Assembly: GCA_963170155.1 (NCBI GenBank)
Contig: CAUJGP010000021.1
Location: 124,001-188,000 of the forward strand
Reading direction: 5' to 3'
Length of the DNA stretch: 64,000 bases
Source: Bdellovibrionota bacterium
Lineage (GTDB): Bacteria > Bdellovibrionota > Bdellovibrionia > Bdellovibrionales > Bdellovibrionaceae
The stretch's first letter is position 1. The number at the start of each line of letters is the position of its first letter. The notes beneath the pieces were generated by a model that worked only from the letters and a program-made list of their open reading frames with translations, did not search any database and was not told where the DNA came from. Below are positions 1-64,000 of this stretch, one piece after another. The position numbers and the translations under genes were made by a program.

Positions 1-1
1 T

Positions 2-154
2 GTGGATGCCGAAGAGATGGCTGAAAAAGCACTTTTTATTATGGAAGAATTTAGTATACAAGTTTTATTTGTTTTTGATTCTAAGTTGCAAAATGCCCGA
101 TGCCCTGTTGGATTAATCCATCTTCAGGATTTATTGAAGAGCAAAGTACGATAA
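2..154 (+). CDS. kdsD: C-terminal end of arabinose-5-phosphate isomerase (KdsD/KpsF), partial
   Basis: The left edge cuts this gene; 50 codons and a TAA stop are visible. The translated tail has the pattern of the second CBS motif that ends KdsD/KpsF proteins: an 'AEEMAEKAL' helix, a strand 'IQVLFVFD', and the closing motif 'GLIHLQDLLKSKVR'. KdsD interconverts ribulose-5-phosphate and arabinose-5-phosphate, the first committed step to KDO for LPS. KdsA, the next enzyme of the pathway, lies about 60 kb away in this window, so the pathway genes are dispersed. The SIS catalytic domain is outside the window, so another CBS-ended protein cannot be excluded. Confidence 0.72.
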   Translation: MDAEEMAEKALFIMEEFSIQVLFVFDSKLQNARCPVGLIHLQDLLKSKVR

Positions 155-373
155 AAAAGAATTGTTTGAAGAGACTGTGAATGACGAATCACCTTCTCTT
201 CATTTTGATCTCGAATGAAATCATGAATCTCATGAGCCTATAAAGTGTAAATAAAAATTGAAAAAAGACTTGAGAACTTCGCGCCAATCATTCAAGGAAG
301 TGTTTTTTGACCCTTCTTTGTTCGATTTGAGTTTCCTGCGGATCTCTTGTCTTTTTCCAATTAAATTTGAAGT

Positions 374-393
374 TTATAAAATTAATTTTATAA
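374..393. repeat. 20-bp perfect AT palindrome
   Basis: A perfect 20-base self-complementary AT-only sequence lies 18 bases beyond the stop codon of the minus-strand small exported protein gene. The rest of the 155-410 gap is AT-rich and shows no convincing ORF. It could be a weak transcript end or a protein site; composition alone makes such palindromes fairly likely. Confidence 0.3.
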
Positions 394-410
394 TGTTGAT
401 TTATTGAGTT

Positions 411-776
411 TTACTTTACTTCGCACCAACCACGATCACCAAGAACCCAAGTCCATTGACCACGTTCGCAACGAAATTCAACTCTCATTTTTTTCTGCCT
501 GTATCCGGGAGTGTAGACTTGATCACAGAAAGATCCTTCGTTGGAATATCCACAATCTGTGTAAGCAGTGATGTGTCCGAGGCGGCCATCCACCTTACAG
601 TACAATTCTACGGCCTGATCGTTACAAGATCCACGAGAGGGGCGCTTGCGATCAAAATCAAAAGAATCTCTTGGACTACTGGTCGCAGAAGCCGAAAATC
701 CGGACAACACGCTGAGACCAATTACTGCAGCTCCTACAAATTGTTTCCATCGACGCGATAGAATATTTTTTTTCAT
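411..776 (-). CDS. Small exported cysteine-rich protein, function unknown
   Basis: A 121-residue protein with a clear Sec signal peptide: basic start 'MKKNILSRRWKQ', hydrophobic core to about residue 28, and a likely cut after the 'SASA' region near residue 31. The mature part holds six cysteines, enough for three disulfides, and ends with a Cys-x2-x-Gly-x-Trp...Trp-Cys arrangement that loosely recalls small extracellular disulfide modules. I do not recognise the family. The start codon is preceded, 6 bases away, by a run of eight G serving as ribosome-binding site. It is transcribed in the same direction as the prepilin-like gene at 920-3148, but the gap between them is long enough for independent expression. 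Confidence 0.7.
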   Translation of the reverse strand: MKKNILSRRWKQFVGAAVIGLSVLSGFSASATSSPRDSFDFDRKRPSRGSCNDQAVELYCKVDGRLGHITAYTDCGYSNEGSFCDQVYTPGYRQKKMRVEFRCERGQWTWVLGDRGWCEVK

Positions 777-782
777 AAAAAT

Positions 783-790
783 CCCCCCCC
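783..790 (-). promoter_or_regulatory. Poly-G(8) ribosome-binding site
   Basis: Eight consecutive C on the plus strand read as G8 on the minus strand, six bases upstream of the ATG at 776. It replaces an ordinary AGGAGG. Similar G7 runs precede the starts at 3148 and 8418. Homopolymer runs of this length can slip in length, which would change spacing to the start codon. Confidence 0.6.
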
Positions 791-866
791 TTTTTATTTT
801 TTGAAAGTGTCATTTTGATTTTTTTAAAACCTAATGAACAAAATTGCAAAAGAGAGGCCAATGGCA

Positions 867-913
867 TTTGGAGTCACTATGGCTCTGTCATAAGGCTCTG
901 CGTTGACTCCAAA
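867..913. other. Stem-loop just downstream of the prepilin-like gene
   Basis: A perfect 10-bp stem (867-876 with 904-913) encloses a 27-base loop that contains the heptamer GGCTCTG twice (881-887 and 894-900). It begins a few bases after the stop of the minus-strand gene ending at 920. The T run lies before, not after, the stem on the minus strand, so it is not a textbook intrinsic terminator; it may protect the 3' end of that mRNA. Confidence 0.4.
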
Positions 914-919
914 AAAATA

Positions 920-3148
920 TTAGGGTTGGCAGAAAGAATAGGGTGGAGGATCTTCAGGATTTAGTGAGCGGTGTTTTGTGCATAGGACTTCACGGAGATC
1001 TTGATTTTCTTTTTTTAAGATTTGAATTTCTTTTTCTAATTGATTCACTGTTTCTGAAAGACCTATTAATTTATTGTATATTACACGAAGGGCTTCAATG
1101 ATGGGAGCTACGAAGTTCTGATAAAGCACTGACTTACGTCCTTTTTTATCAGTCTTTACAAGTTCAGGAAAAACCTTTTCGACATTTTGAGCAATGACTC
1201 CAATTTGCTTTTCTTTTCCGAGGGCTGAATCTTTCCAATAAAAAGAGACCCCTTGGATTTCTAAAAGTTTTTTCACAAAAAATTCAGGATCACTTTCGTG
1301 AGGTTCATTCAAAGGATAAATGTGTTTTTTCAGAGTGACATCAGAAGCGGCAGAAATAGTGCCTGTTGCTGTAATATTACCGTTGGATGAGATATTGGTT
1401 GTTATTAAATTACCCGTGGATTGAATTTGCCCATTGACGGTGAGGTTACCAGTGAGAGTGATTTCCCCTGAAGGAGGAGCCTCAATAATGCCATTCACTT
1501 TTAAATTTCCATCCAGCTCAAGGCGGCCTGTGCCACAATGATTGCCAGCAGAGGAGTTTACTAAAGCTCCCCCAATACCACTGTAGTCTTGAGCTCCAGA
1601 GCATTGCCATGGTGTCGTTCCCTGTGTGGCTCGCAGTCTTAGATTTCCTTGGATTAAAGTATTGCCATCCAATCGAAAGAAGCCGGGTTTGACGCTTCCT
1701 GAGGCATCAGCATCTTGGAAGTGCCAGTTCCAAGCCATTCCTTCTGGCATCATCACTCCGGCTCGGCTAGTATTATTACAGCCGACACAACTACCATCAG
1801 CCCAACCAATGGCATAGACTTTTGCTGGATCGACTCCATATCGATGAGCATCTTGAATGATGGTTTCCCAGTTTCCAAAACCAATAAAACTTGTTTTGGC
1901 TTTTTCGGTGCCATAGGAGGGCTGAAGTCCCACAACGTCTCCATAGTTTGTATAGATATTTCCTGAAGCAGCGAGGCTGGCACGAGTGAAGGTTGTAGGG
2001 GATTGAACTCCAAAAAATTTAAAAATAGTATCTGCAGGCATGACCACACCTATGTTACTAGATCCAGAATCCCATCCTATCATGTACATTTGATCGCCTG
2101 GGAACCCTAAGCCTCCGGGATTGGTTCCAAAAGTATTGACCATGCGGCTGTACTCTCCGAACCCAATCACGATATCTCCATCGGCTCCTTGAAGGAGGTT
2201 ATTGCCTGTATTGGGTGGGATAGAAGAAGGGCAACTCGCCCAACTTTGTATGCATCGAGAACCAGGCATAAGAGTATTACAAGCCGAATCCGTCGTACAA
2301 AGAGGGTCTCCAGACGTGTTAGCGTGACTGCATCTTCGACGCTGACAGGCCGGTGCGTCCCTTGTAATATAAAGGTTCCCATCTTTTGCAAGCATGTCAC
2401 CGCCTTCGGTGCGAAAGCGAATATTGTAAAGCTCGTCTTTAACATTTCCTAATGCAATATTGTAGTCAGGTGAATATGCTGTTTTTAAGTTAACGCCTAC
2501 GGGTGGAGTCGTTGCAGGAAAACTATCATCGATATTAAAAAGATTAGTGACAGAGATTCCTCCACTGCCGAGACGACAGTAATCGACAGTTCCAGGATTG
2601 GGAGGGCCAGGCGTCCCTGTGGGAACACGGCGGACAGCGATGGGTACGTTAAAAGGTTTTGAATCACCTCCATACTGTTGTCCTTGAGGACCGATGCGCT
2701 CGACTCGAATTGTCAATGTCGCAATACCATTGAGGCTGTCAGGAGATGGAAGTGTGGTATAGTTGCTGGCTCCTCCAAAAGTAATTTGAGTGATACGAAT
2801 GCTGTTTGTGCCGTAAGTGATTGTAGAGTCAGTGCTTAAAAAATTTTTTAAATTGCCACCAGCGTCTACGAATTTGAGATTGGTCAGATTATTTTCTTTA
2901 GTGGGATCAAGTCCTCGAAAGTTATTGGTACAAACTGCTTGTGTTTGCAGAAGATGCCGAGCTTCGTCCAATAGTTGTTGTCTTTCTGAGTTTTGGTTCA
3001 CCGCTTTGGATGATTTAAATAAATTTCCCATGAGCATAGAGAGACCGTAGCCAACAACAATCATGAGGGCGGCGACTAAGGAAATTTCAACTAATGAAAA
3101 ACCTTTATTGTTTTTTAAATAGTGGATTCTCTCTGAAATGAATTTCAC
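920..3148 (-). CDS. Giant type IV prepilin-like protein with C-terminal S74 intramolecular chaperone domain
   Basis: From the GTG at 3148 the product is 742 residues. Residues 12-25 form a class III prepilin signal: a short basic leader ending in Gly16, cleavage before Phe17, Glu at mature position +5, then a hydrophobic helix to about residue 40. The middle 600 residues are Gly/Thr/Asn-rich with cysteine pairs and look like beta structure of a surface or tail-fibre-like protein. The last ~110 residues carry the S74 motif 'SDVTLKKHI' (a self-cleavage site with Ser at the cut in tailspike chaperones), followed by 'IGVIAQNVEKVFPELV' and a terminal coiled coil. An upstream in-frame ATG at 3271 would bury the prepilin leader inside the protein, so I reject it. 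A G7 run precedes the GTG by 12 bases. It is not obviously in an operon with other pilus genes. Confidence 0.85.
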   Translation of the reverse strand: MKFISERIHYLKNNKGFSLVEISLVAALMIVVGYGLSMLMGNLFKSSKAVNQNSERQQLLDEARHLLQTQAVCTNNFRGLDPTKENNLTNLKFVDAGGNLKNFLSTDSTITYGTNSIRITQITFGGASNYTTLPSPDSLNGIATLTIRVERIGPQGQQYGGDSKPFNVPIAVRRVPTGTPGPPNPGTVDYCRLGSGGISVTNLFNIDDSFPATTPPVGVNLKTAYSPDYNIALGNVKDELYNIRFRTEGGDMLAKDGNLYITRDAPACQRRRCSHANTSGDPLCTTDSACNTLMPGSRCIQSWASCPSSIPPNTGNNLLQGADGDIVIGFGEYSRMVNTFGTNPGGLGFPGDQMYMIGWDSGSSNIGVVMPADTIFKFFGVQSPTTFTRASLAASGNIYTNYGDVVGLQPSYGTEKAKTSFIGFGNWETIIQDAHRYGVDPAKVYAIGWADGSCVGCNNTSRAGVMMPEGMAWNWHFQDADASGSVKPGFFRLDGNTLIQGNLRLRATQGTTPWQCSGAQDYSGIGGALVNSSAGNHCGTGRLELDGNLKVNGIIEAPPSGEITLTGNLTVNGQIQSTGNLITTNISSNGNITATGTISAASDVTLKKHIYPLNEPHESDPEFFVKKLLEIQGVSFYWKDSALGKEKQIGVIAQNVEKVFPELVKTDKKGRKSVLYQNFVAPIIEALRVIYNKLIGLSETVNQLEKEIQILKKENQDLREVLCTKHRSLNPEDPPPYSFCQP

Positions 3149-3160
3149 AACTAAAAATAT

Positions 3161-3167
3161 CCCCCCC
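3161..3167 (-). promoter_or_regulatory. Poly-G(7) ribosome-binding site
   Basis: Seven C on the plus strand read as A-G7 on the minus strand, 12 bases upstream of the GTG start of the prepilin-S74 gene. The spacing is longer than at the other two poly-G sites, so either translation is weak or the run length varies. Confidence 0.45.
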
Positions 3168-3332
3168 TGATTTTTTGATCCCAGCTTATTGTAGGATATC
3201 AAAAAAAATAAAGAGGTGTTGGATTTTGTGAAAAAATAAAACAAAAGTTGAGTCGTAAAAAAGTTCGGCATTTTATAGTGAGTTCTTTAGGACGTTAGGA
3301 CTTTAGGAATAGATTGCTGATGAGAGTGTCAT

Positions 3333-3362
3333 TTTAGAGAATCTATTCAGAGTGGGTATAAA
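3333..3362 (+). promoter_or_regulatory. Candidate sigma-70 promoter for mutL-miaA
   Basis: TTTAGA (3333-3338), an 18-base spacer, then TATAAA (3357-3362) lie about 50 bases upstream of the mutL start in the gap between divergent genes. The match is by eye and modest at the -35 box. Confidence 0.3.
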
Positions 3363-3414
3363 TATAAAGGCTTATTGACTCTCAATAGGGTCTTTGGTAG
3401 CTCCTGTGACCATC

Positions 3415-5349
3415 ATGGAAACTGAACTATCACAGGCATCAATACAAGTATTACCTCCTGAGGTTGTCAATCAGATCGCAGCAGGCGAGGTGGTGGAGCG
3501 GCCAGCTCATTTGGTTAAAGAACTTGTTGAGAATAGCATTGATGCTGAAGCTACGGAAATTTCTGTGGATTTCGCTCAGGGCGGTCGCTATGTGAAAGTG
3601 ACTGATAATGGCTTAGGAATTTCTCCAGCAGATTTATCTAAAGCTTTTCTTCGTTTTGCTACAAGTAAAATAAGAACATCGGATGATATTTGGCGGTTAT
3701 CTAGCTTTGGATTTAGAGGTGAGGCATTAGCTTCAATTTCATCTGTGAGTAAAGTAACGATTCTGGCCTCTCAACAAGAGCAGGGAGAAGGTTGTCGCGT
3801 TGTAAGTCACTTTGGAAAACTCTCTCCTTTGGAGCCAGTGAGTCGCTCCCGTGGTTGCACCGTCATTGTAGAAGAACTCTTTCAAAATGTTCCAGCTCGC
3901 CTTAAATTCATGAAAAGTGAAGTGGCGGAGTCAGGTCAAATCAAGCATATTGTAAAGGCTTTAGCGCTGGCTAATCCGCAAATCGCATTTCGCATTTTAC
4001 AGGATGGAAAACTCCTCTACTATTGGCCTTCAGTTTCTCAAAAGGAGCGCATTGAGGCCATTTTGGGAGTGAAGCCTCTTTTTGAGGGGACTGCGGTTCG
4101 AGGGAGAATTAAGGTCAGAGCTTTCTTTGCTGATCCTCATCAGGTCAGCCGCGTTTCTAAAAATATGTGGTTCTATGCTCAAAATCGTTTTATTCAAGAT
4201 CGTTCTTTGCAAGCAGCTGTTATGGAGGCCTATAGAAATTTGCTCATGACAGGAGAGTTTCCCTATGCGGTGTGCTTTTTGGACGTCGATCCCTCTGAAA
4301 TCGATGTTAATATCCATCCTACTAAATCGCAGGTTAAATTTGTAAATCCACAAGATGCTTTTCGTGCCGTACAGGGAGCGATTCGTGAAGTTCTTGTGAA
4401 GGCTCCATGGCTTCAAGAAGAAAAAAATGCGATCACATATGTTCCCACGTCCACACCTTCATTGGCAGATTCTTTTTCTCTTCTTACGTCTGCACCGCCC
4501 TCTTCTCCCATGGTTCGGCAATCTTCTACCGTGCCCTCTCAGCCAACCCCTTTGATGTTTGAAGATGAGGCGTTTCACAAAACACAGTATCGAGAAAAAC
4601 CAGAGGTTCAATTTAACTTTGATATTCAGAACCAAAGTTCTTTTCCCGTGAATGAGACCAAACACCCTTCACAACAAGAATCGATGGAAATCACATCGAC
4701 TGAAAATGCCTTTTCGGCAACGAAGATGTTTTCAGAAAGTTCTTCTCAAAAACCTTTAGTGCGCCACTGGAGTTTATTGCAAGTGATAGGTCAGGCCAAC
4801 TTAACCTATCTAGTTTGCCAAAATGAAAAGGGTCTTGTTTTGATTGATCAACATGCCGCTCATGAGAGGGTAGCGTTTGAAAGGTTGATGAATTCGTGGC
4901 AAGGTCATAAAATACCAATTCAACAATTTTTATTTCCACTTCCAATAGAGTTGAGTGAAGAAAAAATGGAGGCTCTTCGAAGTCGCTCCGACGCATTCTT
5001 GAAGTTAGGCATAGAAATAGAAGAGTTGGGGCCCACAACCCTTGGGATTAAAGCGGCTCCAGCTCTGATAAAAAATAAAATTCTCATTGAAGAGATCGAG
5101 CGCTTCGCTTCACAAATATTAGAGTGGGGAGACGCTGATTTAATGGAAAAAGCCATCGCTGATATTTGTGCACGAATGGCTTGTCATTCTGTGATGAGAG
5201 CTGGGCAGAGCTTATCTGTGCCTGAAATGCAACGGTTGTTGGAAGAGATGGATGAGTTTCCGCTCTCTTCTTTTTGTCCTCATGGCCGACCCGTGAGTGT
5301 GCACTATTCTTGGTCTGAATTGGAAAAAGATTTCGGACGTCGAGTCTGA
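3415..5349 (+). CDS. mutL: DNA mismatch repair protein MutL (endonuclease-type)
   Basis: A 644-residue MutL. The N-terminal GHKL ATPase is intact: 'PEVVNQIAAGEVVERP' near residue 15, ATP/Mg motif 'ENSID' (39-43), 'DNGLG' (64-68) and 'FGFRGEAL' (98-105). A low-complexity Ser/Pro/Gln linker follows. The C-terminal dimer domain holds the nicking-endonuclease motif 'DQHAAHERVAFE' (from residue 478), the 'ACHSVMRAGQ' motif (from about 589) and 'CPHGRP' near 621, so this MutL is predicted to nick DNA itself, as in bacteria lacking MutH. An in-frame TTG at 3394 could add seven residues; the ATG at 3415 fits the usual N-terminus better. miaA starts two bases after the stop, so the two form an operon. 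No mutS is present here. Confidence 0.97.
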   Translation: METELSQASIQVLPPEVVNQIAAGEVVERPAHLVKELVENSIDAEATEISVDFAQGGRYVKVTDNGLGISPADLSKAFLRFATSKIRTSDDIWRLSSFGFRGEALASISSVSKVTILASQQEQGEGCRVVSHFGKLSPLEPVSRSRGCTVIVEELFQNVPARLKFMKSEVAESGQIKHIVKALALANPQIAFRILQDGKLLYYWPSVSQKERIEAILGVKPLFEGTAVRGRIKVRAFFADPHQVSRVSKNMWFYAQNRFIQDRSLQAAVMEAYRNLLMTGEFPYAVCFLDVDPSEIDVNIHPTKSQVKFVNPQDAFRAVQGAIREVLVKAPWLQEEKNAITYVPTSTPSLADSFSLLTSAPPSSPMVRQSSTVPSQPTPLMFEDEAFHKTQYREKPEVQFNFDIQNQSSFPVNETKHPSQQESMEITSTENAFSATKMFSESSSQKPLVRHWSLLQVIGQANLTYLVCQNEKGLVLIDQHAAHERVAFERLMNSWQGHKIPIQQFLFPLPIELSEEKMEALRSRSDAFLKLGIEIEELGPTTLGIKAAPALIKNKILIEEIERFASQILEWGDADLMEKAIADICARMACHSVMRAGQSLSVPEMQRLLEEMDEFPLSSFCPHGRPVSVHYSWSELEKDFGRRV

Positions 5350-5351
5350 TC

Positions 5352-6236
5352 ATGGAAGTGACCTTTGTTGTTGGTCCTACTGCTTCTGGTAAATCATCTT
5401 TTGCTTTGGCCCTGGCTCTTCAAAATAACGGTGTGATTTTAAATTGTGACAGTGTGCAGGTTTACTCTCATATACAGATTGGAGCGGCTAAGCCAACGCC
5501 AGAAGAGTTGCGACAAGTTCCTCATTATCTCTATGGCCATGTAACTCCTCCTACGGAATATACGGCGGGTTTATATCACCGTGATTTTTTCCATCAATTA
5601 CAGGTTTTGGAAAAACAGAATATTAAACACGTCTATGTGGTTGGTGGAACAGGGTTTTATTTCCAAGCCATTGAAAAAGGGATGTATGATGTTCCTGAAG
5701 TTTCTCCCTTGATCAGTCAACAAATTGAATTAGAGGCCACGACGGAGAATGGTTATAGGGCGCTTGTCAGAGAATTTCAAGAAGCTGATCCGGAGTTGGC
5801 CTCCCTTTTTCATATTAACGATCGTTATCGCATTTTAAGGGCCCTTGAAATCTTGAGAGCAACAGGGCGTAAACCCAGTGATTTAAAAAAAGAGAAAGAG
5901 CATCATCAAAAGATTTCTTTTCCTTACCCTTTGAATAAAATAGGTCTTAATTGGGAACGCTCACAATTACATGAAAGAATTCATGAACGAGTGAAGCAAA
6001 TGCTCCAACAGGGATTGATTGAAGAGGTGGAGAATTTAAATAAAATGAATTTGCAAGAGTGGGTTCCTCTGAAAAGCGTTGGTTATAAAGAGGTTCAAGA
6101 GTATTTAAAAGGAAACATTCATTCCGTCGCTGAGCTTGAAGAGCGTATTTTGATCAGCACTCGGCAGCTAGCAAAACGCCAAATCACTTGGTTCAAGAGA
6201 GATAAAGAAATCCTCTGGAAAACCATGAGCAAGTAA
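5352..6236 (+). CDS. miaA: tRNA dimethylallyltransferase MiaA
   Basis: The 294-residue enzyme transfers a dimethylallyl group from DMAPP to A37 of tRNAs reading UNN codons. It opens with the P-loop 'GPTASGKSS' (residues 8-16), then the 'NCDSVQVYSHIQIGAAKPT' substrate region (about 32-50), 'VVGGTGFYFQA' near residue 97, and the C-terminal 'LAKRQITWFKRD' motif. Length is normal. The ATG is two bases after the mutL stop, a mutL-miaA pairing also known in other proteobacteria. Nothing unusual is seen. Confidence 0.98.
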   Translation: MEVTFVVGPTASGKSSFALALALQNNGVILNCDSVQVYSHIQIGAAKPTPEELRQVPHYLYGHVTPPTEYTAGLYHRDFFHQLQVLEKQNIKHVYVVGGTGFYFQAIEKGMYDVPEVSPLISQQIELEATTENGYRALVREFQEADPELASLFHINDRYRILRALEILRATGRKPSDLKKEKEHHQKISFPYPLNKIGLNWERSQLHERIHERVKQMLQQGLIEEVENLNKMNLQEWVPLKSVGYKEVQEYLKGNIHSVAELEERILISTRQLAKRQITWFKRDKEILWKTMSK

Positions 6237-6444
6237 TATCTTTAGAGATTTAGGTTTTATTCTATTACGATTATTTTAATCATCGTGTTTCAAATAATGA
6301 TCGAGCAAATATTGTCACTTTTTTGATAGCAAAATATCCAGAAATATCCATTACCCGTTTCAATAAAATAAATTAAGTTTATTTCAAGATTAAATAGAAA
6401 TATGTAAATTAGTTACAACAACAAACTATAAAGGAGTCGTTATT

Positions 6445-6510
6445 ATGAAAACAAAACAGACCAAATCACTGGCCTTTCCGTCAAAAAATTTTTTATCACT
6501 TTATCGATAA
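6445..6510 (+). CDS. Possible 21-residue peptide with a strong ribosome-binding site
   Basis: AAAGGAG sits about 8 bases before an ATG that opens a 21-codon frame ending in TAA, overlapping the 3' end of the convergent S8 protease gene by ten bases. The peptide is basic and polar with no hydrophobic segment. The upstream 200 bases are AT-rich and have the look of an untranslated leader. It could be a true micro-gene, a leader peptide, or the stub of a gene whose body was lost when the region rearranged. No family is recognisable. Confidence 0.3.
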   Translation: MKTKQTKSLAFPSKNFLSLYR

Positions 6511-8216
6511 GCTGCTTTTGTGATTTTAAAGCCATAACTTTCAACAGAGGCATCGGCTTTAAATTCAACTTTCACAGTGTCACCTTTGATAATACGCGAA
6601 TAAAAACGCCCTCGTGATCCTGATATGTTGTGAGAGATGCGCCCTTCTTTATTGATCAATTTCACTTCATCCATTTGTTTTTCTGTGTCGAAGTGTTCGA
6701 AATAAAGTGAAATTTCTTTTGCTCCAGGTACATGAACTTCAAATGTTTTTTTAGTATAAGAGGCATAAGGGTGATCGGTTTCTATGGAAACAGGGATAGA
6801 TTCCCAATTCGCAGGATCATTAGGATCAGGGGGATGCTGTTCATTGATCAATGCATAATAAGCATTCACCATTCCATAACTCGTGGATTTTTCTCGCAAG
6901 GAACCAAGGGGTCGTGATGTCCTTAAAAGACGCTCCTTGAGTTCAAGATTGGTAAGCTGGGGTTCATGTGACCACACAAGAGCGGCAACTCCAGAGACAA
7001 AAGGCGCTGCCATTGATGTTCCAGAAACTGATTTGGTTTCTCCATTCTTCCAAAATCCATAAATACTAACACCAGGAGCCCCAATATCGACTGTTTTAGC
7101 TCCCCAATTAGAAAAGCCGCTCATTTCTCCATTTTGGTTGATAGCGGCAACAGAAATCACATTGGGAATATCGATTGATGCTGGATATATAGGCTTTTCA
7201 TCATTGTTAGTTCCGTCATTTCCTGCAGCAGCAATAAAAATAGCACCCGCTTTATGGGCTCTCTCAATAGCCTCTTCGAGAGCTAATGAAGATTCATAGG
7301 AACCCCAGGAGTTACTCAAAACTTTTGCGCCTTTACTGACAGCGTAATCTATCGCTTTGACAGCGGCTTCCAGAGTTCCTTCTCCCGTGGATCTTAAAAA
7401 TTTAAGACCCATGATTTTAACTTTCCAGTTCACACCAGTAATGCCATGACCATTATCACCCACGCCTCCAATCGTTCCTGCGCAGTGAGTACCGTGTCCA
7501 CTATTATCGTGAGGATTATTAATGGAGCCATCACCGATGGGATTGATCCCATAAATATCATCAACATAGCCGTTTTGATCGTCATCCACGCCGGGCTTGC
7601 CATTGAGCTCCAATTCATTCGTCCAAATATTCGCTCTTAAATCAGGTCGATTGTAGTCAATTCCGGAGTCAATGATGGCAACGATCATTTCTTCTGAACC
7701 GGTTGTAATATCCCAAGCTCTTTCAATATCGATATCCACAGAGTTTTGACTTACAATACTGTTTTTAAGTCCCCACTGACGAGCAAAGTCCGGATCATTG
7801 GGTAACTTTAAAGAGCGATAAATCAGGTTGGGTTCTGCATACTCAACAAGGGGATTATTTGAGAGTTCTTGAATCGCTGATTTCTGAGTTTCAACCACCG
7901 CTCGTTGGACAACCAGGAGATTTGCAGAAGGAAGTGCAGACTTCACAAAGGCTCCTAATACAGAACCAAGTTGAACATTGAGTTTTTGAGGGTTGAAGTC
8001 TAAGGTACTGAACATAGGCTTTAATTTAATGACGTACTCTCCAGGCACGGCATCTCGTTCTTGATCAAAAGCTTGAAGCGTGGACGCGCTGAGAGCGATT
8101 AAAATAGCGACAAATAAATGTGACAAAAGTTTTATAGATCTAAATGCAAATCTGACTAAGTTGAAAGAAATCATAGTTTGTTGTTGCACTCGGTGAGATA
8201 GGTTGAGTTGCGGCAT
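6501..8216 (-). CDS. Exported subtilisin-like serine protease (S8)
   Basis: A 571-residue S8 protease. The ATG at 8216 is chosen because AAGGAGGGG lies 4-5 bases upstream. A hydrophobic export segment lies around residues 28-49 after a long basic lead. An I9-type pro-domain follows (about 55-135). The catalytic domain has Asp183 ('IIDSGIDY'), His241 ('GHGTHC'), oxyanion Asn333 ('AAAGNDG') and Ser401 ('SGTSMAAP'), all intact, plus an Asp-rich 'DDDQNGYVDD' loop likely to bind calcium. The last ~90 residues form a separate beta-rich domain resembling pre-peptidase C-terminal or CUB-like modules. It is divergent to the S41 protease at 8418. A second S8 protease lies at 56335. Confidence 0.93.
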   Translation of the reverse strand: MPQLNLSHRVQQQTMISFNLVRFAFRSIKLLSHLFVAILIALSASTLQAFDQERDAVPGEYVIKLKPMFSTLDFNPQKLNVQLGSVLGAFVKSALPSANLLVVQRAVVETQKSAIQELSNNPLVEYAEPNLIYRSLKLPNDPDFARQWGLKNSIVSQNSVDIDIERAWDITTGSEEMIVAIIDSGIDYNRPDLRANIWTNELELNGKPGVDDDQNGYVDDIYGINPIGDGSINNPHDNSGHGTHCAGTIGGVGDNGHGITGVNWKVKIMGLKFLRSTGEGTLEAAVKAIDYAVSKGAKVLSNSWGSYESSLALEEAIERAHKAGAIFIAAAGNDGTNNDEKPIYPASIDIPNVISVAAINQNGEMSGFSNWGAKTVDIGAPGVSIYGFWKNGETKSVSGTSMAAPFVSGVAALVWSHEPQLTNLELKERLLRTSRPLGSLREKSTSYGMVNAYYALINEQHPPDPNDPANWESIPVSIETDHPYASYTKKTFEVHVPGAKEISLYFEHFDTEKQMDEVKLINKEGRISHNISGSRGRFYSRIIKGDTVKVEFKADASVESYGFKITKAAYR

Positions 8217-8363
8217 TATTCCCCTCCTTATATTGGCGTTATACTTAAGATAGGCTCTCAAAATTCTCTATAAGCCGCTTCCCCTCTTGATTTGGCGGGA
8301 GAGAATTTTGGCGCATGCTAACAATTAAAAAAAAAATAACAATCAATTTTGTAAGGACTTGCT

Positions 8364-8369
8364 TATAAT
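8364..8369 (+). promoter_or_regulatory. Candidate -10 element for the S41 protease gene
   Basis: A perfect TATAAT lies about 50 bases upstream of the ATG at 8418, preceded by TTGC, giving a short leader of roughly 40 bases. I see no good -35 box at 16-18 bases, so it may rely on an activator. Confidence 0.35.
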
Positions 8370-8405
8370 GACAGCTATTGTTAAAGGCTAAAGAAAAGAC
8401 ATCAT

Positions 8406-8412
8406 GGGGGGG
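8406..8412 (+). promoter_or_regulatory. Poly-G(7) ribosome-binding site
   Basis: Seven G end five bases before the ATG at 8418 in place of AGGAGG. It is the third poly-G start site of an exported protein in the first 9 kb. Confidence 0.6.
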
Positions 8413-8417
8413 ATAAC

Positions 8418-10025
8418 ATGAGTTTTCGGTTTTTGGTGTTCTTACTCTTTTCAATATTTGCTTTTTCATCAGCAGGAACCTTAACAGAAGCACAAAAACG
8501 GGCTGATTTTTATCAACTCATAAACCTTATCGAAGCTCAATATGGTCCCAAAATTTATAAGAAAAATCACTTGGGCCTTGAGCTTTCTGTGCTTGCTGCT
8601 CAGTACGAAGAGAAGATTAAAAAAACGCAAACAAACGCTGAGTTTTATTATACAATGGTTCAGTTTGTGGCCGAATTTAAAGATGGGCATTTTGCCATTT
8701 CTGTTCCTTCTGAGAGGGTTTCATCCTTAGGGTTCACGACAGACTATATTAATGGAAAAGTTTTGATCGATGAGGTGGATACGAAAGAGCTCCCTCATTT
8801 TAAGTTTCAACGAGGGGATGAAATTGTTCTTTTTAATAAGCTTCCTGTCGAAGCCGAGGTAGCTCGTCTTAAACCTTATATTTCTAATGGAAATGAGGCT
8901 ACAATTACGAGAATTGCGGCCATTTCTTTAGCCCTCAGAAAGGGAACCAAATTTCCTTCTCCTCAAGGGGCAGTGGATTTAGCGATCCGAAGAGGAACCT
9001 CTGATATTATTGAGACCGTGACATTAAACTGGAAGCAAGAGGGAACGGCTATCGATGAGGACTCTTTGTTTGTTTTTCCCATGAGCACTCAATCTTTTGC
9101 TACTGACTATTCACAAATTTCAATTCGGAATTTGATTGCTGAAATTGCGCATCCTCATCTTAAGTCTTTTAGATGCTCCGGAGAAACTCGTATCGCAATT
9201 CCCAAAGATGCGACTGTTTTAATGATGAAACCTTTTGTGTCTTATTACCATCCTACTGAAAAAGGCAACATTGGCTATTTGCGGATTCCTCATTATCTCT
9301 GGGAAGGAACTCCTGGTCTTAGTAATGACAAAGTTTATGCTCAATATCTCTATGCAGTCGCTCAATTAGAAAAAAATACAGTTGGTTTGGTTATTGACCA
9401 AGATCATAATTGTGGAGGGAGTGTTGACTTGGTGGAAGCCATGGCGGCCCTTTTTATATTAAAGCCTTATGCTGGACTAGAGTTCCAGCTCTTAGCGAGT
9501 AAAACAGAGTATTTGCAATTTAAGGCTTGGATGAAGAGTGACTCCATAGAGAACACATTTGAGCAAGAGGCTTTGATGTATAACTTGAGTTTGATTTTGG
9601 ATTCATGGAAGAAGGGTGAGTATTTGACTCCTAAAACTTCTTTTCATGCTCAATATCCTGTAATGCCAGCCAATTATCAGTACACAAAGCCTATTGTTTT
9701 ATTAGTTGATGAAATGTCGGGTTCCGGTGGAGATGCTTTTCCTGGTTTGATGCAAGGGCATGGACGAGCTAAGGTTATTGGTACGAGAACCATGGGGTTA
9801 GGTGGGCATGTGGAGCAGATTCCTGGTCTTTATAATTCAGGTTTAATGTTGAATATAACTAAATCCCTTTTCTTTAGACCTGATGGTGTCGCTGTTGAGA
9901 ACAACGGAGTTCAACCTGATGTTGTGTACGTTCCTACCCGCGATGACTTTATATACGAATTCCAAAGTTATCAAAAGTTCTATTGGAAAGAGCTTTTTAA
10001 ATTAATCGAAGAGAAGTCTCTCTAG
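8418..10025 (+). CDS. Exported S41-family (C-terminal processing type) peptidase
   Basis: A 535-residue protein with a signal peptide (residues 1-19). An N-terminal helical region leads to 'FKDGHFAIS' (about 92-100), typical of tricorn/CtpA-like S41 enzymes, and a PDZ-like segment around 'FQRGDEIVLFN'. The catalytic core includes 'GNIGYLRIPHY' and 'GLVIDQDHNCGGSVD', and then 'DEMSGSGGDAFP' whose second Ser (about residue 436) is the likely nucleophile. 'GGHVEQIPG' and 'VENNGVQPDVV' close the domain. The family cleaves exported proteins, often near the C-terminus, in the periplasm or outside. It is divergent to the S8 protease gene and is followed at once by a small exported protein. Confidence 0.88.
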   Translation: MSFRFLVFLLFSIFAFSSAGTLTEAQKRADFYQLINLIEAQYGPKIYKKNHLGLELSVLAAQYEEKIKKTQTNAEFYYTMVQFVAEFKDGHFAISVPSERVSSLGFTTDYINGKVLIDEVDTKELPHFKFQRGDEIVLFNKLPVEAEVARLKPYISNGNEATITRIAAISLALRKGTKFPSPQGAVDLAIRRGTSDIIETVTLNWKQEGTAIDEDSLFVFPMSTQSFATDYSQISIRNLIAEIAHPHLKSFRCSGETRIAIPKDATVLMMKPFVSYYHPTEKGNIGYLRIPHYLWEGTPGLSNDKVYAQYLYAVAQLEKNTVGLVIDQDHNCGGSVDLVEAMAALFILKPYAGLEFQLLASKTEYLQFKAWMKSDSIENTFEQEALMYNLSLILDSWKKGEYLTPKTSFHAQYPVMPANYQYTKPIVLLVDEMSGSGGDAFPGLMQGHGRAKVIGTRTMGLGGHVEQIPGLYNSGLMLNITKSLFFRPDGVAVENNGVQPDVVYVPTRDDFIYEFQSYQKFYWKELFKLIEEKSL

Positions 10026-10119
10026 TATGAAACAAAGATCACTTTCAATAGATTGTGGTGCTCGATGGTTCAAATGGCAGGAATTAAAAGTGGTTCCTGC
10101 GGCAAAAGGGTTTGATAAA

Positions 10120-10518
10120 ATGAAATTGCGATTTTGGATGCTATTATTGATCAGTCTTTTTCTCCCTTTTCTTTCTTTTGCTGAAATACCTTCAAAAGAA
10201 CTGGTTGGGCTTTGGAGAGACTCTTCCGGCTCTCAGTATCTCTATGTGAATAAAGATCTTTCTTGGTATGGGAGAATCATTCAAAATGAAAGGCCTGTGA
10301 ACATAGCGGGTAAGATGCTTGTCACAACAAAAGGTGAGAATGAACAGGGGACTCTTGCTGTCTTCTTCAAAGTGAAAGGCGATAATGGATGGGCCAATAT
10401 CGCGTTGATCCTAGGTACAGAAGAGGAAGAAATTTCTGATAAAACAATATTAAGGTATGATCATCTAGAGCTCCACCGGCAACTTCAGAGGAGCTCTGAT
10501 TCATTGTTGGATCGATGA
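10120..10518 (+). CDS. Small exported protein of unknown function
   Basis: From the ATG at 10120 the product is 132 residues with a textbook signal peptide ('MKLRFWMLLLISLFLPFLS', cut near 'SFA'). The mature part begins 'LVGLWRDSSGSQYLYV', a pattern seen in small lipocalin-like or 'lipoprotein-type' beta domains, but I cannot name a family. An in-frame ATG at 10027, one base after the stop of the S41 gene, would add 31 residues ahead of the signal peptide and lacks a Shine-Dalgarno site, so I prefer the inner start, which has GGG nine bases upstream. The 3' end overlaps the convergent gene at 10501 by 18 bases. It probably shares the transcript of the S41 protease. Confidence 0.6.
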   Translation: MKLRFWMLLLISLFLPFLSFAEIPSKELVGLWRDSSGSQYLYVNKDLSWYGRIIQNERPVNIAGKMLVTTKGENEQGTLAVFFKVKGDNGWANIALILGTEEEEISDKTILRYDHLELHRQLQRSSDSLLDR

Positions 10519-11949
10519 TGTTGATGGAATGACCTTCAGAGAATGAATGCCGAGGATTTTGGAATACGGGGCATTAATATAATGATGAGGGTCGTCAGAT
10601 AGATCTTCCAAACCAAAGGGATTTGCAATTGAATTCACGGTGATATCCTGTTGGCCTTTTTCCTTGAGGCTGATAATTTCTTGCTCGCGGCTTTTGATCT
10701 TTGAATTAAAGCTCTTGATGATGGCGTAATCGTAAATCCAGCGCGAGTTCGCTAAGATCAAAAAGAGAATGAGAACTGATCCAAACATTTTTAATTTTAA
10801 TTTGCTGATCGCTTCTATCATACCTGATCGTAGAAGAAGACTGGTTAAAAAAAGGCAGAAAACCCAACCGATATTAAAGCTTTTACGACCATAAAAATTT
10901 CCGCTGTGCCCTAAATAAGAAGCTGACATTAAAAGACAAAGTAACCCTAGATTGAAAATCAGAGGTGTTTCTGAAATTATTTTCCACAAGGGTTTAGTTC
11001 TCAGTGATTTTAATTTGTATGTCAGGATTCCAAAAACGAAAAGAGTCAAAAGCCCTTCAGGTCGCCCTAAAAATATAACAACGCTTTCAAGCCACCATTG
11101 AATTTTAGGGAGCAAGGTTCCGGTTCCATCAGGGTATGCGATTTTTTCGCGAACTTGATTTCCTGGGGCCATCAACATGATTAAGGAGCTGCCGAGGAGA
11201 AGTCCCATGGGAAAAAGAGCGCGGAGAGAAGGAAGTACAAAAGATTTTATTCCCTTTTTTTTCAATTTAAAAAAAGGAGTTAAATAACGAAGGCCAATGA
11301 GAGCGCATAAACTCAGTCCGACATTTTCGTAACTAAAACCCAGGGCGAGCAAAAGTATCAGATTGATTAAAGAGAATCGAAACTCTTGCCCTTCCAGAAT
11401 AAATTCTTTCAGTGCGGCTAATCCGACAGCTAATATTAAATACATCCATAAATAATGAGCGGCACCGGTTGCCCAGAATATCGTTTGATAATGAGCCTTG
11501 GCGTTGATGGTCATCAGTAATAGGAGGAGAGCAAGGGTCGCCATAGAATGAGTGTTCAGATGATTCCACGAAGGTCTGAAAAAAGAGAGGGAAGAGAGAT
11601 GCTGCATTTGATTTGTAGAAGAGTCCGAAGGGATCACCACTAAATAAGAACAATACACAATAGTGACTAAAACCAGAGTGTTGATCATGGCATAAATTAA
11701 AAAGCCGTATTCATTGGAGTAAGACCACATCATCCAATGAGCGAAGAAATGAGCAAGACTACGGCCCCCCCAATTTTTATAGTAGTCAATGGCCACTTGA
11801 ATGCTATCCAGCAAAGGATTTGATCCGTTCAAGGCAGTCCAACGATAACCATAATCATCAGCCAGAAGAGGGGTTTCAAAGGTGGCCAAAAAAAAGAATA
11901 AAAAGTAAGTGAAAAATAAAACTTTAAAAGTAAAAGTGATCGCTTTCAT
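10501..11949 (-). CDS. Polytopic membrane protein, DUF6056/GT-C-like
   Basis: A 482-residue integral membrane protein with about ten hydrophobic segments. After the first membrane helix comes a short loop with 'LADDYGYRW' (Asp31-Asp32) and 'GGRSLAHFFAH', the acidic-pair-plus-Arg arrangement seen in DUF6056 and related GT-C-type glycosyltransferases that use lipid-linked sugars. The ATG at 11949 overlaps the stop of the upstream SDR gene as ATGA, so the two are translationally coupled. With the neighbouring polyprenyl-phosphate sugar transferases it probably completes a surface-glycan or lipid-sugar transfer pathway. The family call is by eye. Confidence 0.7.
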   Translation of the reverse strand: MKAITFTFKVLFFTYFLFFFLATFETPLLADDYGYRWTALNGSNPLLDSIQVAIDYYKNWGGRSLAHFFAHWMMWSYSNEYGFLIYAMINTLVLVTIVYCSYLVVIPSDSSTNQMQHLSSLSFFRPSWNHLNTHSMATLALLLLLMTINAKAHYQTIFWATGAAHYLWMYLILAVGLAALKEFILEGQEFRFSLINLILLLALGFSYENVGLSLCALIGLRYLTPFFKLKKKGIKSFVLPSLRALFPMGLLLGSSLIMLMAPGNQVREKIAYPDGTGTLLPKIQWWLESVVIFLGRPEGLLTLFVFGILTYKLKSLRTKPLWKIISETPLIFNLGLLCLLMSASYLGHSGNFYGRKSFNIGWVFCLFLTSLLLRSGMIEAISKLKLKMFGSVLILFLILANSRWIYDYAIIKSFNSKIKSREQEIISLKEKGQQDITVNSIANPFGLEDLSDDPHHYINAPYSKILGIHSLKVIPSTSSIQQ

Positions 11950-12962
11950 GTATGGGCTCCGTACCAATCTGTGAGAACATCCTTTATTCCGGAGCGAATG
12001 TCACGGGCTTGTACCTCAAAAGGAGGCTGTATTTTTCCGAAAGTAATGTCTCTTGCATTTCCTGGGGTATGGTTGAATTGTATGTAAATTTTATGCTTTA
12101 AATGAAATTCAATAATGGCTTTGATTTCAAAGATAGAAGTTGGTTTTTGACTCAGACCAAAGAGCACCTGAAGATTATTCGAGGGACTCTTGTGGGGCTT
12201 ATGAGAAGAAATCATCCCAGAGGTGATCATTCTCGCAATATCCATGGAGTGAACATAATCTCTCAGGGTGTACAAATCTCCAGTGATAGGCGTGATTTTT
12301 TTATGCAGGCCATTTTGAAGCATGATTGAAATCAATCCCATTCGTTGCCCTCTTCGGATGCGTCCATAAACTGTTGATAGTCTATAAATCACACCATGAA
12401 AGTAGCTTTTATTTTGAGACCATTCGGTTATTTTTTGCTCTTGCCGTAGTTTTAAAATTCCGTAAGGTCGTAAGGGATGGGGTTGAGAGTCTTCTTGAAC
12501 TGAAGACTGCCCTTCAAAAAGCCCTCCCGCGGAACTGGTGAAATGCAAATCCATTTTAACAAAGGCGGGTCTTTCTTGATCGATTTGAGTTAATAGATTG
12601 AGAAAGGAATGGAAATCCTTTTCTTCTTCGTCAATGTCGGTGAAGGAGGCGGCAAAACCAGCTTTTCCCGCGCTCCAAACAAAGCTGAGCTGAAGAAATG
12701 AAGGGGCCGCGAGTTCGGTCTTTTGGGAATTAAAAATTTTTTCAAAAATGAATGTTTTTAATTCGTTAAAGTGAGCTTCGATTAAGGTTTTATCTGTCCA
12801 CGGAGTCTTCACATTGTAAAAAAACTTATAATTAAATGTATTGATGAGGTAATCCCGTAGAGCACCACCGACTAACCCTTCACCGATAATCACAACGTAG
12901 TGAATCTGATTTATTGTTGCAGCTAAGGTTTTATTTTGTGAAATTTTTTGAAGAATCAACAT
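11946..12962 (-). CDS. NAD(P)-dependent nucleotide-sugar epimerase/dehydratase (extended SDR)
   Basis: A 338-residue SDR. The nucleotide fold opens with 'GEGLVGGAL' (27-35, a GxGxxG variant), a Ser-rich catalytic stretch 'FTSSAGGLFEG' lies at 141-151, and the active-site pair is Tyr167-x3-Lys171. 'YRLSTVYG' follows, typical of extended SDRs acting on nucleotide sugars. The C-terminal half carries the substrate domain. The gene ends with ATGA coupling to the membrane protein at 10501-11949 and starts nine bases after the glycosyltransferase at 12972. The substrate cannot be told from sequence. Confidence 0.82.
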   Translation of the reverse strand: MLILQKISQNKTLAATINQIHYVVIIGEGLVGGALRDYLINTFNYKFFYNVKTPWTDKTLIEAHFNELKTFIFEKIFNSQKTELAAPSFLQLSFVWSAGKAGFAASFTDIDEEEKDFHSFLNLLTQIDQERPAFVKMDLHFTSSAGGLFEGQSSVQEDSQPHPLRPYGILKLRQEQKITEWSQNKSYFHGVIYRLSTVYGRIRRGQRMGLISIMLQNGLHKKITPITGDLYTLRDYVHSMDIARMITSGMISSHKPHKSPSNNLQVLFGLSQKPTSIFEIKAIIEFHLKHKIYIQFNHTPGNARDITFGKIQPPFEVQARDIRSGIKDVLTDWYGAHT

Positions 12963-12971
12963 AAGAGCGCT

Positions 12972-13991
12972 TTAATGATCGATCGGTTCATGATTAAGAA
13001 ATTTTTGAATTAGAGCATCTGAAGAACGATCGACCATGAAAAAAAGAGGCTTACCCTGATTTTGCAGGGAGATGCTACTCAAGTATTCTATGATAATACT
13101 GAGAAGAGTTGATGTGAGCCCTCCCATAAACAGGAGGGTTAAATAAAGAGAGGTCCAGCCTCGAACAGGGATTGCTTCAGGATCATAAATTTTAAGATAC
13201 AAAAAGTGAAGGCCCAGGGCGACTGATAAAAGAATACTGGCGATTCCGATCCATGCACCCAGTCGTAATATTTTTGTTTGAGAAGAAACAATCAGGCGGC
13301 GAGCATGGCTTAATAAACTGAAAAGATTGTAGCTGCTGGTTCCGGTATTAATATATCTTTGATCTTCTAAACTCAATTTTTGAGTGGTGATTTTATTTGT
13401 GAACCAGCAGATCGCAACGTCAAAATAGGTTTCATGGCCGCAAACGCTGGCTGCAGCCCGGGCGATGGAACCTCGAATCAGTCGGAAGCTATTAAAATCG
13501 ATGACAAAGGGATTTTTAGTTATTTTTGCGATTAACTTTTTATATCCCCGTGACCCCCAATCTCTGAACAAAGATTGGTGAACGGAATCTTTGGGTTTTG
13601 CATAGACGACATCATAAGAAGAAGCGGCAAAAGCTTTGAAGAGTTCGATGAATTCGCGAGGATGATGCTGTAAATCTTCATCTAAAGTGATGAGCCAATC
13701 ACCTGTCGAATACAACACTCCACACATGGTTGCGGGATGTTGCCCAAAGTTTTTGGAAAGTTCAATCACCTTAATCCATGGGTACGCTTTGTTATTGGAG
13801 ATCGTTTTAAGAATCGCTAAAGAATCATCTTTAGCCGCATCCACTACAAAGATGGATTCAACGATTTGAATAGGATAATTTTTAGATTGCCACTCTTGTC
13901 TCACTCTTTCCAGTTGTTTGATCAATTCTTCTAAGTACTGAGCGCCGCAATAGACAGGTGTGATTGTGGATACCGAGAGAGTGCCTTCCAT
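12972..13991 (-). CDS. Family 2 glycosyltransferase with two C-terminal membrane helices (GtrB/DPM1-like)
   Basis: A 339-residue GT2 from the ATG at 13991, which has AAGGGA six bases upstream; a TTG 60 bases earlier is less likely. The GT-A domain includes 'TPVYCGAQYL', a nucleotide-binding region 'FVVDAAKDDS' and the metal-binding 'DEDLQHHP' (DXD at 104-106). Membrane helices at about 244-265 and 279-305 place it among bactoprenol-phosphate sugar transferases such as GtrB, ArnC and CsbB. It likely loads a sugar on undecaprenyl phosphate for use by the downstream membrane protein. Confidence 0.88.
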   Translation of the reverse strand: MEGTLSVSTITPVYCGAQYLEELIKQLERVRQEWQSKNYPIQIVESIFVVDAAKDDSLAILKTISNNKAYPWIKVIELSKNFGQHPATMCGVLYSTGDWLITLDEDLQHHPREFIELFKAFAASSYDVVYAKPKDSVHQSLFRDWGSRGYKKLIAKITKNPFVIDFNSFRLIRGSIARAAASVCGHETYFDVAICWFTNKITTQKLSLEDQRYINTGTSSYNLFSLLSHARRLIVSSQTKILRLGAWIGIASILLSVALGLHFLYLKIYDPEAIPVRGWTSLYLTLLFMGGLTSTLLSIIIEYLSSISLQNQGKPLFFMVDRSSDALIQKFLNHEPIDH

Positions 13992-14143
13992 GAATTTCCC
14001 TTCATTCGTCGCTTTCGTGAGACTCTTTTCCGCTGTCACCAAATCAAACAAAGATTTCGTGATAGCGATTCATTCATGATAATTCCAATACAGAAAAAAA
14101 ATCAAAGTGAAAAATGGCAGATTGAACAACCACTGTGACTTTC

Positions 14144-14881
14144 TCAGGATTGAGAAGGTCCTTTTGAAAAGAGCCGTGAAAAAGTCAGGCGCAACACCGT
14201 CAGTAAGCCTTTATAAATTTCTGATTGTGAAATTTTAGATTGGCCATGACGGCGATCCTGAAAGTGAATAGGAATTTCAAGCACGCTTTTGGTTGTTCTG
14301 CATACGAGAAAAGTACATTCCAAAAAAAAGGAATAACCTTCAGCTTTGACTTGGTGAATAGGAAGACGATTTAAGAGTGACGCACGAAACCCTCTAAAAG
14401 AGGTTGTGGTTTCCCGACAAGTAATGCCAAGAACATAACGAGATAATAAATTTGCACCAAAGCTGATCAGTCTTCTAAAGCCAGAGTAATCCAGTTTGCC
14501 ACCCTCTACGAAACGTGAGCCAATGACAAATTCGTATTGGTGAAGAGCTTTAATAATGTCTTTGATAACTTTTGGATCATGAGAAAAATCTGCATCCATT
14601 GTAATTAACTTATCATAGCGATTTTCCCGAGCGTAGCTTATGGCTTCTCGGTGGGCACTTCCAACACCGAGTTTTCCTGATCGATGACGTACTTTCAGTT
14701 TTGGATTGAGTTGAGCAATGGCATCGAGGACCTCTCCTGTGCCATCGGGAGATCGATCATCGATGACTAAAATATCAGCTTCTGGAACAGACTCCCAAAT
14801 GCCTTCGAGCAAAGGCGTGATATTTTCTTTTTCATTATAAGTTGCCGTGAAGATCAGCATTTTAGAAATCTCTGTGCTCAT
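14144..14881 (-). CDS. Polyprenyl-phosphate mannosyl/glucosyltransferase (DPM1-type GT2)
   Basis: A 245-residue soluble GT2 closely following the DPM1 pattern: 'TATYNEKENI' (12-21), 'VIDDRSPDGTG' (39-49), 'LGVGSAHREA' (71-80), 'TMDADFSHDP' with metal-binding DAD at 96-98, 'IGSRFVEGG' and 'TSFRGFRA'. No membrane helix is present, unlike the next gene. It would transfer a hexose from GDP- or UDP-sugar to a polyprenyl phosphate. It lies 54 bases downstream of radA, so it may be cotranscribed with it. Confidence 0.9.
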   Translation of the reverse strand: MSTEISKMLIFTATYNEKENITPLLEGIWESVPEADILVIDDRSPDGTGEVLDAIAQLNPKLKVRHRSGKLGVGSAHREAISYARENRYDKLITMDADFSHDPKVIKDIIKALHQYEFVIGSRFVEGGKLDYSGFRRLISFGANLLSRYVLGITCRETTTSFRGFRASLLNRLPIHQVKAEGYSFFLECTFLVCRTTKSVLEIPIHFQDRRHGQSKISQSEIYKGLLTVLRLTFSRLFSKGPSQS

Positions 14882-14935
14882 GAGGGCAAACTAGCGATGA
14901 TGTTTGTTTTTGTCAAACGCTGAGGTCTTGATATT

Positions 14936-16348
14936 TCAAAGCTTTGCAAGGCTACGGATGTCGCTGACGAAAATAAGGTTAGCTGATTTCAATTCCGAAA
15001 CAGATAAGTGTTTTTTATTTGAAAGAGGAACAACAAAATTTTTAAAACCTAGCTTGAGACCCTCTTTAACGCGAAGATCAGGAAAAGAAACGCCTCGAAC
15101 CTCGCCCGTGAGACCTAACTCTCCAAAATAGCAAGTTTTGGCATCCAAAGGTTTGCGGGCTTCTGAAGAAAGAATAGCCGCTGCAATCGCGAGGTCCACT
15201 GAAGGCTCCATAATTTTTAAACCTCCGACGACATTGGTGAACAGATCAGCTTGGTACAAGGGGACATTAAGGTGTCTTTCAATGACTGCAATGAGTAAAT
15301 TAAGACGGCCCACATCGATTCCGAGAGCCGTTCGTCGAGGCATTGCCAAAGGAGTGGGTACGGTCAGTGCCTGCACTTCGCAGAGGAGAGGACGAGAGCC
15401 TTCCACCGAAGGAAAGATCGCTGAACCAATAAGAGAGTCTCCCCGCTCTTCTAAAAAAAGCTCTGAAGGGTTGAGAACCTCTTCTAGCCCCAAGGAACTC
15501 ATTTGAAAAATTCCTAATTCGAGAGCCGGACCAAAGCGATTCTTAAGGGAGCGCAGCAGTCGATAACTATAAGAGCTATCTCCTTCAAAGGAAAGAACGC
15601 AATCGACCATGTGTTCTAAAACTTTGGGGCCAGCAATGTTTCCATCTTTGGTGACATGTCCCACCAGAATGACCGCAATTCCTTCTGTTTTCGCCATCGT
15701 CATTAAATGGCCACAGCACTCTCGAACTTGAGAAACAGATCCAGGAGCCGCTTGCAGTTCTGGCAAGTAAACTGTTTGAATAGAGTCTACAACAAGCACT
15801 TTGGGGCGTATCGATTTTGCTTGAGCAATGATGGTGTGTAGATTGCTTTCACTGGCAATGCGAATCAAAGAGGAACGGATATTAAGACGATGGGCCCTAC
15901 TGCTGGTTTGATCCATGCTTTCTTCGGCAGAAACATAAAGAACCGCTGTGGACGTTGTTTTAGGATCCAATGCATTTTGAGCAAGCCCGAGACAAGCCTG
16001 CAGGAGGAGCGTGCTTTTACCAATTCCAGGGGATCCTCCTAACAGTACCAGGCTTCCGTGAACCAATCCTCCACCTAAGACACGATTAAGCTCTGAAATG
16101 CCTGTGGAAAGACGATGGATTTGAAGGGTTTCTGGACTTTGATCCAGGGAGAGTGTTTTAAAGGGACTGGCGGTTGAAGAATTATGACCCAACGTATTGT
16201 TGAGCCAACCCCTGGAGCCTTCTGGGGATTGGATTTCTTCAACAAGGGAGTTCCAGGCGCCACAATCCGAGCATCGCCCTTCCCACTTGCTTCGTTGCGC
16301 TCCACAGTTTTGACAAGAATATATTGTGCGAGTCTTGTTTTTTGCCAT
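14936..16348 (-). CDS. radA: DNA repair protein RadA (Sms)
   Basis: A 470-residue RadA, which processes recombination intermediates and drives branch migration in homologous repair. The N-terminal zinc finger has Cys 12, 15, 26 and 29; Walker A 'GSPGIGKST' is at 105-113, Walker B 'VLVVDS' near 184, the RadA-specific 'KNRFG' at 269-273, and the C-terminal Lon-like domain ends with 'FVSDIRSLAKL'. The ATG at 16348 is taken; a TTG directly before it would add one residue. It is divergent to the lytic transglycosylase gene and heads a run of glycosyltransferase genes. Confidence 0.98.
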   Translation of the reverse strand: MAKNKTRTIYSCQNCGAQRSKWEGRCSDCGAWNSLVEEIQSPEGSRGWLNNTLGHNSSTASPFKTLSLDQSPETLQIHRLSTGISELNRVLGGGLVHGSLVLLGGSPGIGKSTLLLQACLGLAQNALDPKTTSTAVLYVSAEESMDQTSSRAHRLNIRSSLIRIASESNLHTIIAQAKSIRPKVLVVDSIQTVYLPELQAAPGSVSQVRECCGHLMTMAKTEGIAVILVGHVTKDGNIAGPKVLEHMVDCVLSFEGDSSYSYRLLRSLKNRFGPALELGIFQMSSLGLEEVLNPSELFLEERGDSLIGSAIFPSVEGSRPLLCEVQALTVPTPLAMPRRTALGIDVGRLNLLIAVIERHLNVPLYQADLFTNVVGGLKIMEPSVDLAIAAAILSSEARKPLDAKTCYFGELGLTGEVRGVSFPDLRVKEGLKLGFKNFVVPLSNKKHLSVSELKSANLIFVSDIRSLAKL

Positions 16349-16416
16349 CAACCTTGAGTAACATTAAATGATGTTAAGAGCTATCAATTTTAAGTTGATG
16401 TTCATGGAGGACGATC

Positions 16417-18849
16417 TTGGCAAATCCAGTGGGAAAAATTCTATTTTTATGCTGTCTTTTTATTCTATTACCGGTTGCGATTGCTGGTTTGATCAAGAAT
16501 GACAAAGAGTTACTACATGATTCCTTTCAGGCTCGGAATTGGGCGGATGTTATTGAGCGTTCCGATCGCTTAATTGACTCCCAAATTTCAGAGTCGCAAA
16601 AAGACCTTTATCGTTTGCTTCAGGCCATGGCTTTTTTTCAGCAAGCTCGCGTGGATGAGAGCATTGCTGCTTTGAGGCCGATTTCTGAACAGAGCTTGTA
16701 CTTTGCTTGGGCTAAGTTATTTCTCTCGAGACTTGCGTACGTCTCTGATAATTTTCGTCTGTTGGAGCAGAGCTTGCATGGACTCAACAAAACATCTTTA
16801 AAAGGAGAAATCAAAGTTGAGGCTCAGTTTTATGAATCACAACTATTGATTAAAACGGAAAAATGGAAAGAGGCAGAGAAACTTCTCAAGTCCATTGAGA
16901 GAAAAGGCCGAGGCAGTGATGTTTATTCTTCCATTTTAGAGGCTTTGGCTTTGGTGGAACTGCAAACCCGTGGAAGCAAAAATTCTTGTCAAACCTTGAA
17001 GAAATTATACATGAAGTATCCAAAGCACCTTTGGTTTTCTGCCTCAGCTCCAGACATTCGCGATATTGCTCTTGGAGGTAAAAAGATCTCTTGTGCTGTG
17101 ACTGAGAAAGAATTTAACGCTCGACGAAGGAATTTAAATTTATTGGGAGATTTCGTACTTGTTAATGCAGAAATTAAAAAATGGATTCAAACGGCAAAGC
17201 TCTCAGTCAAAAAGCAAAAGATACTTTTGGCACAACAGAACGTCGCCGAGGGACATCCTGAAATAGCACTTAAAATTTTAAAAGAAGTTCCTGACTACAA
17301 ATCGGATATTGAGATTTTGAACCCTCTTTCTTTTGCCGCCGCTCGTGCGGGAGAAATGGCATTAGCCATTGATTCTGCTCTCGCTATTCACTCGATTGCA
17401 GGTTTTAATAGAACGGGCTCAATGGCTCTTTATCAGGCGGCCCTTTGGTCTTATCAAATGAGAGATTATGAAAATGCGGAGCTTCGCTTTAAAAAATTAA
17501 AACCGAATCGCCTCTCTCGGTTTTACCAAACAGAACTTCAGTGGTATTTGGGATGGTTACGCTACTTAAGAGGAGATTTTATTGCCGCTGAGAAGAGCTT
17601 TCAGGCTCTGCTGAAGTCGCGCCGGGGGCGATCCCAGACGCACTCTCAAGAAAGAATTCAATATTGGATGGCGATGGCTCAGTTTCAGAGCGGAAAAAAA
17701 GAAAAGGCTCGAGATATTTTATTTCGTTTATCGGAACGGAAAGGTATGAACTACTATTCTTTTCTAGCGCGAGAACGACTCAAGCATATTCCGATTACAC
17801 CTGCTGAGTCGTTGCTTAAAGAAGAAATTCCCCTCGTAATAGTGCCGGCAGGAGGGGTTTATCCTTCTCCTTTTACAGAGATCGCTCCTCAATTGAGTTT
17901 GAAGGAAATGGAAGATGAAGAAATGAGCGTCTCTGGAGATGAGGTCACGGATGAAGCGACTGTTGTGGCTGAAGAAGAGCTTAAAGTGGAGACAAGCGAA
18001 GATTCTATCGCTGAGACTCAGGAATCTCAGGCAGAGGCGGAATCCCATCATTTGGAAGTTTTTACACAAAGCGAATCCATGGTGAAGATAGAAAGAGCTA
18101 AAGCCTTTTGGAGCGTGGGGTTGGATGAGTTGGCTCGACGTGAAGTGAGTGATTTAGAAAAAAACCGCACGAGTGTAGAACTCCTCAAGAAAATCAGTGA
18201 AGAATACCGAGCGATGGGTTTGTTTAACCGGCTATCCAAGTTAGGTCATGATTTTTCGAGCCGGGCGGATTTTAACTCCAATAAATTTATTTATGAAGCC
18301 ATTTATCCACGTGCTTATATGGAGCATGTTCAAACAGCGTCTTCGGAAACCAATGTGGCCAAGTCACTCATCTGGGGGATTATGAAAGCTGAAAGCATGT
18401 ATCGGCCATGGGTTAAATCTCCTGTCGGGGCTCTAGGTTTAATGCAAGTCATGCCTGTGACGGGACAAAGATTGGCCGAGATCATTGATTATAAAAACTT
18501 TTCTCCTCAGGTGCTCTTGAAACCTAAAGAAGCTATTCAATTTGGAAGCAAGTATTTAGAGCGTTTAGGAAAAAAATTTGATCACACGGTACAACTGGTT
18601 GCAGCGGCATACAATGCTGGGCCTCATCGGGTCAGCCAATGGCTCTATTATTTTGGGTATATGCAGATGGATGAATGGGTGGAGCATATCCCATTTATTG
18701 AAACTCGTAATTATGTCAAAAGAGTCACGGTGAATTATATCGCGTATAATGAATTGTACGGAAAAGATCAGAGTGATTCTTTAGCTTTGATTGGTCCCGT
18801 TCCCGTTCAGTTGGCGGGTGCACCTGAAACAAAAGAAAGCTGGGAGTAA
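16417..18849 (+). CDS. slt: Soluble lytic murein transglycosylase (Slt70-like) with TPR-like superhelix
   Basis: An 810-residue exported enzyme. The start is TTG, chosen because GGAGG lies six bases upstream and a signal peptide follows (to about residue 23). Residues 30-480 form a TPR-like helical superhelix; an acidic Glu/Val/Ser linker (about 500-550) is inserted before the catalytic domain. The GH23 domain has the catalytic Glu659 in 'MKAESMYRPW', 'GALGLMQVMPVTG' near 672, and 'AAYNAGPHRVSQW' near 730. It cleaves the MurNAc-GlcNAc bond of peptidoglycan to give 1,6-anhydro-muropeptides. The dppB-like gene begins five bases after its stop. Confidence 0.94.
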   Translation: MANPVGKILFLCCLFILLPVAIAGLIKNDKELLHDSFQARNWADVIERSDRLIDSQISESQKDLYRLLQAMAFFQQARVDESIAALRPISEQSLYFAWAKLFLSRLAYVSDNFRLLEQSLHGLNKTSLKGEIKVEAQFYESQLLIKTEKWKEAEKLLKSIERKGRGSDVYSSILEALALVELQTRGSKNSCQTLKKLYMKYPKHLWFSASAPDIRDIALGGKKISCAVTEKEFNARRRNLNLLGDFVLVNAEIKKWIQTAKLSVKKQKILLAQQNVAEGHPEIALKILKEVPDYKSDIEILNPLSFAAARAGEMALAIDSALAIHSIAGFNRTGSMALYQAALWSYQMRDYENAELRFKKLKPNRLSRFYQTELQWYLGWLRYLRGDFIAAEKSFQALLKSRRGRSQTHSQERIQYWMAMAQFQSGKKEKARDILFRLSERKGMNYYSFLARERLKHIPITPAESLLKEEIPLVIVPAGGVYPSPFTEIAPQLSLKEMEDEEMSVSGDEVTDEATVVAEEELKVETSEDSIAETQESQAEAESHHLEVFTQSESMVKIERAKAFWSVGLDELARREVSDLEKNRTSVELLKKISEEYRAMGLFNRLSKLGHDFSSRADFNSNKFIYEAIYPRAYMEHVQTASSETNVAKSLIWGIMKAESMYRPWVKSPVGALGLMQVMPVTGQRLAEIIDYKNFSPQVLLKPKEAIQFGSKYLERLGKKFDHTVQLVAAAYNAGPHRVSQWLYYFGYMQMDEWVEHIPFIETRNYVKRVTVNYIAYNELYGKDQSDSLALIGPVPVQLAGAPETKESWE

Positions 18850-18854
18850 AAAAT

Positions 18855-19808
18855 TTGCTCAAGATTTTTGGAAAGTTTTTCCTGCAATCGGTGGCACAGA
18901 TCGTGTTCACGAGTGTAGTGACTATTGGTCTTTTGATTTTTTTACTTCGTTATTTACCGGATTATGCTTCTTTTGGCGAACTGGGAGAGATGGCCTTAGA
19001 GATTTCAAAACCCATCTCTGGGACGGAAGAAAACGCTTATACTAATAAGAATAATTTTATTCAGAATAATTTTCACTTTTGGGAACAAGCTTTTACAGGG
19101 GAGTTTGGTTTTTCTCGTGTGCATCAGGATCAAACGGTTGGAAACCTCATTAAAAAAAGCAGTTTAGTCACGTTTTTTCTAATTCTAACTTCATTTGCTT
19201 TTACTTCCATTCTGGGCGGTATTTTGGGGCTTATTTCGGGTTATCGTTATGGGCATTCTTTAGAAAGAGCCATTCAATTTTTTGGTAATCTTTTGACCGC
19301 AATGCCATCGTTTCTCTTGGCTCCCATTCTGATCTTTATTTTTTCTATTCGTTGGCCGATTTTTCCTTCTGCTTTATGGAGTGGACCTGCATCTTTGGTT
19401 TTACCTGTATTGACGTTATCTCTACGTCCTACTTTTTATCTGGCACGGTTATTTTCTCTGCAAATTCATGAAACGTTTCAAACTGATTTTATTAAAGTGG
19501 CTCAATCCAAAGGGGTAGGATTCTGGGGGCTATGGTTTTCTCACGTGATCCCTAATAGTTTTTCAGCCTTTATCATAGCGACAGGAAACCTTCTCGGGCA
19601 GTTTGTCTCTGGACTTTTTATTGTTGAGGCCCTTTTTGCTTTGCCAGGGTTAGGTCATTTATTCATCCAATCCTTGGCAGAACGGGATTATCCTTTATTC
19701 TTAGCTCTCGTGCTTGTTTTTAGCTTGATTTTACAACTGGGCCATCGAATTTCGGAGTTTATTGTTCTTTGGTTTTCACCCGCTCATCAAGAATCGAGAT
19801 TTGAATGA
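18855..19808 (+). CDS. ABC transporter permease, DppB/OppB type
   Basis: A 317-residue permease with an N-terminal membrane helix, a periplasmic loop, and five further helices. The family signature segments are visible: 'TFFLILTSFAFTSILGGILG', 'LTAMPSFLLAPILIF' and the cytoplasmic EAA-like loop 'VAQSKGVGFWGLWFSHVIPN'. The start is TTG with GGGAG of the upstream gene's end as its ribosome-binding site, so translation is likely coupled to the transglycosylase. No ATPase or binding-protein gene follows, so those subunits must be encoded elsewhere. Confidence 0.9.
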   Translation: MLKIFGKFFLQSVAQIVFTSVVTIGLLIFLLRYLPDYASFGELGEMALEISKPISGTEENAYTNKNNFIQNNFHFWEQAFTGEFGFSRVHQDQTVGNLIKKSSLVTFFLILTSFAFTSILGGILGLISGYRYGHSLERAIQFFGNLLTAMPSFLLAPILIFIFSIRWPIFPSALWSGPASLVLPVLTLSLRPTFYLARLFSLQIHETFQTDFIKVAQSKGVGFWGLWFSHVIPNSFSAFIIATGNLLGQFVSGLFIVEALFALPGLGHLFIQSLAERDYPLFLALVLVFSLILQLGHRISEFIVLWFSPAHQESRFE

Positions 19809-19886
19809 AGAGAATTGATGGAGTTAATAGTATTTTGCTGAATTGGCATCGCGACTTAAAAATAGACTTCATTCTCAGGGAGAGTC

Positions 19887-20744
19887 ATGATTTTTAAAAA
19901 AATCCAGCACAGTGAGTGGACGTTGCAGACGCTTCCTTTTTCATTAGCTCTTTTATGGTTGATTCTTTTAGTCTCTGTCTCCTTTGTTGTGAGGTGGGAT
20001 GCTAAAATGATGTTCGAAGTGATGGATGTGAATCATGTCTATAAGCCACCTTCTTTGCAATTTTGGATGGGAACCGACTCTTTGGGGAGGAGTTATTTCT
20101 TGCGAATTTTAAAGGGAAGTGGCGTGAGTCTACTGATTGCTTTTTTAGCCAGTATTTTGAGTTTGTTGATTGCCTTGGTCTTTGGTGGCTTGGCAGGGTG
20201 GTTTTCTAAGGGATTTGATTTGGTTTTCTCAGTGATACTCAATGTGTGGATGAGTCTTCCGACGGTGGTATTAGCGTCTCTTGTCGCTTTGGTTTTTCTA
20301 GAGAAAAATGAATCTCTTCTATTGGTGAGCACCATGATTGGAGTGACGCATTGGGGACGTATGGCCAGAATTATTAGAAATGAGATTGTAAGGCTTAAAG
20401 AAAAAGAGTTTATGGCTGCCGCCCAATTACTGGGAGGGGGACGCCTTCACTTGATTCGCAAGCATCTCATTCCCCATTTGAAAGTCGTGATGGGAGTGAC
20501 GGCTGTGTATCAATTACCGAGTTTAATCCTTTCAGAAAGTTTCATGAGTTTTATCGGATTGGGCATTCAACCCCCAGAGACCAGTTGGGGGCTTTTGCTC
20601 CAAGAGGGATGGCGCAATCTTCATGTTTATCCCCACATGGTTTTTTTCCCGGCTTTCTTTTTATTTTTAACGATCCTTTCTCTGAATCAATTGAGTAAAA
20701 GTCTTGAAAGACATTCTAGTAATTCATCGGCGTCGCAAAATTAA
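19887..20744 (+). CDS. ABC transporter permease, DppC/OppC type
   Basis: A 285-residue partner of the preceding permease. It has the DppC pattern: N-terminal helix, 'WMGTDSLGRSYFLRILKG' near residue 57, five more helices, and the EAA loop 'MAAAQLLGGGRLHLIRKHLI' near 175. GGAGAG lies just upstream of the ATG. Together with DppB it would form the membrane channel for a di/oligopeptide importer. Its last codons are part of the left arm of the inverted repeat at 20728-20850. Confidence 0.92.
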   Translation: MIFKKIQHSEWTLQTLPFSLALLWLILLVSVSFVVRWDAKMMFEVMDVNHVYKPPSLQFWMGTDSLGRSYFLRILKGSGVSLLIAFLASILSLLIALVFGGLAGWFSKGFDLVFSVILNVWMSLPTVVLASLVALVFLEKNESLLLVSTMIGVTHWGRMARIIRNEIVRLKEKEFMAAAQLLGGGRLHLIRKHLIPHLKVVMGVTAVYQLPSLILSESFMSFIGLGIQPPETSWGLLLQEGWRNLHVYPHMVFFPAFFLFLTILSLNQLSKSLERHSSNSSASQN

Positions 20745-20850
20745 AAGCAGACTTCGTTACCTTGCTCAAATCTCACCTCGGCAAACGGGAGGGAAGCCTT
20801 GGTTCGATTTGAGCTGTAGACGCTCGTCTTTTTCTAATTTAGCGACGCCG
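20728..20850. repeat. Long imperfect inverted repeat between convergent genes
   Basis: Arms 20728-20752 and 20826-20850 pair at 21 of 25 positions, the outer nine being perfect GC-rich (CGGCGTCGC/GCGACGCCG). Inside, 'CTCAAATC' and 'GATTTGAG' form a second stem. The left arm overlaps the end of the dppC coding region. No T tract follows on either strand, so this is not a standard intrinsic terminator; it may be a bidirectional structured 3' end separating dppC from the convergent flavoprotein gene. Confidence 0.6.
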
Positions 20851-20883
20851 AAGAGGGGAACAGAGTCGTAAATTGAAAGTGTA

Positions 20884-22593
20884 TCAATCGATTCCATATC
20901 GGCCCGGAGCCAAAATTCCAGCCGGATCCAAGGCTTCTTTCAACTTTTGATTCAATCTCTTTAATTCGGGGCAATGTTGATAGAGTTTTTTCCATCCATT
21001 GATCCCAGCTCTGAAATGTTGATATCCTTTTTGATGGGATAAATCGAGGATAGCTTCATAGAGTTTTTGGGCTCTCTTGCTTTCTTCTGGATCCAGTCGA
21101 TCATATAAAATCACCATAAGGGGGCAAACGCTGCGGGCATTGAAGATCATGGTTGTCATGTAGAAATCGAAATTGAATTTTTTAAATAGTTTTTCACATT
21201 CTTTTGAAAAAGCCACGACTTCTTCACCTTTGAACGGTAAGACTGGCACAGACCACAGAATTCCGATATTATCCCGTCCTGCATGGATATCACTTTCGGG
21301 CCTTTGTTTTTTATAGCGAAAATAGCCTCTGCGCACCACAGTTTCTACAGGGCGTCCTTCATGCAGATCAATAAGCCCAGGAAAAAGCTTTACAAAAGCG
21401 GCGGAAGTTTTTAGCCAATTTCGAAAGAGGATATCGACTCCTTTTTTCAGTAAGGGTACGTCTTCAGTTTTTTTGATGAGATTAATAAACTTGCGAAGCA
21501 TGTGTGCTTTTGACTTTGAATAAGCTGTGACCTTAACGCTAGACCCTAGTTTCTTAAGTTCTCGGGTCGCTACTTGAGCTGAGGCTTTAACGATAGGGCT
21601 TGCTCCATACAAAGCGAATGAACAAGTCCAGCTTGGAACATGATATTTTTTCTTAAGATGTTCTAAAATAGAGTGGTCAATTGCTTTATTGGGGTCTAGA
21701 TTTTCATTAATGGCCTGAGTGATTAATGTGAGAATAGCAACGTCATTGGAAAACCGACCGGTCTCGTGAATCACTCCCGAGAGCATGAGATCGCGCACTG
21801 TATTCATACAGGCCGCGAGAGAGGTATCATCTTTGATGTTCAGGGAGAAAATAGAGTAATCTTCTGGCTGCTTCATTAACCAAATCGCAGCCCTTGTGAC
21901 AATACCAAAATTAGATTGGCTGAAAAGACCTTCAACATAGGGACCGACACCCCATTTATAAAGATGGGATGCACCGAGCTGATCGTTCTCATTTGCGACT
22001 CCAGTATTAATGACATGACCATCAGCAAGGACAACTTCGTATCCGCAAAGATGAGCAAAATGATCTCCATATTTAGTTACACCGACACCTCGATCCAAAG
22101 CATTTCCGATGACACTGCCAGTAGGAGGGCCTCCTGGTGCGTCTGTCCATAGTGGAATATTATTCTCTCGTAGATGGCGGCTGAGAGCGTCGTAAGTCAC
22201 TCCTGGCTCGATAATAGCGTAACCAAGCTCTTGATCAATATGAATAATACGGTTCATGCGATTCAATAGAACCACGGCGGAGTTTGGACTACCGCTGGTA
22301 TTTAAATAACCCCAATTCTTACCCGTGCTATAAACCCATAATGGAGTTTTAAATTTATGAGCTAAACGCACAAGAGCTTGAACTTCTTCTCGTGATTCTG
22401 GATAAATAAAAGCTATTGGTTGAATGGAGTTAACTGCTGGATCTTTAGAAAGCAGGTCAAATTCGCTGCCTTTATCAAAAACCTGATCTTCTTTAAAACT
22501 TTTTTTGATCGCTTCTAAAAAATGGGAACTTAAAGATTCTGTTGGTTGGGAGTTATCTTCTTTGTTGTTTAAATCTTTTTGTAATGTATCCAT
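20884..22593 (-). CDS. FAD-linked oxidase/dehydrogenase of the VAO/4-cresol dehydrogenase type
   Basis: A 569-residue flavoprotein. The PCMH FAD-binding domain (about 50-250) shows 'PESREEVQALVRLAHK', 'YSTGKNWGY', 'VVLLNRMNRI', 'AIIEPGVTYDALSRHL', 'GGPPTGSVIGNALDRGVG' and 'LFSQSNFGIVTRAA', which closely resemble vanillyl-alcohol oxidase and the flavin subunit of 4-cresol dehydrogenase. The C-terminal half is the substrate-binding cap. No signal peptide and no cytochrome gene are adjacent, so it is more likely an oxidase or uses another acceptor. Phenolic substrates are suggested only by family. The leader carries an 11-bp inverted repeat that touches the ribosome-binding site. Confidence 0.85.
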   Translation of the reverse strand: MDTLQKDLNNKEDNSQPTESLSSHFLEAIKKSFKEDQVFDKGSEFDLLSKDPAVNSIQPIAFIYPESREEVQALVRLAHKFKTPLWVYSTGKNWGYLNTSGSPNSAVVLLNRMNRIIHIDQELGYAIIEPGVTYDALSRHLRENNIPLWTDAPGGPPTGSVIGNALDRGVGVTKYGDHFAHLCGYEVVLADGHVINTGVANENDQLGASHLYKWGVGPYVEGLFSQSNFGIVTRAAIWLMKQPEDYSIFSLNIKDDTSLAACMNTVRDLMLSGVIHETGRFSNDVAILTLITQAINENLDPNKAIDHSILEHLKKKYHVPSWTCSFALYGASPIVKASAQVATRELKKLGSSVKVTAYSKSKAHMLRKFINLIKKTEDVPLLKKGVDILFRNWLKTSAAFVKLFPGLIDLHEGRPVETVVRRGYFRYKKQRPESDIHAGRDNIGILWSVPVLPFKGEEVVAFSKECEKLFKKFNFDFYMTTMIFNARSVCPLMVILYDRLDPEESKRAQKLYEAILDLSHQKGYQHFRAGINGWKKLYQHCPELKRLNQKLKEALDPAGILAPGRYGID

Positions 22594-22601
22594 AAGGTCC
22601 C

Positions 22602-22644
22602 CTTTTGTTAATAAAAGTTGTTTACTTACTTAGATTAACAAAAG
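22602..22644 (-). promoter_or_regulatory. Leader hairpin/dyad overlapping the Shine-Dalgarno of the flavoprotein gene
   Basis: Two perfect 11-base arms (22634-22644 and 22602-22612) separated by 21 bases lie directly before the ATG at 22593. In the mRNA the downstream arm ends in AAAAG, which is the first part of the AAAAGGGGA ribosome-binding site. The structure could close the start site, or the DNA dyad TTGTTAAT-N-ATTAACAA could be an operator. Confidence 0.5.
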
Positions 22645-22768
22645 AGCTTTCTATAAAACATTGATATATTTTGTCTTGATTATTGAATAATTCATTAATT
22701 TCAATAGTTTATTTTTTTTAAAAGAGATGGTTTTTTAAGAAAAATTGACAATAGGGGTTTATGACCCA

Positions 22769-24316
22769 TCAGGGATAGGCCATATATTGAGTGGCTCTTC
22801 CAAACCCTTTTTTTTGGAGATGCAGGCTTTTGACCAATCTTTGAAGTTGCCGGCTGGCTGTTCGATGAGAAATTTTATAATAGTTGGACCATTCTACCGC
22901 AGAGAAGGGTTTGTTTCTAAATTCAAGAGGGCATTCAAAAGATTCATTGGCATGAGATTTTGTGAATTCTGACTTTAAAAGCAGAGAGCAAGGCTCCAAT
23001 GCAGTTAACTTGAAGGCATTGCGATGAGCTTCGATGGCAAAAGGCAGCTGTTGCTCTTGCAACCACAAACGAGCTCTTTTCATTAATTGGTGGAATTTCT
23101 GTAAACTAGTTATCGGATTATAAAATTCATCTGTATAGATGAAATCAATAATTTCAGTCACTCGGAGCGGTCGATAGAATTCGCGAGTGAGGATAAAAAA
23201 AAGTTTTTTGAGATAAACTCCTTTAGCAAGTTCTACGAGATCTATTGGCGGGCGGTTAGAAGCCACTGGTTCTTCTTGGCTCTTAGATTCAATGCTATTA
23301 TGGTGTGGTTTTTTTTCAGAAAAAAATTCACGAGAAGAGGGTGTAAATGAATAAATGAATTGATTTTTGATTTCAATATCAGCATTAAAAATTTTTTTAA
23401 TTCTTTTTTTATAATCTTCGAAACGTGATCCCCAGTACACTTTTAAAAAAAGATGAGGGTCTTTTTTCGTATGAGCTAAAATCAAATCGCAAGCGCGTAA
23501 AGTTTCCCAATCCTGAATTTTTATAGCCTTCTCTTTAATTTCGGAAAAAGGGTTTTGAGAGTTGAATGAATCAGGATTGATTTTAGCGTGAATGGTTGCT
23601 TTCCATTTTTCCACATAAAGAAGGCTTCTTTCATCGGCTCTTTGCAGCAGGGAGTTTGCTTCTTCCAGGTGAATTAAAGCTTTTTCCCATTGTTCTTGTT
23701 CATAAAAAAGTTGAGATTGAATTTCTAAAAGATTTCCTTTGAGTAGTGGGATTTTTTTCTTTTCGATCATTTTGAAAGTGATTTGTATCTCTTCTTCAGC
23801 TTTTTTGAGGTCTCCGTTAGAAACCAAGCTGGCGCAAAGATTTAATCGCCCAACAAGCCGTGAATAGAGCGGCACTCGTGAATCTCTGAGGTAACGTCTT
23901 AATTCCAAAATGGCTTTATCATAACTCCATTGATTCATTGCTAGAGAGGCTCGATAAAAGTGAATTTGCGGATCCTGTTGAGGATGGCATTCTTTGAGGA
24001 GATGAGTGGCCTCTCGAAAAGCACCAAGGCGAAAGAGGCCAAGGGCATAGAGCGCTTTCTCTTCATCTCGCGCTTGATCTTTCATTTGAATTTTTTCAGC
24101 ACGCACATAAGGCCTTAGCCATCGAATAATAAGCTCTGGAGCACCGATTCTTCGAGCGATATGGCAGTAATCTATGATTAAGTGGCGGGGTATTTCTTTT
24201 CCAGTTAATTTTCGGCAAAGATGGCGGATTTTATTCCCAGCCCCTGTTTTAATATGAGCGTCCCATTCTTTTAATTGCTCTTGGAGTTGTTGGGTTTTTG
24301 TATCTGAAAGAGACAT
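22769..24316 (-). CDS. TPR-rich protein with C-terminal winged-helix-like domain, likely regulator
   Basis: A protein of 515 residues (ATG at 24316; an ATG at 24340 would add eight residues). Residues about 60-290 are helical pairs with TPR spacing ('ALYALGLFRLGAFREATHLL', 'QSQLFYEQEQWEKALIHLEE'). A charged linker follows, then two small helical modules: one around 385-450 like a bacterial transcriptional activator fold, and a last segment 'FSAVEWSNYYKISHRTASRQ' that reads as a helix-turn-helix. No enzymatic motif or signal peptide is present. It lies 81 bases downstream of the lipoprotein gene and upstream of the flavoprotein gene, both in the same direction. The regulatory role is inferred. 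Confidence 0.6.
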   Translation of the reverse strand: MSLSDTKTQQLQEQLKEWDAHIKTGAGNKIRHLCRKLTGKEIPRHLIIDYCHIARRIGAPELIIRWLRPYVRAEKIQMKDQARDEEKALYALGLFRLGAFREATHLLKECHPQQDPQIHFYRASLAMNQWSYDKAILELRRYLRDSRVPLYSRLVGRLNLCASLVSNGDLKKAEEEIQITFKMIEKKKIPLLKGNLLEIQSQLFYEQEQWEKALIHLEEANSLLQRADERSLLYVEKWKATIHAKINPDSFNSQNPFSEIKEKAIKIQDWETLRACDLILAHTKKDPHLFLKVYWGSRFEDYKKRIKKIFNADIEIKNQFIYSFTPSSREFFSEKKPHHNSIESKSQEEPVASNRPPIDLVELAKGVYLKKLFFILTREFYRPLRVTEIIDFIYTDEFYNPITSLQKFHQLMKRARLWLQEQQLPFAIEAHRNAFKLTALEPCSLLLKSEFTKSHANESFECPLEFRNKPFSAVEWSNYYKISHRTASRQLQRLVKSLHLQKKGFGRATQYMAYP

Positions 24317-24397
24317 TATCTTTATTATCCTTTTCCTCATCTGGATTTGAATAGGACTCGCTCCGAAACATCATTTTTATAATGGGAGTATTGAGTC

Positions 24398-26008
24398 TTA
24401 TCTTAGCTGAGGAAAGCCCTCTCCTTCGTTTATTTTCCAAATGCGTGTAAAATCCCAACCTGAAAAGGTAGAGGATTGTTTTAATTGCTCTTCCGTTACC
24501 TGAAAGCCACTGAGACCTTTAACGGGATCTGAAAAATAAGAAAGAAGGACTTGTGACGGCGCAATACTAATACCGCTCATGCCGCCTGAGGTTTCTTGTG
24601 AAAAAGCTCCAGAGAGTCTTCCGGAAGCGTAAGATTCAGTAATAAAACTGAAATTATCCAGGTAGCCAACATAGGTACTGTGACCGCTATTTATTGAGGA
24701 ATTCAAGCTGGGTAGAATAAATACAGATCCTGTCGCATAAGTTTGAGAAACAAATCCCCGCGACATAAAACCGATGAACCCACCAACATTTTCAATACCG
24801 GTGACGTCTGAGTTTGAAAAAGAATTCCAGATACGAGACTCAGAAACTGAGGAGACAGGGCTAAAAGTGAGTGCATCCTCCGAGATTTTAAATGCTGATA
24901 TTGCTCCGACTAATCCGCCCACATTTTTGAAACCAGAAACTAAACTAAAGGAAAAACCATTTAATATGACCGAACTATCTCCAATTTCTCCTGCAAGGCC
25001 ACCAGTGCTTTCACTATAATTTTTTTCAGGAGAAGAAATGTTTGTAAGTCTGAGGCTTTGAACCAGCATTTCTACACCTACGGAAAAAAGGCCTATTCCA
25101 TTGGCGTGTCCAATGAGACCTCCAATACGATGAATGCCTTGAATTTTTCCCCCAATAGAATAACAATTGTTGATATGGTTACCTCCGGGAGAGGAATTAA
25201 CATAGAGATCCGAGAGGCCGATCAGGGCGCCTACGGCTGAGGATCCCTGAATATTAAAATTAATAAGCGTTAAGTGTTGGATATGAGCGGCACCAGAAAT
25301 TCGCCCAAAGAGACCCACGTTGCTTTCTGCAGGTTGAATATAGTTTAGGTTGTAAATGGCGAATCCATTTCCAGAAAAGCGGCCTGTGAAGGGATGATTT
25401 GTGTTACCAATGGGTTTAAAGTTCAGGTGTGAATAGTTTCGAAGGTCCAGATTGCTCCTTAATTCGAAATGCTTATTCCAGTCTGAGCTGTTTTTGCTTA
25501 AAGAGTCTAGTTGAACGTCTGAACAAATTTGATAGGGGTTCTCACTAGTTCCATCGCCCCCTGCGTACGGAAGCGTGGTTTTTTCATTGTCAGAGCAAGG
25601 GAGCTTCTGAGCCATTAAATCTAAAGGAACAAAGTAATATCTGGCACTCTTGTAAACCGCATAATTAAACGATGATTGAATTTCTATTTCTTCGTGAGAA
25701 ATCGGCAGTCGTGAGATTGAGTGGCACTGATTAAAATTACTTTCAGAATAGTACCATTGCCCTTGATCTCTTTCGATTGTTGATTGAGGGGCGCTTTTTC
25801 CTTCGCAGGTGAATCCTGGAACGTAATGATGAGCTAACAGTTTGCCATCATAGGTTCCACCATTACCTGTAACTCCACTGGAATTTAATTTTATTAGTGA
25901 CTCTAATCGTATCTGGCTGTTGTCTTGGCTGTGAAAACAGCCTTGTCCCAAAAGGACAATTAAGAATGAAGTTCCGGATAAAATAATTAACCAGCGAAGA
26001 GGTTTCAT
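24398..26008 (-). CDS. Exported probable lipoprotein with GLUG-type repeats
   Basis: A 536-residue protein with an N-terminal hydrophobic segment ending 'VLLGQGCFH'; Cys24 is a plausible lipidation site although 'GQGC' is not a classical lipobox. Residues 150-520 contain repeated strand-turn units with 'VGLFGRI', 'IGGLIGHA', 'VGGLVGAI' and 'VGGFIGFM', the GLUG motif of beta-helix surface proteins. 'NPYQICSDVQLDSLS' near 157 is the start often seen before such repeats. The protein is likely on the cell surface. It probably shares a transcript with the TPR-HTH gene. Confidence 0.75.
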   Translation of the reverse strand: MKPLRWLIILSGTSFLIVLLGQGCFHSQDNSQIRLESLIKLNSSGVTGNGGTYDGKLLAHHYVPGFTCEGKSAPQSTIERDQGQWYYSESNFNQCHSISRLPISHEEIEIQSSFNYAVYKSARYYFVPLDLMAQKLPCSDNEKTTLPYAGGDGTSENPYQICSDVQLDSLSKNSSDWNKHFELRSNLDLRNYSHLNFKPIGNTNHPFTGRFSGNGFAIYNLNYIQPAESNVGLFGRISGAAHIQHLTLINFNIQGSSAVGALIGLSDLYVNSSPGGNHINNCYSIGGKIQGIHRIGGLIGHANGIGLFSVGVEMLVQSLRLTNISSPEKNYSESTGGLAGEIGDSSVILNGFSFSLVSGFKNVGGLVGAISAFKISEDALTFSPVSSVSESRIWNSFSNSDVTGIENVGGFIGFMSRGFVSQTYATGSVFILPSLNSSINSGHSTYVGYLDNFSFITESYASGRLSGAFSQETSGGMSGISIAPSQVLLSYFSDPVKGLSGFQVTEEQLKQSSTFSGWDFTRIWKINEGEGFPQLR

Positions 26009-26338
26009 TTATTTATCATATAATAGTCATTATTTTTTGGAAAGTCTTTCAAATCGGTTTTTCAAAAATAAAATGGTGTCTCAAATATAAATAATTTTTA
26101 CATATTTTTGATTTATAATTTCCTGTAATGCTTGGGTTTTGAGATCATGTCCACCAAGAACTAGCTTTTAGGTTAAGAGCATGAGAGATGTTTCATCCCA
26201 ATAAGAGATTTTGACAAAAAACTAATGGTCTTTTGTTTAGGACGTTTCTTATTTGTACTGTTTCATATCGATAAAACACTTCATAGGGTCTGTAAAAGTA
26301 AGTCTATTTTTACTCCAGCTGTTTTGCGTGGATTTGAC
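26009..26338. other. 330-base AT-rich intergenic region without a visible gene
   Basis: It separates two minus-strand genes. I see no open frame with a ribosome-binding site. A TTGACA at 26212-26217 on the plus strand has no good -10 partner and no plus-strand gene to serve. It presumably holds the promoter of the lipoprotein gene near its left end. Confidence 0.4.
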
Positions 26339-27319
26339 TTACTGTTTCAGAGATCCGGATTGATACCATGAAGCTTGAGGAGGTAGTTCATCTTGTAGGG
26401 ACGCCTTTGAAAGGAATTGCACGGCCTTCTCAAAAGCTTCATGACTTGCTTTTTCAAAGGCTTCTTTGGTGGAGGCTCCAAGATGAGGTGTTGTGATCAC
26501 ATTTTTAAAAAGCAGTAGTTTGGAATCTTTGGAGAGAGGTTCATATTCAAAAACATCCAGCCCGACGGCCCCAATCTTATTCGCTTGGAGGCGTTGGATA
26601 AGAGCATTTTCATGGATCACTGGACCCCGACAAGTGTTGATCAAAATTGCATCAGGGTTTAGGGATCCTAAATACATCTCTCCCATTAGGTGCCAGGTTT
26701 CTTGGGTTAAAGGAACATGAAGGGTGACAACATCGGACTGCGTGAGGACCTCTTCCAGACTCGCCCGCTCGATGGTGAGGGAAAGAAAAGCTTCATCTTC
26801 TTGATAAGGATCATAAGCCATGAGTTTCATGTTAAAAGCTTTTCCAATACGAGCCACCTGGGAGCCCACTCTCCCCAGGCCTACCACTCCTAGTGTTTTA
26901 CCACTTAATTCTGTTCCTATCCATTTGTGCCGATCCCAATCACCGCGACAAACGGCTTGTTGCGCTTCGTGAAGACGACGAGCACAGGCCATTATTAATG
27001 TCCAAGTCAGCTCTGCGGTGCTAGCTGTGTGGCTGGATGGGCAGTGGGCCACACGTAAGCCTCTTTCTTTGCATAACTCGAGATCAATGTGGTTAAACCC
27101 TGCTGTGGCAGTGATGATGAGTTTGAGTTGGGGAAAAATATTTAGAAGTTTTAAATCAATTTTAGTTTGCGAACGGATGATAAGAATCTCAATATTGGCC
27201 CATTCTGGGGCTGGTTTGCGGAACCATTGCAAATCGTGTTGAACCTGTAATTGAGGGTGCGTTTGCATTTTCAGCAATACAGGGAGTGAAAAACGTTCTG
27301 TGATTAAGACTTGAACCAT
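26339..27319 (-). CDS. D-3-phosphoglycerate dehydrogenase-like 2-hydroxyacid dehydrogenase
   Basis: A 326-residue D-2-hydroxyacid dehydrogenase. It has the Rossmann motif 'VVGLGRVGSQVA' (145-156) followed by Asp170, catalytic Arg231 in 'INTCRGPVIHE', Glu260 in 'DVFEYEP' and His279 in 'TTPHLGAS'. It lacks the ACT or intervening regulatory domain of long SerA proteins. The gene starts 16 bases inside the end of the class V aminotransferase gene, so both are one operon. A serine-biosynthesis role (SerA with a class V aminotransferase) or a glycerate/hydroxypyruvate role are both possible. Confidence 0.85.
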   Translation of the reverse strand: MVQVLITERFSLPVLLKMQTHPQLQVQHDLQWFRKPAPEWANIEILIIRSQTKIDLKLLNIFPQLKLIITATAGFNHIDLELCKERGLRVAHCPSSHTASTAELTWTLIMACARRLHEAQQAVCRGDWDRHKWIGTELSGKTLGVVGLGRVGSQVARIGKAFNMKLMAYDPYQEDEAFLSLTIERASLEEVLTQSDVVTLHVPLTQETWHLMGEMYLGSLNPDAILINTCRGPVIHENALIQRLQANKIGAVGLDVFEYEPLSKDSKLLLFKNVITTPHLGASTKEAFEKASHEAFEKAVQFLSKASLQDELPPQASWYQSGSLKQ

Positions 27320-28434
27320 TGGAGCATCTCAGTTTCGGAAAGAGGGTTAAAGGGAACTTTAAATTGTGTGAAAGCTTTTTGTAAATCAGACATGAGGCGA
27401 ATTTGATCGGGCCTTTCAATAAATCCCATGTGACCAATGCGGAGAATTTTTCCCTTGAGTTGATCTTGCCCTCCCATGATGGTGAGATTGAAATCTTGTT
27501 CGAGAGTATTGCGAAGGGATTGGCTGTTGATTCCTTCAGGCACGCAAAAAGCAGTGATAGATTCGGATGGTGATTGAGGAAATAACTTCAGCCCGAAGTG
27601 TTGAATGCAGAAACGAGTAAACTCGGATCGCTCACGAATTTCGTGATAATGTTCATCTAATCCATTATCTAAAATAAGATTAAGAACAACATCTAAAGCT
27701 TTAATTAAGCTGACATTGGAGCTAAACCAAGTCTCTCCTTTTTGATTGGCTCGATCTTCTTGCCGAATATCATAATAAAAGCGTGGCATTTTAACATGTG
27801 GAATTCGTTTCCAAGCTTTGGTGGAGAAACTCACGAAGCTCATTCCTGTCGGAAGCATAAAGGCCTTTTGTGACCCAGCGACGAGCCCATCAATGCTCCA
27901 TGCATCCATAAGAATGGGATAAGCACCCACAGCTGTAATGCCATCGACTAAAAAGAGCGTATCTTGAAAGGTTTTCAAGTACTGACCGAGAGCTTCGATG
28001 GGATGTTTAACACCGGTACTGGTTTCCGTGGCTTGACAGAAAACAGCGCGAATCGGAAACTTTTCAACAAAGGGACGGATCATTTCGACAGTACAAGCCT
28101 CTCCCCAAGGGACTTTAAGATCATGCACTTTCAAATTAAAAGCTTTTCCCATTTCAACCCAGCGTTCCCCGAACTTACCAGAGTTGATCACTAAAACTTC
28201 GTCCTCGGGGTTGCAGGTATTGACCATCAGAGTTTCCATGCCGCCCGATCCTGTACAAGAGAGGAGGTAAACCCGTTGATGAGTGTAAAAAATAGAGGGA
28301 AGTCGTTCTAAAACACGAGTCAGAATTTTATCAAAAAGAGGAGTTCGATGGTGAATCATGGGTTCACTTAATATTTTTCGCACTTGAGGGTGAAGGTTGA
28401 CTGGGCCGGGGGCTAGTAACAGATAAGGAGCCAT
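27304..28434 (-). CDS. Class V aminotransferase (alanine/serine-glyoxylate aminotransferase family)
   Basis: A 376-residue PLP enzyme. It opens with 'LLLAPGPVNLHPQV' and 'MIHHRTPLFDKI', typical of the alanine-glyoxylate/serine-pyruvate group; 'TGSGGMETLM' (61-70) binds the cofactor phosphate, Asp164 in 'LVDGITAVG' pairs with the pyridine nitrogen, and Lys190 in 'AGSQKAFMLPTG' is the Schiff-base lysine. GGAGAG lies before the ATG. Next to a SerA-like dehydrogenase it may act as the transaminase of the serine pathway, as such enzymes do in several bacteria lacking classical SerC. Confidence 0.9.
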   Translation of the reverse strand: MAPYLLLAPGPVNLHPQVRKILSEPMIHHRTPLFDKILTRVLERLPSIFYTHQRVYLLSCTGSGGMETLMVNTCNPEDEVLVINSGKFGERWVEMGKAFNLKVHDLKVPWGEACTVEMIRPFVEKFPIRAVFCQATETSTGVKHPIEALGQYLKTFQDTLFLVDGITAVGAYPILMDAWSIDGLVAGSQKAFMLPTGMSFVSFSTKAWKRIPHVKMPRFYYDIRQEDRANQKGETWFSSNVSLIKALDVVLNLILDNGLDEHYHEIRERSEFTRFCIQHFGLKLFPQSPSESITAFCVPEGINSQSLRNTLEQDFNLTIMGGQDQLKGKILRIGHMGFIERPDQIRLMSDLQKAFTQFKVPFNPLSETEMLQWFKS

Positions 28435-28854
28435 TGTCGTCTCTCCAGTTAAACTTTTTGGTTATTAGATAAAGATTTGTTGGTTTTATAATATTTCTTT
28501 TCCAAAGTCTCTTAATTTGTCGAGGTCAAAAACTCAATTCATGAAGACAATTACGCAGTAGTGTCGCAAAAACCGATTTTCTATTATTAGTGATTAAATC
28601 CTACGGACTTAAGGAGAGTCTCGAGTTGAATTAAACTTCAAGGGGAGCGAGAATAAGAAGAGATTATGGGTGTGCCATGTCATTCAACTAAGTCAATGCC
28701 TCGCAACTTTTAAGAGCGAGGGAGGTTTGCTTCTTGTGAATAATCTCATCCAAAGAAATGCAGGGGGAGATGAAGAGATATGCCGTCGTGAAATAGTATT
28801 TAGATCAAAGAATTTATAAGAAATGTGAGTTTTAAGTAGCGAGGAAAAAAATCA
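28435..28854. other. 420-base intergenic region with one hairpin
   Basis: It lies between divergent genes. The only clear structure is a GC-rich hairpin at 28699-28721 (CCTCGC pairing with GCGAGG, plus an inner CTT/AAG). On the minus strand a TATTATAAA box about 70 bases upstream of the aminotransferase start may be its -10. I see no supported ORF. Confidence 0.4.
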
Positions 28855-30276
28855 ATGACGAAAATATTTTCCCTCTTTTTAAGTGTTATTTTATTTTTAA
28901 ATTTTGCTTATTGGAATCCCGTTTCAGCGTCCCAAAAGGAAAGCAAAGCCGATGTTAAGGAAGAGATTGCCCTTCCTGCCCAGAGCAATCCTCATGGGAG
29001 AGGATCTTCCTTTGCGCTCGAAGAAATAACCTTAGAATCGTTGCTGATGCCCAATTTAGGTCGTCGTGGGCCGTCCTCTGTGATTGAGTCTGTAACGGCA
29101 TCGGCAGCTTTACGTCTTAAGCAAGAAGAAAAGGTGAAAGAAGCTGTACGACTATGGAATCAATCACCCACGTATCGTCAGTTGATTGAAGGTCTTTCTT
29201 TCCTTAGTAAGGAGGACAAGGTTTTTTTGCAATCAGTGCTTAAGAGCATTAAAATTGAAAAAACAAAGCCGGTGCGGGTGGAGTATATTCCACAGAAAAA
29301 TCGACTGATGGTGCGTTTTCAGGATATCTTTCAAACTCTGTGGGTTCTCTCGATGGATCCCAGTTTGATTTTGTATGATGGTTCAAAGGTAATGGAATAT
29401 TATTCGGGGATGTCAGTGCGAGGGTTATTTCCTGACTTTCAAGATATCATCAAACCAACGCCTTCTTCAAAGGCAAAAAAAACATCTCATCTTTTTAGGG
29501 AGTTCTTTTTATTTTCTCAGGCCCATGCGGGAGAAATAGAAACATTATCGACGTTACGATTTCCGACATCAACAGCGTCAGAGTCTGTTTTGATTGCTCA
29601 GACAACAACCTCCACGGCAGATTCTTCAACACAACCTACTTTTTATGATCCTTGGAAAGCTCATAATGACATGATCCAAAAGCAGCAAGAATATAATAAA
29701 AAAATAGCTAAAGAACAAACGAAGTGGAGTAAGATTATACTTGCTGTTTTCGGTTTAAGTATCGCCGGAGCTTTGATCCTTCCCCCTCTCTATAATAAAG
29801 TCGCTCATGCTGTTAATCCTCATTGGGGAGGGGCTGATGGTTATTTTAAATTAAGAGAAGATATTGGAAAGTTAAGAGAAACTTATCCAGAAATTGACGA
29901 CACGGTTTTGAATGTTGAGATGATTAAAGTCGTAGATTTTAGCTGTACAGGATCGCGTGTTTTTAATCGCCCTGGAATCTTGGAAAAAATTCGCTACCAA
30001 TACCCCAATGTTGATTCAGAAGGACAACCTCTTTTTGATGGAAGGCCTTTTAATGAAGTTAAAATAAATTTAATGAATCCCCCTTCAGTGAAGGGCGATA
30101 TCATTAAAGGAAAAAATATCGAGCTCTCTAGAAAAGTCCAAGCTTTGGAAAAATGCTGTCAACAGGTGCTTTGCGAGAAGTGGATGAAAGAACGCTTGAA
30201 AGATACGGGTGGGGATAGTGTGGAGGAATTCATGGATACCAAGGAAAAAGAAGTCAAAGGATCCGGCACAAAATAA
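28855..30276 (+). CDS. Exported or membrane-anchored protein of unknown function
   Basis: A 473-residue protein with a signal peptide (cut near 'VSASQ', about residue 26) and a second hydrophobic segment at about 293-313 ('IILAVFGLSIAGALIL'). The N-terminal 200 residues are mixed, with Lys/Glu-rich helices; a Ser/Thr-rich spacer and a Gln/Lys coiled segment precede the membrane span. The C-terminal part has four cysteines ('DFSCTGS', 'EKCCQQVLC') and a Lys-rich tail. GAGG sits nine bases before the ATG. I recognise no family. Its neighbour downstream is an orphan response regulator, 230 bases away. Confidence 0.65.
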   Translation: MTKIFSLFLSVILFLNFAYWNPVSASQKESKADVKEEIALPAQSNPHGRGSSFALEEITLESLLMPNLGRRGPSSVIESVTASAALRLKQEEKVKEAVRLWNQSPTYRQLIEGLSFLSKEDKVFLQSVLKSIKIEKTKPVRVEYIPQKNRLMVRFQDIFQTLWVLSMDPSLILYDGSKVMEYYSGMSVRGLFPDFQDIIKPTPSSKAKKTSHLFREFFLFSQAHAGEIETLSTLRFPTSTASESVLIAQTTTSTADSSTQPTFYDPWKAHNDMIQKQQEYNKKIAKEQTKWSKIILAVFGLSIAGALILPPLYNKVAHAVNPHWGGADGYFKLREDIGKLRETYPEIDDTVLNVEMIKVVDFSCTGSRVFNRPGILEKIRYQYPNVDSEGQPLFDGRPFNEVKINLMNPPSVKGDIIKGKNIELSRKVQALEKCCQQVLCEKWMKERLKDTGGDSVEEFMDTKEKEVKGSGTK

Positions 30277-30503
30277 AATTCATGTGGTAAAATCATCAAA
30301 ATAAAGAGAGCTTTATTATTTCAATTTCTTTTTTACACTCTTTGATAGAGACACTTTGGCTTAAAACCTGAGAGTTTGATGAAGTAAAGTTTGTCCTTGA
30401 TTTAACTCTTGAAAACTGGAACATGGCGGCGACGTTGATGGATTGAGCTATTCAATTTGACAAATACCGTCTAAGTTAAGACATCATTAATTCAGAGGTT
30501 ATA

Positions 30504-31211
30504 ATGAAGCAGATTTTGTGTGTTGAGGATAATCAAGAGACGATTCTTATTTTAAAGAGTGTATTAAAAAATTACTTCGTGGATATCGCCCAAGACCTTA
30601 GAGAGTCCCGTCAGTTTTTAAGCCAAAAAAAATATGATTTAATTACCCTTGATTTAGGTTTACCTGATGGGGATGGTTTAAAGTTCCTTGAAGAGTTGGC
30701 ATCTAATGATGTTTGGAAAGATATTCCTGTTTTTATTTTAACGGCTCACGAGGAAACTCCCTATAAGGTTTCCGCATTTTCATTAGGAGCTTATGATTAT
30801 ATTGTTAAGCCTTTTGACTCCAACGAATTCGTTGCCAGGATTGAAGCCATTTTCAGAAGAATCAGTTCTGGGGTAAATTCATCCAGTGCCTTAACCCCTA
30901 TTCGGTGTGGAGATTTGATTATATCCATACCTAAACAAAAAGTATGGATTAATGGTGAGGTTGAAGATGGCGAGCTTGTGGCGCTGACCTCTCTTGAATT
31001 TCGTTTATTGTTGAACTTAGCACAAGCTCAAGGAAAGGTTCTTTCAAGAACATCGCTTCTGAAAGAAATCTGGGGAGAAGATATGCATGTGACAGATCGA
31101 ACGGTGGACACGCATATCGGGCATTTACGAAAAAAAATCAACAATTCAAAAGTACAAATTCAGACAGTGGTGGGAGAAGGTTACAAAATTGATACATCTC
31201 GCGTAGGATAG
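30504..31211 (+). CDS. OmpR/PhoB-family response regulator (orphan)
   Basis: A 235-residue regulator. The receiver domain has the acidic pair near residues 8-9, phospho-acceptor Asp50 ('LITLDLGLPDGDG'), Thr80 and Lys102 ('DYIVKPFDSNEF'). The C-terminal winged helix (about 135-232) has 'LTSLEFRLLLNLAQ', 'VLSRTSLLKEIWGED' and the recognition helix 'DRTVDTHIGHLRKKI'. All signalling residues are intact. No histidine kinase gene adjoins it. AGAGG lies before the ATG, and a TTGACA at 30457-30462 could belong to its promoter though no good -10 follows. Confidence 0.93.
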   Translation: MKQILCVEDNQETILILKSVLKNYFVDIAQDLRESRQFLSQKKYDLITLDLGLPDGDGLKFLEELASNDVWKDIPVFILTAHEETPYKVSAFSLGAYDYIVKPFDSNEFVARIEAIFRRISSGVNSSSALTPIRCGDLIISIPKQKVWINGEVEDGELVALTSLEFRLLLNLAQAQGKVLSRTSLLKEIWGEDMHVTDRTVDTHIGHLRKKINNSKVQIQTVVGEGYKIDTSRVG

Positions 31212-31248
31212 ATCAGAGAGTTTGCTGCCATTCTTTATTATTAGATTA

Positions 31249-31794
31249 TTAGTCTTTTAATTTTGCCGAGAAATAATAGGTTGTCTTAATTTTTTGATTG
31301 GGAAGAAGTTCATAAATTTCAAAGACAGGGCCATTGGGTACAAGGCCTTTTTCTCTCATTAAATTTTGAGCTTTGAGATACACCTTATAAGGTCCAATGG
31401 CTGGAGATCCCTCAAAGTGAGCACGAATAAAAAATTGAGAAGGAAGTGTGCGTTGTTCAAATTCTGCCGGAAGTGGAGTTTGAAGGGGTTGGTTGACGAG
31501 ACACCCTCCATGGCTTCTTAGGCGTTCTTGCTCCATTTGTTTTGGATCATCAAGGAATTCACCGAAAGACTGAGCACAGGATTCATTTTGAGTTTTTACC
31601 CATTGTTCTACACTTTCAATGACTGGAACTATCTTGTGATAAGCTCCAAGGTGTTTTGTGTAGACGAGGTGAAAGGGGCCAAACTCCCCCATATCAATGG
31701 TAACAGGCTTAAAAGCGCCTAAGTAAAAAGCGAGGTAGGCTATAAAAAGAAGGATGATTGAAAAGGTTAGACTGACGATATGTCGTAACTTCAT
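31249..31794 (-). CDS. Membrane-anchored GyrI-like/effector-binding domain protein
   Basis: A 181-residue protein whose ATG at 31794 overlaps the upstream stop as ATGA. An N-terminal membrane helix (about 8-28) is followed by a domain with the GyrI/SbmC and AraC effector-binding pattern: 'LVYTKHLGAYHKIVPVIE', 'FLDDP', 'SQFFIRAHFEGSPAIGPYKV' and 'GPVFEIYE'. Such domains bind small amphipathic ligands, normally in the cytoplasm; here the anchor would place it in the periplasm if the helix exports the C-terminus. It is coupled to a thioredoxin-like gene. Confidence 0.72.
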   Translation of the reverse strand: MKLRHIVSLTFSIILLFIAYLAFYLGAFKPVTIDMGEFGPFHLVYTKHLGAYHKIVPVIESVEQWVKTQNESCAQSFGEFLDDPKQMEQERLRSHGGCLVNQPLQTPLPAEFEQRTLPSQFFIRAHFEGSPAIGPYKVYLKAQNLMREKGLVPNGPVFEIYELLPNQKIKTTYYFSAKLKD

Positions 31795-32345
31795 GCTTTC
31801 TTCCACTTGATATTGCAACCCATAGAAGGAGTTTGAATGGGATTGATGGGTTTATTTGTTATTTGAGCAATAATGGCCGACTTTAACTCTTCAGAAGTGA
31901 CGTTCTCTGGCTCTTTCCACGAATCATCTAATCGTCCGCGGTAGGTTAGTTTCAGATTTTGATCAAAGAGAAAAAAATCAGGTGTACAGACAGCTCCAAA
32001 GCTTTTAGCAACTGCTTGAGATTCATCATAAAGATACGGAAAAGGATATTCTTTTTCTAACCAACGCTCTTTTAGTTTTTCAAAGGAATCTTCAGGATAA
32101 TTTTCTGCATCATTCGCGCATATGGCAACCATCTTTAAATTCTCTTTTTTCATAAACTCGCCCAATTGAATCAAGCGATTTTCAATAGCTTTGACGTAAG
32201 GGCAATGGTTACAAATGAAGAGAACCAGCAAGGCTGAGGTGTTTTCAAAATCAGCTCGAGAGTAGGTTTTGCCGTCAACGCCAAGGAGTTGAAATTCGGG
32301 GCAGGTGAATGAAAAATCGATTGGGGGTGTTTGTGTGAGTGCCAT
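31791..32345 (-). CDS. Thioredoxin-like (peroxiredoxin/AhpC-TSA fold) protein
   Basis: A 184-residue protein with the thioredoxin fold. 'FTCPEFQLLGVDGKTYS' leads to the active-site motif 'FICNHCPYVKAIENRL' with a CxxC at residues 45 and 48; 'VAICANDAENYPEDS' and the cis-Pro segment 'GAVCTPDFFLFD' complete the fold. The 'CNHCPYV' form marks a widespread bacterial 'thioredoxin family protein' group, distinct from classical peroxiredoxins. It has no signal peptide. The ATG at 32345 is preferred; one at 32360 would add five residues. It is coupled to the GyrI-like gene. Confidence 0.85.
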   Translation of the reverse strand: MALTQTPPIDFSFTCPEFQLLGVDGKTYSRADFENTSALLVLFICNHCPYVKAIENRLIQLGEFMKKENLKMVAICANDAENYPEDSFEKLKERWLEKEYPFPYLYDESQAVAKSFGAVCTPDFFLFDQNLKLTYRGRLDDSWKEPENVTSEELKSAIIAQITNKPINPIQTPSMGCNIKWKKA

Positions 32346-32389
32346 AATGCGGTTGAACATAGCCTAAGTTGAGCGAGAGGTCAAAGAAC

Positions 32390-33337
32390 TTACATTTGAT
32401 CTTCCCGAAGAAGGGTCAGGAGTTGCTGACTGACCTCTTGAGAAGCGAAGGAGTGCTTTTCATAAGAAGAAACAGGAAGAATATCAAGGGTTGTGCCAAT
32501 CATAAAAACTTCTTGAGCCTGGATCAGGTCGGTTTCGGTCAAATCTCGTTCATGATGCGCGATGTGGAGTCTCTCTTTGGCGATTTGGAGGCAACGTTCA
32601 AGAGTGGTTCCCTTAAGAATGCGCTGGAGCCTAGGAAAGTGCAGCTCCCGATGAGGAGTCAAAATAAAGATATTTTCTGTGGATGATTCTGCCAACAAAC
32701 CATTTTCATCAAAAGAAATCACAAAGTCTAAGCCTCGATCCACAGCTTCTTTTTTCATAAGAACATTGGGAAGATAGTTGCAGGACTTGATGCGGCAGTA
32801 GGGCTCTGGTTTTTGAAGGATTGCAGAGCGACCGATTTTAACACCCATTTGATATTTTTCGGTGGGGTAAGGTTTGAAGCGACAAGCGACCACAGTGAGG
32901 TGAGGATGGGGACAGTCATAGGGATTGGCTGTGAAACTTCCGTTGCCTCGTGAGACAAAAAGTCGAAAAATCAAATGAGGATCTCGGGCCGCGAGTGCTA
33001 ATTCTTTGAAGAGTTGTTCAAGATCCGCATTACTCCAAGGAATCTCTAGTCCGATGGCTCCGGCCGAAGAACGAAGTCGCTTCAAATGCTGAGGTAGTAA
33101 ATAAAATTTATTGTTTATTAAGCGAAAGGCCTCAAAAACCCCATCTCCTCGGTGAACAATATGATCATCGACTGGAATGAGGAGTAGTCGAGGGTCTGTG
33201 TGGATTGCGTTCCAATAAGTGGAATAATGGGCTAGATACGTTTCTTCCCAAGGGTTCAGTGAGCGTTGTAAAAGCTGAGTGAGGGCTTCAGCAGAAGAAA
33301 GAGATCGAAGCAAGAGAGGCGTCGTGGGCTTATTCAT
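32390..33337 (-). CDS. Class IV aminotransferase (branched-chain/D-amino acid type)
   Basis: A 315-residue fold-type IV PLP enzyme. 'VDDHIVHRGDGVFEAFRL' (56-73) begins the domain, Lys184 in 'CRIKSCNYLPNVL' is the Schiff-base lysine, and 'LLAESSTENIFI' (214-225) contains the Glu that contacts the pyridine nitrogen. The group includes IlvE, D-amino acid aminotransferase and 4-amino-4-deoxychorismate lyase, and I cannot separate them here. It lies seven bases downstream of birA in the nadC-birA operon. Confidence 0.85.
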   Translation of the reverse strand: MNKPTTPLLLRSLSSAEALTQLLQRSLNPWEETYLAHYSTYWNAIHTDPRLLLIPVDDHIVHRGDGVFEAFRLINNKFYLLPQHLKRLRSSAGAIGLEIPWSNADLEQLFKELALAARDPHLIFRLFVSRGNGSFTANPYDCPHPHLTVVACRFKPYPTEKYQMGVKIGRSAILQKPEPYCRIKSCNYLPNVLMKKEAVDRGLDFVISFDENGLLAESSTENIFILTPHRELHFPRLQRILKGTTLERCLQIAKERLHIAHHERDLTETDLIQAQEVFMIGTTLDILPVSSYEKHSFASQEVSQQLLTLLREDQM

Positions 33338-33343
33338 AAATGC

Positions 33344-33910
33344 CTACGAAGGATTGAGTGGGAATATTTCAACTAAAGAAGCCACAAAGGACTCCCAGGT
33401 TTCTTTTGTGATCTTTGGCGTGCAATGTTCTTGCAAGCTAGTTGCTGTGAAGTCGGTCGATTGTGGGAAGTCTAAAACATTAAATCCTAAACCGACAAGA
33501 AGTCGATGCTTTGTGCCTTGAGAAATTGATTCTAACAAAATTCCCGCTACTTTTTTATTTTCTAGGTAGAGATCATTGGGAGGCTTCACATGCCACTTTA
33601 ATTGAGGCCATTGATGGGAGCATATTTGCTGCAATTTTTTCCCGATGGTAAGGCAGAGTTCTGGTTGGGGTGGGAGTTGACTTTGGATGGAGGCCGTGAG
33701 CAGGAGGTTTGTTCCAGGATTAGAGTTGAGCCAGGAACGTGTTCCTTGGCCTCTTCCCTGAGTCTGTTCATCGGCTATATAAAATACAAGCTCGGGTTGT
33801 TCACTGAGGGCGGCCTCTTTGGCTACAGCATTGGTACTGCTTGTTGAAGTAAAGTAATGCACAGGAAAGTGGTTTTTTTGCAGCCATTGGGACGTCCATT
33901 GACCAATCAT
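33344..33910 (-). CDS. birA: Biotin-[acetyl-CoA-carboxylase] ligase (BirA without DNA-binding domain)
   Basis: A 188-residue monofunctional biotin protein ligase that attaches biotin to the carboxyl carrier protein. Motifs are 'TSTSSTNAVAKEA', 'EQTQGRGQGTRSW' (the biotinyl-AMP loop, a variant of GRGRxGRxW), 'VKPPNDLYLENKKVAGILLE' and 'LVGLGFNV'. The N-terminal winged helix of bifunctional BirA is absent, so it should not repress biotin genes. Its ATG overlaps the nadC stop by four bases (ATGA). Confidence 0.95.
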   Translation of the reverse strand: MIGQWTSQWLQKNHFPVHYFTSTSSTNAVAKEAALSEQPELVFYIADEQTQGRGQGTRSWLNSNPGTNLLLTASIQSQLPPQPELCLTIGKKLQQICSHQWPQLKWHVKPPNDLYLENKKVAGILLESISQGTKHRLLVGLGFNVLDFPQSTDFTATSLQEHCTPKITKETWESFVASLVEIFPLNPS

Positions 33911-34737
33911 AGAGATTCATCCCAGTCAAATTTCAAACTGACATCAGCAGAAGGAGCTGAATGAGTTAAAGCTCCAACACTGATAAAGTTCACACCGAGT
34001 TCAGCTACGGAAGCTACGCGATCCAAAGTCATATTTCCACTGGCTTCTGTTTGAACGGAGGGAGGGATAAGAGGCAGAGCTTGTGTCAGTAAATTATTAT
34101 CCATGTTATCCAATAAAATGCGTTGAACGTTAGATTGAATTGCTTCTTTGACTTCAGTGAGGGTTCTCGCTTCGACCTCGATAGGTTTATCTGTATGCTG
34201 TCGGATTCTAGCGACCGCATTGAGAATTCCTCCCATAATGGCAATATGGTTGTCTTTGATAAGGATAGCCTCAGAGAGATTGAAGCGATGGTTGAGGCCG
34301 CCACCATGGACAACCGCGCGTTTTTCAAGATCACGATAACCAGGAAGCGTTTTTCTGGTATCTAAAATTTTGGTTTGGGTATGGGCGATTTTTTGTACAA
34401 ATTTACGAGTCAGATTGGCAATGCCAGAAAGATGTCCTAAAAAATTCAAAGCAATGCGTTCGGCTTTTAGAATCTGAATCAAGTCACCATGAATAGTACA
34501 TAATGTTTGTTTATTTAGGATCATTTGTCCTTCTTCAAAGTGCCATTGAATACGGACTTGGGGTTCTAAAGCACTCATGACTTGCTCAAAGGGTCCAGTT
34601 CCGGAAAGCACTAAATCCTCTTTAGCCATGAGGCGTGCGCGACCCTGACGAGGAAGAAGAGCGAGGCATTCTGTGGTGATATCTCCCTTGGGCATGTCTT
34701 CTTTTAATGCTGCTTTGATTAAATCCTGTAATGTCAT
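33907..34737 (-). CDS. nadC: Nicotinate-nucleotide pyrophosphorylase (quinolinate phosphoribosyltransferase)
   Basis: A 276-residue NadC, which converts quinolinate and PRPP to nicotinate mononucleotide in de novo NAD synthesis. The fold signatures are 'ALKEDMPKGDITTECL', 'LNFLGHLSGIANLT', 'KILDTRKTLPGYRDLEK', 'GGGLNHRFNL' and 'AILIKDNHI', and the C-terminal 'ASGNMTLDRV...VNFISVGALTHS'. Length is normal. It is the first gene of a nadC-birA-aminotransferase IV operon; nadA and nadB are not nearby. Confidence 0.97.
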   Translation of the reverse strand: MTLQDLIKAALKEDMPKGDITTECLALLPRQGRARLMAKEDLVLSGTGPFEQVMSALEPQVRIQWHFEEGQMILNKQTLCTIHGDLIQILKAERIALNFLGHLSGIANLTRKFVQKIAHTQTKILDTRKTLPGYRDLEKRAVVHGGGLNHRFNLSEAILIKDNHIAIMGGILNAVARIRQHTDKPIEVEARTLTEVKEAIQSNVQRILLDNMDNNLLTQALPLIPPSVQTEASGNMTLDRVASVAELGVNFISVGALTHSAPSADVSLKFDWDESL

Positions 34738-34799
34738 GTGATTCCTTTATTTTTATCCGCATAGGGCCAAGAGTCGCATCGTTTAACTTGATCCTGACC

Positions 34800-35762
34800 C
34801 TAAATTTCGTTTTCAGTCTCTTTCATGAGTTTCTGAAGCTCTTCGCGGATAACATGTTCGGCGATTTCTGGCAAAGATTTAGCGATGATTTCTTCAATGA
34901 GAGGTCTCAGTTCAGCTTGGATCATTTCTTGAAGTTGAGAGTGATTCCATTCAATTTTAGGAGGCGGCCCTGAACTTTTAGGGGGTGGTGGGGGTGCTTT
35001 GCGTGGACGCCCCATGAGGCTTAACGTGTCTATTTCTGGTGCAGGAAGAGGAAGGTCTGTATTGGGAGGGAGATGAATTTTAGCAATCTCAACTTCATAG
35101 TTTTCTTCCATGGGGAGAGATGATGGCGTAGCATGAATAGGATGGGGAACCCACTCTTCATCGTCATCATTTTGAGTGGTGAGAGGAGAAATTTCAGGAA
35201 CAGTGGAATGAAAAGCAAGAGGTTGTTGATGGAATTCTTCCTCTTCATCTTCTATTTTTAAATCGCTGAGAGAGCCGCCTTTGGGATGGAAATGAGGCAA
35301 GGTTTTACTGTAGTGATCTTGTTCTGTTTCATTCGACTCTTCATTCGGACGCAAGTCTGGTAAGGTTAGAAATTCGCTGAGGCCTTGAGATTTTACTTTA
35401 GGTACAAAATGTTGTACAAGTTTTCTTAAGTTTTGTTTATCAAAGGGTTTCTCAAGCCGGCTGTCAGCCCTAGATTGACGAAATTTAGTTTCGTCAATAT
35501 CCATAAAGTTGCTCCAGGTTAATACCAAAGGAATATGGCGAAAATCAGGATGGTTTTTTAATTGTGCGCAGGCATCGTAACCGTTTACTTTGGGGAGTAA
35601 TATATCAATAAAAATAAGATCCGGTTTGAAAATTTTCGTGACACTGACAATGTCTTCTCCTGTGAGAAGGGTTTTAATCTCGACACCGTAGTCTTGAAGA
35701 CTGATCTGCATATTTTTTTTAATATTGAGACTTTCGTCTGCTAATAAGACGCGTAATGCCAT
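34800..35762 (-). CDS. CheY-like receiver with proline-rich linker and helical C-terminus
   Basis: A 320-residue orphan response regulator. The receiver domain (1-118) has the acidic start 'LLADESLNI', Asp53 ('FIDILLPKVNGYDAC'), Thr82 and Lys105 ('SRLEKPFDKQNL'). Residues 130-270 are a low-complexity acidic and Pro-rich region with a run of five prolines near 255. The last 45 residues form an amphipathic helix ('MIQAELRPLIEEIIAKSLPE') of the kind seen at the end of several deltaproteobacterial motility or polarity regulators. No DNA-binding or enzymatic output domain is visible, so output is probably through protein contacts. Confidence 0.85.
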   Translation of the reverse strand: MALRVLLADESLNIKKNMQISLQDYGVEIKTLLTGEDIVSVTKIFKPDLIFIDILLPKVNGYDACAQLKNHPDFRHIPLVLTWSNFMDIDETKFRQSRADSRLEKPFDKQNLRKLVQHFVPKVKSQGLSEFLTLPDLRPNEESNETEQDHYSKTLPHFHPKGGSLSDLKIEDEEEEFHQQPLAFHSTVPEISPLTTQNDDDEEWVPHPIHATPSSLPMEENYEVEIAKIHLPPNTDLPLPAPEIDTLSLMGRPRKAPPPPPKSSGPPPKIEWNHSQLQEMIQAELRPLIEEIIAKSLPEIAEHVIREELQKLMKETENEI

Positions 35763-35915
35763 ACGAATAGTAGATCGGCAAGTCAGAACTGAGTCAAGGG
35801 TTTCATCGTATTTTTTCCATCGTCTTTGAGTTCTTTTACTGGGCTCCTCTCAGATTGTCAGAAGGATCAATCTTTATGAGGTGACAGATTCAAGAGAGGT
35901 TTTTAATCTGAGTAA

Positions 35916-36998
35916 ATGGTTCCATTGATTGATCGTTATATTTTGAAGCTGTTTTTTAGCTATTTTTTTGGCGGGCTTGTTGTTTTTATAACTATTTTTT
36001 TAGCTGTGGATGCAATGTCCTTGGTTATTCGATTTCCTGAGGCGTCAGGTGAAGCTTTTGTTCGTTATTACCTGTTTTACACACCACAAATTGTTTATTT
36101 GATGGTGCCTGTGGCTTGTTTACTAGGAATTTTATTTACTCTCTCTTCACTCAATCGATCTAATGAGCTATTGGCTTTATTTGCCTGTGGTACCAGTTTA
36201 ATGAGAGTTTGTTTGCCAATTTTTATTGGCGTAGGGGGATTAAGTTTAATTTTTTTTACTGCCGCTGACCAGCTGTTGCCCCGCTTTGTTCAATTGAAGA
36301 ACTACACTTATTACCATGAAATTAAAAAACACCCGGCGCAGTACTCTACGGTGAAGACAGATCGTATTTGGTATCGTTCAAAAAATATGATTTTTAACAT
36401 CAAAACCATTAATAAGCAGAAAGCGATGGCTGAAGGGTTAACGCTTTATCAGTTTAGTGATGAATGGCAATTGTCTCAAATGATTACGGCTGCGCGAGTA
36501 GAGCTCTTAGGCCAAAAGTGGAAGTTATTAAATGGCTCCATTACTCTTTTTACAGAGGACACCAGTTTTCCTTTAACCCAGGATTTTAAGGAGAAAATAA
36601 TTTCCATTGATGAAGAGTTGGGAGATATTCAATCTTCTTTCAACTCCATTGATGTTTTAAGCTTTAAGGATTTAAAGCGATACATTCAGAAGAATAAAGA
36701 GGCGGGTTTGGACACAGTGTCTTTAGAGGTCGTATATCATGATAAAATGGCTTCTTTGATTGCTGCTTTTGTGATGGTTTTATTGGGAATTCCCTTTAGC
36801 GTTAGTTCTAATCGCTCGGGAGGGGTTATGTTGAATATTGGATTTTGTTTATTAACAGTGATTATTTATTGGTCTTTAAAAAACTCCTCCTTAGCCCTGG
36901 GTCATCATGGAACGCTTCCTCCTTTTGTGGCGGCGTGGGGGCCTAATTTGCTGATGACTCTTATTGGTCTGGGACTGGTGATTCGCACTCGATCCTAA
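35916..36998 (+). CDS. LptF/LptG-family LPS export permease
   Basis: A 360-residue YjgP/YjgQ-family protein: 'LIDRYILKLFFSYFFGGLVVF' start, three N-terminal helices with 'SSLNRSNELLALFACGTS' (the coupling-helix region contacting LptB), a periplasmic beta-jellyroll (about 125-260), and three C-terminal helices with 'GIPFSVSSNRSGGVM'. It extracts LPS from the inner membrane together with LptB2 and a partner permease; the partner gene is not adjacent, which is unusual since lptF and lptG are often paired. F and G cannot be told apart with confidence. Confidence 0.93.
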   Translation: MVPLIDRYILKLFFSYFFGGLVVFITIFLAVDAMSLVIRFPEASGEAFVRYYLFYTPQIVYLMVPVACLLGILFTLSSLNRSNELLALFACGTSLMRVCLPIFIGVGGLSLIFFTAADQLLPRFVQLKNYTYYHEIKKHPAQYSTVKTDRIWYRSKNMIFNIKTINKQKAMAEGLTLYQFSDEWQLSQMITAARVELLGQKWKLLNGSITLFTEDTSFPLTQDFKEKIISIDEELGDIQSSFNSIDVLSFKDLKRYIQKNKEAGLDTVSLEVVYHDKMASLIAAFVMVLLGIPFSVSSNRSGGVMLNIGFCLLTVIIYWSLKNSSLALGHHGTLPPFVAAWGPNLLMTLIGLGLVIRTRS

Positions 36999-37076
36999 AG
37001 CATGTATTTCAATAAGGTTTTCTTTTTATAATATTGGTTGAATGAGGCGCGCCTTAAAAACGATAAGAGAGTGACT

Positions 37077-37910
37077 TTAGCTTTGATTTTTTTCTTTAAC
37101 TTTCTTCCACAGATCTTCTTTTTCGCTAGCAGTGAGTTGATTGAAGTTCTTTTTATTTATTTTACAAAGATCCAGCATCATTGCATATCGTCGTTCAAAT
37201 TTTTTATTGGCTTTGCGGAGGCTGCTTTCTGGCTCGAGTCCAAGGTGTCGAGCGTATTGAGCCACTGTAAAGAGGAGATCACCCACTTCTTCTTCTAAGT
37301 GCTGTTGATCTTCTTGTGATAGGGACGCAAGGTCTTCTTGTCCCTGGAGAATTTCATTCACTTCTTCTAGTTCTTCTAATAGTTTTATTTTCACTTCTGA
37401 AGCTGTGCTCCAATCAAAACCTGTTTTATTGGTTTTTTGACCTATCTTGTATGAGCGTTGTAGTGAAGGAAGACCTACAGGAACATTCAGTGGATTCTCT
37501 GAAGTTTGTATTGGAGTTAATAGTTTTTCTTTGGATTTGATAATTTCCCATTGGGTGAGGACTTCTTCTTTTGAGTGAGTGGTTTCATTTCCAAAAACGT
37601 GCGGATGGCGGCGGATCATTTTGGTATTTAAAGTTTCAAGAACATCTTCAATCGTAAACGCCTTACGTTCTTCAGCCAATTGGGAATGTAAGGCCACTTG
37701 AAAAAGGACATCACCGAGTTCTTCTTTCATGGCGCTGTCGTTAAGAGCTTCAATCGCTTCAACTAATTCAAAAGTTTCTTCAATAGCAAAGGGAGTAAGG
37801 CTTTGGTGGGTTTGATCTTTATCCCAGGGACATCCTTGGGGACCACGCAGCGCAGCTACGATGTCGATTAAGGCGTCCATAGACTTTAGATGAGTAGGGG
37901 TTGTGACCAT
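37077..37910 (-). CDS. mazG: Nucleoside triphosphate pyrophosphohydrolase MazG
   Basis: A 277-residue two-domain MazG, which hydrolyses NTPs and dNTPs to monophosphates. The N-terminal domain shows 'RGPQGCPWDKDQTHQSL', metal-binding 'EETFELVEAIE' and 'EELGDVLFQVALHS'; the C-terminal domain repeats the pattern with 'EELEEVNEIL' and 'EEEVGDLLFTVAQYARHL'. AAAGGAG precedes the ATG. It is convergent with the LptF/G gene and divergent from the HD phosphodiesterase gene. Confidence 0.97.
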   Translation of the reverse strand: MVTTPTHLKSMDALIDIVAALRGPQGCPWDKDQTHQSLTPFAIEETFELVEAIEALNDSAMKEELGDVLFQVALHSQLAEERKAFTIEDVLETLNTKMIRRHPHVFGNETTHSKEEVLTQWEIIKSKEKLLTPIQTSENPLNVPVGLPSLQRSYKIGQKTNKTGFDWSTASEVKIKLLEELEEVNEILQGQEDLASLSQEDQQHLEEEVGDLLFTVAQYARHLGLEPESSLRKANKKFERRYAMMLDLCKINKKNFNQLTASEKEDLWKKVKEKNQS

Positions 37911-37984
37911 TTGACTCTCCTTTAGGTGGTTTCCTGATGAAGGTAGATTGAGCTCTTTTTAGACTATGTTATGATGCAAGAGTG

Positions 37985-40381
37985 ATGAAACGTCAAAACC
38001 CCAATTACAACAATGAAACACCTCATATTAGGCACAAGTACGAGGATTATACTCATCCCATTGTAGATTGGGTGAATAAATTAGGGTTAGAAAAAAAATG
38101 GTGGGGACGAGCTCTTCTTAAGTTAGAAAGTGAATTTCACTTACGACGTTTGGTGGTTTTGTTAGCTTTTTCTTTTTTGATTTCATGGGTGGTGAGTTTT
38201 GAATTGCCCATGCCGATCAGTTATGAGGTTGGAGAGGTTGCAACCTCAACATTGAACTCTCCGATTTCATTTCAAATGGTTGATGACGTCAGTACCGAAG
38301 AGCGAAGGCGTGATGCTGCGGATCGGGTATTACCAGTCCTGGATTTTGATCTCAATGTTTACGAGAGAGTTTCAAGTCGTTTGTTAAGCACTTTTCGTTT
38401 ACTGCGTTCCGAATGGAGAAATAAAGATAATTCGAAGTTTTTCCAACAAAATCTTATTAAACAGAGATTAGATAGACACTTTAATATGTCTTGCCCGGAC
38501 TATTTGGTGACTTGGTTAATGCAACGGGGCTTTAGCGTCTCTTTGGAGACCCAGGTTTTAGCTATATTAGACCAGTGGCTTTCAGAAAAAATCATTTCTA
38601 AGTCCGATTATGATTTGATTTCAAAGCATGAAACGATCTCTCTTCGCTCTCTTCAGCACCCCGATCGAGAGGTTCTTGTTGATCGAAAAGAAATGCATAT
38701 TCTGGATGAATACGACTCCTTGAAAATGGGAGACCTCCGAGGGCTTGATCAATTAAGTGTTGAAGAGAGGGATAATCTACACACTTTTGCTCATCTTTTG
38801 CTTGTGCCCAATGTTGTTTATAATGAAAGAGTCAGCACTTTAAGAAAAAAAATGGCAGAAGAATTAGTTCCTGATGTCATTATGAACGTCAAAAAAAATC
38901 AACCCGTGATCATGGAGGGCAGTAAAATCACTCCGAAAGATTTAGCGGTGATTTATCAAATCAAAGGTTTGCAAAGCGAAAATAGCCCTGCTTTAAAATC
39001 CATTTTTGTTAGTTTAATACTTGTGACTTTAATGTTGGTAGCAAGGTCATTCTTTCAACATTATTCTCGTCAAAGATTTAAAATCTCAGGGAAAGATTTT
39101 TTTGTGATGGCTTTGATTTTATTAGGAGAAGTTATATTCACTAAAACTTTTTTATTTGTCACAGAGGGGTCTGTCTTAACTCGTTATGGCAGCCTCTTGC
39201 CGACAGAACTTTTTTTAGCATTAGCTCCCTTAGCGTCTGGACCAATGTTGGTGGCCCTTCTATTCACTTCTGGTGAAGTGGTTTTCTTTTTCAGTATTTT
39301 TCTGGGAGTTATTACTGGGATGATGGCTGGGCAGAGTTATTTTTGGGCTCTGGGGGTTTGGATTTCCGGCATCGCTGCTGCTCGTGGGGTGCTGAATTGT
39401 AAAACAAGAAATGATATTTACTTTGGCGGGATCAGAGCCGGTATTGTTAATGCTTTTGTTTTAGGTTGTTGGCACATTGTTCAAAACTATCAATCCCCCA
39501 ATGTTTTCAGGGATTTTTTATTTTTAGTGGGAGCCGGTTTTTTTTCAGGGATTTTATCAGCCATGTTAGCGATGATTTTTGTTCCCATTCTAGAATCACT
39601 TTTCAATTACACCACGGATGTTAAGCTTTTAGAGCTGAGTAATTTAAACCACCCTTTATTAAAGGAAATGCTGATTAAGTGTCCGGGAACTTATCATCAT
39701 TCAATGATGGTGGGTTCCATGGTTGAGGCGGCGGCTGAAGAGATTGGCGCGAATCCTTTGTTGGGGAAGGTGATGTGCTACTATCACGATATTGGAAAAA
39801 TGAGTCACTCCAATTATTTTATTGAAAATCAAAAACCTGGAAATAATCCCCATGATCATATTTCTCCTTACATGAGTAAAACTTTACTTGTAGCCCATGT
39901 GAAGGATGGCGTGGAAATGGGAATGAATTATAAATTGGGTCAACCTATCATTGATGGGATTCTTCAACATCATGGCACTACTTTGATCAACTTCTTTTAT
40001 AATAAAGCCATTGACATGGCTGAAGAAGGGCAAACAATTCCTGAAGGTGAGTTTCGCTATCCGGGACCCAAGCCTCAATTTCGAGAAGTAGCTCTGTGCA
40101 TGCTCGCTGATAGCATTGAAGCGGCAGCCAGATCTTTGGATGAACCGACTCCGTCTCGATTGCAAAATATCGTGCGAAATATTATTCAAAAGAAATTTTT
40201 AGATGGGCAATTGGATGAGTGCAATTTGACTTTGAAAGATCTTACTAAAGTTGAAAACGCCTTTGTGAAAATTTTATTGGGTATTTATCACCAACGAATT
40301 GATTATCCTAGAGAGAGTATCACTCAAAGTGCTTCGAGTATTGGAGTTCGAGCAACCAAGGTGACAGAAAAAATTAAATAA
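37985..40381 (+). CDS. 7TM-HD phosphohydrolase, PgpH-like (predicted c-di-AMP phosphodiesterase)
   Basis: A 798-residue protein with an N-terminal membrane helix (about 50-68), a large extracytoplasmic 7TMR-HDED domain (about 75-330), seven clustered membrane helices (about 335-540), and a cytoplasmic HD domain. The HD residues are visible: 'GTYHHSMMVGSMVEAA', 'YHDIGKM' (His-Asp near residue 601), 'DGILQHHGTT', and 'MLADSIEAAARS'. This architecture matches PgpH/YqfF, which degrades c-di-AMP. A GTG three bases before the chosen ATG is an alternative start. It is not in the usual ybeY neighbourhood. Confidence 0.94.
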   Translation: MKRQNPNYNNETPHIRHKYEDYTHPIVDWVNKLGLEKKWWGRALLKLESEFHLRRLVVLLAFSFLISWVVSFELPMPISYEVGEVATSTLNSPISFQMVDDVSTEERRRDAADRVLPVLDFDLNVYERVSSRLLSTFRLLRSEWRNKDNSKFFQQNLIKQRLDRHFNMSCPDYLVTWLMQRGFSVSLETQVLAILDQWLSEKIISKSDYDLISKHETISLRSLQHPDREVLVDRKEMHILDEYDSLKMGDLRGLDQLSVEERDNLHTFAHLLLVPNVVYNERVSTLRKKMAEELVPDVIMNVKKNQPVIMEGSKITPKDLAVIYQIKGLQSENSPALKSIFVSLILVTLMLVARSFFQHYSRQRFKISGKDFFVMALILLGEVIFTKTFLFVTEGSVLTRYGSLLPTELFLALAPLASGPMLVALLFTSGEVVFFFSIFLGVITGMMAGQSYFWALGVWISGIAAARGVLNCKTRNDIYFGGIRAGIVNAFVLGCWHIVQNYQSPNVFRDFLFLVGAGFFSGILSAMLAMIFVPILESLFNYTTDVKLLELSNLNHPLLKEMLIKCPGTYHHSMMVGSMVEAAAEEIGANPLLGKVMCYYHDIGKMSHSNYFIENQKPGNNPHDHISPYMSKTLLVAHVKDGVEMGMNYKLGQPIIDGILQHHGTTLINFFYNKAIDMAEEGQTIPEGEFRYPGPKPQFREVALCMLADSIEAAARSLDEPTPSRLQNIVRNIIQKKFLDGQLDECNLTLKDLTKVENAFVKILLGIYHQRIDYPRESITQSASSIGVRATKVTEKIK

Positions 40382-40422
40382 CCTGGCTCTTGGTAGTAAA
40401 AAAGAATTCAAAACTTTTCAGT

Positions 40423-40704
40423 TTATTTCATCTCATTGACTGAATCTTTAAGCTCTTTGCCCACTTTGAAAAAAGGCAATTTTTTTTCGTCGACGCTGAT
40501 AATTTCGCCGGTACGAGGGTTTCTTCCTTTGTAAGCATCGTATTTACGATTAACGAAGGATCCAAAGCCTCTGATTTCAATGCGATCATCGCGCATTAAG
40601 GCTTCAATCATGGAGTCGAAAATAGTATTTACTAAGGCTTCCGCTTTCACTCGAGTAATTCCAGCCTTTGCCGCTAATTTGTTGATTAAATCGGCTTTGG
40701 TCAT
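40423..40704 (-). CDS. HU/IHF-family DNA-binding protein
   Basis: A 93-residue histone-like protein from the ATG at 40704 (an ATG two codons earlier is possible; GAGAGG spacing favours the inner one). The N-terminal helices 'TKADLINKLAAKAGITRVKA' lead to 'IEIRGFGSF' and the DNA-binding arm 'GRNPRTGEII', then 'PFFKVGKELKD'. The 'RNPRTGE' arm and 'RIEIRGFGSF' resemble IHF-beta more than HU. It bends and compacts DNA. It is convergent with the PgpH gene. Two inverted repeats lie upstream at 40806-40856. Confidence 0.95.
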   Translation of the reverse strand: MTKADLINKLAAKAGITRVKAEALVNTIFDSMIEALMRDDRIEIRGFGSFVNRKYDAYKGRNPRTGEIISVDEKKLPFFKVGKELKDSVNEMK

Positions 40705-40805
40705 AATCATTATCCTCTCGTTTTTTGTAGATACTTCATTGACTAAGAATCAAAATGGTTCTTGTCAGTCTTAATAAGTTTACTTTATCCCAGAGTTAAA
40801 CAGTG

Positions 40806-40856
40806 CCTATAAATAGGTCCATTTATCTATTTTAACCTAAAAAATAGGCGTTAGGT
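40806..40856. promoter_or_regulatory. Paired short dyads upstream of the HU/IHF gene
   Basis: CCTATAAATAGG (40806-40817) and CCTAAAAAATAGG (40836-40848) share the half-site CCTA...TAGG, centred 30 bases apart; ACCTAA/TTAGGT (40835-40856) overlaps the second. They lie between the end of the glycosyltransferase gene and the HU/IHF start, where an autoregulatory or other operator would sit. On the minus strand a TTAACT-N17-TATTAA promoter candidate lies at about 40769-40797, between the dyads and the gene. Confidence 0.35.
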
Positions 40857-40871
40857 AAATGACTAAAATCA

Positions 40872-42173
40872 TTAATGTATAGCGTCAGACTCTTGGGTGC
40901 GAGTTAGTTTAGGAGGATTGGCAAAAAAGCCGGAGTTCATAATAATTTTGTAGTAGGCATTAATGATGGTTGTTACCATTTTTTTTGCATCAAAAAAACC
41001 CATAACTTTATTTCTTGCTTTTTCTCCCATAGGACCTCGACTGACATGACCAGAAAAAATATCAATCAGTAGTTCGGCTAGGCTTGTAGAGTCTGCAGGT
41101 CTTAATAAAAAACCGTCAACACCATCTTCTATAATATTTGCTATGGCACTCACTTCCGATCCAATAACAAGTTTTTCTTGTGACATGGCTTCGATGAGAG
41201 TGGATTCAAAACCAGTAGTTCGAGTGCTTAAATTAATAAAAACATCGCAGATAGAAATATAATCTGGGATTTCTTGCTCTTTGATTGCTCCTACCATGAG
41301 GACTCGTCGTCCCAGAACAAGATTGAGAATCTCATATTCAAGCTCTTTCCACTTAGGGCCATTTCCAATGATAATCAGAAAAGTATTGGGTTTTTTTATG
41401 GCTACTTTTTCAAAGGCATTCAGAAGGGGCATCATTTCATCAATTTCATTCATCTCGGAGGTGGTCAGCGCCACCTGAGCGGATGCGGGAATATTCAGGG
41501 AAGATCGTAAGAGCTTATCTTCTTCTCTGGGTTCAAGCGTTCCAATCTCGAGGCCGTAGGGTACCGTGTAAATATGAAAATCAGGGTATAAGTAGTAGCG
41601 TTCCAACATCATGCGATGCTGGGGGTTGGTAACAAAAATACCATTCGCAGTTTTTAGTAAGTGTCTGTCGCCACCATAGTAGGTGGATAGAAATTTATAA
41701 ACAACAGCAATGGCTGTGGAAAGAATGCTTCCGACAGTTTCTTGAGTCATCCCCAGAATTGAAATTATTTGTACGAGTTGAGTGGCATTGACATCATAGG
41801 CAACCGCAACACGGTATTTTTCTTTCTGTTCAGCGATGAAGAGCGCTGAACTGTCGATACTATGAACTAGATCAAATTTATTTTGTTTATGAAGTTCCTG
41901 AAATTTAGTGTGAGCAAGTCCCGCAAAGGATTCTCTCGAGTTAAAATTAGTGCTTTCAAGGAGAAAGTAGGCGGTCACTCCTCCTCTTTCAACTCGTGCC
42001 TTTCCTAAGTTGCTTTTACCGGCGATGATGGTCACTTTGTGACCCAGTGACACAAGTCCTGTGGCGATAGGCCATAAGAAGCTATGGTCGGTGGCTCTTC
42101 CGAGAATAGGAAATTTTTGAGCAACGAGGCAGATGTTGAGATGTACTGGAAATGAACGTTTTTGTCTTCTCAT
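40872..42173 (-). CDS. Family 4 glycosyltransferase
   Basis: A 433-residue GT-B enzyme of family GT4. The N-terminal Rossmann domain has the acceptor region 'QKFPILGRATDHSFLWPIAT' and 'LGHKVTIIAGKS'. The C-terminal domain has 'QVALTTSEMNEI', 'TFLIIIGNGPKWKELE', 'VLMVGAIKEQEIPDYI' and the E-x7-E nucleotide-sugar motif around 'FESTLIEAMSQEKLVIGSE'. It has no signal peptide. It probably adds a sugar to an LPS or surface glycan. It sits alone between the HU/IHF gene and the mutT cluster, with 150-bp gaps. Confidence 0.92.
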   Translation of the reverse strand: MRRQKRSFPVHLNICLVAQKFPILGRATDHSFLWPIATGLVSLGHKVTIIAGKSNLGKARVERGGVTAYFLLESTNFNSRESFAGLAHTKFQELHKQNKFDLVHSIDSSALFIAEQKEKYRVAVAYDVNATQLVQIISILGMTQETVGSILSTAIAVVYKFLSTYYGGDRHLLKTANGIFVTNPQHRMMLERYYLYPDFHIYTVPYGLEIGTLEPREEDKLLRSSLNIPASAQVALTTSEMNEIDEMMPLLNAFEKVAIKKPNTFLIIIGNGPKWKELEYEILNLVLGRRVLMVGAIKEQEIPDYISICDVFINLSTRTTGFESTLIEAMSQEKLVIGSEVSAIANIIEDGVDGFLLRPADSTSLAELLIDIFSGHVSRGPMGEKARNKVMGFFDAKKMVTTIINAYYKIIMNSGFFANPPKLTRTQESDAIH

Positions 42174-42324
42174 AAAATTAATTCTAATGGTCTCTAGAGA
42201 TAAAATCTAGTGCTTCGAGCACTAAAATGAAAATCCTAAACAATTTTTAATGAAATGAAGCAGGAAGTAAATCCATGAATTTTAGCACGTTTGTCGAGAT
42301 GAAGGTCTTTTGAAGATAATTTAT

Positions 42325-43395
42325 TTATTGCTTGCTAAGGGAGCGTAAGACTTCATTAGAGATTTGGTCGCGAAAAGTGTTGAGTTCACCTAATGAGGTG
42401 AGTGGAAGTGAGGAGTAGGGGTTGTTCCAGGGGGGATTTTCATGGTCTTTAAAAGAGGGGTGCCACATCCAAAAAGTATCATTTTCTTTCCAAGGACCTT
42501 TGAGTTGCCTTCGGATCCGCTCAGACATGATAATGTTGATTTGATAGAGCAATATGAGATCAAGAAGGTCTTTCTCTCCCAGGGGAAGAGAGGAATCATC
42601 GATCAAAACTAAAAATTTAACTTGAGACCAATCATTTAAACGCCAGCGGGGAGAGCGAGGTTTAAATTGACTCCAAACTTGCCGGTATTGTTGGCGAATG
42701 ATATTTTTATTGCGGGTTGATAGTTGATCCCAATTCCATAACTCAATCCTATTTTCAATCCGTCTTAAGATCAGGTGCGCCAACACTTGCCATCCCGTGC
42801 CTGTGACATCAGGAGTAGGAAAGACCCAGAGATTAGAGTACAGAGCCACGGGATGAGTGTCTCCATAGAATCCATCAACGGATGGTTGAGTGTCCCAGAG
42901 AGCAGAGGTTTCACTGGAATTGCTTTTTTCGCGGGAAGATTCAGTTTTTGTAGACGCGTTGTCGGAGTGGGAGGTTAAAAAATGATTTCCATAGTTGAAA
43001 AGAGAATGATCAAACAGACTTTGAAAGGCTTTAATCCAAAGCGAAAAGCTCCAGCTTTTGAGTGGCCAGGGAGAATGAGTGAGATAGCTTTGGGGGAGTG
43101 CTCGCACAAGGCTCATCAATGCTCCTAGTCCGGCGAGCTGTCGAGAGTTTGTGGTTGTTGAAAGCAGGAGATGAAATTGCGGCGAAGACAATTGAATCAA
43201 CCAGGGGACCAATCTTGTTATTTCTAGGGGAGAAAAAGATTCAAAGCATTGGAGCACTTCTACATAAGGATCGCTGAAGTCAATACTTTGCTTTTGAGTG
43301 AGAACCTTAACTTGGTAAGAGTTTTTTGTAATCTGGATTAGCTCTTCAAGTTCTGAGTTCCATTGAGGAGCGATAAATACCAGCGTTGGTCCCAT
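42325..43395 (-). CDS. Conserved-looking cytoplasmic protein of unknown function
   Basis: A 356-residue protein starting at the ATG at 43395 with GAGGG seven bases upstream, one base after the mutT stop. It begins 'MGPTLVFIAPQWNSELEELI', a strand-helix opening like a GT-B or nucleotide-binding fold, but I find no catalytic motif. It is Trp- and Ser-rich, contains a low-complexity Ser/Thr/Glu segment around 165-180, and lacks a signal peptide or membrane helix. It is the last gene of the gdhA-pyrD-mutT operon. Function unknown. Confidence 0.7.
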   Translation of the reverse strand: MGPTLVFIAPQWNSELEELIQITKNSYQVKVLTQKQSIDFSDPYVEVLQCFESFSPLEITRLVPWLIQLSSPQFHLLLSTTTNSRQLAGLGALMSLVRALPQSYLTHSPWPLKSWSFSLWIKAFQSLFDHSLFNYGNHFLTSHSDNASTKTESSREKSNSSETSALWDTQPSVDGFYGDTHPVALYSNLWVFPTPDVTGTGWQVLAHLILRRIENRIELWNWDQLSTRNKNIIRQQYRQVWSQFKPRSPRWRLNDWSQVKFLVLIDDSSLPLGEKDLLDLILLYQINIIMSERIRRQLKGPWKENDTFWMWHPSFKDHENPPWNNPYSSLPLTSLGELNTFRDQISNEVLRSLSKQ

Positions 43396-43396
43396 T

Positions 43397-43822
43397 TTAT
43401 GACCCTCGTAAAATATGCATGAGTCGATCAATCACCCGACGATTCGCCTCGGGAATGGTTCTCGTTTTGAGTTCTTCAGGATAAATCCATTCAATTTGGG
43501 AGTGATGAAGTGGTTTGGGTTCTCCCTTCCAATAAGTGATTTCGTAAAATAAAATCAAAATGCCAACATCCTCGTAAGAGTGGGTTACTGCGAGTTGAAG
43601 ATTTCCGATTTGAGCTTCAATGCCGATTTCTTCTTGAAGCTCTCGGGCTAGTGCAACTTCTGGAGATTCACCTAATTCAATTTTACCTCCAGGAAATTCC
43701 CATTGACCTGCGAGGCTGTGATCCTCGGGGCGTTGACCAACTAAGATTTGTGGACCTTTTTTAAGGATGCCAGCAACAACAGGAATCCAATGTTTTTTTA
43801 CTTTCTTGTGTTTTAATGCCAT
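43397..43822 (-). CDS. mutT: Nudix hydrolase, MutT-like (8-oxo-dGTP diphosphatase type)
   Basis: A 141-residue Nudix protein from the ATG at 43822, inside the last bases of pyrD. The Nudix box is complete at about residues 45-68 ('GGKIELGESPEVALARELQE' then 'EIGI'), preceded by 'GQRPEDHSLAGQWEFPGG', the signature of MutT-type enzymes that clear oxidised dGTP. A longer in-frame start at 43915 would lie deep in pyrD and is rejected. Confidence 0.9.
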   Translation of the reverse strand: MALKHKKVKKHWIPVVAGILKKGPQILVGQRPEDHSLAGQWEFPGGKIELGESPEVALARELQEEIGIEAQIGNLQLAVTHSYEDVGILILFYEITYWKGEPKPLHHSQIEWIYPEELKTRTIPEANRRVIDRLMHILRGS

Positions 43823-44784
43823 AGTTGTTTTACCACATTTCGAAAAAAGAAAGGCCCACTGTAAATGAGCGCTGAATAAACTTGGATAAGATCTGCGCCT
43901 TGATTGAGTCTCCACATCACTTCTTCAGAATCTAAAATACCTCCTGCTGAAATAATCAATAAATCTTTTTTATTTTCACCGAGATGAGACATCGCTGTCA
44001 TTAGGGATTGCCTTGATAGTAATTTGAGAGGTTCACCAGAGACCCCTCCCTCGGATTGAGGGTAGGGAAGTGCAAGGGGGCGTTGAAGAGTCGTATTGGT
44101 GAGAATGAAACCATCCATTTTTTCTTGCAATCCGATATCAAGGCAGTCTTTGAGCTGGTCGCTGGAGAGATCTGGACTTAATTTTAGAAGAAGGTTCTTT
44201 TGAGAGGCTTCTTGGCGCAGCCCTGCGAGGAGTCCTTTGAGTTGGTTGTTTTGTTGAAGGTCTCGGAGACCCGATGTGTTGGGGCTACTGATATTAATAA
44301 CAAAGGTGTTAGAGCACGGAGCTAAAATTTGGAGGGCTGCTTTGTAGTCGCGAAGAGCATCCTTGTTATCTGTATTTCGATTTTTTCCAATATTAATCAA
44401 TAAAGGGACTTTGAGCTTTGAAGCTATTTTTAAAAGATGGTCTTTAGTGGACTCGGCCCCTGCATTTGGGAATCCCATTTTGTTCCAGAGAGAAAAAGAT
44501 TTAGGATCTCTATCAATTATCAAGCCGGAGTTAGGCCCTTGAGGTTTGGGAGTGATCGTACCAACCTCTAGGAATCCAGCGCCTAATTGTTGCCAGTGGA
44601 GCAAAGAGGAACCTTCTTTGTCCACTCCTCCGGCGATACCAAGGGGGTTAATAAAATCAAGATTTTTCCATCGCAAAGACTTCCAGCGAACAGGCTTTTG
44701 ACCGCTAAACAATGTGGCTAGAGGAAGAAGAAGAGGAGCCATTGAATGAGACCACTTTGGTGGCAGCCAAAGCCAGGGCTTCAT
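43813..44784 (-). CDS. pyrD: Dihydroorotate dehydrogenase (quinone), class 2
   Basis: A 323-residue PyrD, oxidising dihydroorotate to orotate in pyrimidine synthesis with quinone as acceptor. The N-terminal helix with hydrophobic 'PLLLPLATLF' is the membrane-binding part of class 2 enzymes. FMN-barrel motifs are 'NPLGIAGGVDKEG' (46-58), 'VGTITPKPQGPN' (74-85), 'INISSPNTSGLR' (163-174), 'LKLSPDLS' and the C-terminal 'ISAGGILDSEE...GADLIQVYSALIY'. Its ATG overlaps the gdhA stop by four bases. Confidence 0.96.
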   Translation of the reverse strand: MKPWLWLPPKWSHSMAPLLLPLATLFSGQKPVRWKSLRWKNLDFINPLGIAGGVDKEGSSLLHWQQLGAGFLEVGTITPKPQGPNSGLIIDRDPKSFSLWNKMGFPNAGAESTKDHLLKIASKLKVPLLINIGKNRNTDNKDALRDYKAALQILAPCSNTFVINISSPNTSGLRDLQQNNQLKGLLAGLRQEASQKNLLLKLSPDLSSDQLKDCLDIGLQEKMDGFILTNTTLQRPLALPYPQSEGGVSGEPLKLLSRQSLMTAMSHLGENKKDLLIISAGGILDSEEVMWRLNQGADLIQVYSALIYSGPFFFRNVVKQLWH

Positions 44785-46085
44785 CGAGGATAGAGTCCTC
44801 GGAGAAGCATGGCTTTTTCCAAACGTTTAATGGCCACGCCCATGGCTGCAGACCGCATATCCACCTTTTTTTCATGAGCTGTTTTGTAAGTCGTATCAAA
44901 GGCTTTAATGATAATGGATTTTAATTTGTCATTGATGTCATCTTCTTCCCAAAAGAAAGACATAATGTCTTGAACCCATTCAAAATAAGAAACGATTACT
45001 CCACCACCATTGGCGATAATATCTGGAGCTACAAAAACTCCCATTCGATGAAGGATCTTTGTTGCATTGATGGTGACAGGTCCATTAGCCCCCTCGACGA
45101 TGATTTTGGCTTTAATGTTGTGAGCATTTTTTTCGTCAATCACACCGTCTAAAGCACAGGGTAAAAGCGCATCGACCGGAAGAAAGAGCAATTCTTCATT
45201 AGTGATTTCCTTAGCGCCAGGAAAGCCTTTCAAAGTTTTTTGTGTTTCAAAATGGAGTTTCAGTTGTGGGATGTTAAGGCCATCACCATTAAAAATTCCA
45301 CCATCAACATCTGAAACAGCAATGACCTTAGCTCCACGTTCAAAAGCACAGAGAGCGGCATGAGAACCTACGTTTCCGAATCCTTGAATAGCGATTGAAG
45401 AACCGCTGATTTTACGTCCTTGAGTTTCAAAAGCTCGTTCGGTGGTAAAGATGACACCCAACCCTGTTGCGCCTACACGGCCAAGAGTTCCGCCAATTTC
45501 CACGGGCTTTCCAGTAACAACTCCTGGTTGAGTGAATCCCCCTTGTTCTTGTGAGTAGGTATCCATCATCCACGCCATAGTTTGAGCATCTGTCCCTACA
45601 TCAGGAGCTGGAATATCTTTGGTAGGGCCAATGAAAGGAGCAATTTCGGATGTGTATCTGCGAGTCAGGTTTTGTTTTTCAGTTCGAGAAAGGACACGAG
45701 GATCTATTGTGATACCTCCCTTGGCTCCTCCATAAGGCAATCCTAGAACAGAGTTTTTAAAGGTCATAAGAGCTGCAAGTCCTGCCACTTCTCCCAAGTC
45801 TACATTCTGATGGTAACGAACTCCCCCTTTGTAAGGGCCAAGAGTGGCATTGTATTGCACCCGGTATCCCATGTAGACTTTAACAGAGCGGTCATCCATT
45901 CGCACAGGGACCGCGACAGAGATGCATTTTCGCGGAACTTTGAGCCGATTGATGATATTGGAATCAATATTCATCAGTTGAGCGGCTTCATCAAGCCCTT
46001 GAGCAGCGTTAAGAAATAAGGGATGATTGAGAAAGTCAGGAGCGAATATTTTGCCATTGGATTCATGGGGGGTTGCTTGGTTCAT
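44781..46085 (-). CDS. gdhA: Glutamate dehydrogenase (Glu/Leu/Phe/Val family)
   Basis: A 434-residue enzyme that interconverts glutamate and 2-oxoglutarate plus ammonia. Lys86 in 'GPYKGGVRYH', Lys110 in 'MTFKNSVLGLPYGGAKGG' and Lys122 line the active site; 'DIPAPDVGTD' precedes the catalytic Asp region; 'IAIQGFGNVGSHAA' is the dinucleotide-binding motif, followed by acidic residues in 'AVSDVDGGIF', which suggests NAD rather than NADP preference. AAGGAAA lies before the ATG. It heads the gdhA-pyrD-mutT operon. Confidence 0.95.
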   Translation of the reverse strand: MNQATPHESNGKIFAPDFLNHPLFLNAAQGLDEAAQLMNIDSNIINRLKVPRKCISVAVPVRMDDRSVKVYMGYRVQYNATLGPYKGGVRYHQNVDLGEVAGLAALMTFKNSVLGLPYGGAKGGITIDPRVLSRTEKQNLTRRYTSEIAPFIGPTKDIPAPDVGTDAQTMAWMMDTYSQEQGGFTQPGVVTGKPVEIGGTLGRVGATGLGVIFTTERAFETQGRKISGSSIAIQGFGNVGSHAALCAFERGAKVIAVSDVDGGIFNGDGLNIPQLKLHFETQKTLKGFPGAKEITNEELLFLPVDALLPCALDGVIDEKNAHNIKAKIIVEGANGPVTINATKILHRMGVFVAPDIIANGGGVIVSYFEWVQDIMSFFWEEDDINDKLKSIIIKAFDTTYKTAHEKKVDMRSAAMGVAIKRLEKAMLLRGLYPR

Positions 46086-46200
46086 AAATAAATTTCCTTT
46101 TTAGTCGTTCTGATGTTGTATAAAGTACTAGATTCTATTGTGCATTTTAGCAGATTAAGTTTATGAAGTAATACTCACAAAGTCGAGTAGGAAAAAAGAA

Positions 46201-47241
46201 GTGGAAATAAATATGGTTAAAAAAATAGCAATTGAAAACTTGAAAGCAAGTATTTTAGAGAAGGTTAGCTATTTCAAAGGCAAAAAAGTTCTTATTGTGG
46301 GAGATATTGGCATCGACGAGTACGTTTTAGGCCAAGTGCGGCGTATCTCTCCGGAAGCTCCTGTTCCTGTTTTGGAAGTGGAGCAGGAAGATTCAAGGTT
46401 AGGACTATCTGCAAACGTAGCACAAAACATAATAAGTTTAGGTGGGGTTCCTTACTTGGTATCGGTGATAGGCAAAGATGTGGGAGCGAAGGCTTTGAGC
46501 AATCTTTTAACGGAAAATCAGATCCATCTTAAGTACCTTGTGGAGGATCCTCAGCGGCCAACGACGCGTAAGACCAGGGTGATGGCCAAACATCATCACT
46601 TAGTTCGCGTGGATTATGAGCTGCGCCAGTATTTAGATGATAAAATCAGAAGCGAAGTTTTGAAGCAAATTGAAACTTTAATGCCCCAGATGGACATTGT
46701 GATTTTACAGGACTATGCCAAAGGCGTCGTGGAACAAAAATTGGTGGAAAAAATCGTGGAGACCGCTCACTTTCATCATAAATTAGTTTTGTTGGATCCT
46801 CACCGGGATCAACCTCTGGCAGGCTACAAGGGCGTTGATCTTTGTAAGCCAAACTTTGATGAAGCGTTGGCTCTCGCGGGTGTTAGCTTTGAGGAGTTTA
46901 AAATAAATAAAAATAGCTTACTAGATGTTGGGGAGAAGCTTCGCCAAGCTCTCGGCTCTCAATGGCTTGTGTTAACCCAAGGAAAAGAAGGAATGACTAT
47001 TTTTGATGGTGAGGCCATTCGCCAAGTATCTACGGTTGCTCGTCAGGTTTTTGATGTGACGGGAGCGGGGGACACGGTCATTGCCACTCTGGCGCTTTCG
47101 TTGGCGGGAGGCCTCAGTATTGAGGAAGCTTGTGTTCTATCCAACTTTGCGGCAGGCGTAGTGGTTGGCAAGGTTGGTTGCGTCCCGTGCCCTCTCGAGG
47201 AATTAATTGAATACATCAATAATCACACGCTGGACGTGTGA
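46201..47241 (+). CDS. hldA: D-glycero-beta-D-manno-heptose-7-phosphate kinase (HldE kinase domain/HldA)
   Basis: A 346-residue PfkB-type sugar kinase matching the N-terminal domain of HldE: 'VLIVGDIGIDEYVLGQVRRI' near 30-50, 'SPEAPVPVLEVEQE', 'RLGLSANVAQNI', 'TTRKTRVMAKHHHLVRVDYE', 'LLDPHRDQPL' and the catalytic 'FDVTGAGDTVIATLAL'. The nucleotidyltransferase half of bifunctional HldE is missing, so an HldC-like gene must be elsewhere. It makes heptose-1,7-bisphosphate for the LPS core. The GTG at 46201 has AGGA nine bases upstream; an ATG at 46213 is an equally good start for the domain. Confidence 0.93.
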   Translation: MEINMVKKIAIENLKASILEKVSYFKGKKVLIVGDIGIDEYVLGQVRRISPEAPVPVLEVEQEDSRLGLSANVAQNIISLGGVPYLVSVIGKDVGAKALSNLLTENQIHLKYLVEDPQRPTTRKTRVMAKHHHLVRVDYELRQYLDDKIRSEVLKQIETLMPQMDIVILQDYAKGVVEQKLVEKIVETAHFHHKLVLLDPHRDQPLAGYKGVDLCKPNFDEALALAGVSFEEFKINKNSLLDVGEKLRQALGSQWLVLTQGKEGMTIFDGEAIRQVSTVARQVFDVTGAGDTVIATLALSLAGGLSIEEACVLSNFAAGVVVGKVGCVPCPLEELIEYINNHTLDV

Positions 47242-47243
47242 TT
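47221..47243. repeat. Perfect 9-bp stem hairpin covering the hldA stop codon
   Basis: AATCACACG (47221-47229), a 5-base loop, and CGTGTGATT (47235-47243) form a perfect hairpin that includes the TGA stop codon of the heptose kinase gene. No T tract follows, so a classical terminator is not supported; it may stabilise the 3' end. Confidence 0.45.
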
Positions 47244-47412
47244 AAATCGGATAAAGTCTAAAAACAGCATTGAAGCCATTTTTTAAAGTAACAAATTTTG
47301 TTTATATTTGGCCTTTTTTGCTTAAGAGGGGTCTTTTAAATCGCATATGAAGTGAGCAGGGAAAGGGTTTGTCTGAAACTAAATAGGAATTGTTTTTGCA
47401 TGCTTTTTTGGG

Positions 47413-49752
47413 ATGTTTAAAATTCAAAAAAGACCTCTACTTACAATTGTTGTCATTTGTTTTTTTCAACTGGTTGCTTTAGCTATCTCTAAATCAAAAG
47501 AGATTCCACTTTATCTTTCTTATGAGCAAAGACTTGTTTTGTCGTATTTGGTTCAGGCAGCTGGGTCCACGAACGAAGAGAGAAATGATTTGTCCCAGAG
47601 GTTTTATAATCTTGTTTTAAAGCATGCTGAGGAAGCTCGCATTGAAACGGTCAAGGTCCATTCAATAGAAGCTTTTTTAGAAGTATTTCGGGGAGAATGG
47701 CCGAATTCATTGAGCCTGGAAGAAGATTTGAAAATCATAGAGTCAAAGAATCCAAGACGATTGATCCGCTATCAGGCGAGTAACAAGGGATTACAAGAGC
47801 AAATTGAAAAATACCTCCAATTTCAACAGAAGAAAGTGAATGAAGTCATTGTTCGATCATTATTAGCAGGTGCTGATGATTACGTGGAAAAAAATCACAA
47901 TGATACCGAATCTCGTCAAAATTGGCAAAGTATGAAGCCAGAAGCAAAAAAGAATTTAACTCATTTTTTTGAATTATTTGAAAATCAAAATAGAGATGGA
48001 ACGTTGGGCTTTTCGGAATTTGATTTGCAGAAGTTACAATCCCTCTTATCAAAAGAGAATGGGGCGGTATTTTCTTTATCAACCTTGGATATGGTTTTTA
48101 AAATCAGTGGAAATCATATTTTGCAGTCCATGAGCATGATTGATCGATCAGGAGAGTATGTTACAAAAGAATTATCCTCTGTTGGCAACCCGGTCGTTCG
48201 TCGACTGCTTTCACTGCTCATTCAGGAGTACTATCAAAAAATCCCATTGAGTTGGAAGAAAGAAATAGTTTCTCAGGTTCTTGGCGGAAACATCGAAATG
48301 AAGCCCATCGACATTTTTAGTATTATGGTGCAAAATAGTGGGCCCACCCTGCAAAAAATATTTCAATTAGGTTCTATTTTTCCGGATATTCCACCAGAGC
48401 TTGAAAGTGTTTTAGTGAAGCTACAAAATTCGGTACGAGCTGTTCCTGACTTTAAAGTTCAAGAAATCTTTTTAACAGAGTACAAAAACTACGAAATTAT
48501 TTCATATAAGAAAAATCCTTGGACAGGGACGGTGAATCAAGTTCATCCAGGAAGAGTCGTCGATCCAGAAACAAAAAAAGCAGTTGATGTTGCTATTGGG
48601 TTTATTAAACCAGGTGTTTGGGAAAAGCTAAAAAAAGAAAAAGAAATTATCCCTCGTGTAGTTGATGTTATAGATAAGGATCCGGTTTTGCGCGCACTGG
48701 GTGCGCCTCTGATTGGACCTAATATTGCTGATATCATGGAAACTATTAAAAAAGAATTTGATTTAGTTCAAAAATTTGAAAATCATAAAGAGGGCATTGT
48801 TGGTTACAGTGGAAGACATTTTTGGACAGAAATTGATGGGTTTAAATTTAAAGTGACCTTTGACGTGCCAGGTTTAATCAAGCCGATGGAATCTATTCAT
48901 TCTACTCAATTGATTGTTTCAAAGTTAGCACAAGGTTCTTCTTTGCAGCAGGCTACTGAACCTTACAATGATATGCTCCCCAATTTATCTCGTAAAATTT
49001 TTGATACAACTGCAAAATTATGGACTCAAGTGGGTCTTTTTGAAACAGGTTTTTTTCATATAGATCTTCACCCAGGTAACTTACTAGTTCAAATTCTTGA
49101 TGCTGAAATTAAAGTTACGATATTGGATTTTGGAATGGTTGAAAAAATTAACAAAGATTATAGAGCAAATTTTTTCATTCTAGGAGCTGGTATTGAGTTA
49201 TTGAAAAGCAGTATCATTGCCAAGGCTCTGTGGAATCTCAGTGAGAAAGAGGAAAATAAGATCAATTTTAAAAATTTTGTAGAAATGGTGAATAAAAGAA
49301 TTCAGCAACTTCAGGGTCAGACTCTAGTTTATAATACAGAACAATGGTTGGCTTGGGCGACTCAAGTGGGTATTAAATTCGATTCGAAATTTTTAAATTT
49401 TCAAAGAGGGGCGATTTTTATTAATGAATCGTTGAAGAAAAACTCAAGTGATTTAAGTGTCCTTAGTATGATAGCGGCTTTGGCTAAAGCCTATCCATTG
49501 AAAAGCTGGGAATATTTGCGTGGTGGACCAAACTCTATAGATACTGTGGATCTTTACCAATTAGCAATGAAACAACTTTTAAATCAAAGCCGCGTTATTG
49601 AAAATCGCAATTTATCAAAAAAGAAAAACATGGAGATTGAAGGGAAAGATAAAGAGGGTTTGTCTATGAACAAGATCTCAACAAATTTTGAACTATTTAA
49701 TAAAAAAATGAAGGGTCAAGAAGTTGTGAGGTGCCAAGCTCTTTTCAAATGA
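47413..49752 (+). CDS. Exported ABC1/UbiB-like atypical kinase with EF-hand motif
   Basis: A 779-residue protein. Residues 9-24 are a hydrophobic signal or anchor after a basic start. A canonical 12-residue EF-hand loop lies at 191-202 ('NQNRDGTLGFSE'). The ABC1/UbiB domain occupies about 350-690: 'GTVNQVHPGRV' corresponds to the A-rich loop and QVH motif, 'HIDLHPGN' (549-556) is the catalytic-loop motif and 'LDFGMV' (Asp572) the metal-binding motif. At the place of the family's VAVK lysine the sequence reads 'VAIGFIKPG', so the ATP-contacting Lys appears replaced by Gly. No C-terminal membrane helices are seen. Activity and location are therefore open; classical UbiB acts in the cytoplasm on ubiquinone synthesis. 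Confidence 0.75.
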   Translation: MFKIQKRPLLTIVVICFFQLVALAISKSKEIPLYLSYEQRLVLSYLVQAAGSTNEERNDLSQRFYNLVLKHAEEARIETVKVHSIEAFLEVFRGEWPNSLSLEEDLKIIESKNPRRLIRYQASNKGLQEQIEKYLQFQQKKVNEVIVRSLLAGADDYVEKNHNDTESRQNWQSMKPEAKKNLTHFFELFENQNRDGTLGFSEFDLQKLQSLLSKENGAVFSLSTLDMVFKISGNHILQSMSMIDRSGEYVTKELSSVGNPVVRRLLSLLIQEYYQKIPLSWKKEIVSQVLGGNIEMKPIDIFSIMVQNSGPTLQKIFQLGSIFPDIPPELESVLVKLQNSVRAVPDFKVQEIFLTEYKNYEIISYKKNPWTGTVNQVHPGRVVDPETKKAVDVAIGFIKPGVWEKLKKEKEIIPRVVDVIDKDPVLRALGAPLIGPNIADIMETIKKEFDLVQKFENHKEGIVGYSGRHFWTEIDGFKFKVTFDVPGLIKPMESIHSTQLIVSKLAQGSSLQQATEPYNDMLPNLSRKIFDTTAKLWTQVGLFETGFFHIDLHPGNLLVQILDAEIKVTILDFGMVEKINKDYRANFFILGAGIELLKSSIIAKALWNLSEKEENKINFKNFVEMVNKRIQQLQGQTLVYNTEQWLAWATQVGIKFDSKFLNFQRGAIFINESLKKNSSDLSVLSMIAALAKAYPLKSWEYLRGGPNSIDTVDLYQLAMKQLLNQSRVIENRNLSKKKNMEIEGKDKEGLSMNKISTNFELFNKKMKGQEVVRCQALFK

Positions 49753-49827
49753 AACCATAGTTTGCTTAAGCTTGACACCTTTACTTTGAAAATGAATATC
49801 CCGCGGCTAATTTAGTGGCACACAGAC

Positions 49828-50391
49828 TTAAAAGTAACCTTCTTCCTCGTCATCGTCATCATCGTCGTCATTGTCATCATCATCGTCGTCGTCATCGTCA
49901 TCATCATCGTCGTCAGACATTTCATCTTCTTCAAGAGTTTCAAAAACATCGTCGTCATCTCCATCCTCATCACCATCTGAAGAAGCTGACCATTCATCGT
50001 CGCCACCTTCTTCTTCAAGGTCCATTTCCATATCTTCTACTTCGTCAAATTCCCCTTCTACACTAAAGTCCGAGCTTGTATCTTCACTGATAATATCTTC
50101 AATGGAAGGTGCTGCTGGTTTTTTTTCAGCTTTTGGAGTTTTTGTGAAGGAAGCTGCAGCTGCTGATTTTGTTGCTTTGGATTTCTTCTTAGCTGTTTTT
50201 TTGGGGGATGATTTCTTCGCTTTAACGGCTTTTTTAGCCGGTTTTTTACCGGTTTTTTTCTTTGTTGGTTTTTTTACAGCTTTCTTTGCTACTTTTTTTG
50301 TGGCTTTTTTAACAACTTTTTTTGTGGCTTTTTTAACAACTTTTTTTGTTTTTTTAGCTACTTTCTTCGTAGACTTTTTCTTTTTTGCCAT
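49828..50391 (-). CDS. Histone H1-like basic protein with poly-aspartate C-terminal tail
   Basis: A 187-residue protein of two opposite halves. Residues 1-93 are Lys/Ala/Pro repeats ('KKVVKKATKKVVKKATKK', 'KKPAKKAV') like bacterial H1-type DNA-binding tails. Residues 97-187 are strongly acidic, with 14 consecutive Asp (160-173), one Asn, seven more Asp, then EEEGYF. TAGGAG precedes the ATG. The basic half is expected to bind nucleic acid or ribosomes; the acidic half may autoinhibit or act as a counter-charge as in nucleoplasmin-like chaperones or RNA polymerase delta. The D-tract is encoded by GAC/GAT triplets prone to slippage. Confidence 0.85.
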   Translation of the reverse strand: MAKKKKSTKKVAKKTKKVVKKATKKVVKKATKKVAKKAVKKPTKKKTGKKPAKKAVKAKKSSPKKTAKKKSKATKSAAAASFTKTPKAEKKPAAPSIEDIISEDTSSDFSVEGEFDEVEDMEMDLEEEGGDDEWSASSDGDEDGDDDDVFETLEEDEMSDDDDDDDDDDDDDDNDDDDDDDEEEGYF

Positions 50392-50469
50392 GATTGAGCT
50401 CCTATTATAATAATGGTTCGGATGTAAATAGCCTATACTCTAACGGTCGAAAATGTAAATCAAATTTCT

Positions 50470-50501
50470 AAAAAAAAGAGCCCAGGATGGGGCCTGAGCT
50501 C
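50470..50501 (-). terminator. Intrinsic terminator of the flagellin locus
   Basis: On the minus strand a 9-bp stem with one mismatch (GAGCTCAGG / CCTGGGCTC, loop CCCCAT) is followed by eight T. It lies about 20 bases after the flagellin stop codon and is intact although the gene is broken. Confidence 0.85.
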
Positions 50502-50522
50502 AAGGGGAATTAGTATCTATGG

Positions 50523-51002
50523 TTAGCCAATCAATTGAAGAGCAAGTAGATTGATACCATTGGGTTGTGATGGCGTTGGGGTGGAGGCATTTAATAAAAT
50601 TGTGTTTCGAGTTAATTCCGCGGAAGCTTGAGCAACGTCTGTATCTTGAATTCGAGAATTAGCAGAACCTAAGCTTTCTTCTTGAACTCCTAAATTATCA
50701 ATTGTAGAGGTCAGTGTGTTTTGAAGAACTCCCCGATTTGCTCTCAAGCCATTGACGGTTGTTTAAGCAGTATCAAGATACCCTAATCCAGTTTGAGCCC
50801 CGCCTTTCGTCGTATAATCGAGATCTGCAAGACCAAGAGCGTCGATTTTTGCATTGGATTGGCCAGCATCAAAAGAGATTCGATCCTCTGTCTGATGATT
50901 GAAAATTCCCTCCTAAAAATCAAAAGTAGAGCTTGTACCATCAATTAATTTTGTGGAACCTCAAGTAGTTACACTGGCAACTCTTAGCGTTTCTTCTTTG
51001 AG
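50523..51002 (-). pseudogene. Flagellin (FliC) pseudogene, C-terminal ~160 codons with in-frame stops
   Basis: Reading the minus strand in one frame gives the C-terminal part of a flagellin: 'LKEETLRVASVTT', 'KLIDGTSSTFDF', 'DRISFDAGQSNAKIDALGL', then the conserved D0 helix 'NGLRANRGVLQNTLTSTI', 'LGSANSRIQDTDVAQASAEL', 'TRNTILLNAS' and 'LLALQLIG'. Stops interrupt the frame: TAA at 50763-50765, TAG at 50913-50915, TGA at 50961-50963, and TAA at 51003-51005 just before the recognisable part. There is no frameshift. The N-terminal half of flagellin is not recognisable upstream. At least two stops look like single changes of Gln codons. The gene presumably belonged to a multi-flagellin set. Confidence 0.85.
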
Positions 51003-51246
51003 TTATTGAACTTTTGTAGTGATGGAACTTTAATTTTATTTATTATTTCATCCATGAGCTTCTCCCACTTGATTTATTGGGAAGAGAGTTTGACTTCGAT
51101 TAGGATTGTCGATGATGGGGTTCGGCTTGAACCAGTCGCTTTCAGTCCGGTACTCCTACTCAAAGATTTGACGCGACAATAGAAGACAAGAAATGCTCTA
51201 GAAAGAGACTGTTGATTGAGGAGTCTAAAGTCTTGATAAAAGGGGG

Positions 51247-51516
51247 TTAATCAATTTCTAAGAAGCGGCAAAAGGCCATTTTTCCATTGAGGTGATAAGT
51301 TTTTAAATTGGTTTCTCTGCGATGAGGTTCCTGGGGATAGCCTAGAGTGCACTTTTCTGTTGAGGGTGAAAAATGGGAGCATTGCTCGCAACAATAGATG
51401 AAATCATATTTTAAAAAATCATTGGGGTTCACGGTATCCAGGCGGATGGAAGGACGGAGCCTTTTTGGGGTTGGAGGAGTCGATGAATTTGATTTTTTTC
51501 GTGGAGAAAGATCCAT
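51247..51516 (-). CDS. Small Cys/His-rich protein, possible zinc ribbon
   Basis: From the ATG at 51516, chosen for AAAGGA eight bases upstream, the product is 89 residues: a basic, Ser/Pro-rich N-terminus then a compact module with Cys42, 43, 46, 56 and 83 and His65 and 75 ('YCCEQCSHFSPSTEKC', 'FCRFLEID'). The pattern suggests a metal-binding knuckle. It has no signal peptide. It is divergent from clpB with about 120 bases between. I recognise no named family. Confidence 0.65.
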   Translation of the reverse strand: MDLSPRKKSNSSTPPTPKRLRPSIRLDTVNPNDFLKYDFIYCCEQCSHFSPSTEKCTLGYPQEPHRRETNLKTYHLNGKMAFCRFLEID

Positions 51517-51637
51517 TGACAAAGTCCTTTGTAAACTCAACTTTAACTTAATGGCATTGAGCTCAATATATTTTTGCGTATGTGGTTTCAAGCCATTGTT
51601 TGGCATTATTTGCTGATATGTCAATGTAGGAGGAATT

Positions 51638-54250
51638 ATGAGTCAAGATCAAGAGAAAATGACCAGAAAAAGCCAAGAAGCTATGCAAGAAGCGGCGCGA
51701 TTGGCGACGGTCAAAGAACACGCTCAGGTGGAGCCTGAGCATTTACTCCTTGCGATGATAGATCAAGAGGGAGGGATTGTTCCGCGTCTTTTAGATCGTA
51801 TTAGAGCCAATCAATCTCAGGTGCGGACAGAACTGCATCAGCGTATGGAAAAAATGCCAAAGGTTTCTGGGGGAGCGGCACAGAGGTATGCCAGTCCGAG
51901 ACTGGTGAAGGTTTTTTCGAGCGCAGAAGCGGAAGTCAAACAGATGGGGGACTCTTTTATCTCAACAGAGCATTTTCTTATTGCTCTATTGAAAAGTTCA
52001 GATTCTGATCTCAAAAATTTATTTCAGCGAATGCAAATTAAACTAGAGCCCATTCTTAATGCAATTCAAGAAATGAGAGGAAGTCAAAAAGTGGTCGATG
52101 ATGATCCAGAAAATAAATATGAGGTTTTGCTCAAGTATGGGCGTGATTTAACTCAATCGGCAGCAGAGGGAAAGCTCGATCCTGTTGTTGGTCGCGATGA
52201 AGAGATTCGCAGAGTCATTCAAGTTTTAAGTCGTAGGACCAAAAATAATCCTGTGCTGATCGGAGAGCCTGGTGTGGGTAAAACTGCGATAGCGGAAGGG
52301 CTTGCAGTAAGAATCATCAAAGGGGATGTTCCAGAGGTTTTGAAAGATAAAAAGTTGATTGCTTTGGATTTAGGCGCCCTGGTTGCTGGTGCTAAGTATC
52401 GAGGGGAATTTGAAGATCGTTTAAAAGCTGTGATTAAAGAGGTTACAAGCTCCGAAGGTCATATTATTTTGTTTATTGATGAGTTGCATACTTTGGTGGG
52501 AGCGGGAAAAACCGATGGCGCCATGGATGCGGGCCAATTATTGAAACCAGCTTTAGCTCGAGGGGAATTGCGGTGTATTGGAGCGACAACGCTGGATGAA
52601 TACAGAAAATACATAGAGAAAGATGCGGCTTTGGAAAGACGTTTTCAAACGGTTTTGATCGCAGAGCCCTCTGTTGAGGATGCCATTACAATCTTGCGTG
52701 GCCTCAAGGAAAAATATGAAGTTCACCATGGGGTCAGGATCACGGATTCTGCCATTGTTGCCGCGGTGAAACTTTCTCACCGCTACATTACGAATCGATT
52801 TTTACCAGATAAAGCCATTGATCTTATTGATGAGGCAGCCAGTCGCTTAAGCATTCAGATTGGGAGTGTTCCTGTGGAAATTGATGAGGTTGATCGCAAG
52901 GTAATGCAATTAAAAATCGAGCGAGAAGCCTTGAAAAAAGAAACTGAAGACGCTGCCCTGGAGAGGTTGCAAATTGTTGAGAAGGAAATTCAAGAGCTGC
53001 AACAACGAGGGCAAGAGTACCGAGAACTGTGGCAGGCCGAAAAAATGGGAATTGATGATTTGAAAAAAACGAAGGCTGAAATTGAGGCCACTCGAGTTGA
53101 AATTGAGCGTTGTGAAAGAGAGAGCCAGCTGGAGCGCGCCGCTGAATTGAAATATGGAAAGCTTCCTGAGCTGGAAAAAAGGTTGAAATCCGTTACTGAG
53201 GAGATTGAGAAGAAGGCGGGTCAGGATCGCATGCTCAAAGAAGAAGTCGGCCCTGAGGAAATCGCTGAAGTCGTCGGAAAGTGGACAGGCGTTCCTGTAC
53301 AAAAAATGTTGGAGAGCGAGTCTGCAAAACTATTAACAATGGAGAGTCAATTGCGTTCACGAGTTGTTGGACAAGATCAAGCTCTCACTGTGGTTTCTGA
53401 TGCCATTCGAAGAGCTCGGGCTGAAATTTCTGATCCCAATAAACCCATTGGAACATTTATGTTTTTAGGTCCAACAGGAGTCGGAAAAACGGAGACAGTG
53501 AAGGCTCTGGCTGAGTTTCTTTTTGATGATGATCAGGCCGTAGCTCGTATTGATATGAGTGAGTACATGGAAAAACATTCTGTATCACGATTGATTGGAG
53601 CTCCTCCTGGTTATGTCGGCTATGAGGAGGGAGGGCAGCTCACCGAGATTGTGAGGCGACGTCCTTATACTGTTGTGCTGTTGGATGAAATTGAGAAGGC
53701 GCATCCCGATGTCTTTAATATTTTATTGCAGGTTTTGGATGAAGGACGCTTGACCGATGGGCAAGGACGCACTGTGGATTTCAAAAATACAGTGTTAATT
53801 ATGACATCGAATATGGGCTCTCATTATCTCATAGATCCCACTCTTTCGGAGGCCCAAAAAATGAAAGCGGTGCAAGAGACATTGCGGAGTCATTTCCGCC
53901 CCGAATTTTTGAATCGTATCGACGAAATCGTTAATTTTAAACCTTTAGGTCGAGAGCAAATAAAATTGATTGTGAAGATCCAGTTGAATGCAGTGGTGGA
54001 GCGTCTCAAAGAGAGAAAAATAAACTTTATTTTTGAAGAAAGTGCTGTTGAGGAACTTTGTGAGAAAGGGTTTGATCCCCAGTACGGAGCTCGCCCTCTC
54101 AAAAGGGTTATTCAGTCAGAAATTTTAAATCCGTTGTCGAAAGAGCTCATTGCAGGTCACTTTAAGGCGGGGGATATTGTTAAAGCTAAGGTGCGAGAAG
54201 TTCCTTCTATTGAGGGAGGGAGAATTCAATTAGTTAAAGAGTCGCCTTAG
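51638..54250 (+). CDS. clpB: ATP-dependent chaperone ClpB
   Basis: An 870-residue disaggregase that works with DnaK to rescue aggregated proteins. The N-terminal Clp-N repeats (1-150) are followed by NBD1 with Walker A '[13 protein letters not shown]', Walker B '[15 protein letters not shown]', the coiled-coil middle domain (about 405-525) that distinguishes ClpB from ClpA/C, and NBD2 with '[15 protein letters not shown]', '[11 protein letters not shown]' and sensor 'TSNMGS', then the 'GARPLKR' sensor-2 region. TAGGAGG precedes the ATG. I see no sigma-32-like or CIRCE element upstream. Confidence 0.98.
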
Positions 54251-54740
54251 GGATTGGATTGTTTATCTGCTAAAGCATGATAGGCCAATGTAATTCTATG
54301 CACTGTAATGAGTATTCAACGGCTTAGTTTTTTCTGTTTTTTGAAGGCTTCATGTTCAATGATGAATTGATTTTTCAAAATGAGTTAAAGAAAATAAAAA
54401 AAGCGACCTGGAGGGGGGGTACCAGGCCGCTTAAGGGGGGGTACCTTTATACTAGAGCAAGGGGTATGCCAGCTTTTAATACTGATAAATAAGCTTTCAA
54501 TGAGTTCTTTTTGACAAAAAAGGGCATTCACTTTTTTACAACTGTTATTTTTTCTCCTTTTTATTTTTAAAATTTAAATAATTTCTATTGTTTATGCAAG
54601 GGGTGACAAAACGGGCTTGGTGAGGCCGAATAATGCCCTCTTGTTATATGTGAAAAAGTCTACTACGACCTGTCTCAGAAAGAATCACGTCTCAGTTGTC
54701 AGGTGATTCAAGATGTAAGAATGCATTAGGAGAAATAATT
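54251..54740. other. 490-base intergenic region after clpB
   Basis: Apart from the hairpin and poly-G repeat at 54401-54445 it is AT-rich. A plus-strand TTGACA at 54511-54516 with a poor -10 about 17 bases on could start transcription toward the coiled-coil gene, and TGTTATAT near 54644 resembles an extended -10. No supported ORF is present. Confidence 0.4.
54401..54445 (-). terminator. Terminator-like hairpin with repeated G7TACC element
   Basis: Arms 54401-54411 and 54422-54432 pair with one A-C mismatch around a loop that contains seven C on the minus strand, and on that strand a T7 tract follows directly, so it has the form of an intrinsic terminator for a minus-strand transcript. The 11-base unit GGGGGGGTACC occurs twice (54413-54423 and 54435-54445). 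No minus-strand gene ends here, which leaves a small RNA or antisense transcript as a possibility. Its layout resembles the flagellin terminator at 50470. Confidence 0.5.
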
Positions 54741-55415
54741 ATGGCTAGTATCGTTGAAAACAATAAAAATTTTGTGAGTGTAAGCAATACCGTCGTTAAG
54801 AGAAGTTTACTTATGATTTTTATAACTGCGAGTATTGGTAGTGTTACTGCCATGGCTTCATCAGGGATTGAAAATGAGATTCCGGTGGTTGAAGCAGAAG
54901 AAGCCTTAGCCAAATCTGAAGCTGCAAGACAGGAGTCCGCTGAAGCCCAAAGAGAGATGGAACAAGAGCGGTTGAACTCCAATGAAGTGATGTCAAAAGC
55001 CAAAGCGGCCATTAGACAGGCTGAGCAAGATGAGAACATCGCGATTAAGAGCCGATTGGCGACAGAAAAATTTATTGCTACGATGAAGCAACAAAATGCT
55101 CAATTACAAGCGAAAAAAAAATTAGCTGAGTCAAATGTAAAAAAAGCATCCAACGCGTTGTCTGTTGCGGAAAAGCACAAGGAAAAATTAACATCAACGA
55201 ATACTCAGTTGACGGATCGCCACCGTGAATTAACAGCGCAAATCAAAGAGTACCAGAAGCAAGAAAAAGCACTGTCTGCTGAAGTGCGAAAATTGAAATT
55301 GCAAAGAGAGCGACAAATCAAGCTTAATAAAACTTTACAACAGAGATTAAGTCAGTCGAAAGCGCGAGTTAAAAATCTTCAAGCCACGCGCGGATCTCTC
55401 TCTAAAGGACGATAA
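54741..55415 (+). CDS. Periplasmic coiled-coil protein
   Basis: A 224-residue protein from the ATG at 54741 with TTAGGAG nine bases upstream. A signal peptide spans about residues 18-40 ('LLMIFITASIGSVTAMAS'). The rest is an almost continuous heptad-patterned coiled coil rich in Ala, Lys, Glu and Gln ('EEALAKSEAARQESAEAQRE', 'LNKTLQQRLSQSKARVKNLQ') with a basic C-terminus. This resembles short EnvC/OmpH-type or Lpp-like structural proteins, but no catalytic or anchoring motif is visible. Its end overlaps the convergent uppP gene by 14 bases. Confidence 0.7.
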   Translation: MASIVENNKNFVSVSNTVVKRSLLMIFITASIGSVTAMASSGIENEIPVVEAEEALAKSEAARQESAEAQREMEQERLNSNEVMSKAKAAIRQAEQDENIAIKSRLATEKFIATMKQQNAQLQAKKKLAESNVKKASNALSVAEKHKEKLTSTNTQLTDRHRELTAQIKEYQKQEKALSAEVRKLKLQRERQIKLNKTLQQRLSQSKARVKNLQATRGSLSKGR

Positions 55416-56175
55416 GGATAAAGCTTCCAAGGATAATTCTATACACGCCAAACCATTGGAACACGCCGTTTTGACGACTGACCAGGGACACAAAACTGCG
55501 AATGGCTAAGATGGCGAAGACAAAGGAAAGCGCGAGGCCAAGAGCAAGGGATAAAATTTGAGATTGTTCGATCGTAGGGTAAAGTTTTACTGTTTTGAGA
55601 ACAGTAGCTCCAGCCAGAGTGGGCAGAGCCAGAAAAAAAGAAAACTCTGTGGCTTGGCGCTTGTCCATATTTAAAAGTAGGCCTCCAATGATAGTTGCTG
55701 CTGATCGGGAAACTCCCGGAATGAAAGCAAGACATTGAAAAAGTCCGATCAGAAGACAACTTTTGTAATTTAAGTCTTGAATATGCAATTTAGGGTGCGC
55801 TGAAGTCTCTGGGAGCTTTCGATCGATAATGATGAGAACTGCTCCTCCGATCAGCAAGGCCCAAGCGACAATTGTGATGCTCGAGAGAATTTGATCAATA
55901 TGATCTTTTACAAGCAGTCCAATAATGGCAGAGGGTAAAAATCCAATTCCAATTTTTAAATAAAATTTATAGTCAATCGGCAAAAATTTCTTCCAGTAAA
56001 GGGCAAGGACCGCGAGAATGGCTCCAAACTGAATGATCACGTTGAATTGAGTTGTGAATGAACTCTCAATATTTAAGGCATGGGAAGCGATGATGAGATG
56101 GCCCGTAGAGGAAACAGGTAAGAATTCTGTAAGTCCTTCGATCAATGATAAAATGAAAATATCTAAAAAAGTCAT
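55402..56175 (-). CDS. uppP: Undecaprenyl-diphosphatase UppP (BacA)
   Basis: A 257-residue integral membrane enzyme that dephosphorylates undecaprenyl pyrophosphate to recycle the lipid carrier for peptidoglycan and glycan synthesis. The two active-site motifs are present: 'EGLTEFLPVSSTGHLI' (about 13-28) and 'PGVSRSAATIIGGLL' (about 158-172). About eight membrane helices are seen. The ATG at 56175, with GAAGGA ten bases upstream, gives the usual start 'MTFLDIFILSLIEG'; upstream in-frame ATGs are less likely. Confidence 0.96.
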   Translation of the reverse strand: MTFLDIFILSLIEGLTEFLPVSSTGHLIIASHALNIESSFTTQFNVIIQFGAILAVLALYWKKFLPIDYKFYLKIGIGFLPSAIIGLLVKDHIDQILSSITIVAWALLIGGAVLIIIDRKLPETSAHPKLHIQDLNYKSCLLIGLFQCLAFIPGVSRSAATIIGGLLLNMDKRQATEFSFFLALPTLAGATVLKTVKLYPTIEQSQILSLALGLALSFVFAILAIRSFVSLVSRQNGVFQWFGVYRIILGSFILIVL

Positions 56176-56334
56176 AAAATAAAATTCCTTCATGTTAGGA
56201 TATAAATTAATTTTATATGCGTTGTAAGGCTTGATGACTTGCAACAGCAAAATTAAAGATATTTAAAAAAGTCTTTGTCAAAACAATTTTGATAACTAAT
56301 TCTTTCGTTTACAACACTAAGGAGGGGAAATCTT

Positions 56335-57840
56335 ATGTTTAAACAATTATTATTATTCACAGCGGCTTTGTTCGCGTCAGCGGAATTGCTCGCGGTTGAG
56401 TATCTTGTAAAGTACAAATCTTCAGCGATTGGTTACTCTCAAGTTCTTTCAATGCATGGTTTAGCCGTTGAAGATACGAATGTGGATGCTTCATTGATGA
56501 AGGTCAATATTCCAAAAACTAATGAAGCAGAAGTTTTGGCTCAACTATACCGACAAGAGGGAGTCGAGTACGTTGTACCAAATGCAAGGGTTTACGCTTT
56601 TGCAGCGCCACTTGATCCATACGCTCTTCAAGAGCAGTGGCATATCGCGAAGGTTCGAGCAGAAGAAGCTTGGGCTAAGGCTGGTAACAAAGGTTCTAAA
56701 AAAGTAACCGTTGCTGTCATCGATACAGGAGTTGATTACACTCATCCATCACTCAAAGATAATATGGTCGGTGGTTACGATTTTAACTCTAATGATGATG
56801 ATCCGATGGATGTCACAAGCTCTCAAAATCCTGGTCATGGAACTCACTGTGCTGGAATCATTGGAGCCACAGGTGTTGTTGAAGGCGGAACAATTGGAAT
56901 TAGCCCAGAAGTTTCTATTATGCCTATTCGTTTCTTGAATGAAAGAGGCGGCGGCGATTTTAACAATGGGATTAAGGCGATCGACTATGCTATTTCTAAG
57001 AAGGTAGATGTTATCTCAGCAAGTTGGGGTGCAGCTATTTCAAGAACTCAAGCTCAGCCACTTATTGAAGCTATTGAAAGAGCGACAAAAGCGGGAATTA
57101 TTTTTGTTGCAGCGGCAGGAAATGATGGAAAGAACAATGATGGTTATGAAGTCTATCCTGCTAACGCCAATGTAGAAGGATTTATTTCTGTTGCAGCGTC
57201 TGGTCCTCAAGATGAAAAACCACAATGGTCAAACTATGGACCTAAAATGGTTCATTTGGCTTCTCCTGGTTTGAATATTGTAAGTACTTTGCCAAAAGGT
57301 AAACATGATAAGATGTCTGGAACGTCGATGGCAGCTCCTCTTGTTTCTGGCTTAGTGGCTTTCTTAAAAGCTCAGGATCCAAGTTTGACTGGTTCTCAAG
57401 TCATTTCAATTCTTCAAACTACAGGTGCTGATGTAAGCATTCAAACTCAGTGTAACTGTCGTATTGATGCCTTTGCTGCTACAGAAATGGTTGTAGACAA
57501 AAAAATGTATTTGGTTCCTACAGCGGGAACTTTCAAGAGTAATGATACTGTAAAACTTCAAAGCTACAATGCTGTTGGAGATGTTCAGTACCAAAGCTCG
57601 AATGAAGCTGTTTTAAAAATTGCTACCGATGGCACAATGACAGCTGGTCAAAATGGTGATGCTGTGATTACAGCCGTTGACTCTAATGGAAGTAAAGTTT
57701 CTTCTCGAACTTTCCACGTTGGTGCTACAACGACAAATCCAGAACCAACGCCGCCAGGAGACTGTCCTTTCGAAGACCCTCTTACTTGTATGGCCGTTTG
57801 TATTATCATGCCTGATGCACCATGGTGTTCTATGCAATAA
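56335..57840 (+). CDS. Exported subtilisin-like serine protease (S8) with C-terminal Ig-like domain
   Basis: A 501-residue protease with signal peptide (1-20), I9-like pro-domain (about 21-90), and catalytic residues Asp130 ('VIDTGVDYTHPSL'), His168 ('GHGTHCAG'), Asn263 ('AAAGNDG') and Ser331 ('SGTSMAAP'). Residues 390-470 form a bacterial Ig-like (BIG2-type) domain, and the last 30 residues are Pro/Cys-rich with four cysteines. AAGGAGGGG precedes the ATG. It is shorter than, and clearly paralogous to, the S8 protease at 6501-8216, whose C-terminal domain is different. A strong terminator follows. Confidence 0.93.
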   Translation: MFKQLLLFTAALFASAELLAVEYLVKYKSSAIGYSQVLSMHGLAVEDTNVDASLMKVNIPKTNEAEVLAQLYRQEGVEYVVPNARVYAFAAPLDPYALQEQWHIAKVRAEEAWAKAGNKGSKKVTVAVIDTGVDYTHPSLKDNMVGGYDFNSNDDDPMDVTSSQNPGHGTHCAGIIGATGVVEGGTIGISPEVSIMPIRFLNERGGGDFNNGIKAIDYAISKKVDVISASWGAAISRTQAQPLIEAIERATKAGIIFVAAAGNDGKNNDGYEVYPANANVEGFISVAASGPQDEKPQWSNYGPKMVHLASPGLNIVSTLPKGKHDKMSGTSMAAPLVSGLVAFLKAQDPSLTGSQVISILQTTGADVSIQTQCNCRIDAFAATEMVVDKKMYLVPTAGTFKSNDTVKLQSYNAVGDVQYQSSNEAVLKIATDGTMTAGQNGDAVITAVDSNGSKVSSRTFHVGATTTNPEPTPPGDCPFEDPLTCMAVCIIMPDAPWCSMQ

Positions 57841-57889
57841 GAAGTCAGAGGACAGAAGACCTCTGATGATATGATACAAAGAATTAAAG

Positions 57890-57926
57890 AAGAAGTCCCT
57901 AGTGCAGAATGTGCTAGGGACTTCTT
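57890..57926. terminator. Strong bidirectional terminator after the S8 protease gene
   Basis: A perfect 13-bp stem (57890-57902 with 57914-57926), an 11-base loop, then AGTTTTC on the plus strand. On the minus strand the stem is followed by a T-rich stretch, so it can also serve the convergent small membrane protein gene. Confidence 0.85.
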
Positions 57927-58028
57927 AGTTTTCTGAGTTTAAATCTGGTTTTTGTTAGTGATCTTTAAAACTACAAATAAGACTGCTTTGCAACTGTCCG
58001 GCAGTAATTATGTAAGAAGAGCTGCTAT

Positions 58029-58247
58029 TTACTTTTCTTCAGGTGACGTTGGTGGATGTTTTTTATTTCTGTCTAAGATTTTTTTGACCTTTACACCATA
58101 GGCCCAACCTACGGTGATAATAAATTTAAGAGTTACTACGGTTAAAATAAGTTGAAGAGAAACCCATTTTTCAACCCACATCCAGAATAACAGACCATAG
58201 ATAACAATAGAGCTTATCATAAAAAATAAAAAAAGCTGATAACCCAC
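58029..58247 (-). CDS. Small two-helix membrane protein
   Basis: A 72-residue protein starting at GTG 58247 with AAAGGAG eight bases upstream, a strong site that supports the call. Two hydrophobic segments (about 4-24 and 31-51) are joined by a short Trp-containing turn; the C-terminus is basic and Pro-rich and probably cytoplasmic. No family is recognisable. Confidence 0.6.
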   Translation of the reverse strand: MGYQLFLFFMISSIVIYGLLFWMWVEKWVSLQLILTVVTLKFIITVGWAYGVKVKKILDRNKKHPPTSPEEK

Positions 58248-58352
58248 TGTGAAGCTCCTTTCGTCGTCTTCATCATTCTCTTTAAATCTACTTTAATAGC
58301 GAGTCACTGTTGCTGAATATCCTTTTAATGTCTCGATACCGGCTGGCTGCGG

Positions 58353-59489
58353 CTACGATTTTGTTGAAAGAGCGGCCGTTCTCACTTTTTCAATGACTTG
58401 CTTCAAGATGGCTTCACTCATATCTGGATATATGGGAATGCTGATAACCTCCTGAGCCGCTTGTCGAGCTTTTACAAGGTGTGAAGTATCGCCGGCTTGT
58501 TTTTGATAGGCTGGTTGATCTGGCATGATCATTGGATAGTGAATACTTGTTGGCACTCCAAGTTCTGTTAATTTTTTCTGAAAGGCATCTCGGTGAGTAG
58601 AGCGAAGTGTATACTGGGCCCAAGCGCTGATCCGATCTGATTTTACATGAGGAGTGTACACCTCGTATTGCGAGAGTTCTTGAAAAGCTTGATGATAGTC
58701 TTTGGCAATGCGATCTCGTTGTTCGAGCTCCCAAGAGTAACGTTCTAATTTAGCAAGAAGAATAGCGCATTGGAGTGTGTCCAGGCGGGCATTTAATCCA
58801 ACACGAGTATGATAATAACGCTTTTCAGATCCATGCTCTCGAATTTCTTTCATTGCTGTGTTGATTTTTGAGTCGTTAGTGAAAATGGCTCCCCCATCCC
58901 CATAGCAACCGAGAGGTTTTGCGGGGAAAAAACTTGTGCCCGCATAATCAGAACAAGCCCCGCTTTTTTGATTTTTATAAGTTCCTCCAAAGGATTGGGC
59001 CGCATCTTCAATAACAAAAAGACCATGCTTTTGAGCAATAGCATTGATCTCATCCATGTCAGCCACCTGACCATAGAGAGACACGGGCATAATGGCCTTT
59101 GTTTTAGGCGTGATGGCCTTCTCCAGTTGTGAGACATCCATATTGAAAGTTTTTAAGTCAATATCCACATATACGGGCTTCGCACCAGCAAGCACAATGA
59201 CTTCAGCTGAAGCGATGAAAGAAAAAGCCGTTGTAATAACCTCATCTCCCGCTTGAATACCTAACGCCATCAGGGGAATTAACAGAGCGTCTGTTCCATT
59301 GGCACAGGCAATAGCGTGTTTTGCTCCCGTGAATTTTTCAAGAGCTCGTTCTAATTCACTGACTTCAGGGCCATTAACAAACGCTCCATGATCCAGAACT
59401 TTTTGAATACGCTCATGAATGGGGCCTTTTAATGCCTGATATTGAGTTTTTAAATCAATAAAAGGAATTGATGGAATGTTGGTACTCAT
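58353..59489 (-). CDS. DegT/DnrJ/EryC1/StrS nucleotide-sugar aminotransferase (WbpE/WlbC-like)
   Basis: A 378-residue PLP aminotransferase from the ATG at 59489 (AAAGGA seven bases upstream); a longer frame to 59585 runs into kdsA. The pattern is typical of UDP-3-oxo-GlcNAcA aminotransferases: 'FIDLKTQYQALKGPI', 'LDHGAFVNGPEV', 'ANGTDALLIPLMALGI', 'EDAAQSFGGTY', Schiff-base Lys191 in 'SFFPAKPLGCYGDGG' and 'LNARLDTLQCAIL'. It would put an amino group on a keto-sugar nucleotide for LPS O-antigen. The start is two bases after kdsA, so the two form one operon; other enzymes of the sugar pathway are not adjacent. Confidence 0.92.
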   Translation of the reverse strand: MSTNIPSIPFIDLKTQYQALKGPIHERIQKVLDHGAFVNGPEVSELERALEKFTGAKHAIACANGTDALLIPLMALGIQAGDEVITTAFSFIASAEVIVLAGAKPVYVDIDLKTFNMDVSQLEKAITPKTKAIMPVSLYGQVADMDEINAIAQKHGLFVIEDAAQSFGGTYKNQKSGACSDYAGTSFFPAKPLGCYGDGGAIFTNDSKINTAMKEIREHGSEKRYYHTRVGLNARLDTLQCAILLAKLERYSWELEQRDRIAKDYHQAFQELSQYEVYTPHVKSDRISAWAQYTLRSTHRDAFQKKLTELGVPTSIHYPMIMPDQPAYQKQAGDTSHLVKARQAAQEVISIPIYPDMSEAILKQVIEKVRTAALSTKS

Positions 59490-59491
59490 AA

Positions 59492-60409
59492 TTAATCCTT
59501 TATGAAATGGGTTTTCCAAATAAGATTTATTTGCTTTATCAGTGCGGGCATTTGAGAGAGATAAATAGAAGTGGGGCCATCGCAAAGTGCAGCTTCTGGG
59601 TTGGGGTGCGTCTCTACAAAAATTCCATCCACTCCGACCGCCATGGCGGCGCGAGCTAAGGCGGGAGCTAAATCTCGTCGACCCCCACTCGTTCCATGAT
59701 TCGCACCAGGCATTTGGGTGGAATGGGTAATGTCCATGATGACAGGCTTTCCAAAGGCACGCATTTCCACTAAACCCGTCATGTCATTGATAAGCCTGTT
59801 ATACCCAAATGAGGTCCCTCGTTCACATAATAAAATATTACTATTCCCTTGGGCTTCTGCTTTTTTCACAATCGCCGCCATATCCCATGGAGCCATGAAT
59901 TGGCCTTTTTTGAGATGCATGACTTTTCCAGTCTTTGCGACTTCTACGACTAAATCTGTTTGTCGACAAAGAAAGGCCGGAATTTGAATGACATCGGCAA
60001 TCTCCGCAACAGCTTCTACTTGTATGGTTTCATGGACATCAGTGAGGAGAGGGCAGCCTACCTTGGATTTAATTTTAGCGAGTTGCTGGAGCGCTGTTTT
60101 AAAACCAGGCCCTCGAAAGCTTCCCAGACTCTGGCGATTTGCTTTATCGTAGGAGCATTTTAAAATCCACGGGATTCCTTGTTCTTGAGTGATTTTTTTT
60201 AATTCTTGAGCCACCTCCAGAACCAAGCCTTCATCTTCAATAATATCGGGCCCTGCGAATAAAACCCATTTTTTGAGAGAGCCCCATTCTATAGGGCCTT
60301 GGTTGGTATTGAGCACGACAGGAGGGAGTGCTTGAAAGTGACTTTGTGAATCAAAAGTTTGAGAGGACGGATTGTTGGAGTTCGAAGGAGTTGTGTTATT
60401 TGTATTCAT
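59492..60409 (-). CDS. kdsA: 3-deoxy-D-manno-octulosonate 8-phosphate synthase
   Basis: A 305-residue KdsA, which condenses PEP with arabinose-5-phosphate. After a 40-residue Asn/Ser/Gln-rich extension the barrel begins with 'VLFAGPDIIEDEG'; then 'KCSYDKANRQS', 'LLTDVHE', 'IQIPAFLCRQTDL', 'LKKGQFMAPWDM', 'LCERGTSFGY', 'DITHSTQMPG' and 'VETHPNPEAALCDGP' cover substrate and metal positions (His, Glu, Asp). The residue that is Cys in metal-dependent and Asn in metal-independent KdsA is Asp55 here. It heads an operon with the sugar aminotransferase. Confidence 0.95.
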   Translation of the reverse strand: MNTNNTTPSNSNNPSSQTFDSQSHFQALPPVVLNTNQGPIEWGSLKKWVLFAGPDIIEDEGLVLEVAQELKKITQEQGIPWILKCSYDKANRQSLGSFRGPGFKTALQQLAKIKSKVGCPLLTDVHETIQVEAVAEIADVIQIPAFLCRQTDLVVEVAKTGKVMHLKKGQFMAPWDMAAIVKKAEAQGNSNILLCERGTSFGYNRLINDMTGLVEMRAFGKPVIMDITHSTQMPGANHGTSGGRRDLAPALARAAMAVGVDGIFVETHPNPEAALCDGPTSIYLSQMPALIKQINLIWKTHFIKD

Positions 60410-60713
60410 ATACTCACAAAACTAACATACTTCGTTGGGGCCGCCAATAAATTTCATCAGGTCCGAGGGTTGTGTGGTTTTGATTGAGCAAGAATGAAGA
60501 GTGTTTGATTTCGATAGTTTTTAAATTTGCGATAGAGGATCGATGATTGCTTATTTATTGAATAATTTCTGATAAATCGGCTTATAAGAAACTCGACAAA
60601 TGAATTTTCAAAATATAGTGTGGAATTTTGAAGTCTGAAAACTTAAATAGTCGCTGTTGCAAAGTCTATTTTCAATTTGGCGACATTGACTCAACAGAGA
60701 AGGGAACTAAGGG
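60410..60713. other. 304-base intergenic region between divergent kdsA and E1 alpha genes
   Basis: AT-rich, with no supported ORF. It must contain the two divergent promoters; I see no confident -35/-10 pair. GAAGGG lies eight bases before the E1 alpha ATG. Confidence 0.4.
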
Positions 60714-61826
60714 ATGGCTCAAATTAGAGCAGAGAAGCAGGGTTTGTCTTCACATAAAAAGAAAAAAATATTAGTGCCAAGTTCTGCAAAAAAAATATCA
60801 AAAACATCCAAATTAAATCGTAAGCCTCAGTTTTATGGATTAGAAAAAGAGCTTCTTCTTAAAATCCATGATCTTATGGTACAGAGTCGTGCTTTAGAAG
60901 AACGCTTGATTAAAATTTACAAGGCTGGAGATGCTTATTTTTGGATTGGAGCTCCTGGGGAAGAAGCTTGGGCCGTTCCTCTTGGAATGCAGGTTCATAA
61001 AGGGCGTGGGCCTGAGTATGATTGGTTGCATTTGCATTATCGTGGAACTCCTACTTTGATTGCCATGGGAATGCCTATGGTTGACTCTATTCGTTTGATT
61101 ATGAATCGAGCGACGGATGTTTGCACGGGCGGAAGAAATTTTTCTAATCACTATTGTTTTCCTGAATGGAACGTGGCGCCGGTATCTTCTCCCATTGAAG
61201 TTCAATATCTGCAAGCGCTGGGGACGGCTCATGTTCAAAAACGGCAGAACCGTTCGAAAGGAGTGACTATTGTCACTGGAGGAGATGCTGGAACCGCAGA
61301 AGGAGATTTTGCCTCTTGTTTGGTTTGGGCTTCTCGTAAGGGGTTCGAGCTGCCGATGCTTATAACGGTGCAAAATAACCGTTGGGGCATCTCAACCAAC
61401 TATGAAGGGCAGCACGGGGAGAGTCAAATTTCTGATCGGGCTCGCGCCTTTAATATGCCCGCTCAAACCATCAATGGGAATGACCCTGTTGAATCCTATA
61501 TTAAAATTCAAGAAGCCATGACCTATATTCGAACAAAACGAAAACCTGCTTTTATCGAAGCGCTTGTCTCCAGACTCTATGGACACTCTTCGGCCAGTGG
61601 CGCTAATTTTATTAAGGATGAAGAGGATTGTTTGATTCGTTTTGAAAAAAAATTGATTGAGGCTGGTTATTTAAAGTCGGCAGAAGCGAAAACTCTTTTT
61701 GAAAACTATGAAGCAGAGGCGCAAAAAATTGCAGAATCCGTACGACAAGAGCCCTTTCCTGAATCATCGACACTTTGGGATCATACTTACGCAAATCATG
61801 AGAATGCAGATTGGAGAAATTTTTAA
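60714..61826 (+). CDS. 2-oxoacid dehydrogenase E1 component, alpha subunit
   Basis: A 370-residue TPP-dependent E1 alpha of the pyruvate/branched-chain 2-oxoacid dehydrogenase type. After a basic 35-residue N-terminus come 'MVQSRALEERLIKIYKAG' (55-72), 'HLHYRGTPTLIAMG', and the TPP motif 'TGGDAGTAEGDFAS' (188-201) with the closing Asn pair 'VQNNRWGIST' (219-228). The usual GDG is GDA here. 'RLYGHSSASG' marks the regulatory loop. The stop overlaps the beta subunit ATG (TAATG). E2 and E3 genes are not in the window, and the substrate cannot be decided. Confidence 0.92.
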   Translation: MAQIRAEKQGLSSHKKKKILVPSSAKKISKTSKLNRKPQFYGLEKELLLKIHDLMVQSRALEERLIKIYKAGDAYFWIGAPGEEAWAVPLGMQVHKGRGPEYDWLHLHYRGTPTLIAMGMPMVDSIRLIMNRATDVCTGGRNFSNHYCFPEWNVAPVSSPIEVQYLQALGTAHVQKRQNRSKGVTIVTGGDAGTAEGDFASCLVWASRKGFELPMLITVQNNRWGISTNYEGQHGESQISDRARAFNMPAQTINGNDPVESYIKIQEAMTYIRTKRKPAFIEALVSRLYGHSSASGANFIKDEEDCLIRFEKKLIEAGYLKSAEAKTLFENYEAEAQKIAESVRQEPFPESSTLWDHTYANHENADWRNF

Positions 61827-62881
61827 TGGCAAATATGGCACAAGCCATTCGTATGGCATTGCATTTTGGTGAAGAACACTTGAATGTTAAAGATATTTTT
61901 GGACAAGATGTCGGAGCTCCCTTAGGCGGCGTTTTTACGGCAACTCAAGGCTTGAAAACCACTTGGAATACTCCTTTGGATGAGAGAGGCATCATTGGTA
62001 TGGCCACGGGTATCGCCATGGCGGGTGATCGTTGCGTCGCTGAGATTCAGTTTTGTGATTATATTTTTAATACCATCGATTTATTAAAAATAGTGGGTAA
62101 CACGTCTTGGGTTACGAATGGAAATTACCATCTTCCGATGGTGGTAATGACTCCTGTCGGAGCCGGAATACGTGGTTCCATTTATCATAGTCATTCTTTT
62201 GATGCATGGGCTTCACGGTTAGCGGGATGGAAAGTCGTCATGCCTTCGACTCCCATTGATGCTTATGGCTTATTGTTGTCGGCCATTGAAGATCCTAATC
62301 CTGTTTTATTTATGAAGCCCAAGGCTTTGATGAGAGTTCGAGGGGATGAATTGATTCCTGGAGAGCCGGAGTCGGAAAAAGAATTAAAAGGCATGATCGA
62401 TGCCCCTATCGGAGATCGGAGCCAATGGAAGCCACGTTGGCCCCAACTTAGACATCATTCCATCCCTATTGGTAAAGCCAGCATCACTCGTTCGGGCGAA
62501 CAGATCACTGTGGTTAGTTATGGCCGTCAGCTTTTGAACTGCAATCAGGTGGCGGATGCTTTGGGTGCGGAAGGATTATCTGTGGAGGTGATCGATCTCC
62601 GAACGATTTATCCCTATGACTGGAGTTGTATTAAAGAGTCTGTTCTAAAGACAAAACGTTTATTGGTTGTCAACGAAGACACAGAGGTTACTAATTTCGG
62701 GGAGCATTTAGTTTACCGCGCTGTTCAAGAACTCTTTTACCACTTATTAGCTCGTCCTCGTGTTTTAGCAGGTAAAAATGTGCCCGGAATTGGATTGGCT
62801 GCTGCTTTGGAGGATGCATCTGTTCCACAGTCTTCGGATATTGCTCAGGCAATCCGTGATATTTGTCGTGAGGAGCCCTAA
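61826..62881 (+). CDS. 2-oxoacid dehydrogenase E1 component, beta subunit
   Basis: A 351-residue transketolase-like E1 beta from the ATG at 61826, which overlaps the alpha subunit stop. Motifs include 'GQDVGAPLGGVFTATQGL', 'TPLDERGIIGMATGIAMAG', 'AEIQFCDYIF', 'SIYHSHSFDAW' and the C-terminal 'VIDLRTIYPYDW' and 'LVVNEDTEVTNFGEHL'. Together the subunits decarboxylate a 2-oxoacid and acylate the lipoyl E2. Length and composition are normal. Confidence 0.93.
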   Translation: MANMAQAIRMALHFGEEHLNVKDIFGQDVGAPLGGVFTATQGLKTTWNTPLDERGIIGMATGIAMAGDRCVAEIQFCDYIFNTIDLLKIVGNTSWVTNGNYHLPMVVMTPVGAGIRGSIYHSHSFDAWASRLAGWKVVMPSTPIDAYGLLLSAIEDPNPVLFMKPKALMRVRGDELIPGEPESEKELKGMIDAPIGDRSQWKPRWPQLRHHSIPIGKASITRSGEQITVVSYGRQLLNCNQVADALGAEGLSVEVIDLRTIYPYDWSCIKESVLKTKRLLVVNEDTEVTNFGEHLVYRAVQELFYHLLARPRVLAGKNVPGIGLAAALEDASVPQSSDIAQAIRDICREEP

Positions 62882-62884
62882 TCT

Positions 62885-63697
62885 ATGAGCCGAGTTCATA
62901 AAAAAGGAGGGGATAGTGATCATGGTTTTGATCGTTATGAGTACTATCAAAAATCCGTTCAATCCGCTGAGACAGACGTGGAGTTTTATCGTGATACTTA
63001 CAAGGATTTGCGGGGTAAGCTTCCAATAACCTTTCGAGAGGACTTTTGCGGTACTTTTGCTTTATCTTGTGAGTGGGTTAAGCTTCATAAAGAGTTCAAA
63101 GCCATTGGCGTTGATCTTGATCCTGATCCTCTGGTCTACGGCCAAGAGCGCTATTTATCTTTACTAACAAAAGATCAGCAAAGCCGTCTCTCGATCCTTC
63201 AAAAAGATGTTTTGAGTCCTCATTTGCCTAAAGCCGATTTGATTGTGGCGGCTAATTTTTCATACTTTGTGTTTAAGACACGGGTGAGAATGAAAGAATA
63301 TTTTGCAAGGGCAAAAAAATCTCTCAACCGAGATGGTGTTTTTATTATTGATTGCTTTGGTGGTAGTTTGTGCCAGGATGGCAACGAAGAATCTACTAAA
63401 CATAAAAAATTTACTTACTATTGGGAGCAAGTTGACTTTGATCCCATCACCCACCGAGCTCACTTTTACATTCATTTTAAGCCAAACGGTAAGAAAAAGG
63501 TGGAGCGTGTTTTTAGTTATGACTGGCGTATGTGGACAATTCCAGAATTACGCGACATTCTCGAGGAAGTTGGATTTAAAAAGACGACCGTGTACTGGGA
63601 AGGCACTAAACGTGATGGAACTGGGGATGGTGTTTTTACTTCCACAAATGTGGGAGAGGCTTGTCTTAGCTGGATTGCTTACATCGTTGCTTCTTGA
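62885..63697 (+). CDS. Class I SAM-dependent methyltransferase
   Basis: A 270-residue methyltransferase starting three bases after the E1 beta stop. The AdoMet site is seen in 'FREDFCGTFALSCEW' (motif I, 50-64) and the acidic 'GVDLDPDPL' (75-83), with 'ADLIVAANFSYFVF' as motif II and 'GVFIIDCFGG' as motif III. The substrate is unknown. The tight spacing puts it in the E1 operon. Confidence 0.88.
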   Translation: MSRVHKKGGDSDHGFDRYEYYQKSVQSAETDVEFYRDTYKDLRGKLPITFREDFCGTFALSCEWVKLHKEFKAIGVDLDPDPLVYGQERYLSLLTKDQQSRLSILQKDVLSPHLPKADLIVAANFSYFVFKTRVRMKEYFARAKKSLNRDGVFIIDCFGGSLCQDGNEESTKHKKFTYYWEQVDFDPITHRAHFYIHFKPNGKKKVERVFSYDWRMWTIPELRDILEEVGFKKTTVYWEGTKRDGTGDGVFTSTNVGEACLSWIAYIVAS

Positions 63698-63728
63698 TTC
63701 TTATGGAGTTAATGAGCCGACAAAGACT

Positions 63729-64000
63729 TTATTTTTTATAAAAATGATCTTCTAAAAATCGCAGGCTTCGTAGGCCAAACCAACTGAAGGATTCGCCATC
63801 CAGCAGAGCGGCGGGGTGGATAGATTGAGAATCCAGATAAGTTTCTTTGTATTTGGCAAAAGGATACGGCTCGGATGAAAATAACAAAATACTTTTGGGA
63901 GGTATTTCGGAGAGATCGAACTCCGGATACAAACCTCTATTTTGTGGTGCCCAGAGTTGATCTCCAAACCCCAAGGCTTTTAAAATTGAGCCGATGTATG
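63729..64000 (-). CDS. C-terminal part of a BtuF/FecB-like substrate-binding protein, partial
   Basis: The gene enters at the right edge; about 90 C-terminal codons are seen on the minus strand. 'YIGSILKALGFGDQLWAP', then 'FDLSEIPPKSILLFSSEPYP' and 'LDGESFSWFGLRS' form the second lobe of a helical-backbone metal receptor of the cobalamin/iron-siderophore type. The start and any signal peptide lie outside. It is convergent with the methyltransferase gene. Confidence 0.78.
   Translation of the reverse strand, partial: YIGSILKALGFGDQLWAPQNRGLYPEFDLSEIPPKSILLFSSEPYPFAKYKETYLDSQSIHPAALLDGESFSWFGLRSLRFLEDHFYKK

Follow-up and report, generated by a model that had tools for sequence, protein, structure and literature searches.

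Gene and domain organization

A single gene with an N-terminal prepilin leader and a C-terminal S74 domain is located near the start of the window (the whole stretch of 64,000 nucleotides analysed here). It lies on the minus strand, from a GTG start codon at position 3148 to a TAA stop at position 920 (920..3148), in a frame of 742 codons without internal stops. The encoded protein of 742 residues consists of the prepilin leader, a pilin-like domain, a variable middle region and an S74 chaperone/protease domain. The coordinates and the length agree with the original prediction, to which the strand can now be added. An alternative start at an upstream ATG (3271) is unlikely, as the leader would then reach about 57 residues. 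A tract of seven G residues (G7; 3161..3167, minus strand), at a spacing of 12 nt from the GTG codon, is possibly the ribosome-binding site of this gene, as judged from its position. In the first 8.5 kb of the window, G7-G8 tracts are found 5-12 bases ahead of three start codons (3161-3167 and 783-790 on the minus strand, 8406-8412 on the plus strand), including those of the present gene and of a small secreted neighbour (411-776). These tracts may function in ribosome binding or as switches prone to slippage; about two such runs are expected per strand, and the association with start codons may be due to chance.

A frameshift or assembly artefact was dropped as an explanation for the domain order, given the single clean frame and the occurrence of the same order in other proteins (see below). 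Phage families match the C-terminal part of the protein, but a phage gene was likewise dropped, as the neighbouring genes that were retrieved are annotated with bacterial metabolic and envelope functions and the N-terminal domain is pilin-like. Elsewhere, the 64-kb window encodes two subtilase-family (S8) peptidases (6501-8261, minus strand; 56335-57840, plus strand), one of which has a CUB domain.

The N-terminal pilin-like domain

Residues 1-16 form the prepilin leader (MKFISERIHYLKNNKG; 3101..3148, minus strand), which is directly followed by FSLVE. Cleavage by PilD is predicted after Gly16, which makes Phe17 the first and Glu21 the fifth residue of the mature chain, and a hydrophobic stretch follows (residues 22-40). 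The hallmarks of a class III leader, i.e. a basic leader ending in Gly, a hydrophobic stretch and Glu5, are all present, and the complete signal (Gly16-Phe17, Glu+5) is found as the original prediction had it. The Pfam N_methyl match to the leader remains below the cut-off (13 bits, E 0.074), and the N-terminus was therefore tested separately with an independent profile, built from 51 related pilin domains with the 742-residue protein excluded. This leave-one-out profile matched the protein with 101 bits (E 1e-29), compared to 7.4 bits for the best of 2000 shuffled sequences, on the basis of which a chance prepilin motif was dropped. When the first 60 residues alone were shuffled, the score still reached up to 62 bits, so the homology extends beyond the leader and includes the globular part. 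By profile comparison, the N-terminal ~190 residues are thus assigned to a pilin-like family, and represent more than a leader.

The pilin-like domain (residues 17-193; 2570..3100, minus strand) comprises a long helix (residues 17-66), several beta strands, and the cysteines Cys73 and Cys191. The family profile matches solved pilins, including geopilin (1.3e-6) and TcpA (5.7e-6). An AlphaFold2 model of residues 1-200, built with 52 sequences, has a mean pLDDT of 85.8 and shows the single helix and the strands in the order of pilins. A Foldseek search of this model against the PDB gave no significant match, and the model is consistent with a pilin fold without confirming it. The leader Gly is conserved in at least 90% of the 52 pilin domains, and Cys73 in all 52; some sister proteins have no Glu5. 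With S74 downstream of the pilin domain, the protein carries the extra module by which modular type IV pilins are recognised.

The C-terminal S74 domain

The C-terminal part (residues 602-742; 923..1345, minus strand) was identified as an S74 intramolecular chaperone/protease domain by Pfam, AlphaFold2 and Foldseek. Pfam family S74 (PF13884) matches residues 602-665 with an E-value of 7.2e-11 and 42.6 bits, against a cut-off of 22. The domain begins with an SDxxxK motif, here SDVTLK, of which the catalytic Ser602 (codon 1343..1345, minus strand) and the dyad residue Lys607 (codon 1328..1330, minus strand) are invariant in 42 out of 42 aligned S74 domains. In the full-length AlphaFold2 model the pilin part is again confident, and most of residues 601-730 have a pLDDT of 85-97, with one block of 10 residues at 70. 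The model includes a long C-terminal helix (residues 676-729; 962..1123, minus strand), which is likely to be the coiled coil of the predicted S74 trimer. Both the motif and the helix are located at the C-terminal end, where they had been expected. A structure prediction without an S74 fold had been put forward as a refuting outcome; this check was passed, as Foldseek matched the predicted C-terminal fold to the S74/ICA domain of MyRF (7dc3, probability 1.00), and more weakly to the K1F endosialidase chaperone.

Since self-cleavage is expected just before Ser602, as in Bd3182 (see below) and phage S74 proteins, the released fragment would comprise residues 602-742, i.e. 141 residues rather than the approximately 110 suggested initially. 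The S74 domains of MyRF, phage endosialidase and tail fibres (7dc3, 3gw6, 6f45) have the same fold and Ser/Lys motif, but no pilin attached. Giant S74 proteins, with frames of more than 3300 residues, were also observed in the family to which the window belongs (L101:6127-16113; G044:C1:1538436; G026:C2:176652).

The variable middle region

Residues 194-540 (1529..2569, minus strand) constitute a variable region. It contains an insert rich in Cys and two blocks (IGFG...Y.IGW..GS...GV.MP) that are weakly similar to each other; this similarity is marginal (score 60, compared to 58 for the best of 2000 shuffles). No relatives of residues 166-560 were found among the ORFs that were compared, and AlphaFold2 fails across about residues 156-600, where the pLDDT is mostly below 50. 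Between this region and the S74 domain are beta-rich repeats (GNLTVNGQIQSTGNLITT...GNITATG; residues 541-601; 1346..1528, minus strand), which resemble the stalk preceding S74 in the mosaic adhesive trimeric (MAT) proteins of Bdellovibrio. They show weak matches to Bactofilin/FapA-type families and, in relatives, align with the C-terminal regions of MAT/S74 proteins. As residues 156-600 lack a usable model and, for the most part, relatives, it is only putative that the 742-residue protein forms a continuous trimeric fibre. Pilins are packed helically, and three copies would therefore need flexible linkers; a Pro/Gly-rich stretch at residues 176-190 could be such a linker.

A family of prepilin-S74 proteins

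A search for homologues with the same two-domain order identified at least 24 other proteins (counted as distinct aligned proteins, the 742-residue protein excluded), nearly all from Bdellovibrionota and several of them encoded in tandem. The fusion of a prepilin leader to S74 is hence real and conserved, but its description as unusual was too strong, considering this number of members and the fact that the architecture was catalogued in 2021 (PMC8179133). Members also occur in other families of Bdellovibrionales, in Bdellovibrio sp. qaytius (L178) and in one record labelled Proteobacteria (L222). Three genes in tandem are present in an Oligoflexia bacterium record (L220) and in a Pseudobdellovibrionaceae bacterium record (L240), and two in a Bacteriovoracaceae bacterium record (L229). 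In the genome of a relative (G012), a secreted protein of 1060 residues with what appears to be a Hint/intein-like self-processing domain at its C-terminus (L195:8199-11381) is encoded directly downstream of two tandem prepilin-S74 genes.

In the family of the window, 54 of the 66 genomes contain matches to the 742-residue protein, nearly all to its S74 part. Most of these S74 matches lie in proteins that have a Sec-type N-terminus and an N-domain of the YQGR type; we take these to be MAT proteins like those of Bdellovibrio.

In the 16 full-length members, the pilin part has three invariant residues, Gly16, Cys73 and Cys191, and the S74 domain has four, Ser602, Lys607, Gly650 and Ala653. The presence of Gly16 in all 16 aligned proteins is partly a selection effect, since members were partly picked on this motif, but neither the two cysteines nor the Ser/Lys dyad of S74 are affected by this. 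The tandem paralogues of the Bacteriovoracaceae record have near-identical pilin parts and differing repeats, which by eye resemble YadA-type trimeric heads. Pilin relatives with other tips also exist, including ones with the GNVGIGT...LDVNG repeats that are found between pilin and S74 in most relatives. The pilin is thus kept while the tips differ among relatives, as is expected of swappable adhesins.

Relationship to MAT fibres

The MAT fibres of Bdellovibrio bacteriovorus have a signal peptide followed by a conserved N-domain of ~130 residues (PMC10769870), whereas the 742-residue protein begins with a pilin. At the other end, proteins of the S74 group of MATs share with it an SDxxxK-containing S74 C-terminus that is preceded by beta-rich repeats. 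One of these, Bd3182, trimerises and then cuts itself at the S74 serine, S782 (PMC10769870). The S74 terminus of the 742-residue protein is that of the MAT S74 subgroup, but MAT membership as such was rejected, as the N-terminus is a pilin instead of a signal peptide with MAT N-domain. No MAT N-domain is detectable in the genome of the window, while the same search was positive in 58 out of 66 genomes of the family. The genome encodes one S74 protein only.

When a profile of the 16 prepilin-S74 proteins was compared to the PDB, its front part matched pilins, its middle part MAT fibres (Bd2133, 8ond, 6e-8; other MAT structures weaker) and its back part S74 proteins, namely MyRF and tail fibres of phages (1e-18). 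The GNVGIGT repeats of relatives match solved MAT tips.

Family tree analysis of S74 domains places pilin-anchored and other S74 domains intermixed, and the S74 domain of the 742-residue protein nearest to MAT-type S74 domains of relatives, with 50% identity at best. A single clade of pilin-type S74 domains, i.e. one origin of the prepilin-S74 combination, is rejected by an AU test (p 0.008), performed with ~109 columns and a quick tree after removal of four long-branch rows; the starred branches of the tree alone do not force this rejection. Together, the mixing in the tree and the AU test suggest, with moderate confidence, that S74 tips have moved between pilin and Sec anchors.

Comparison with known pilin systems

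Raynaud et al. (2021) list the combination of prepilin and S74 (IPR012902-IPR030392, i.e. N_methyl and S74) among the 15 commonest modular pilins, and the S74 domain is tentatively read there as a peptidase (PMC8179133). The order of domains described there is that of the 742-residue protein, i.e. a class III leader and pilin module followed by S74; the listing is based on InterPro only, without experiment (PMC8179133). A literature search of open papers found no experimental study of a prepilin-S74 protein. The two-domain order is therefore already known, and the 742-residue protein adds a member to an uncharacterised architecture. What is new is the connection to MATs, the distribution across Bdellovibrionota, the finding that the catalytic residues are retained, and the support for an exchange of tips.

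In the type IVb minor pilins TcpB and CofB, the pilin domain is followed by a flexible linker, and the C-terminal domains homotrimerise at the pilus tip (PMC9565799). The 742-residue protein would resemble these as a large minor pilin with a pilin domain and a putative linker, its Pro/Gly-rich stretch being in about the same place. However, TcpB and CofB belong to type IVb systems and have no S74, and their C-terminal domains are unrelated to that of the 742-residue protein by any of the searches performed. The Kil "Tips" of Myxococcus xanthus provide a case in which the pilus of a predator displays minor pilins with variable domains that are used against prey, but these are complexes of several minor pilins on a Tad pilus, and no S74 is noted in the passages considered (PMC12075869).

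Proposed role as a pilus-borne trimeric fibre

We propose that the 742-residue protein is probably a modular minor type IV pilin, carrying a trimeric, phage-like fibre that is trimmed by S74. Trimerisation followed by self-cleavage would, by homology, be the best model, because the related MAT protein Bd3182 behaves in this way and homotrimeric minor pilins (TcpB, CofB) exist at pilus tips. The chain would first be inserted in the inner membrane, where PilD would remove the 16 leader residues between Gly16 and Phe17, in agreement with the motif observed. In the periplasm, S74, with its fold and catalytic residues in place, would bring three chains together and fold the preceding beta-rich fibre. 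By analogy with Bd3182 and the phage relatives, S74 would then detach itself by cleavage just in front of Ser602; 141 residues would be released, and the end of the fibre would become exposed. The mature chain (residues 17-601) would enter a type IVa pilus, most likely at the tip, and the variable middle region would bind the target, as suggested by the size of the protein and by the examples of TcpB/CofB and modular pilins. The product could be likened to a Bdellovibrio MAT fibre with a pilin in place of the Sec signal and MAT N-domain.

The genome of the window is that of a Bdellovibrionaceae-type relative, and the group in which the fusion recurs consists of bacteria that are often predatory. 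Conserved pilins ending in MAT-like, S74-trimmed fibres are a testable candidate for trimeric adhesins on a retractable filament, and this candidate bears on how predatory Bdellovibrionota connect type IV pili to recognition. It also suggests an interpretation of S74 in modular pilins as a chaperone for folding, in preference to a peptidase function. A conceivable but speculative extension, which we regard as doubtful, is that type IV pili of Bdellovibrionota are tipped by pilin-anchored homotrimers, with S74 self-cleavage as a quality gate by which only correct trimers are trimmed, pass the secretin and start a pilus, and with S74 tips being traded with Sec-exported MAT fibres. If true, this would amount to a second, retractable set for recognition of prey or surfaces, parallel to the MATs.

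Pilus machinery and alternative explanations

The genome of the window encodes several pilus/secretion ATPases, prepilins, two A24-type (PilD-type) prepilin peptidases, PilM, PilQ and a Myxococcus-PilA-like pilin; the PilQ and PilA matches are below NCBIfam cut-offs, and the PilQ stretch is incomplete. Inspection of the sequence indicated that a T2SS-like pseudopilin operon and a Tad-like locus are also present, so that the type IVa system as carrier is only a proposal. Among the ORFs scanned in the window, no pilus genes were found; the prepilin-S74 gene stands alone, which counts against a role as pilus subunit. It is not uncommon for a minor pilin gene to be an orphan.

The location outside any pilus operon and the leader scoring below the Pfam N_methyl cut-off would also fit a protein in which the prepilin segment acts as an inner-membrane or export anchor only, with the S74-processed trimer in the periplasm or envelope and never in a pilus. 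A precedent for S74 in a membrane protein is MyRF (PMC8326128, PMC3742443), which is the best structural match. We consider this unlikely, given the conservation of the leader Gly in the related domains, the homology spanning the whole pilin domain, and the presence of PilD-type peptidases and type IVa pilus genes in the genome.

Still less probable is that the protein acts as a pseudopilin of the T2SS-like or Tad-like system, with an S74 fibre at the pseudopilus tip that would handle or gate exported substrates, without adhesion. Both loci are encoded in the genome, and the minor pilins of the Myxococcus Tad (Kil) system form interchangeable tips for prey contact (PMC12075869), but the gene is not linked to either locus, and the variable middle region and swappable tips across relatives fit adhesion better. 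Finally, a monomeric minor pilin that forms no trimer, and on which S74 is only a remnant or acts as a simple peptidase, is very improbable: the middle region is not recognised as a beta-helix in the AlphaFold2 model and peptidase activity was suggested by Raynaud et al. (PMC8179133), but the S74 domains of K1F (3gw6), MyRF (7dc3) and Bd3182 are trimeric intramolecular chaperones cutting in cis, and the protein has retained the Ser and the Lys as well as the helix at the C-terminus.

Other prepilin-type proteins were observed in the same genome. On contig C4, next to the T2SS-like pseudopilin genes, lies the gene for a very large modular pilin of 1036 residues (L156:8739-11849). A further three modular pilins (L119:379-1635, L115:754-1647, L111:781-1620), 279-418 residues in length, have Cys-rich tips, and the first of these contains three similar FxGxxxYxQxDxGCGxS repeats.
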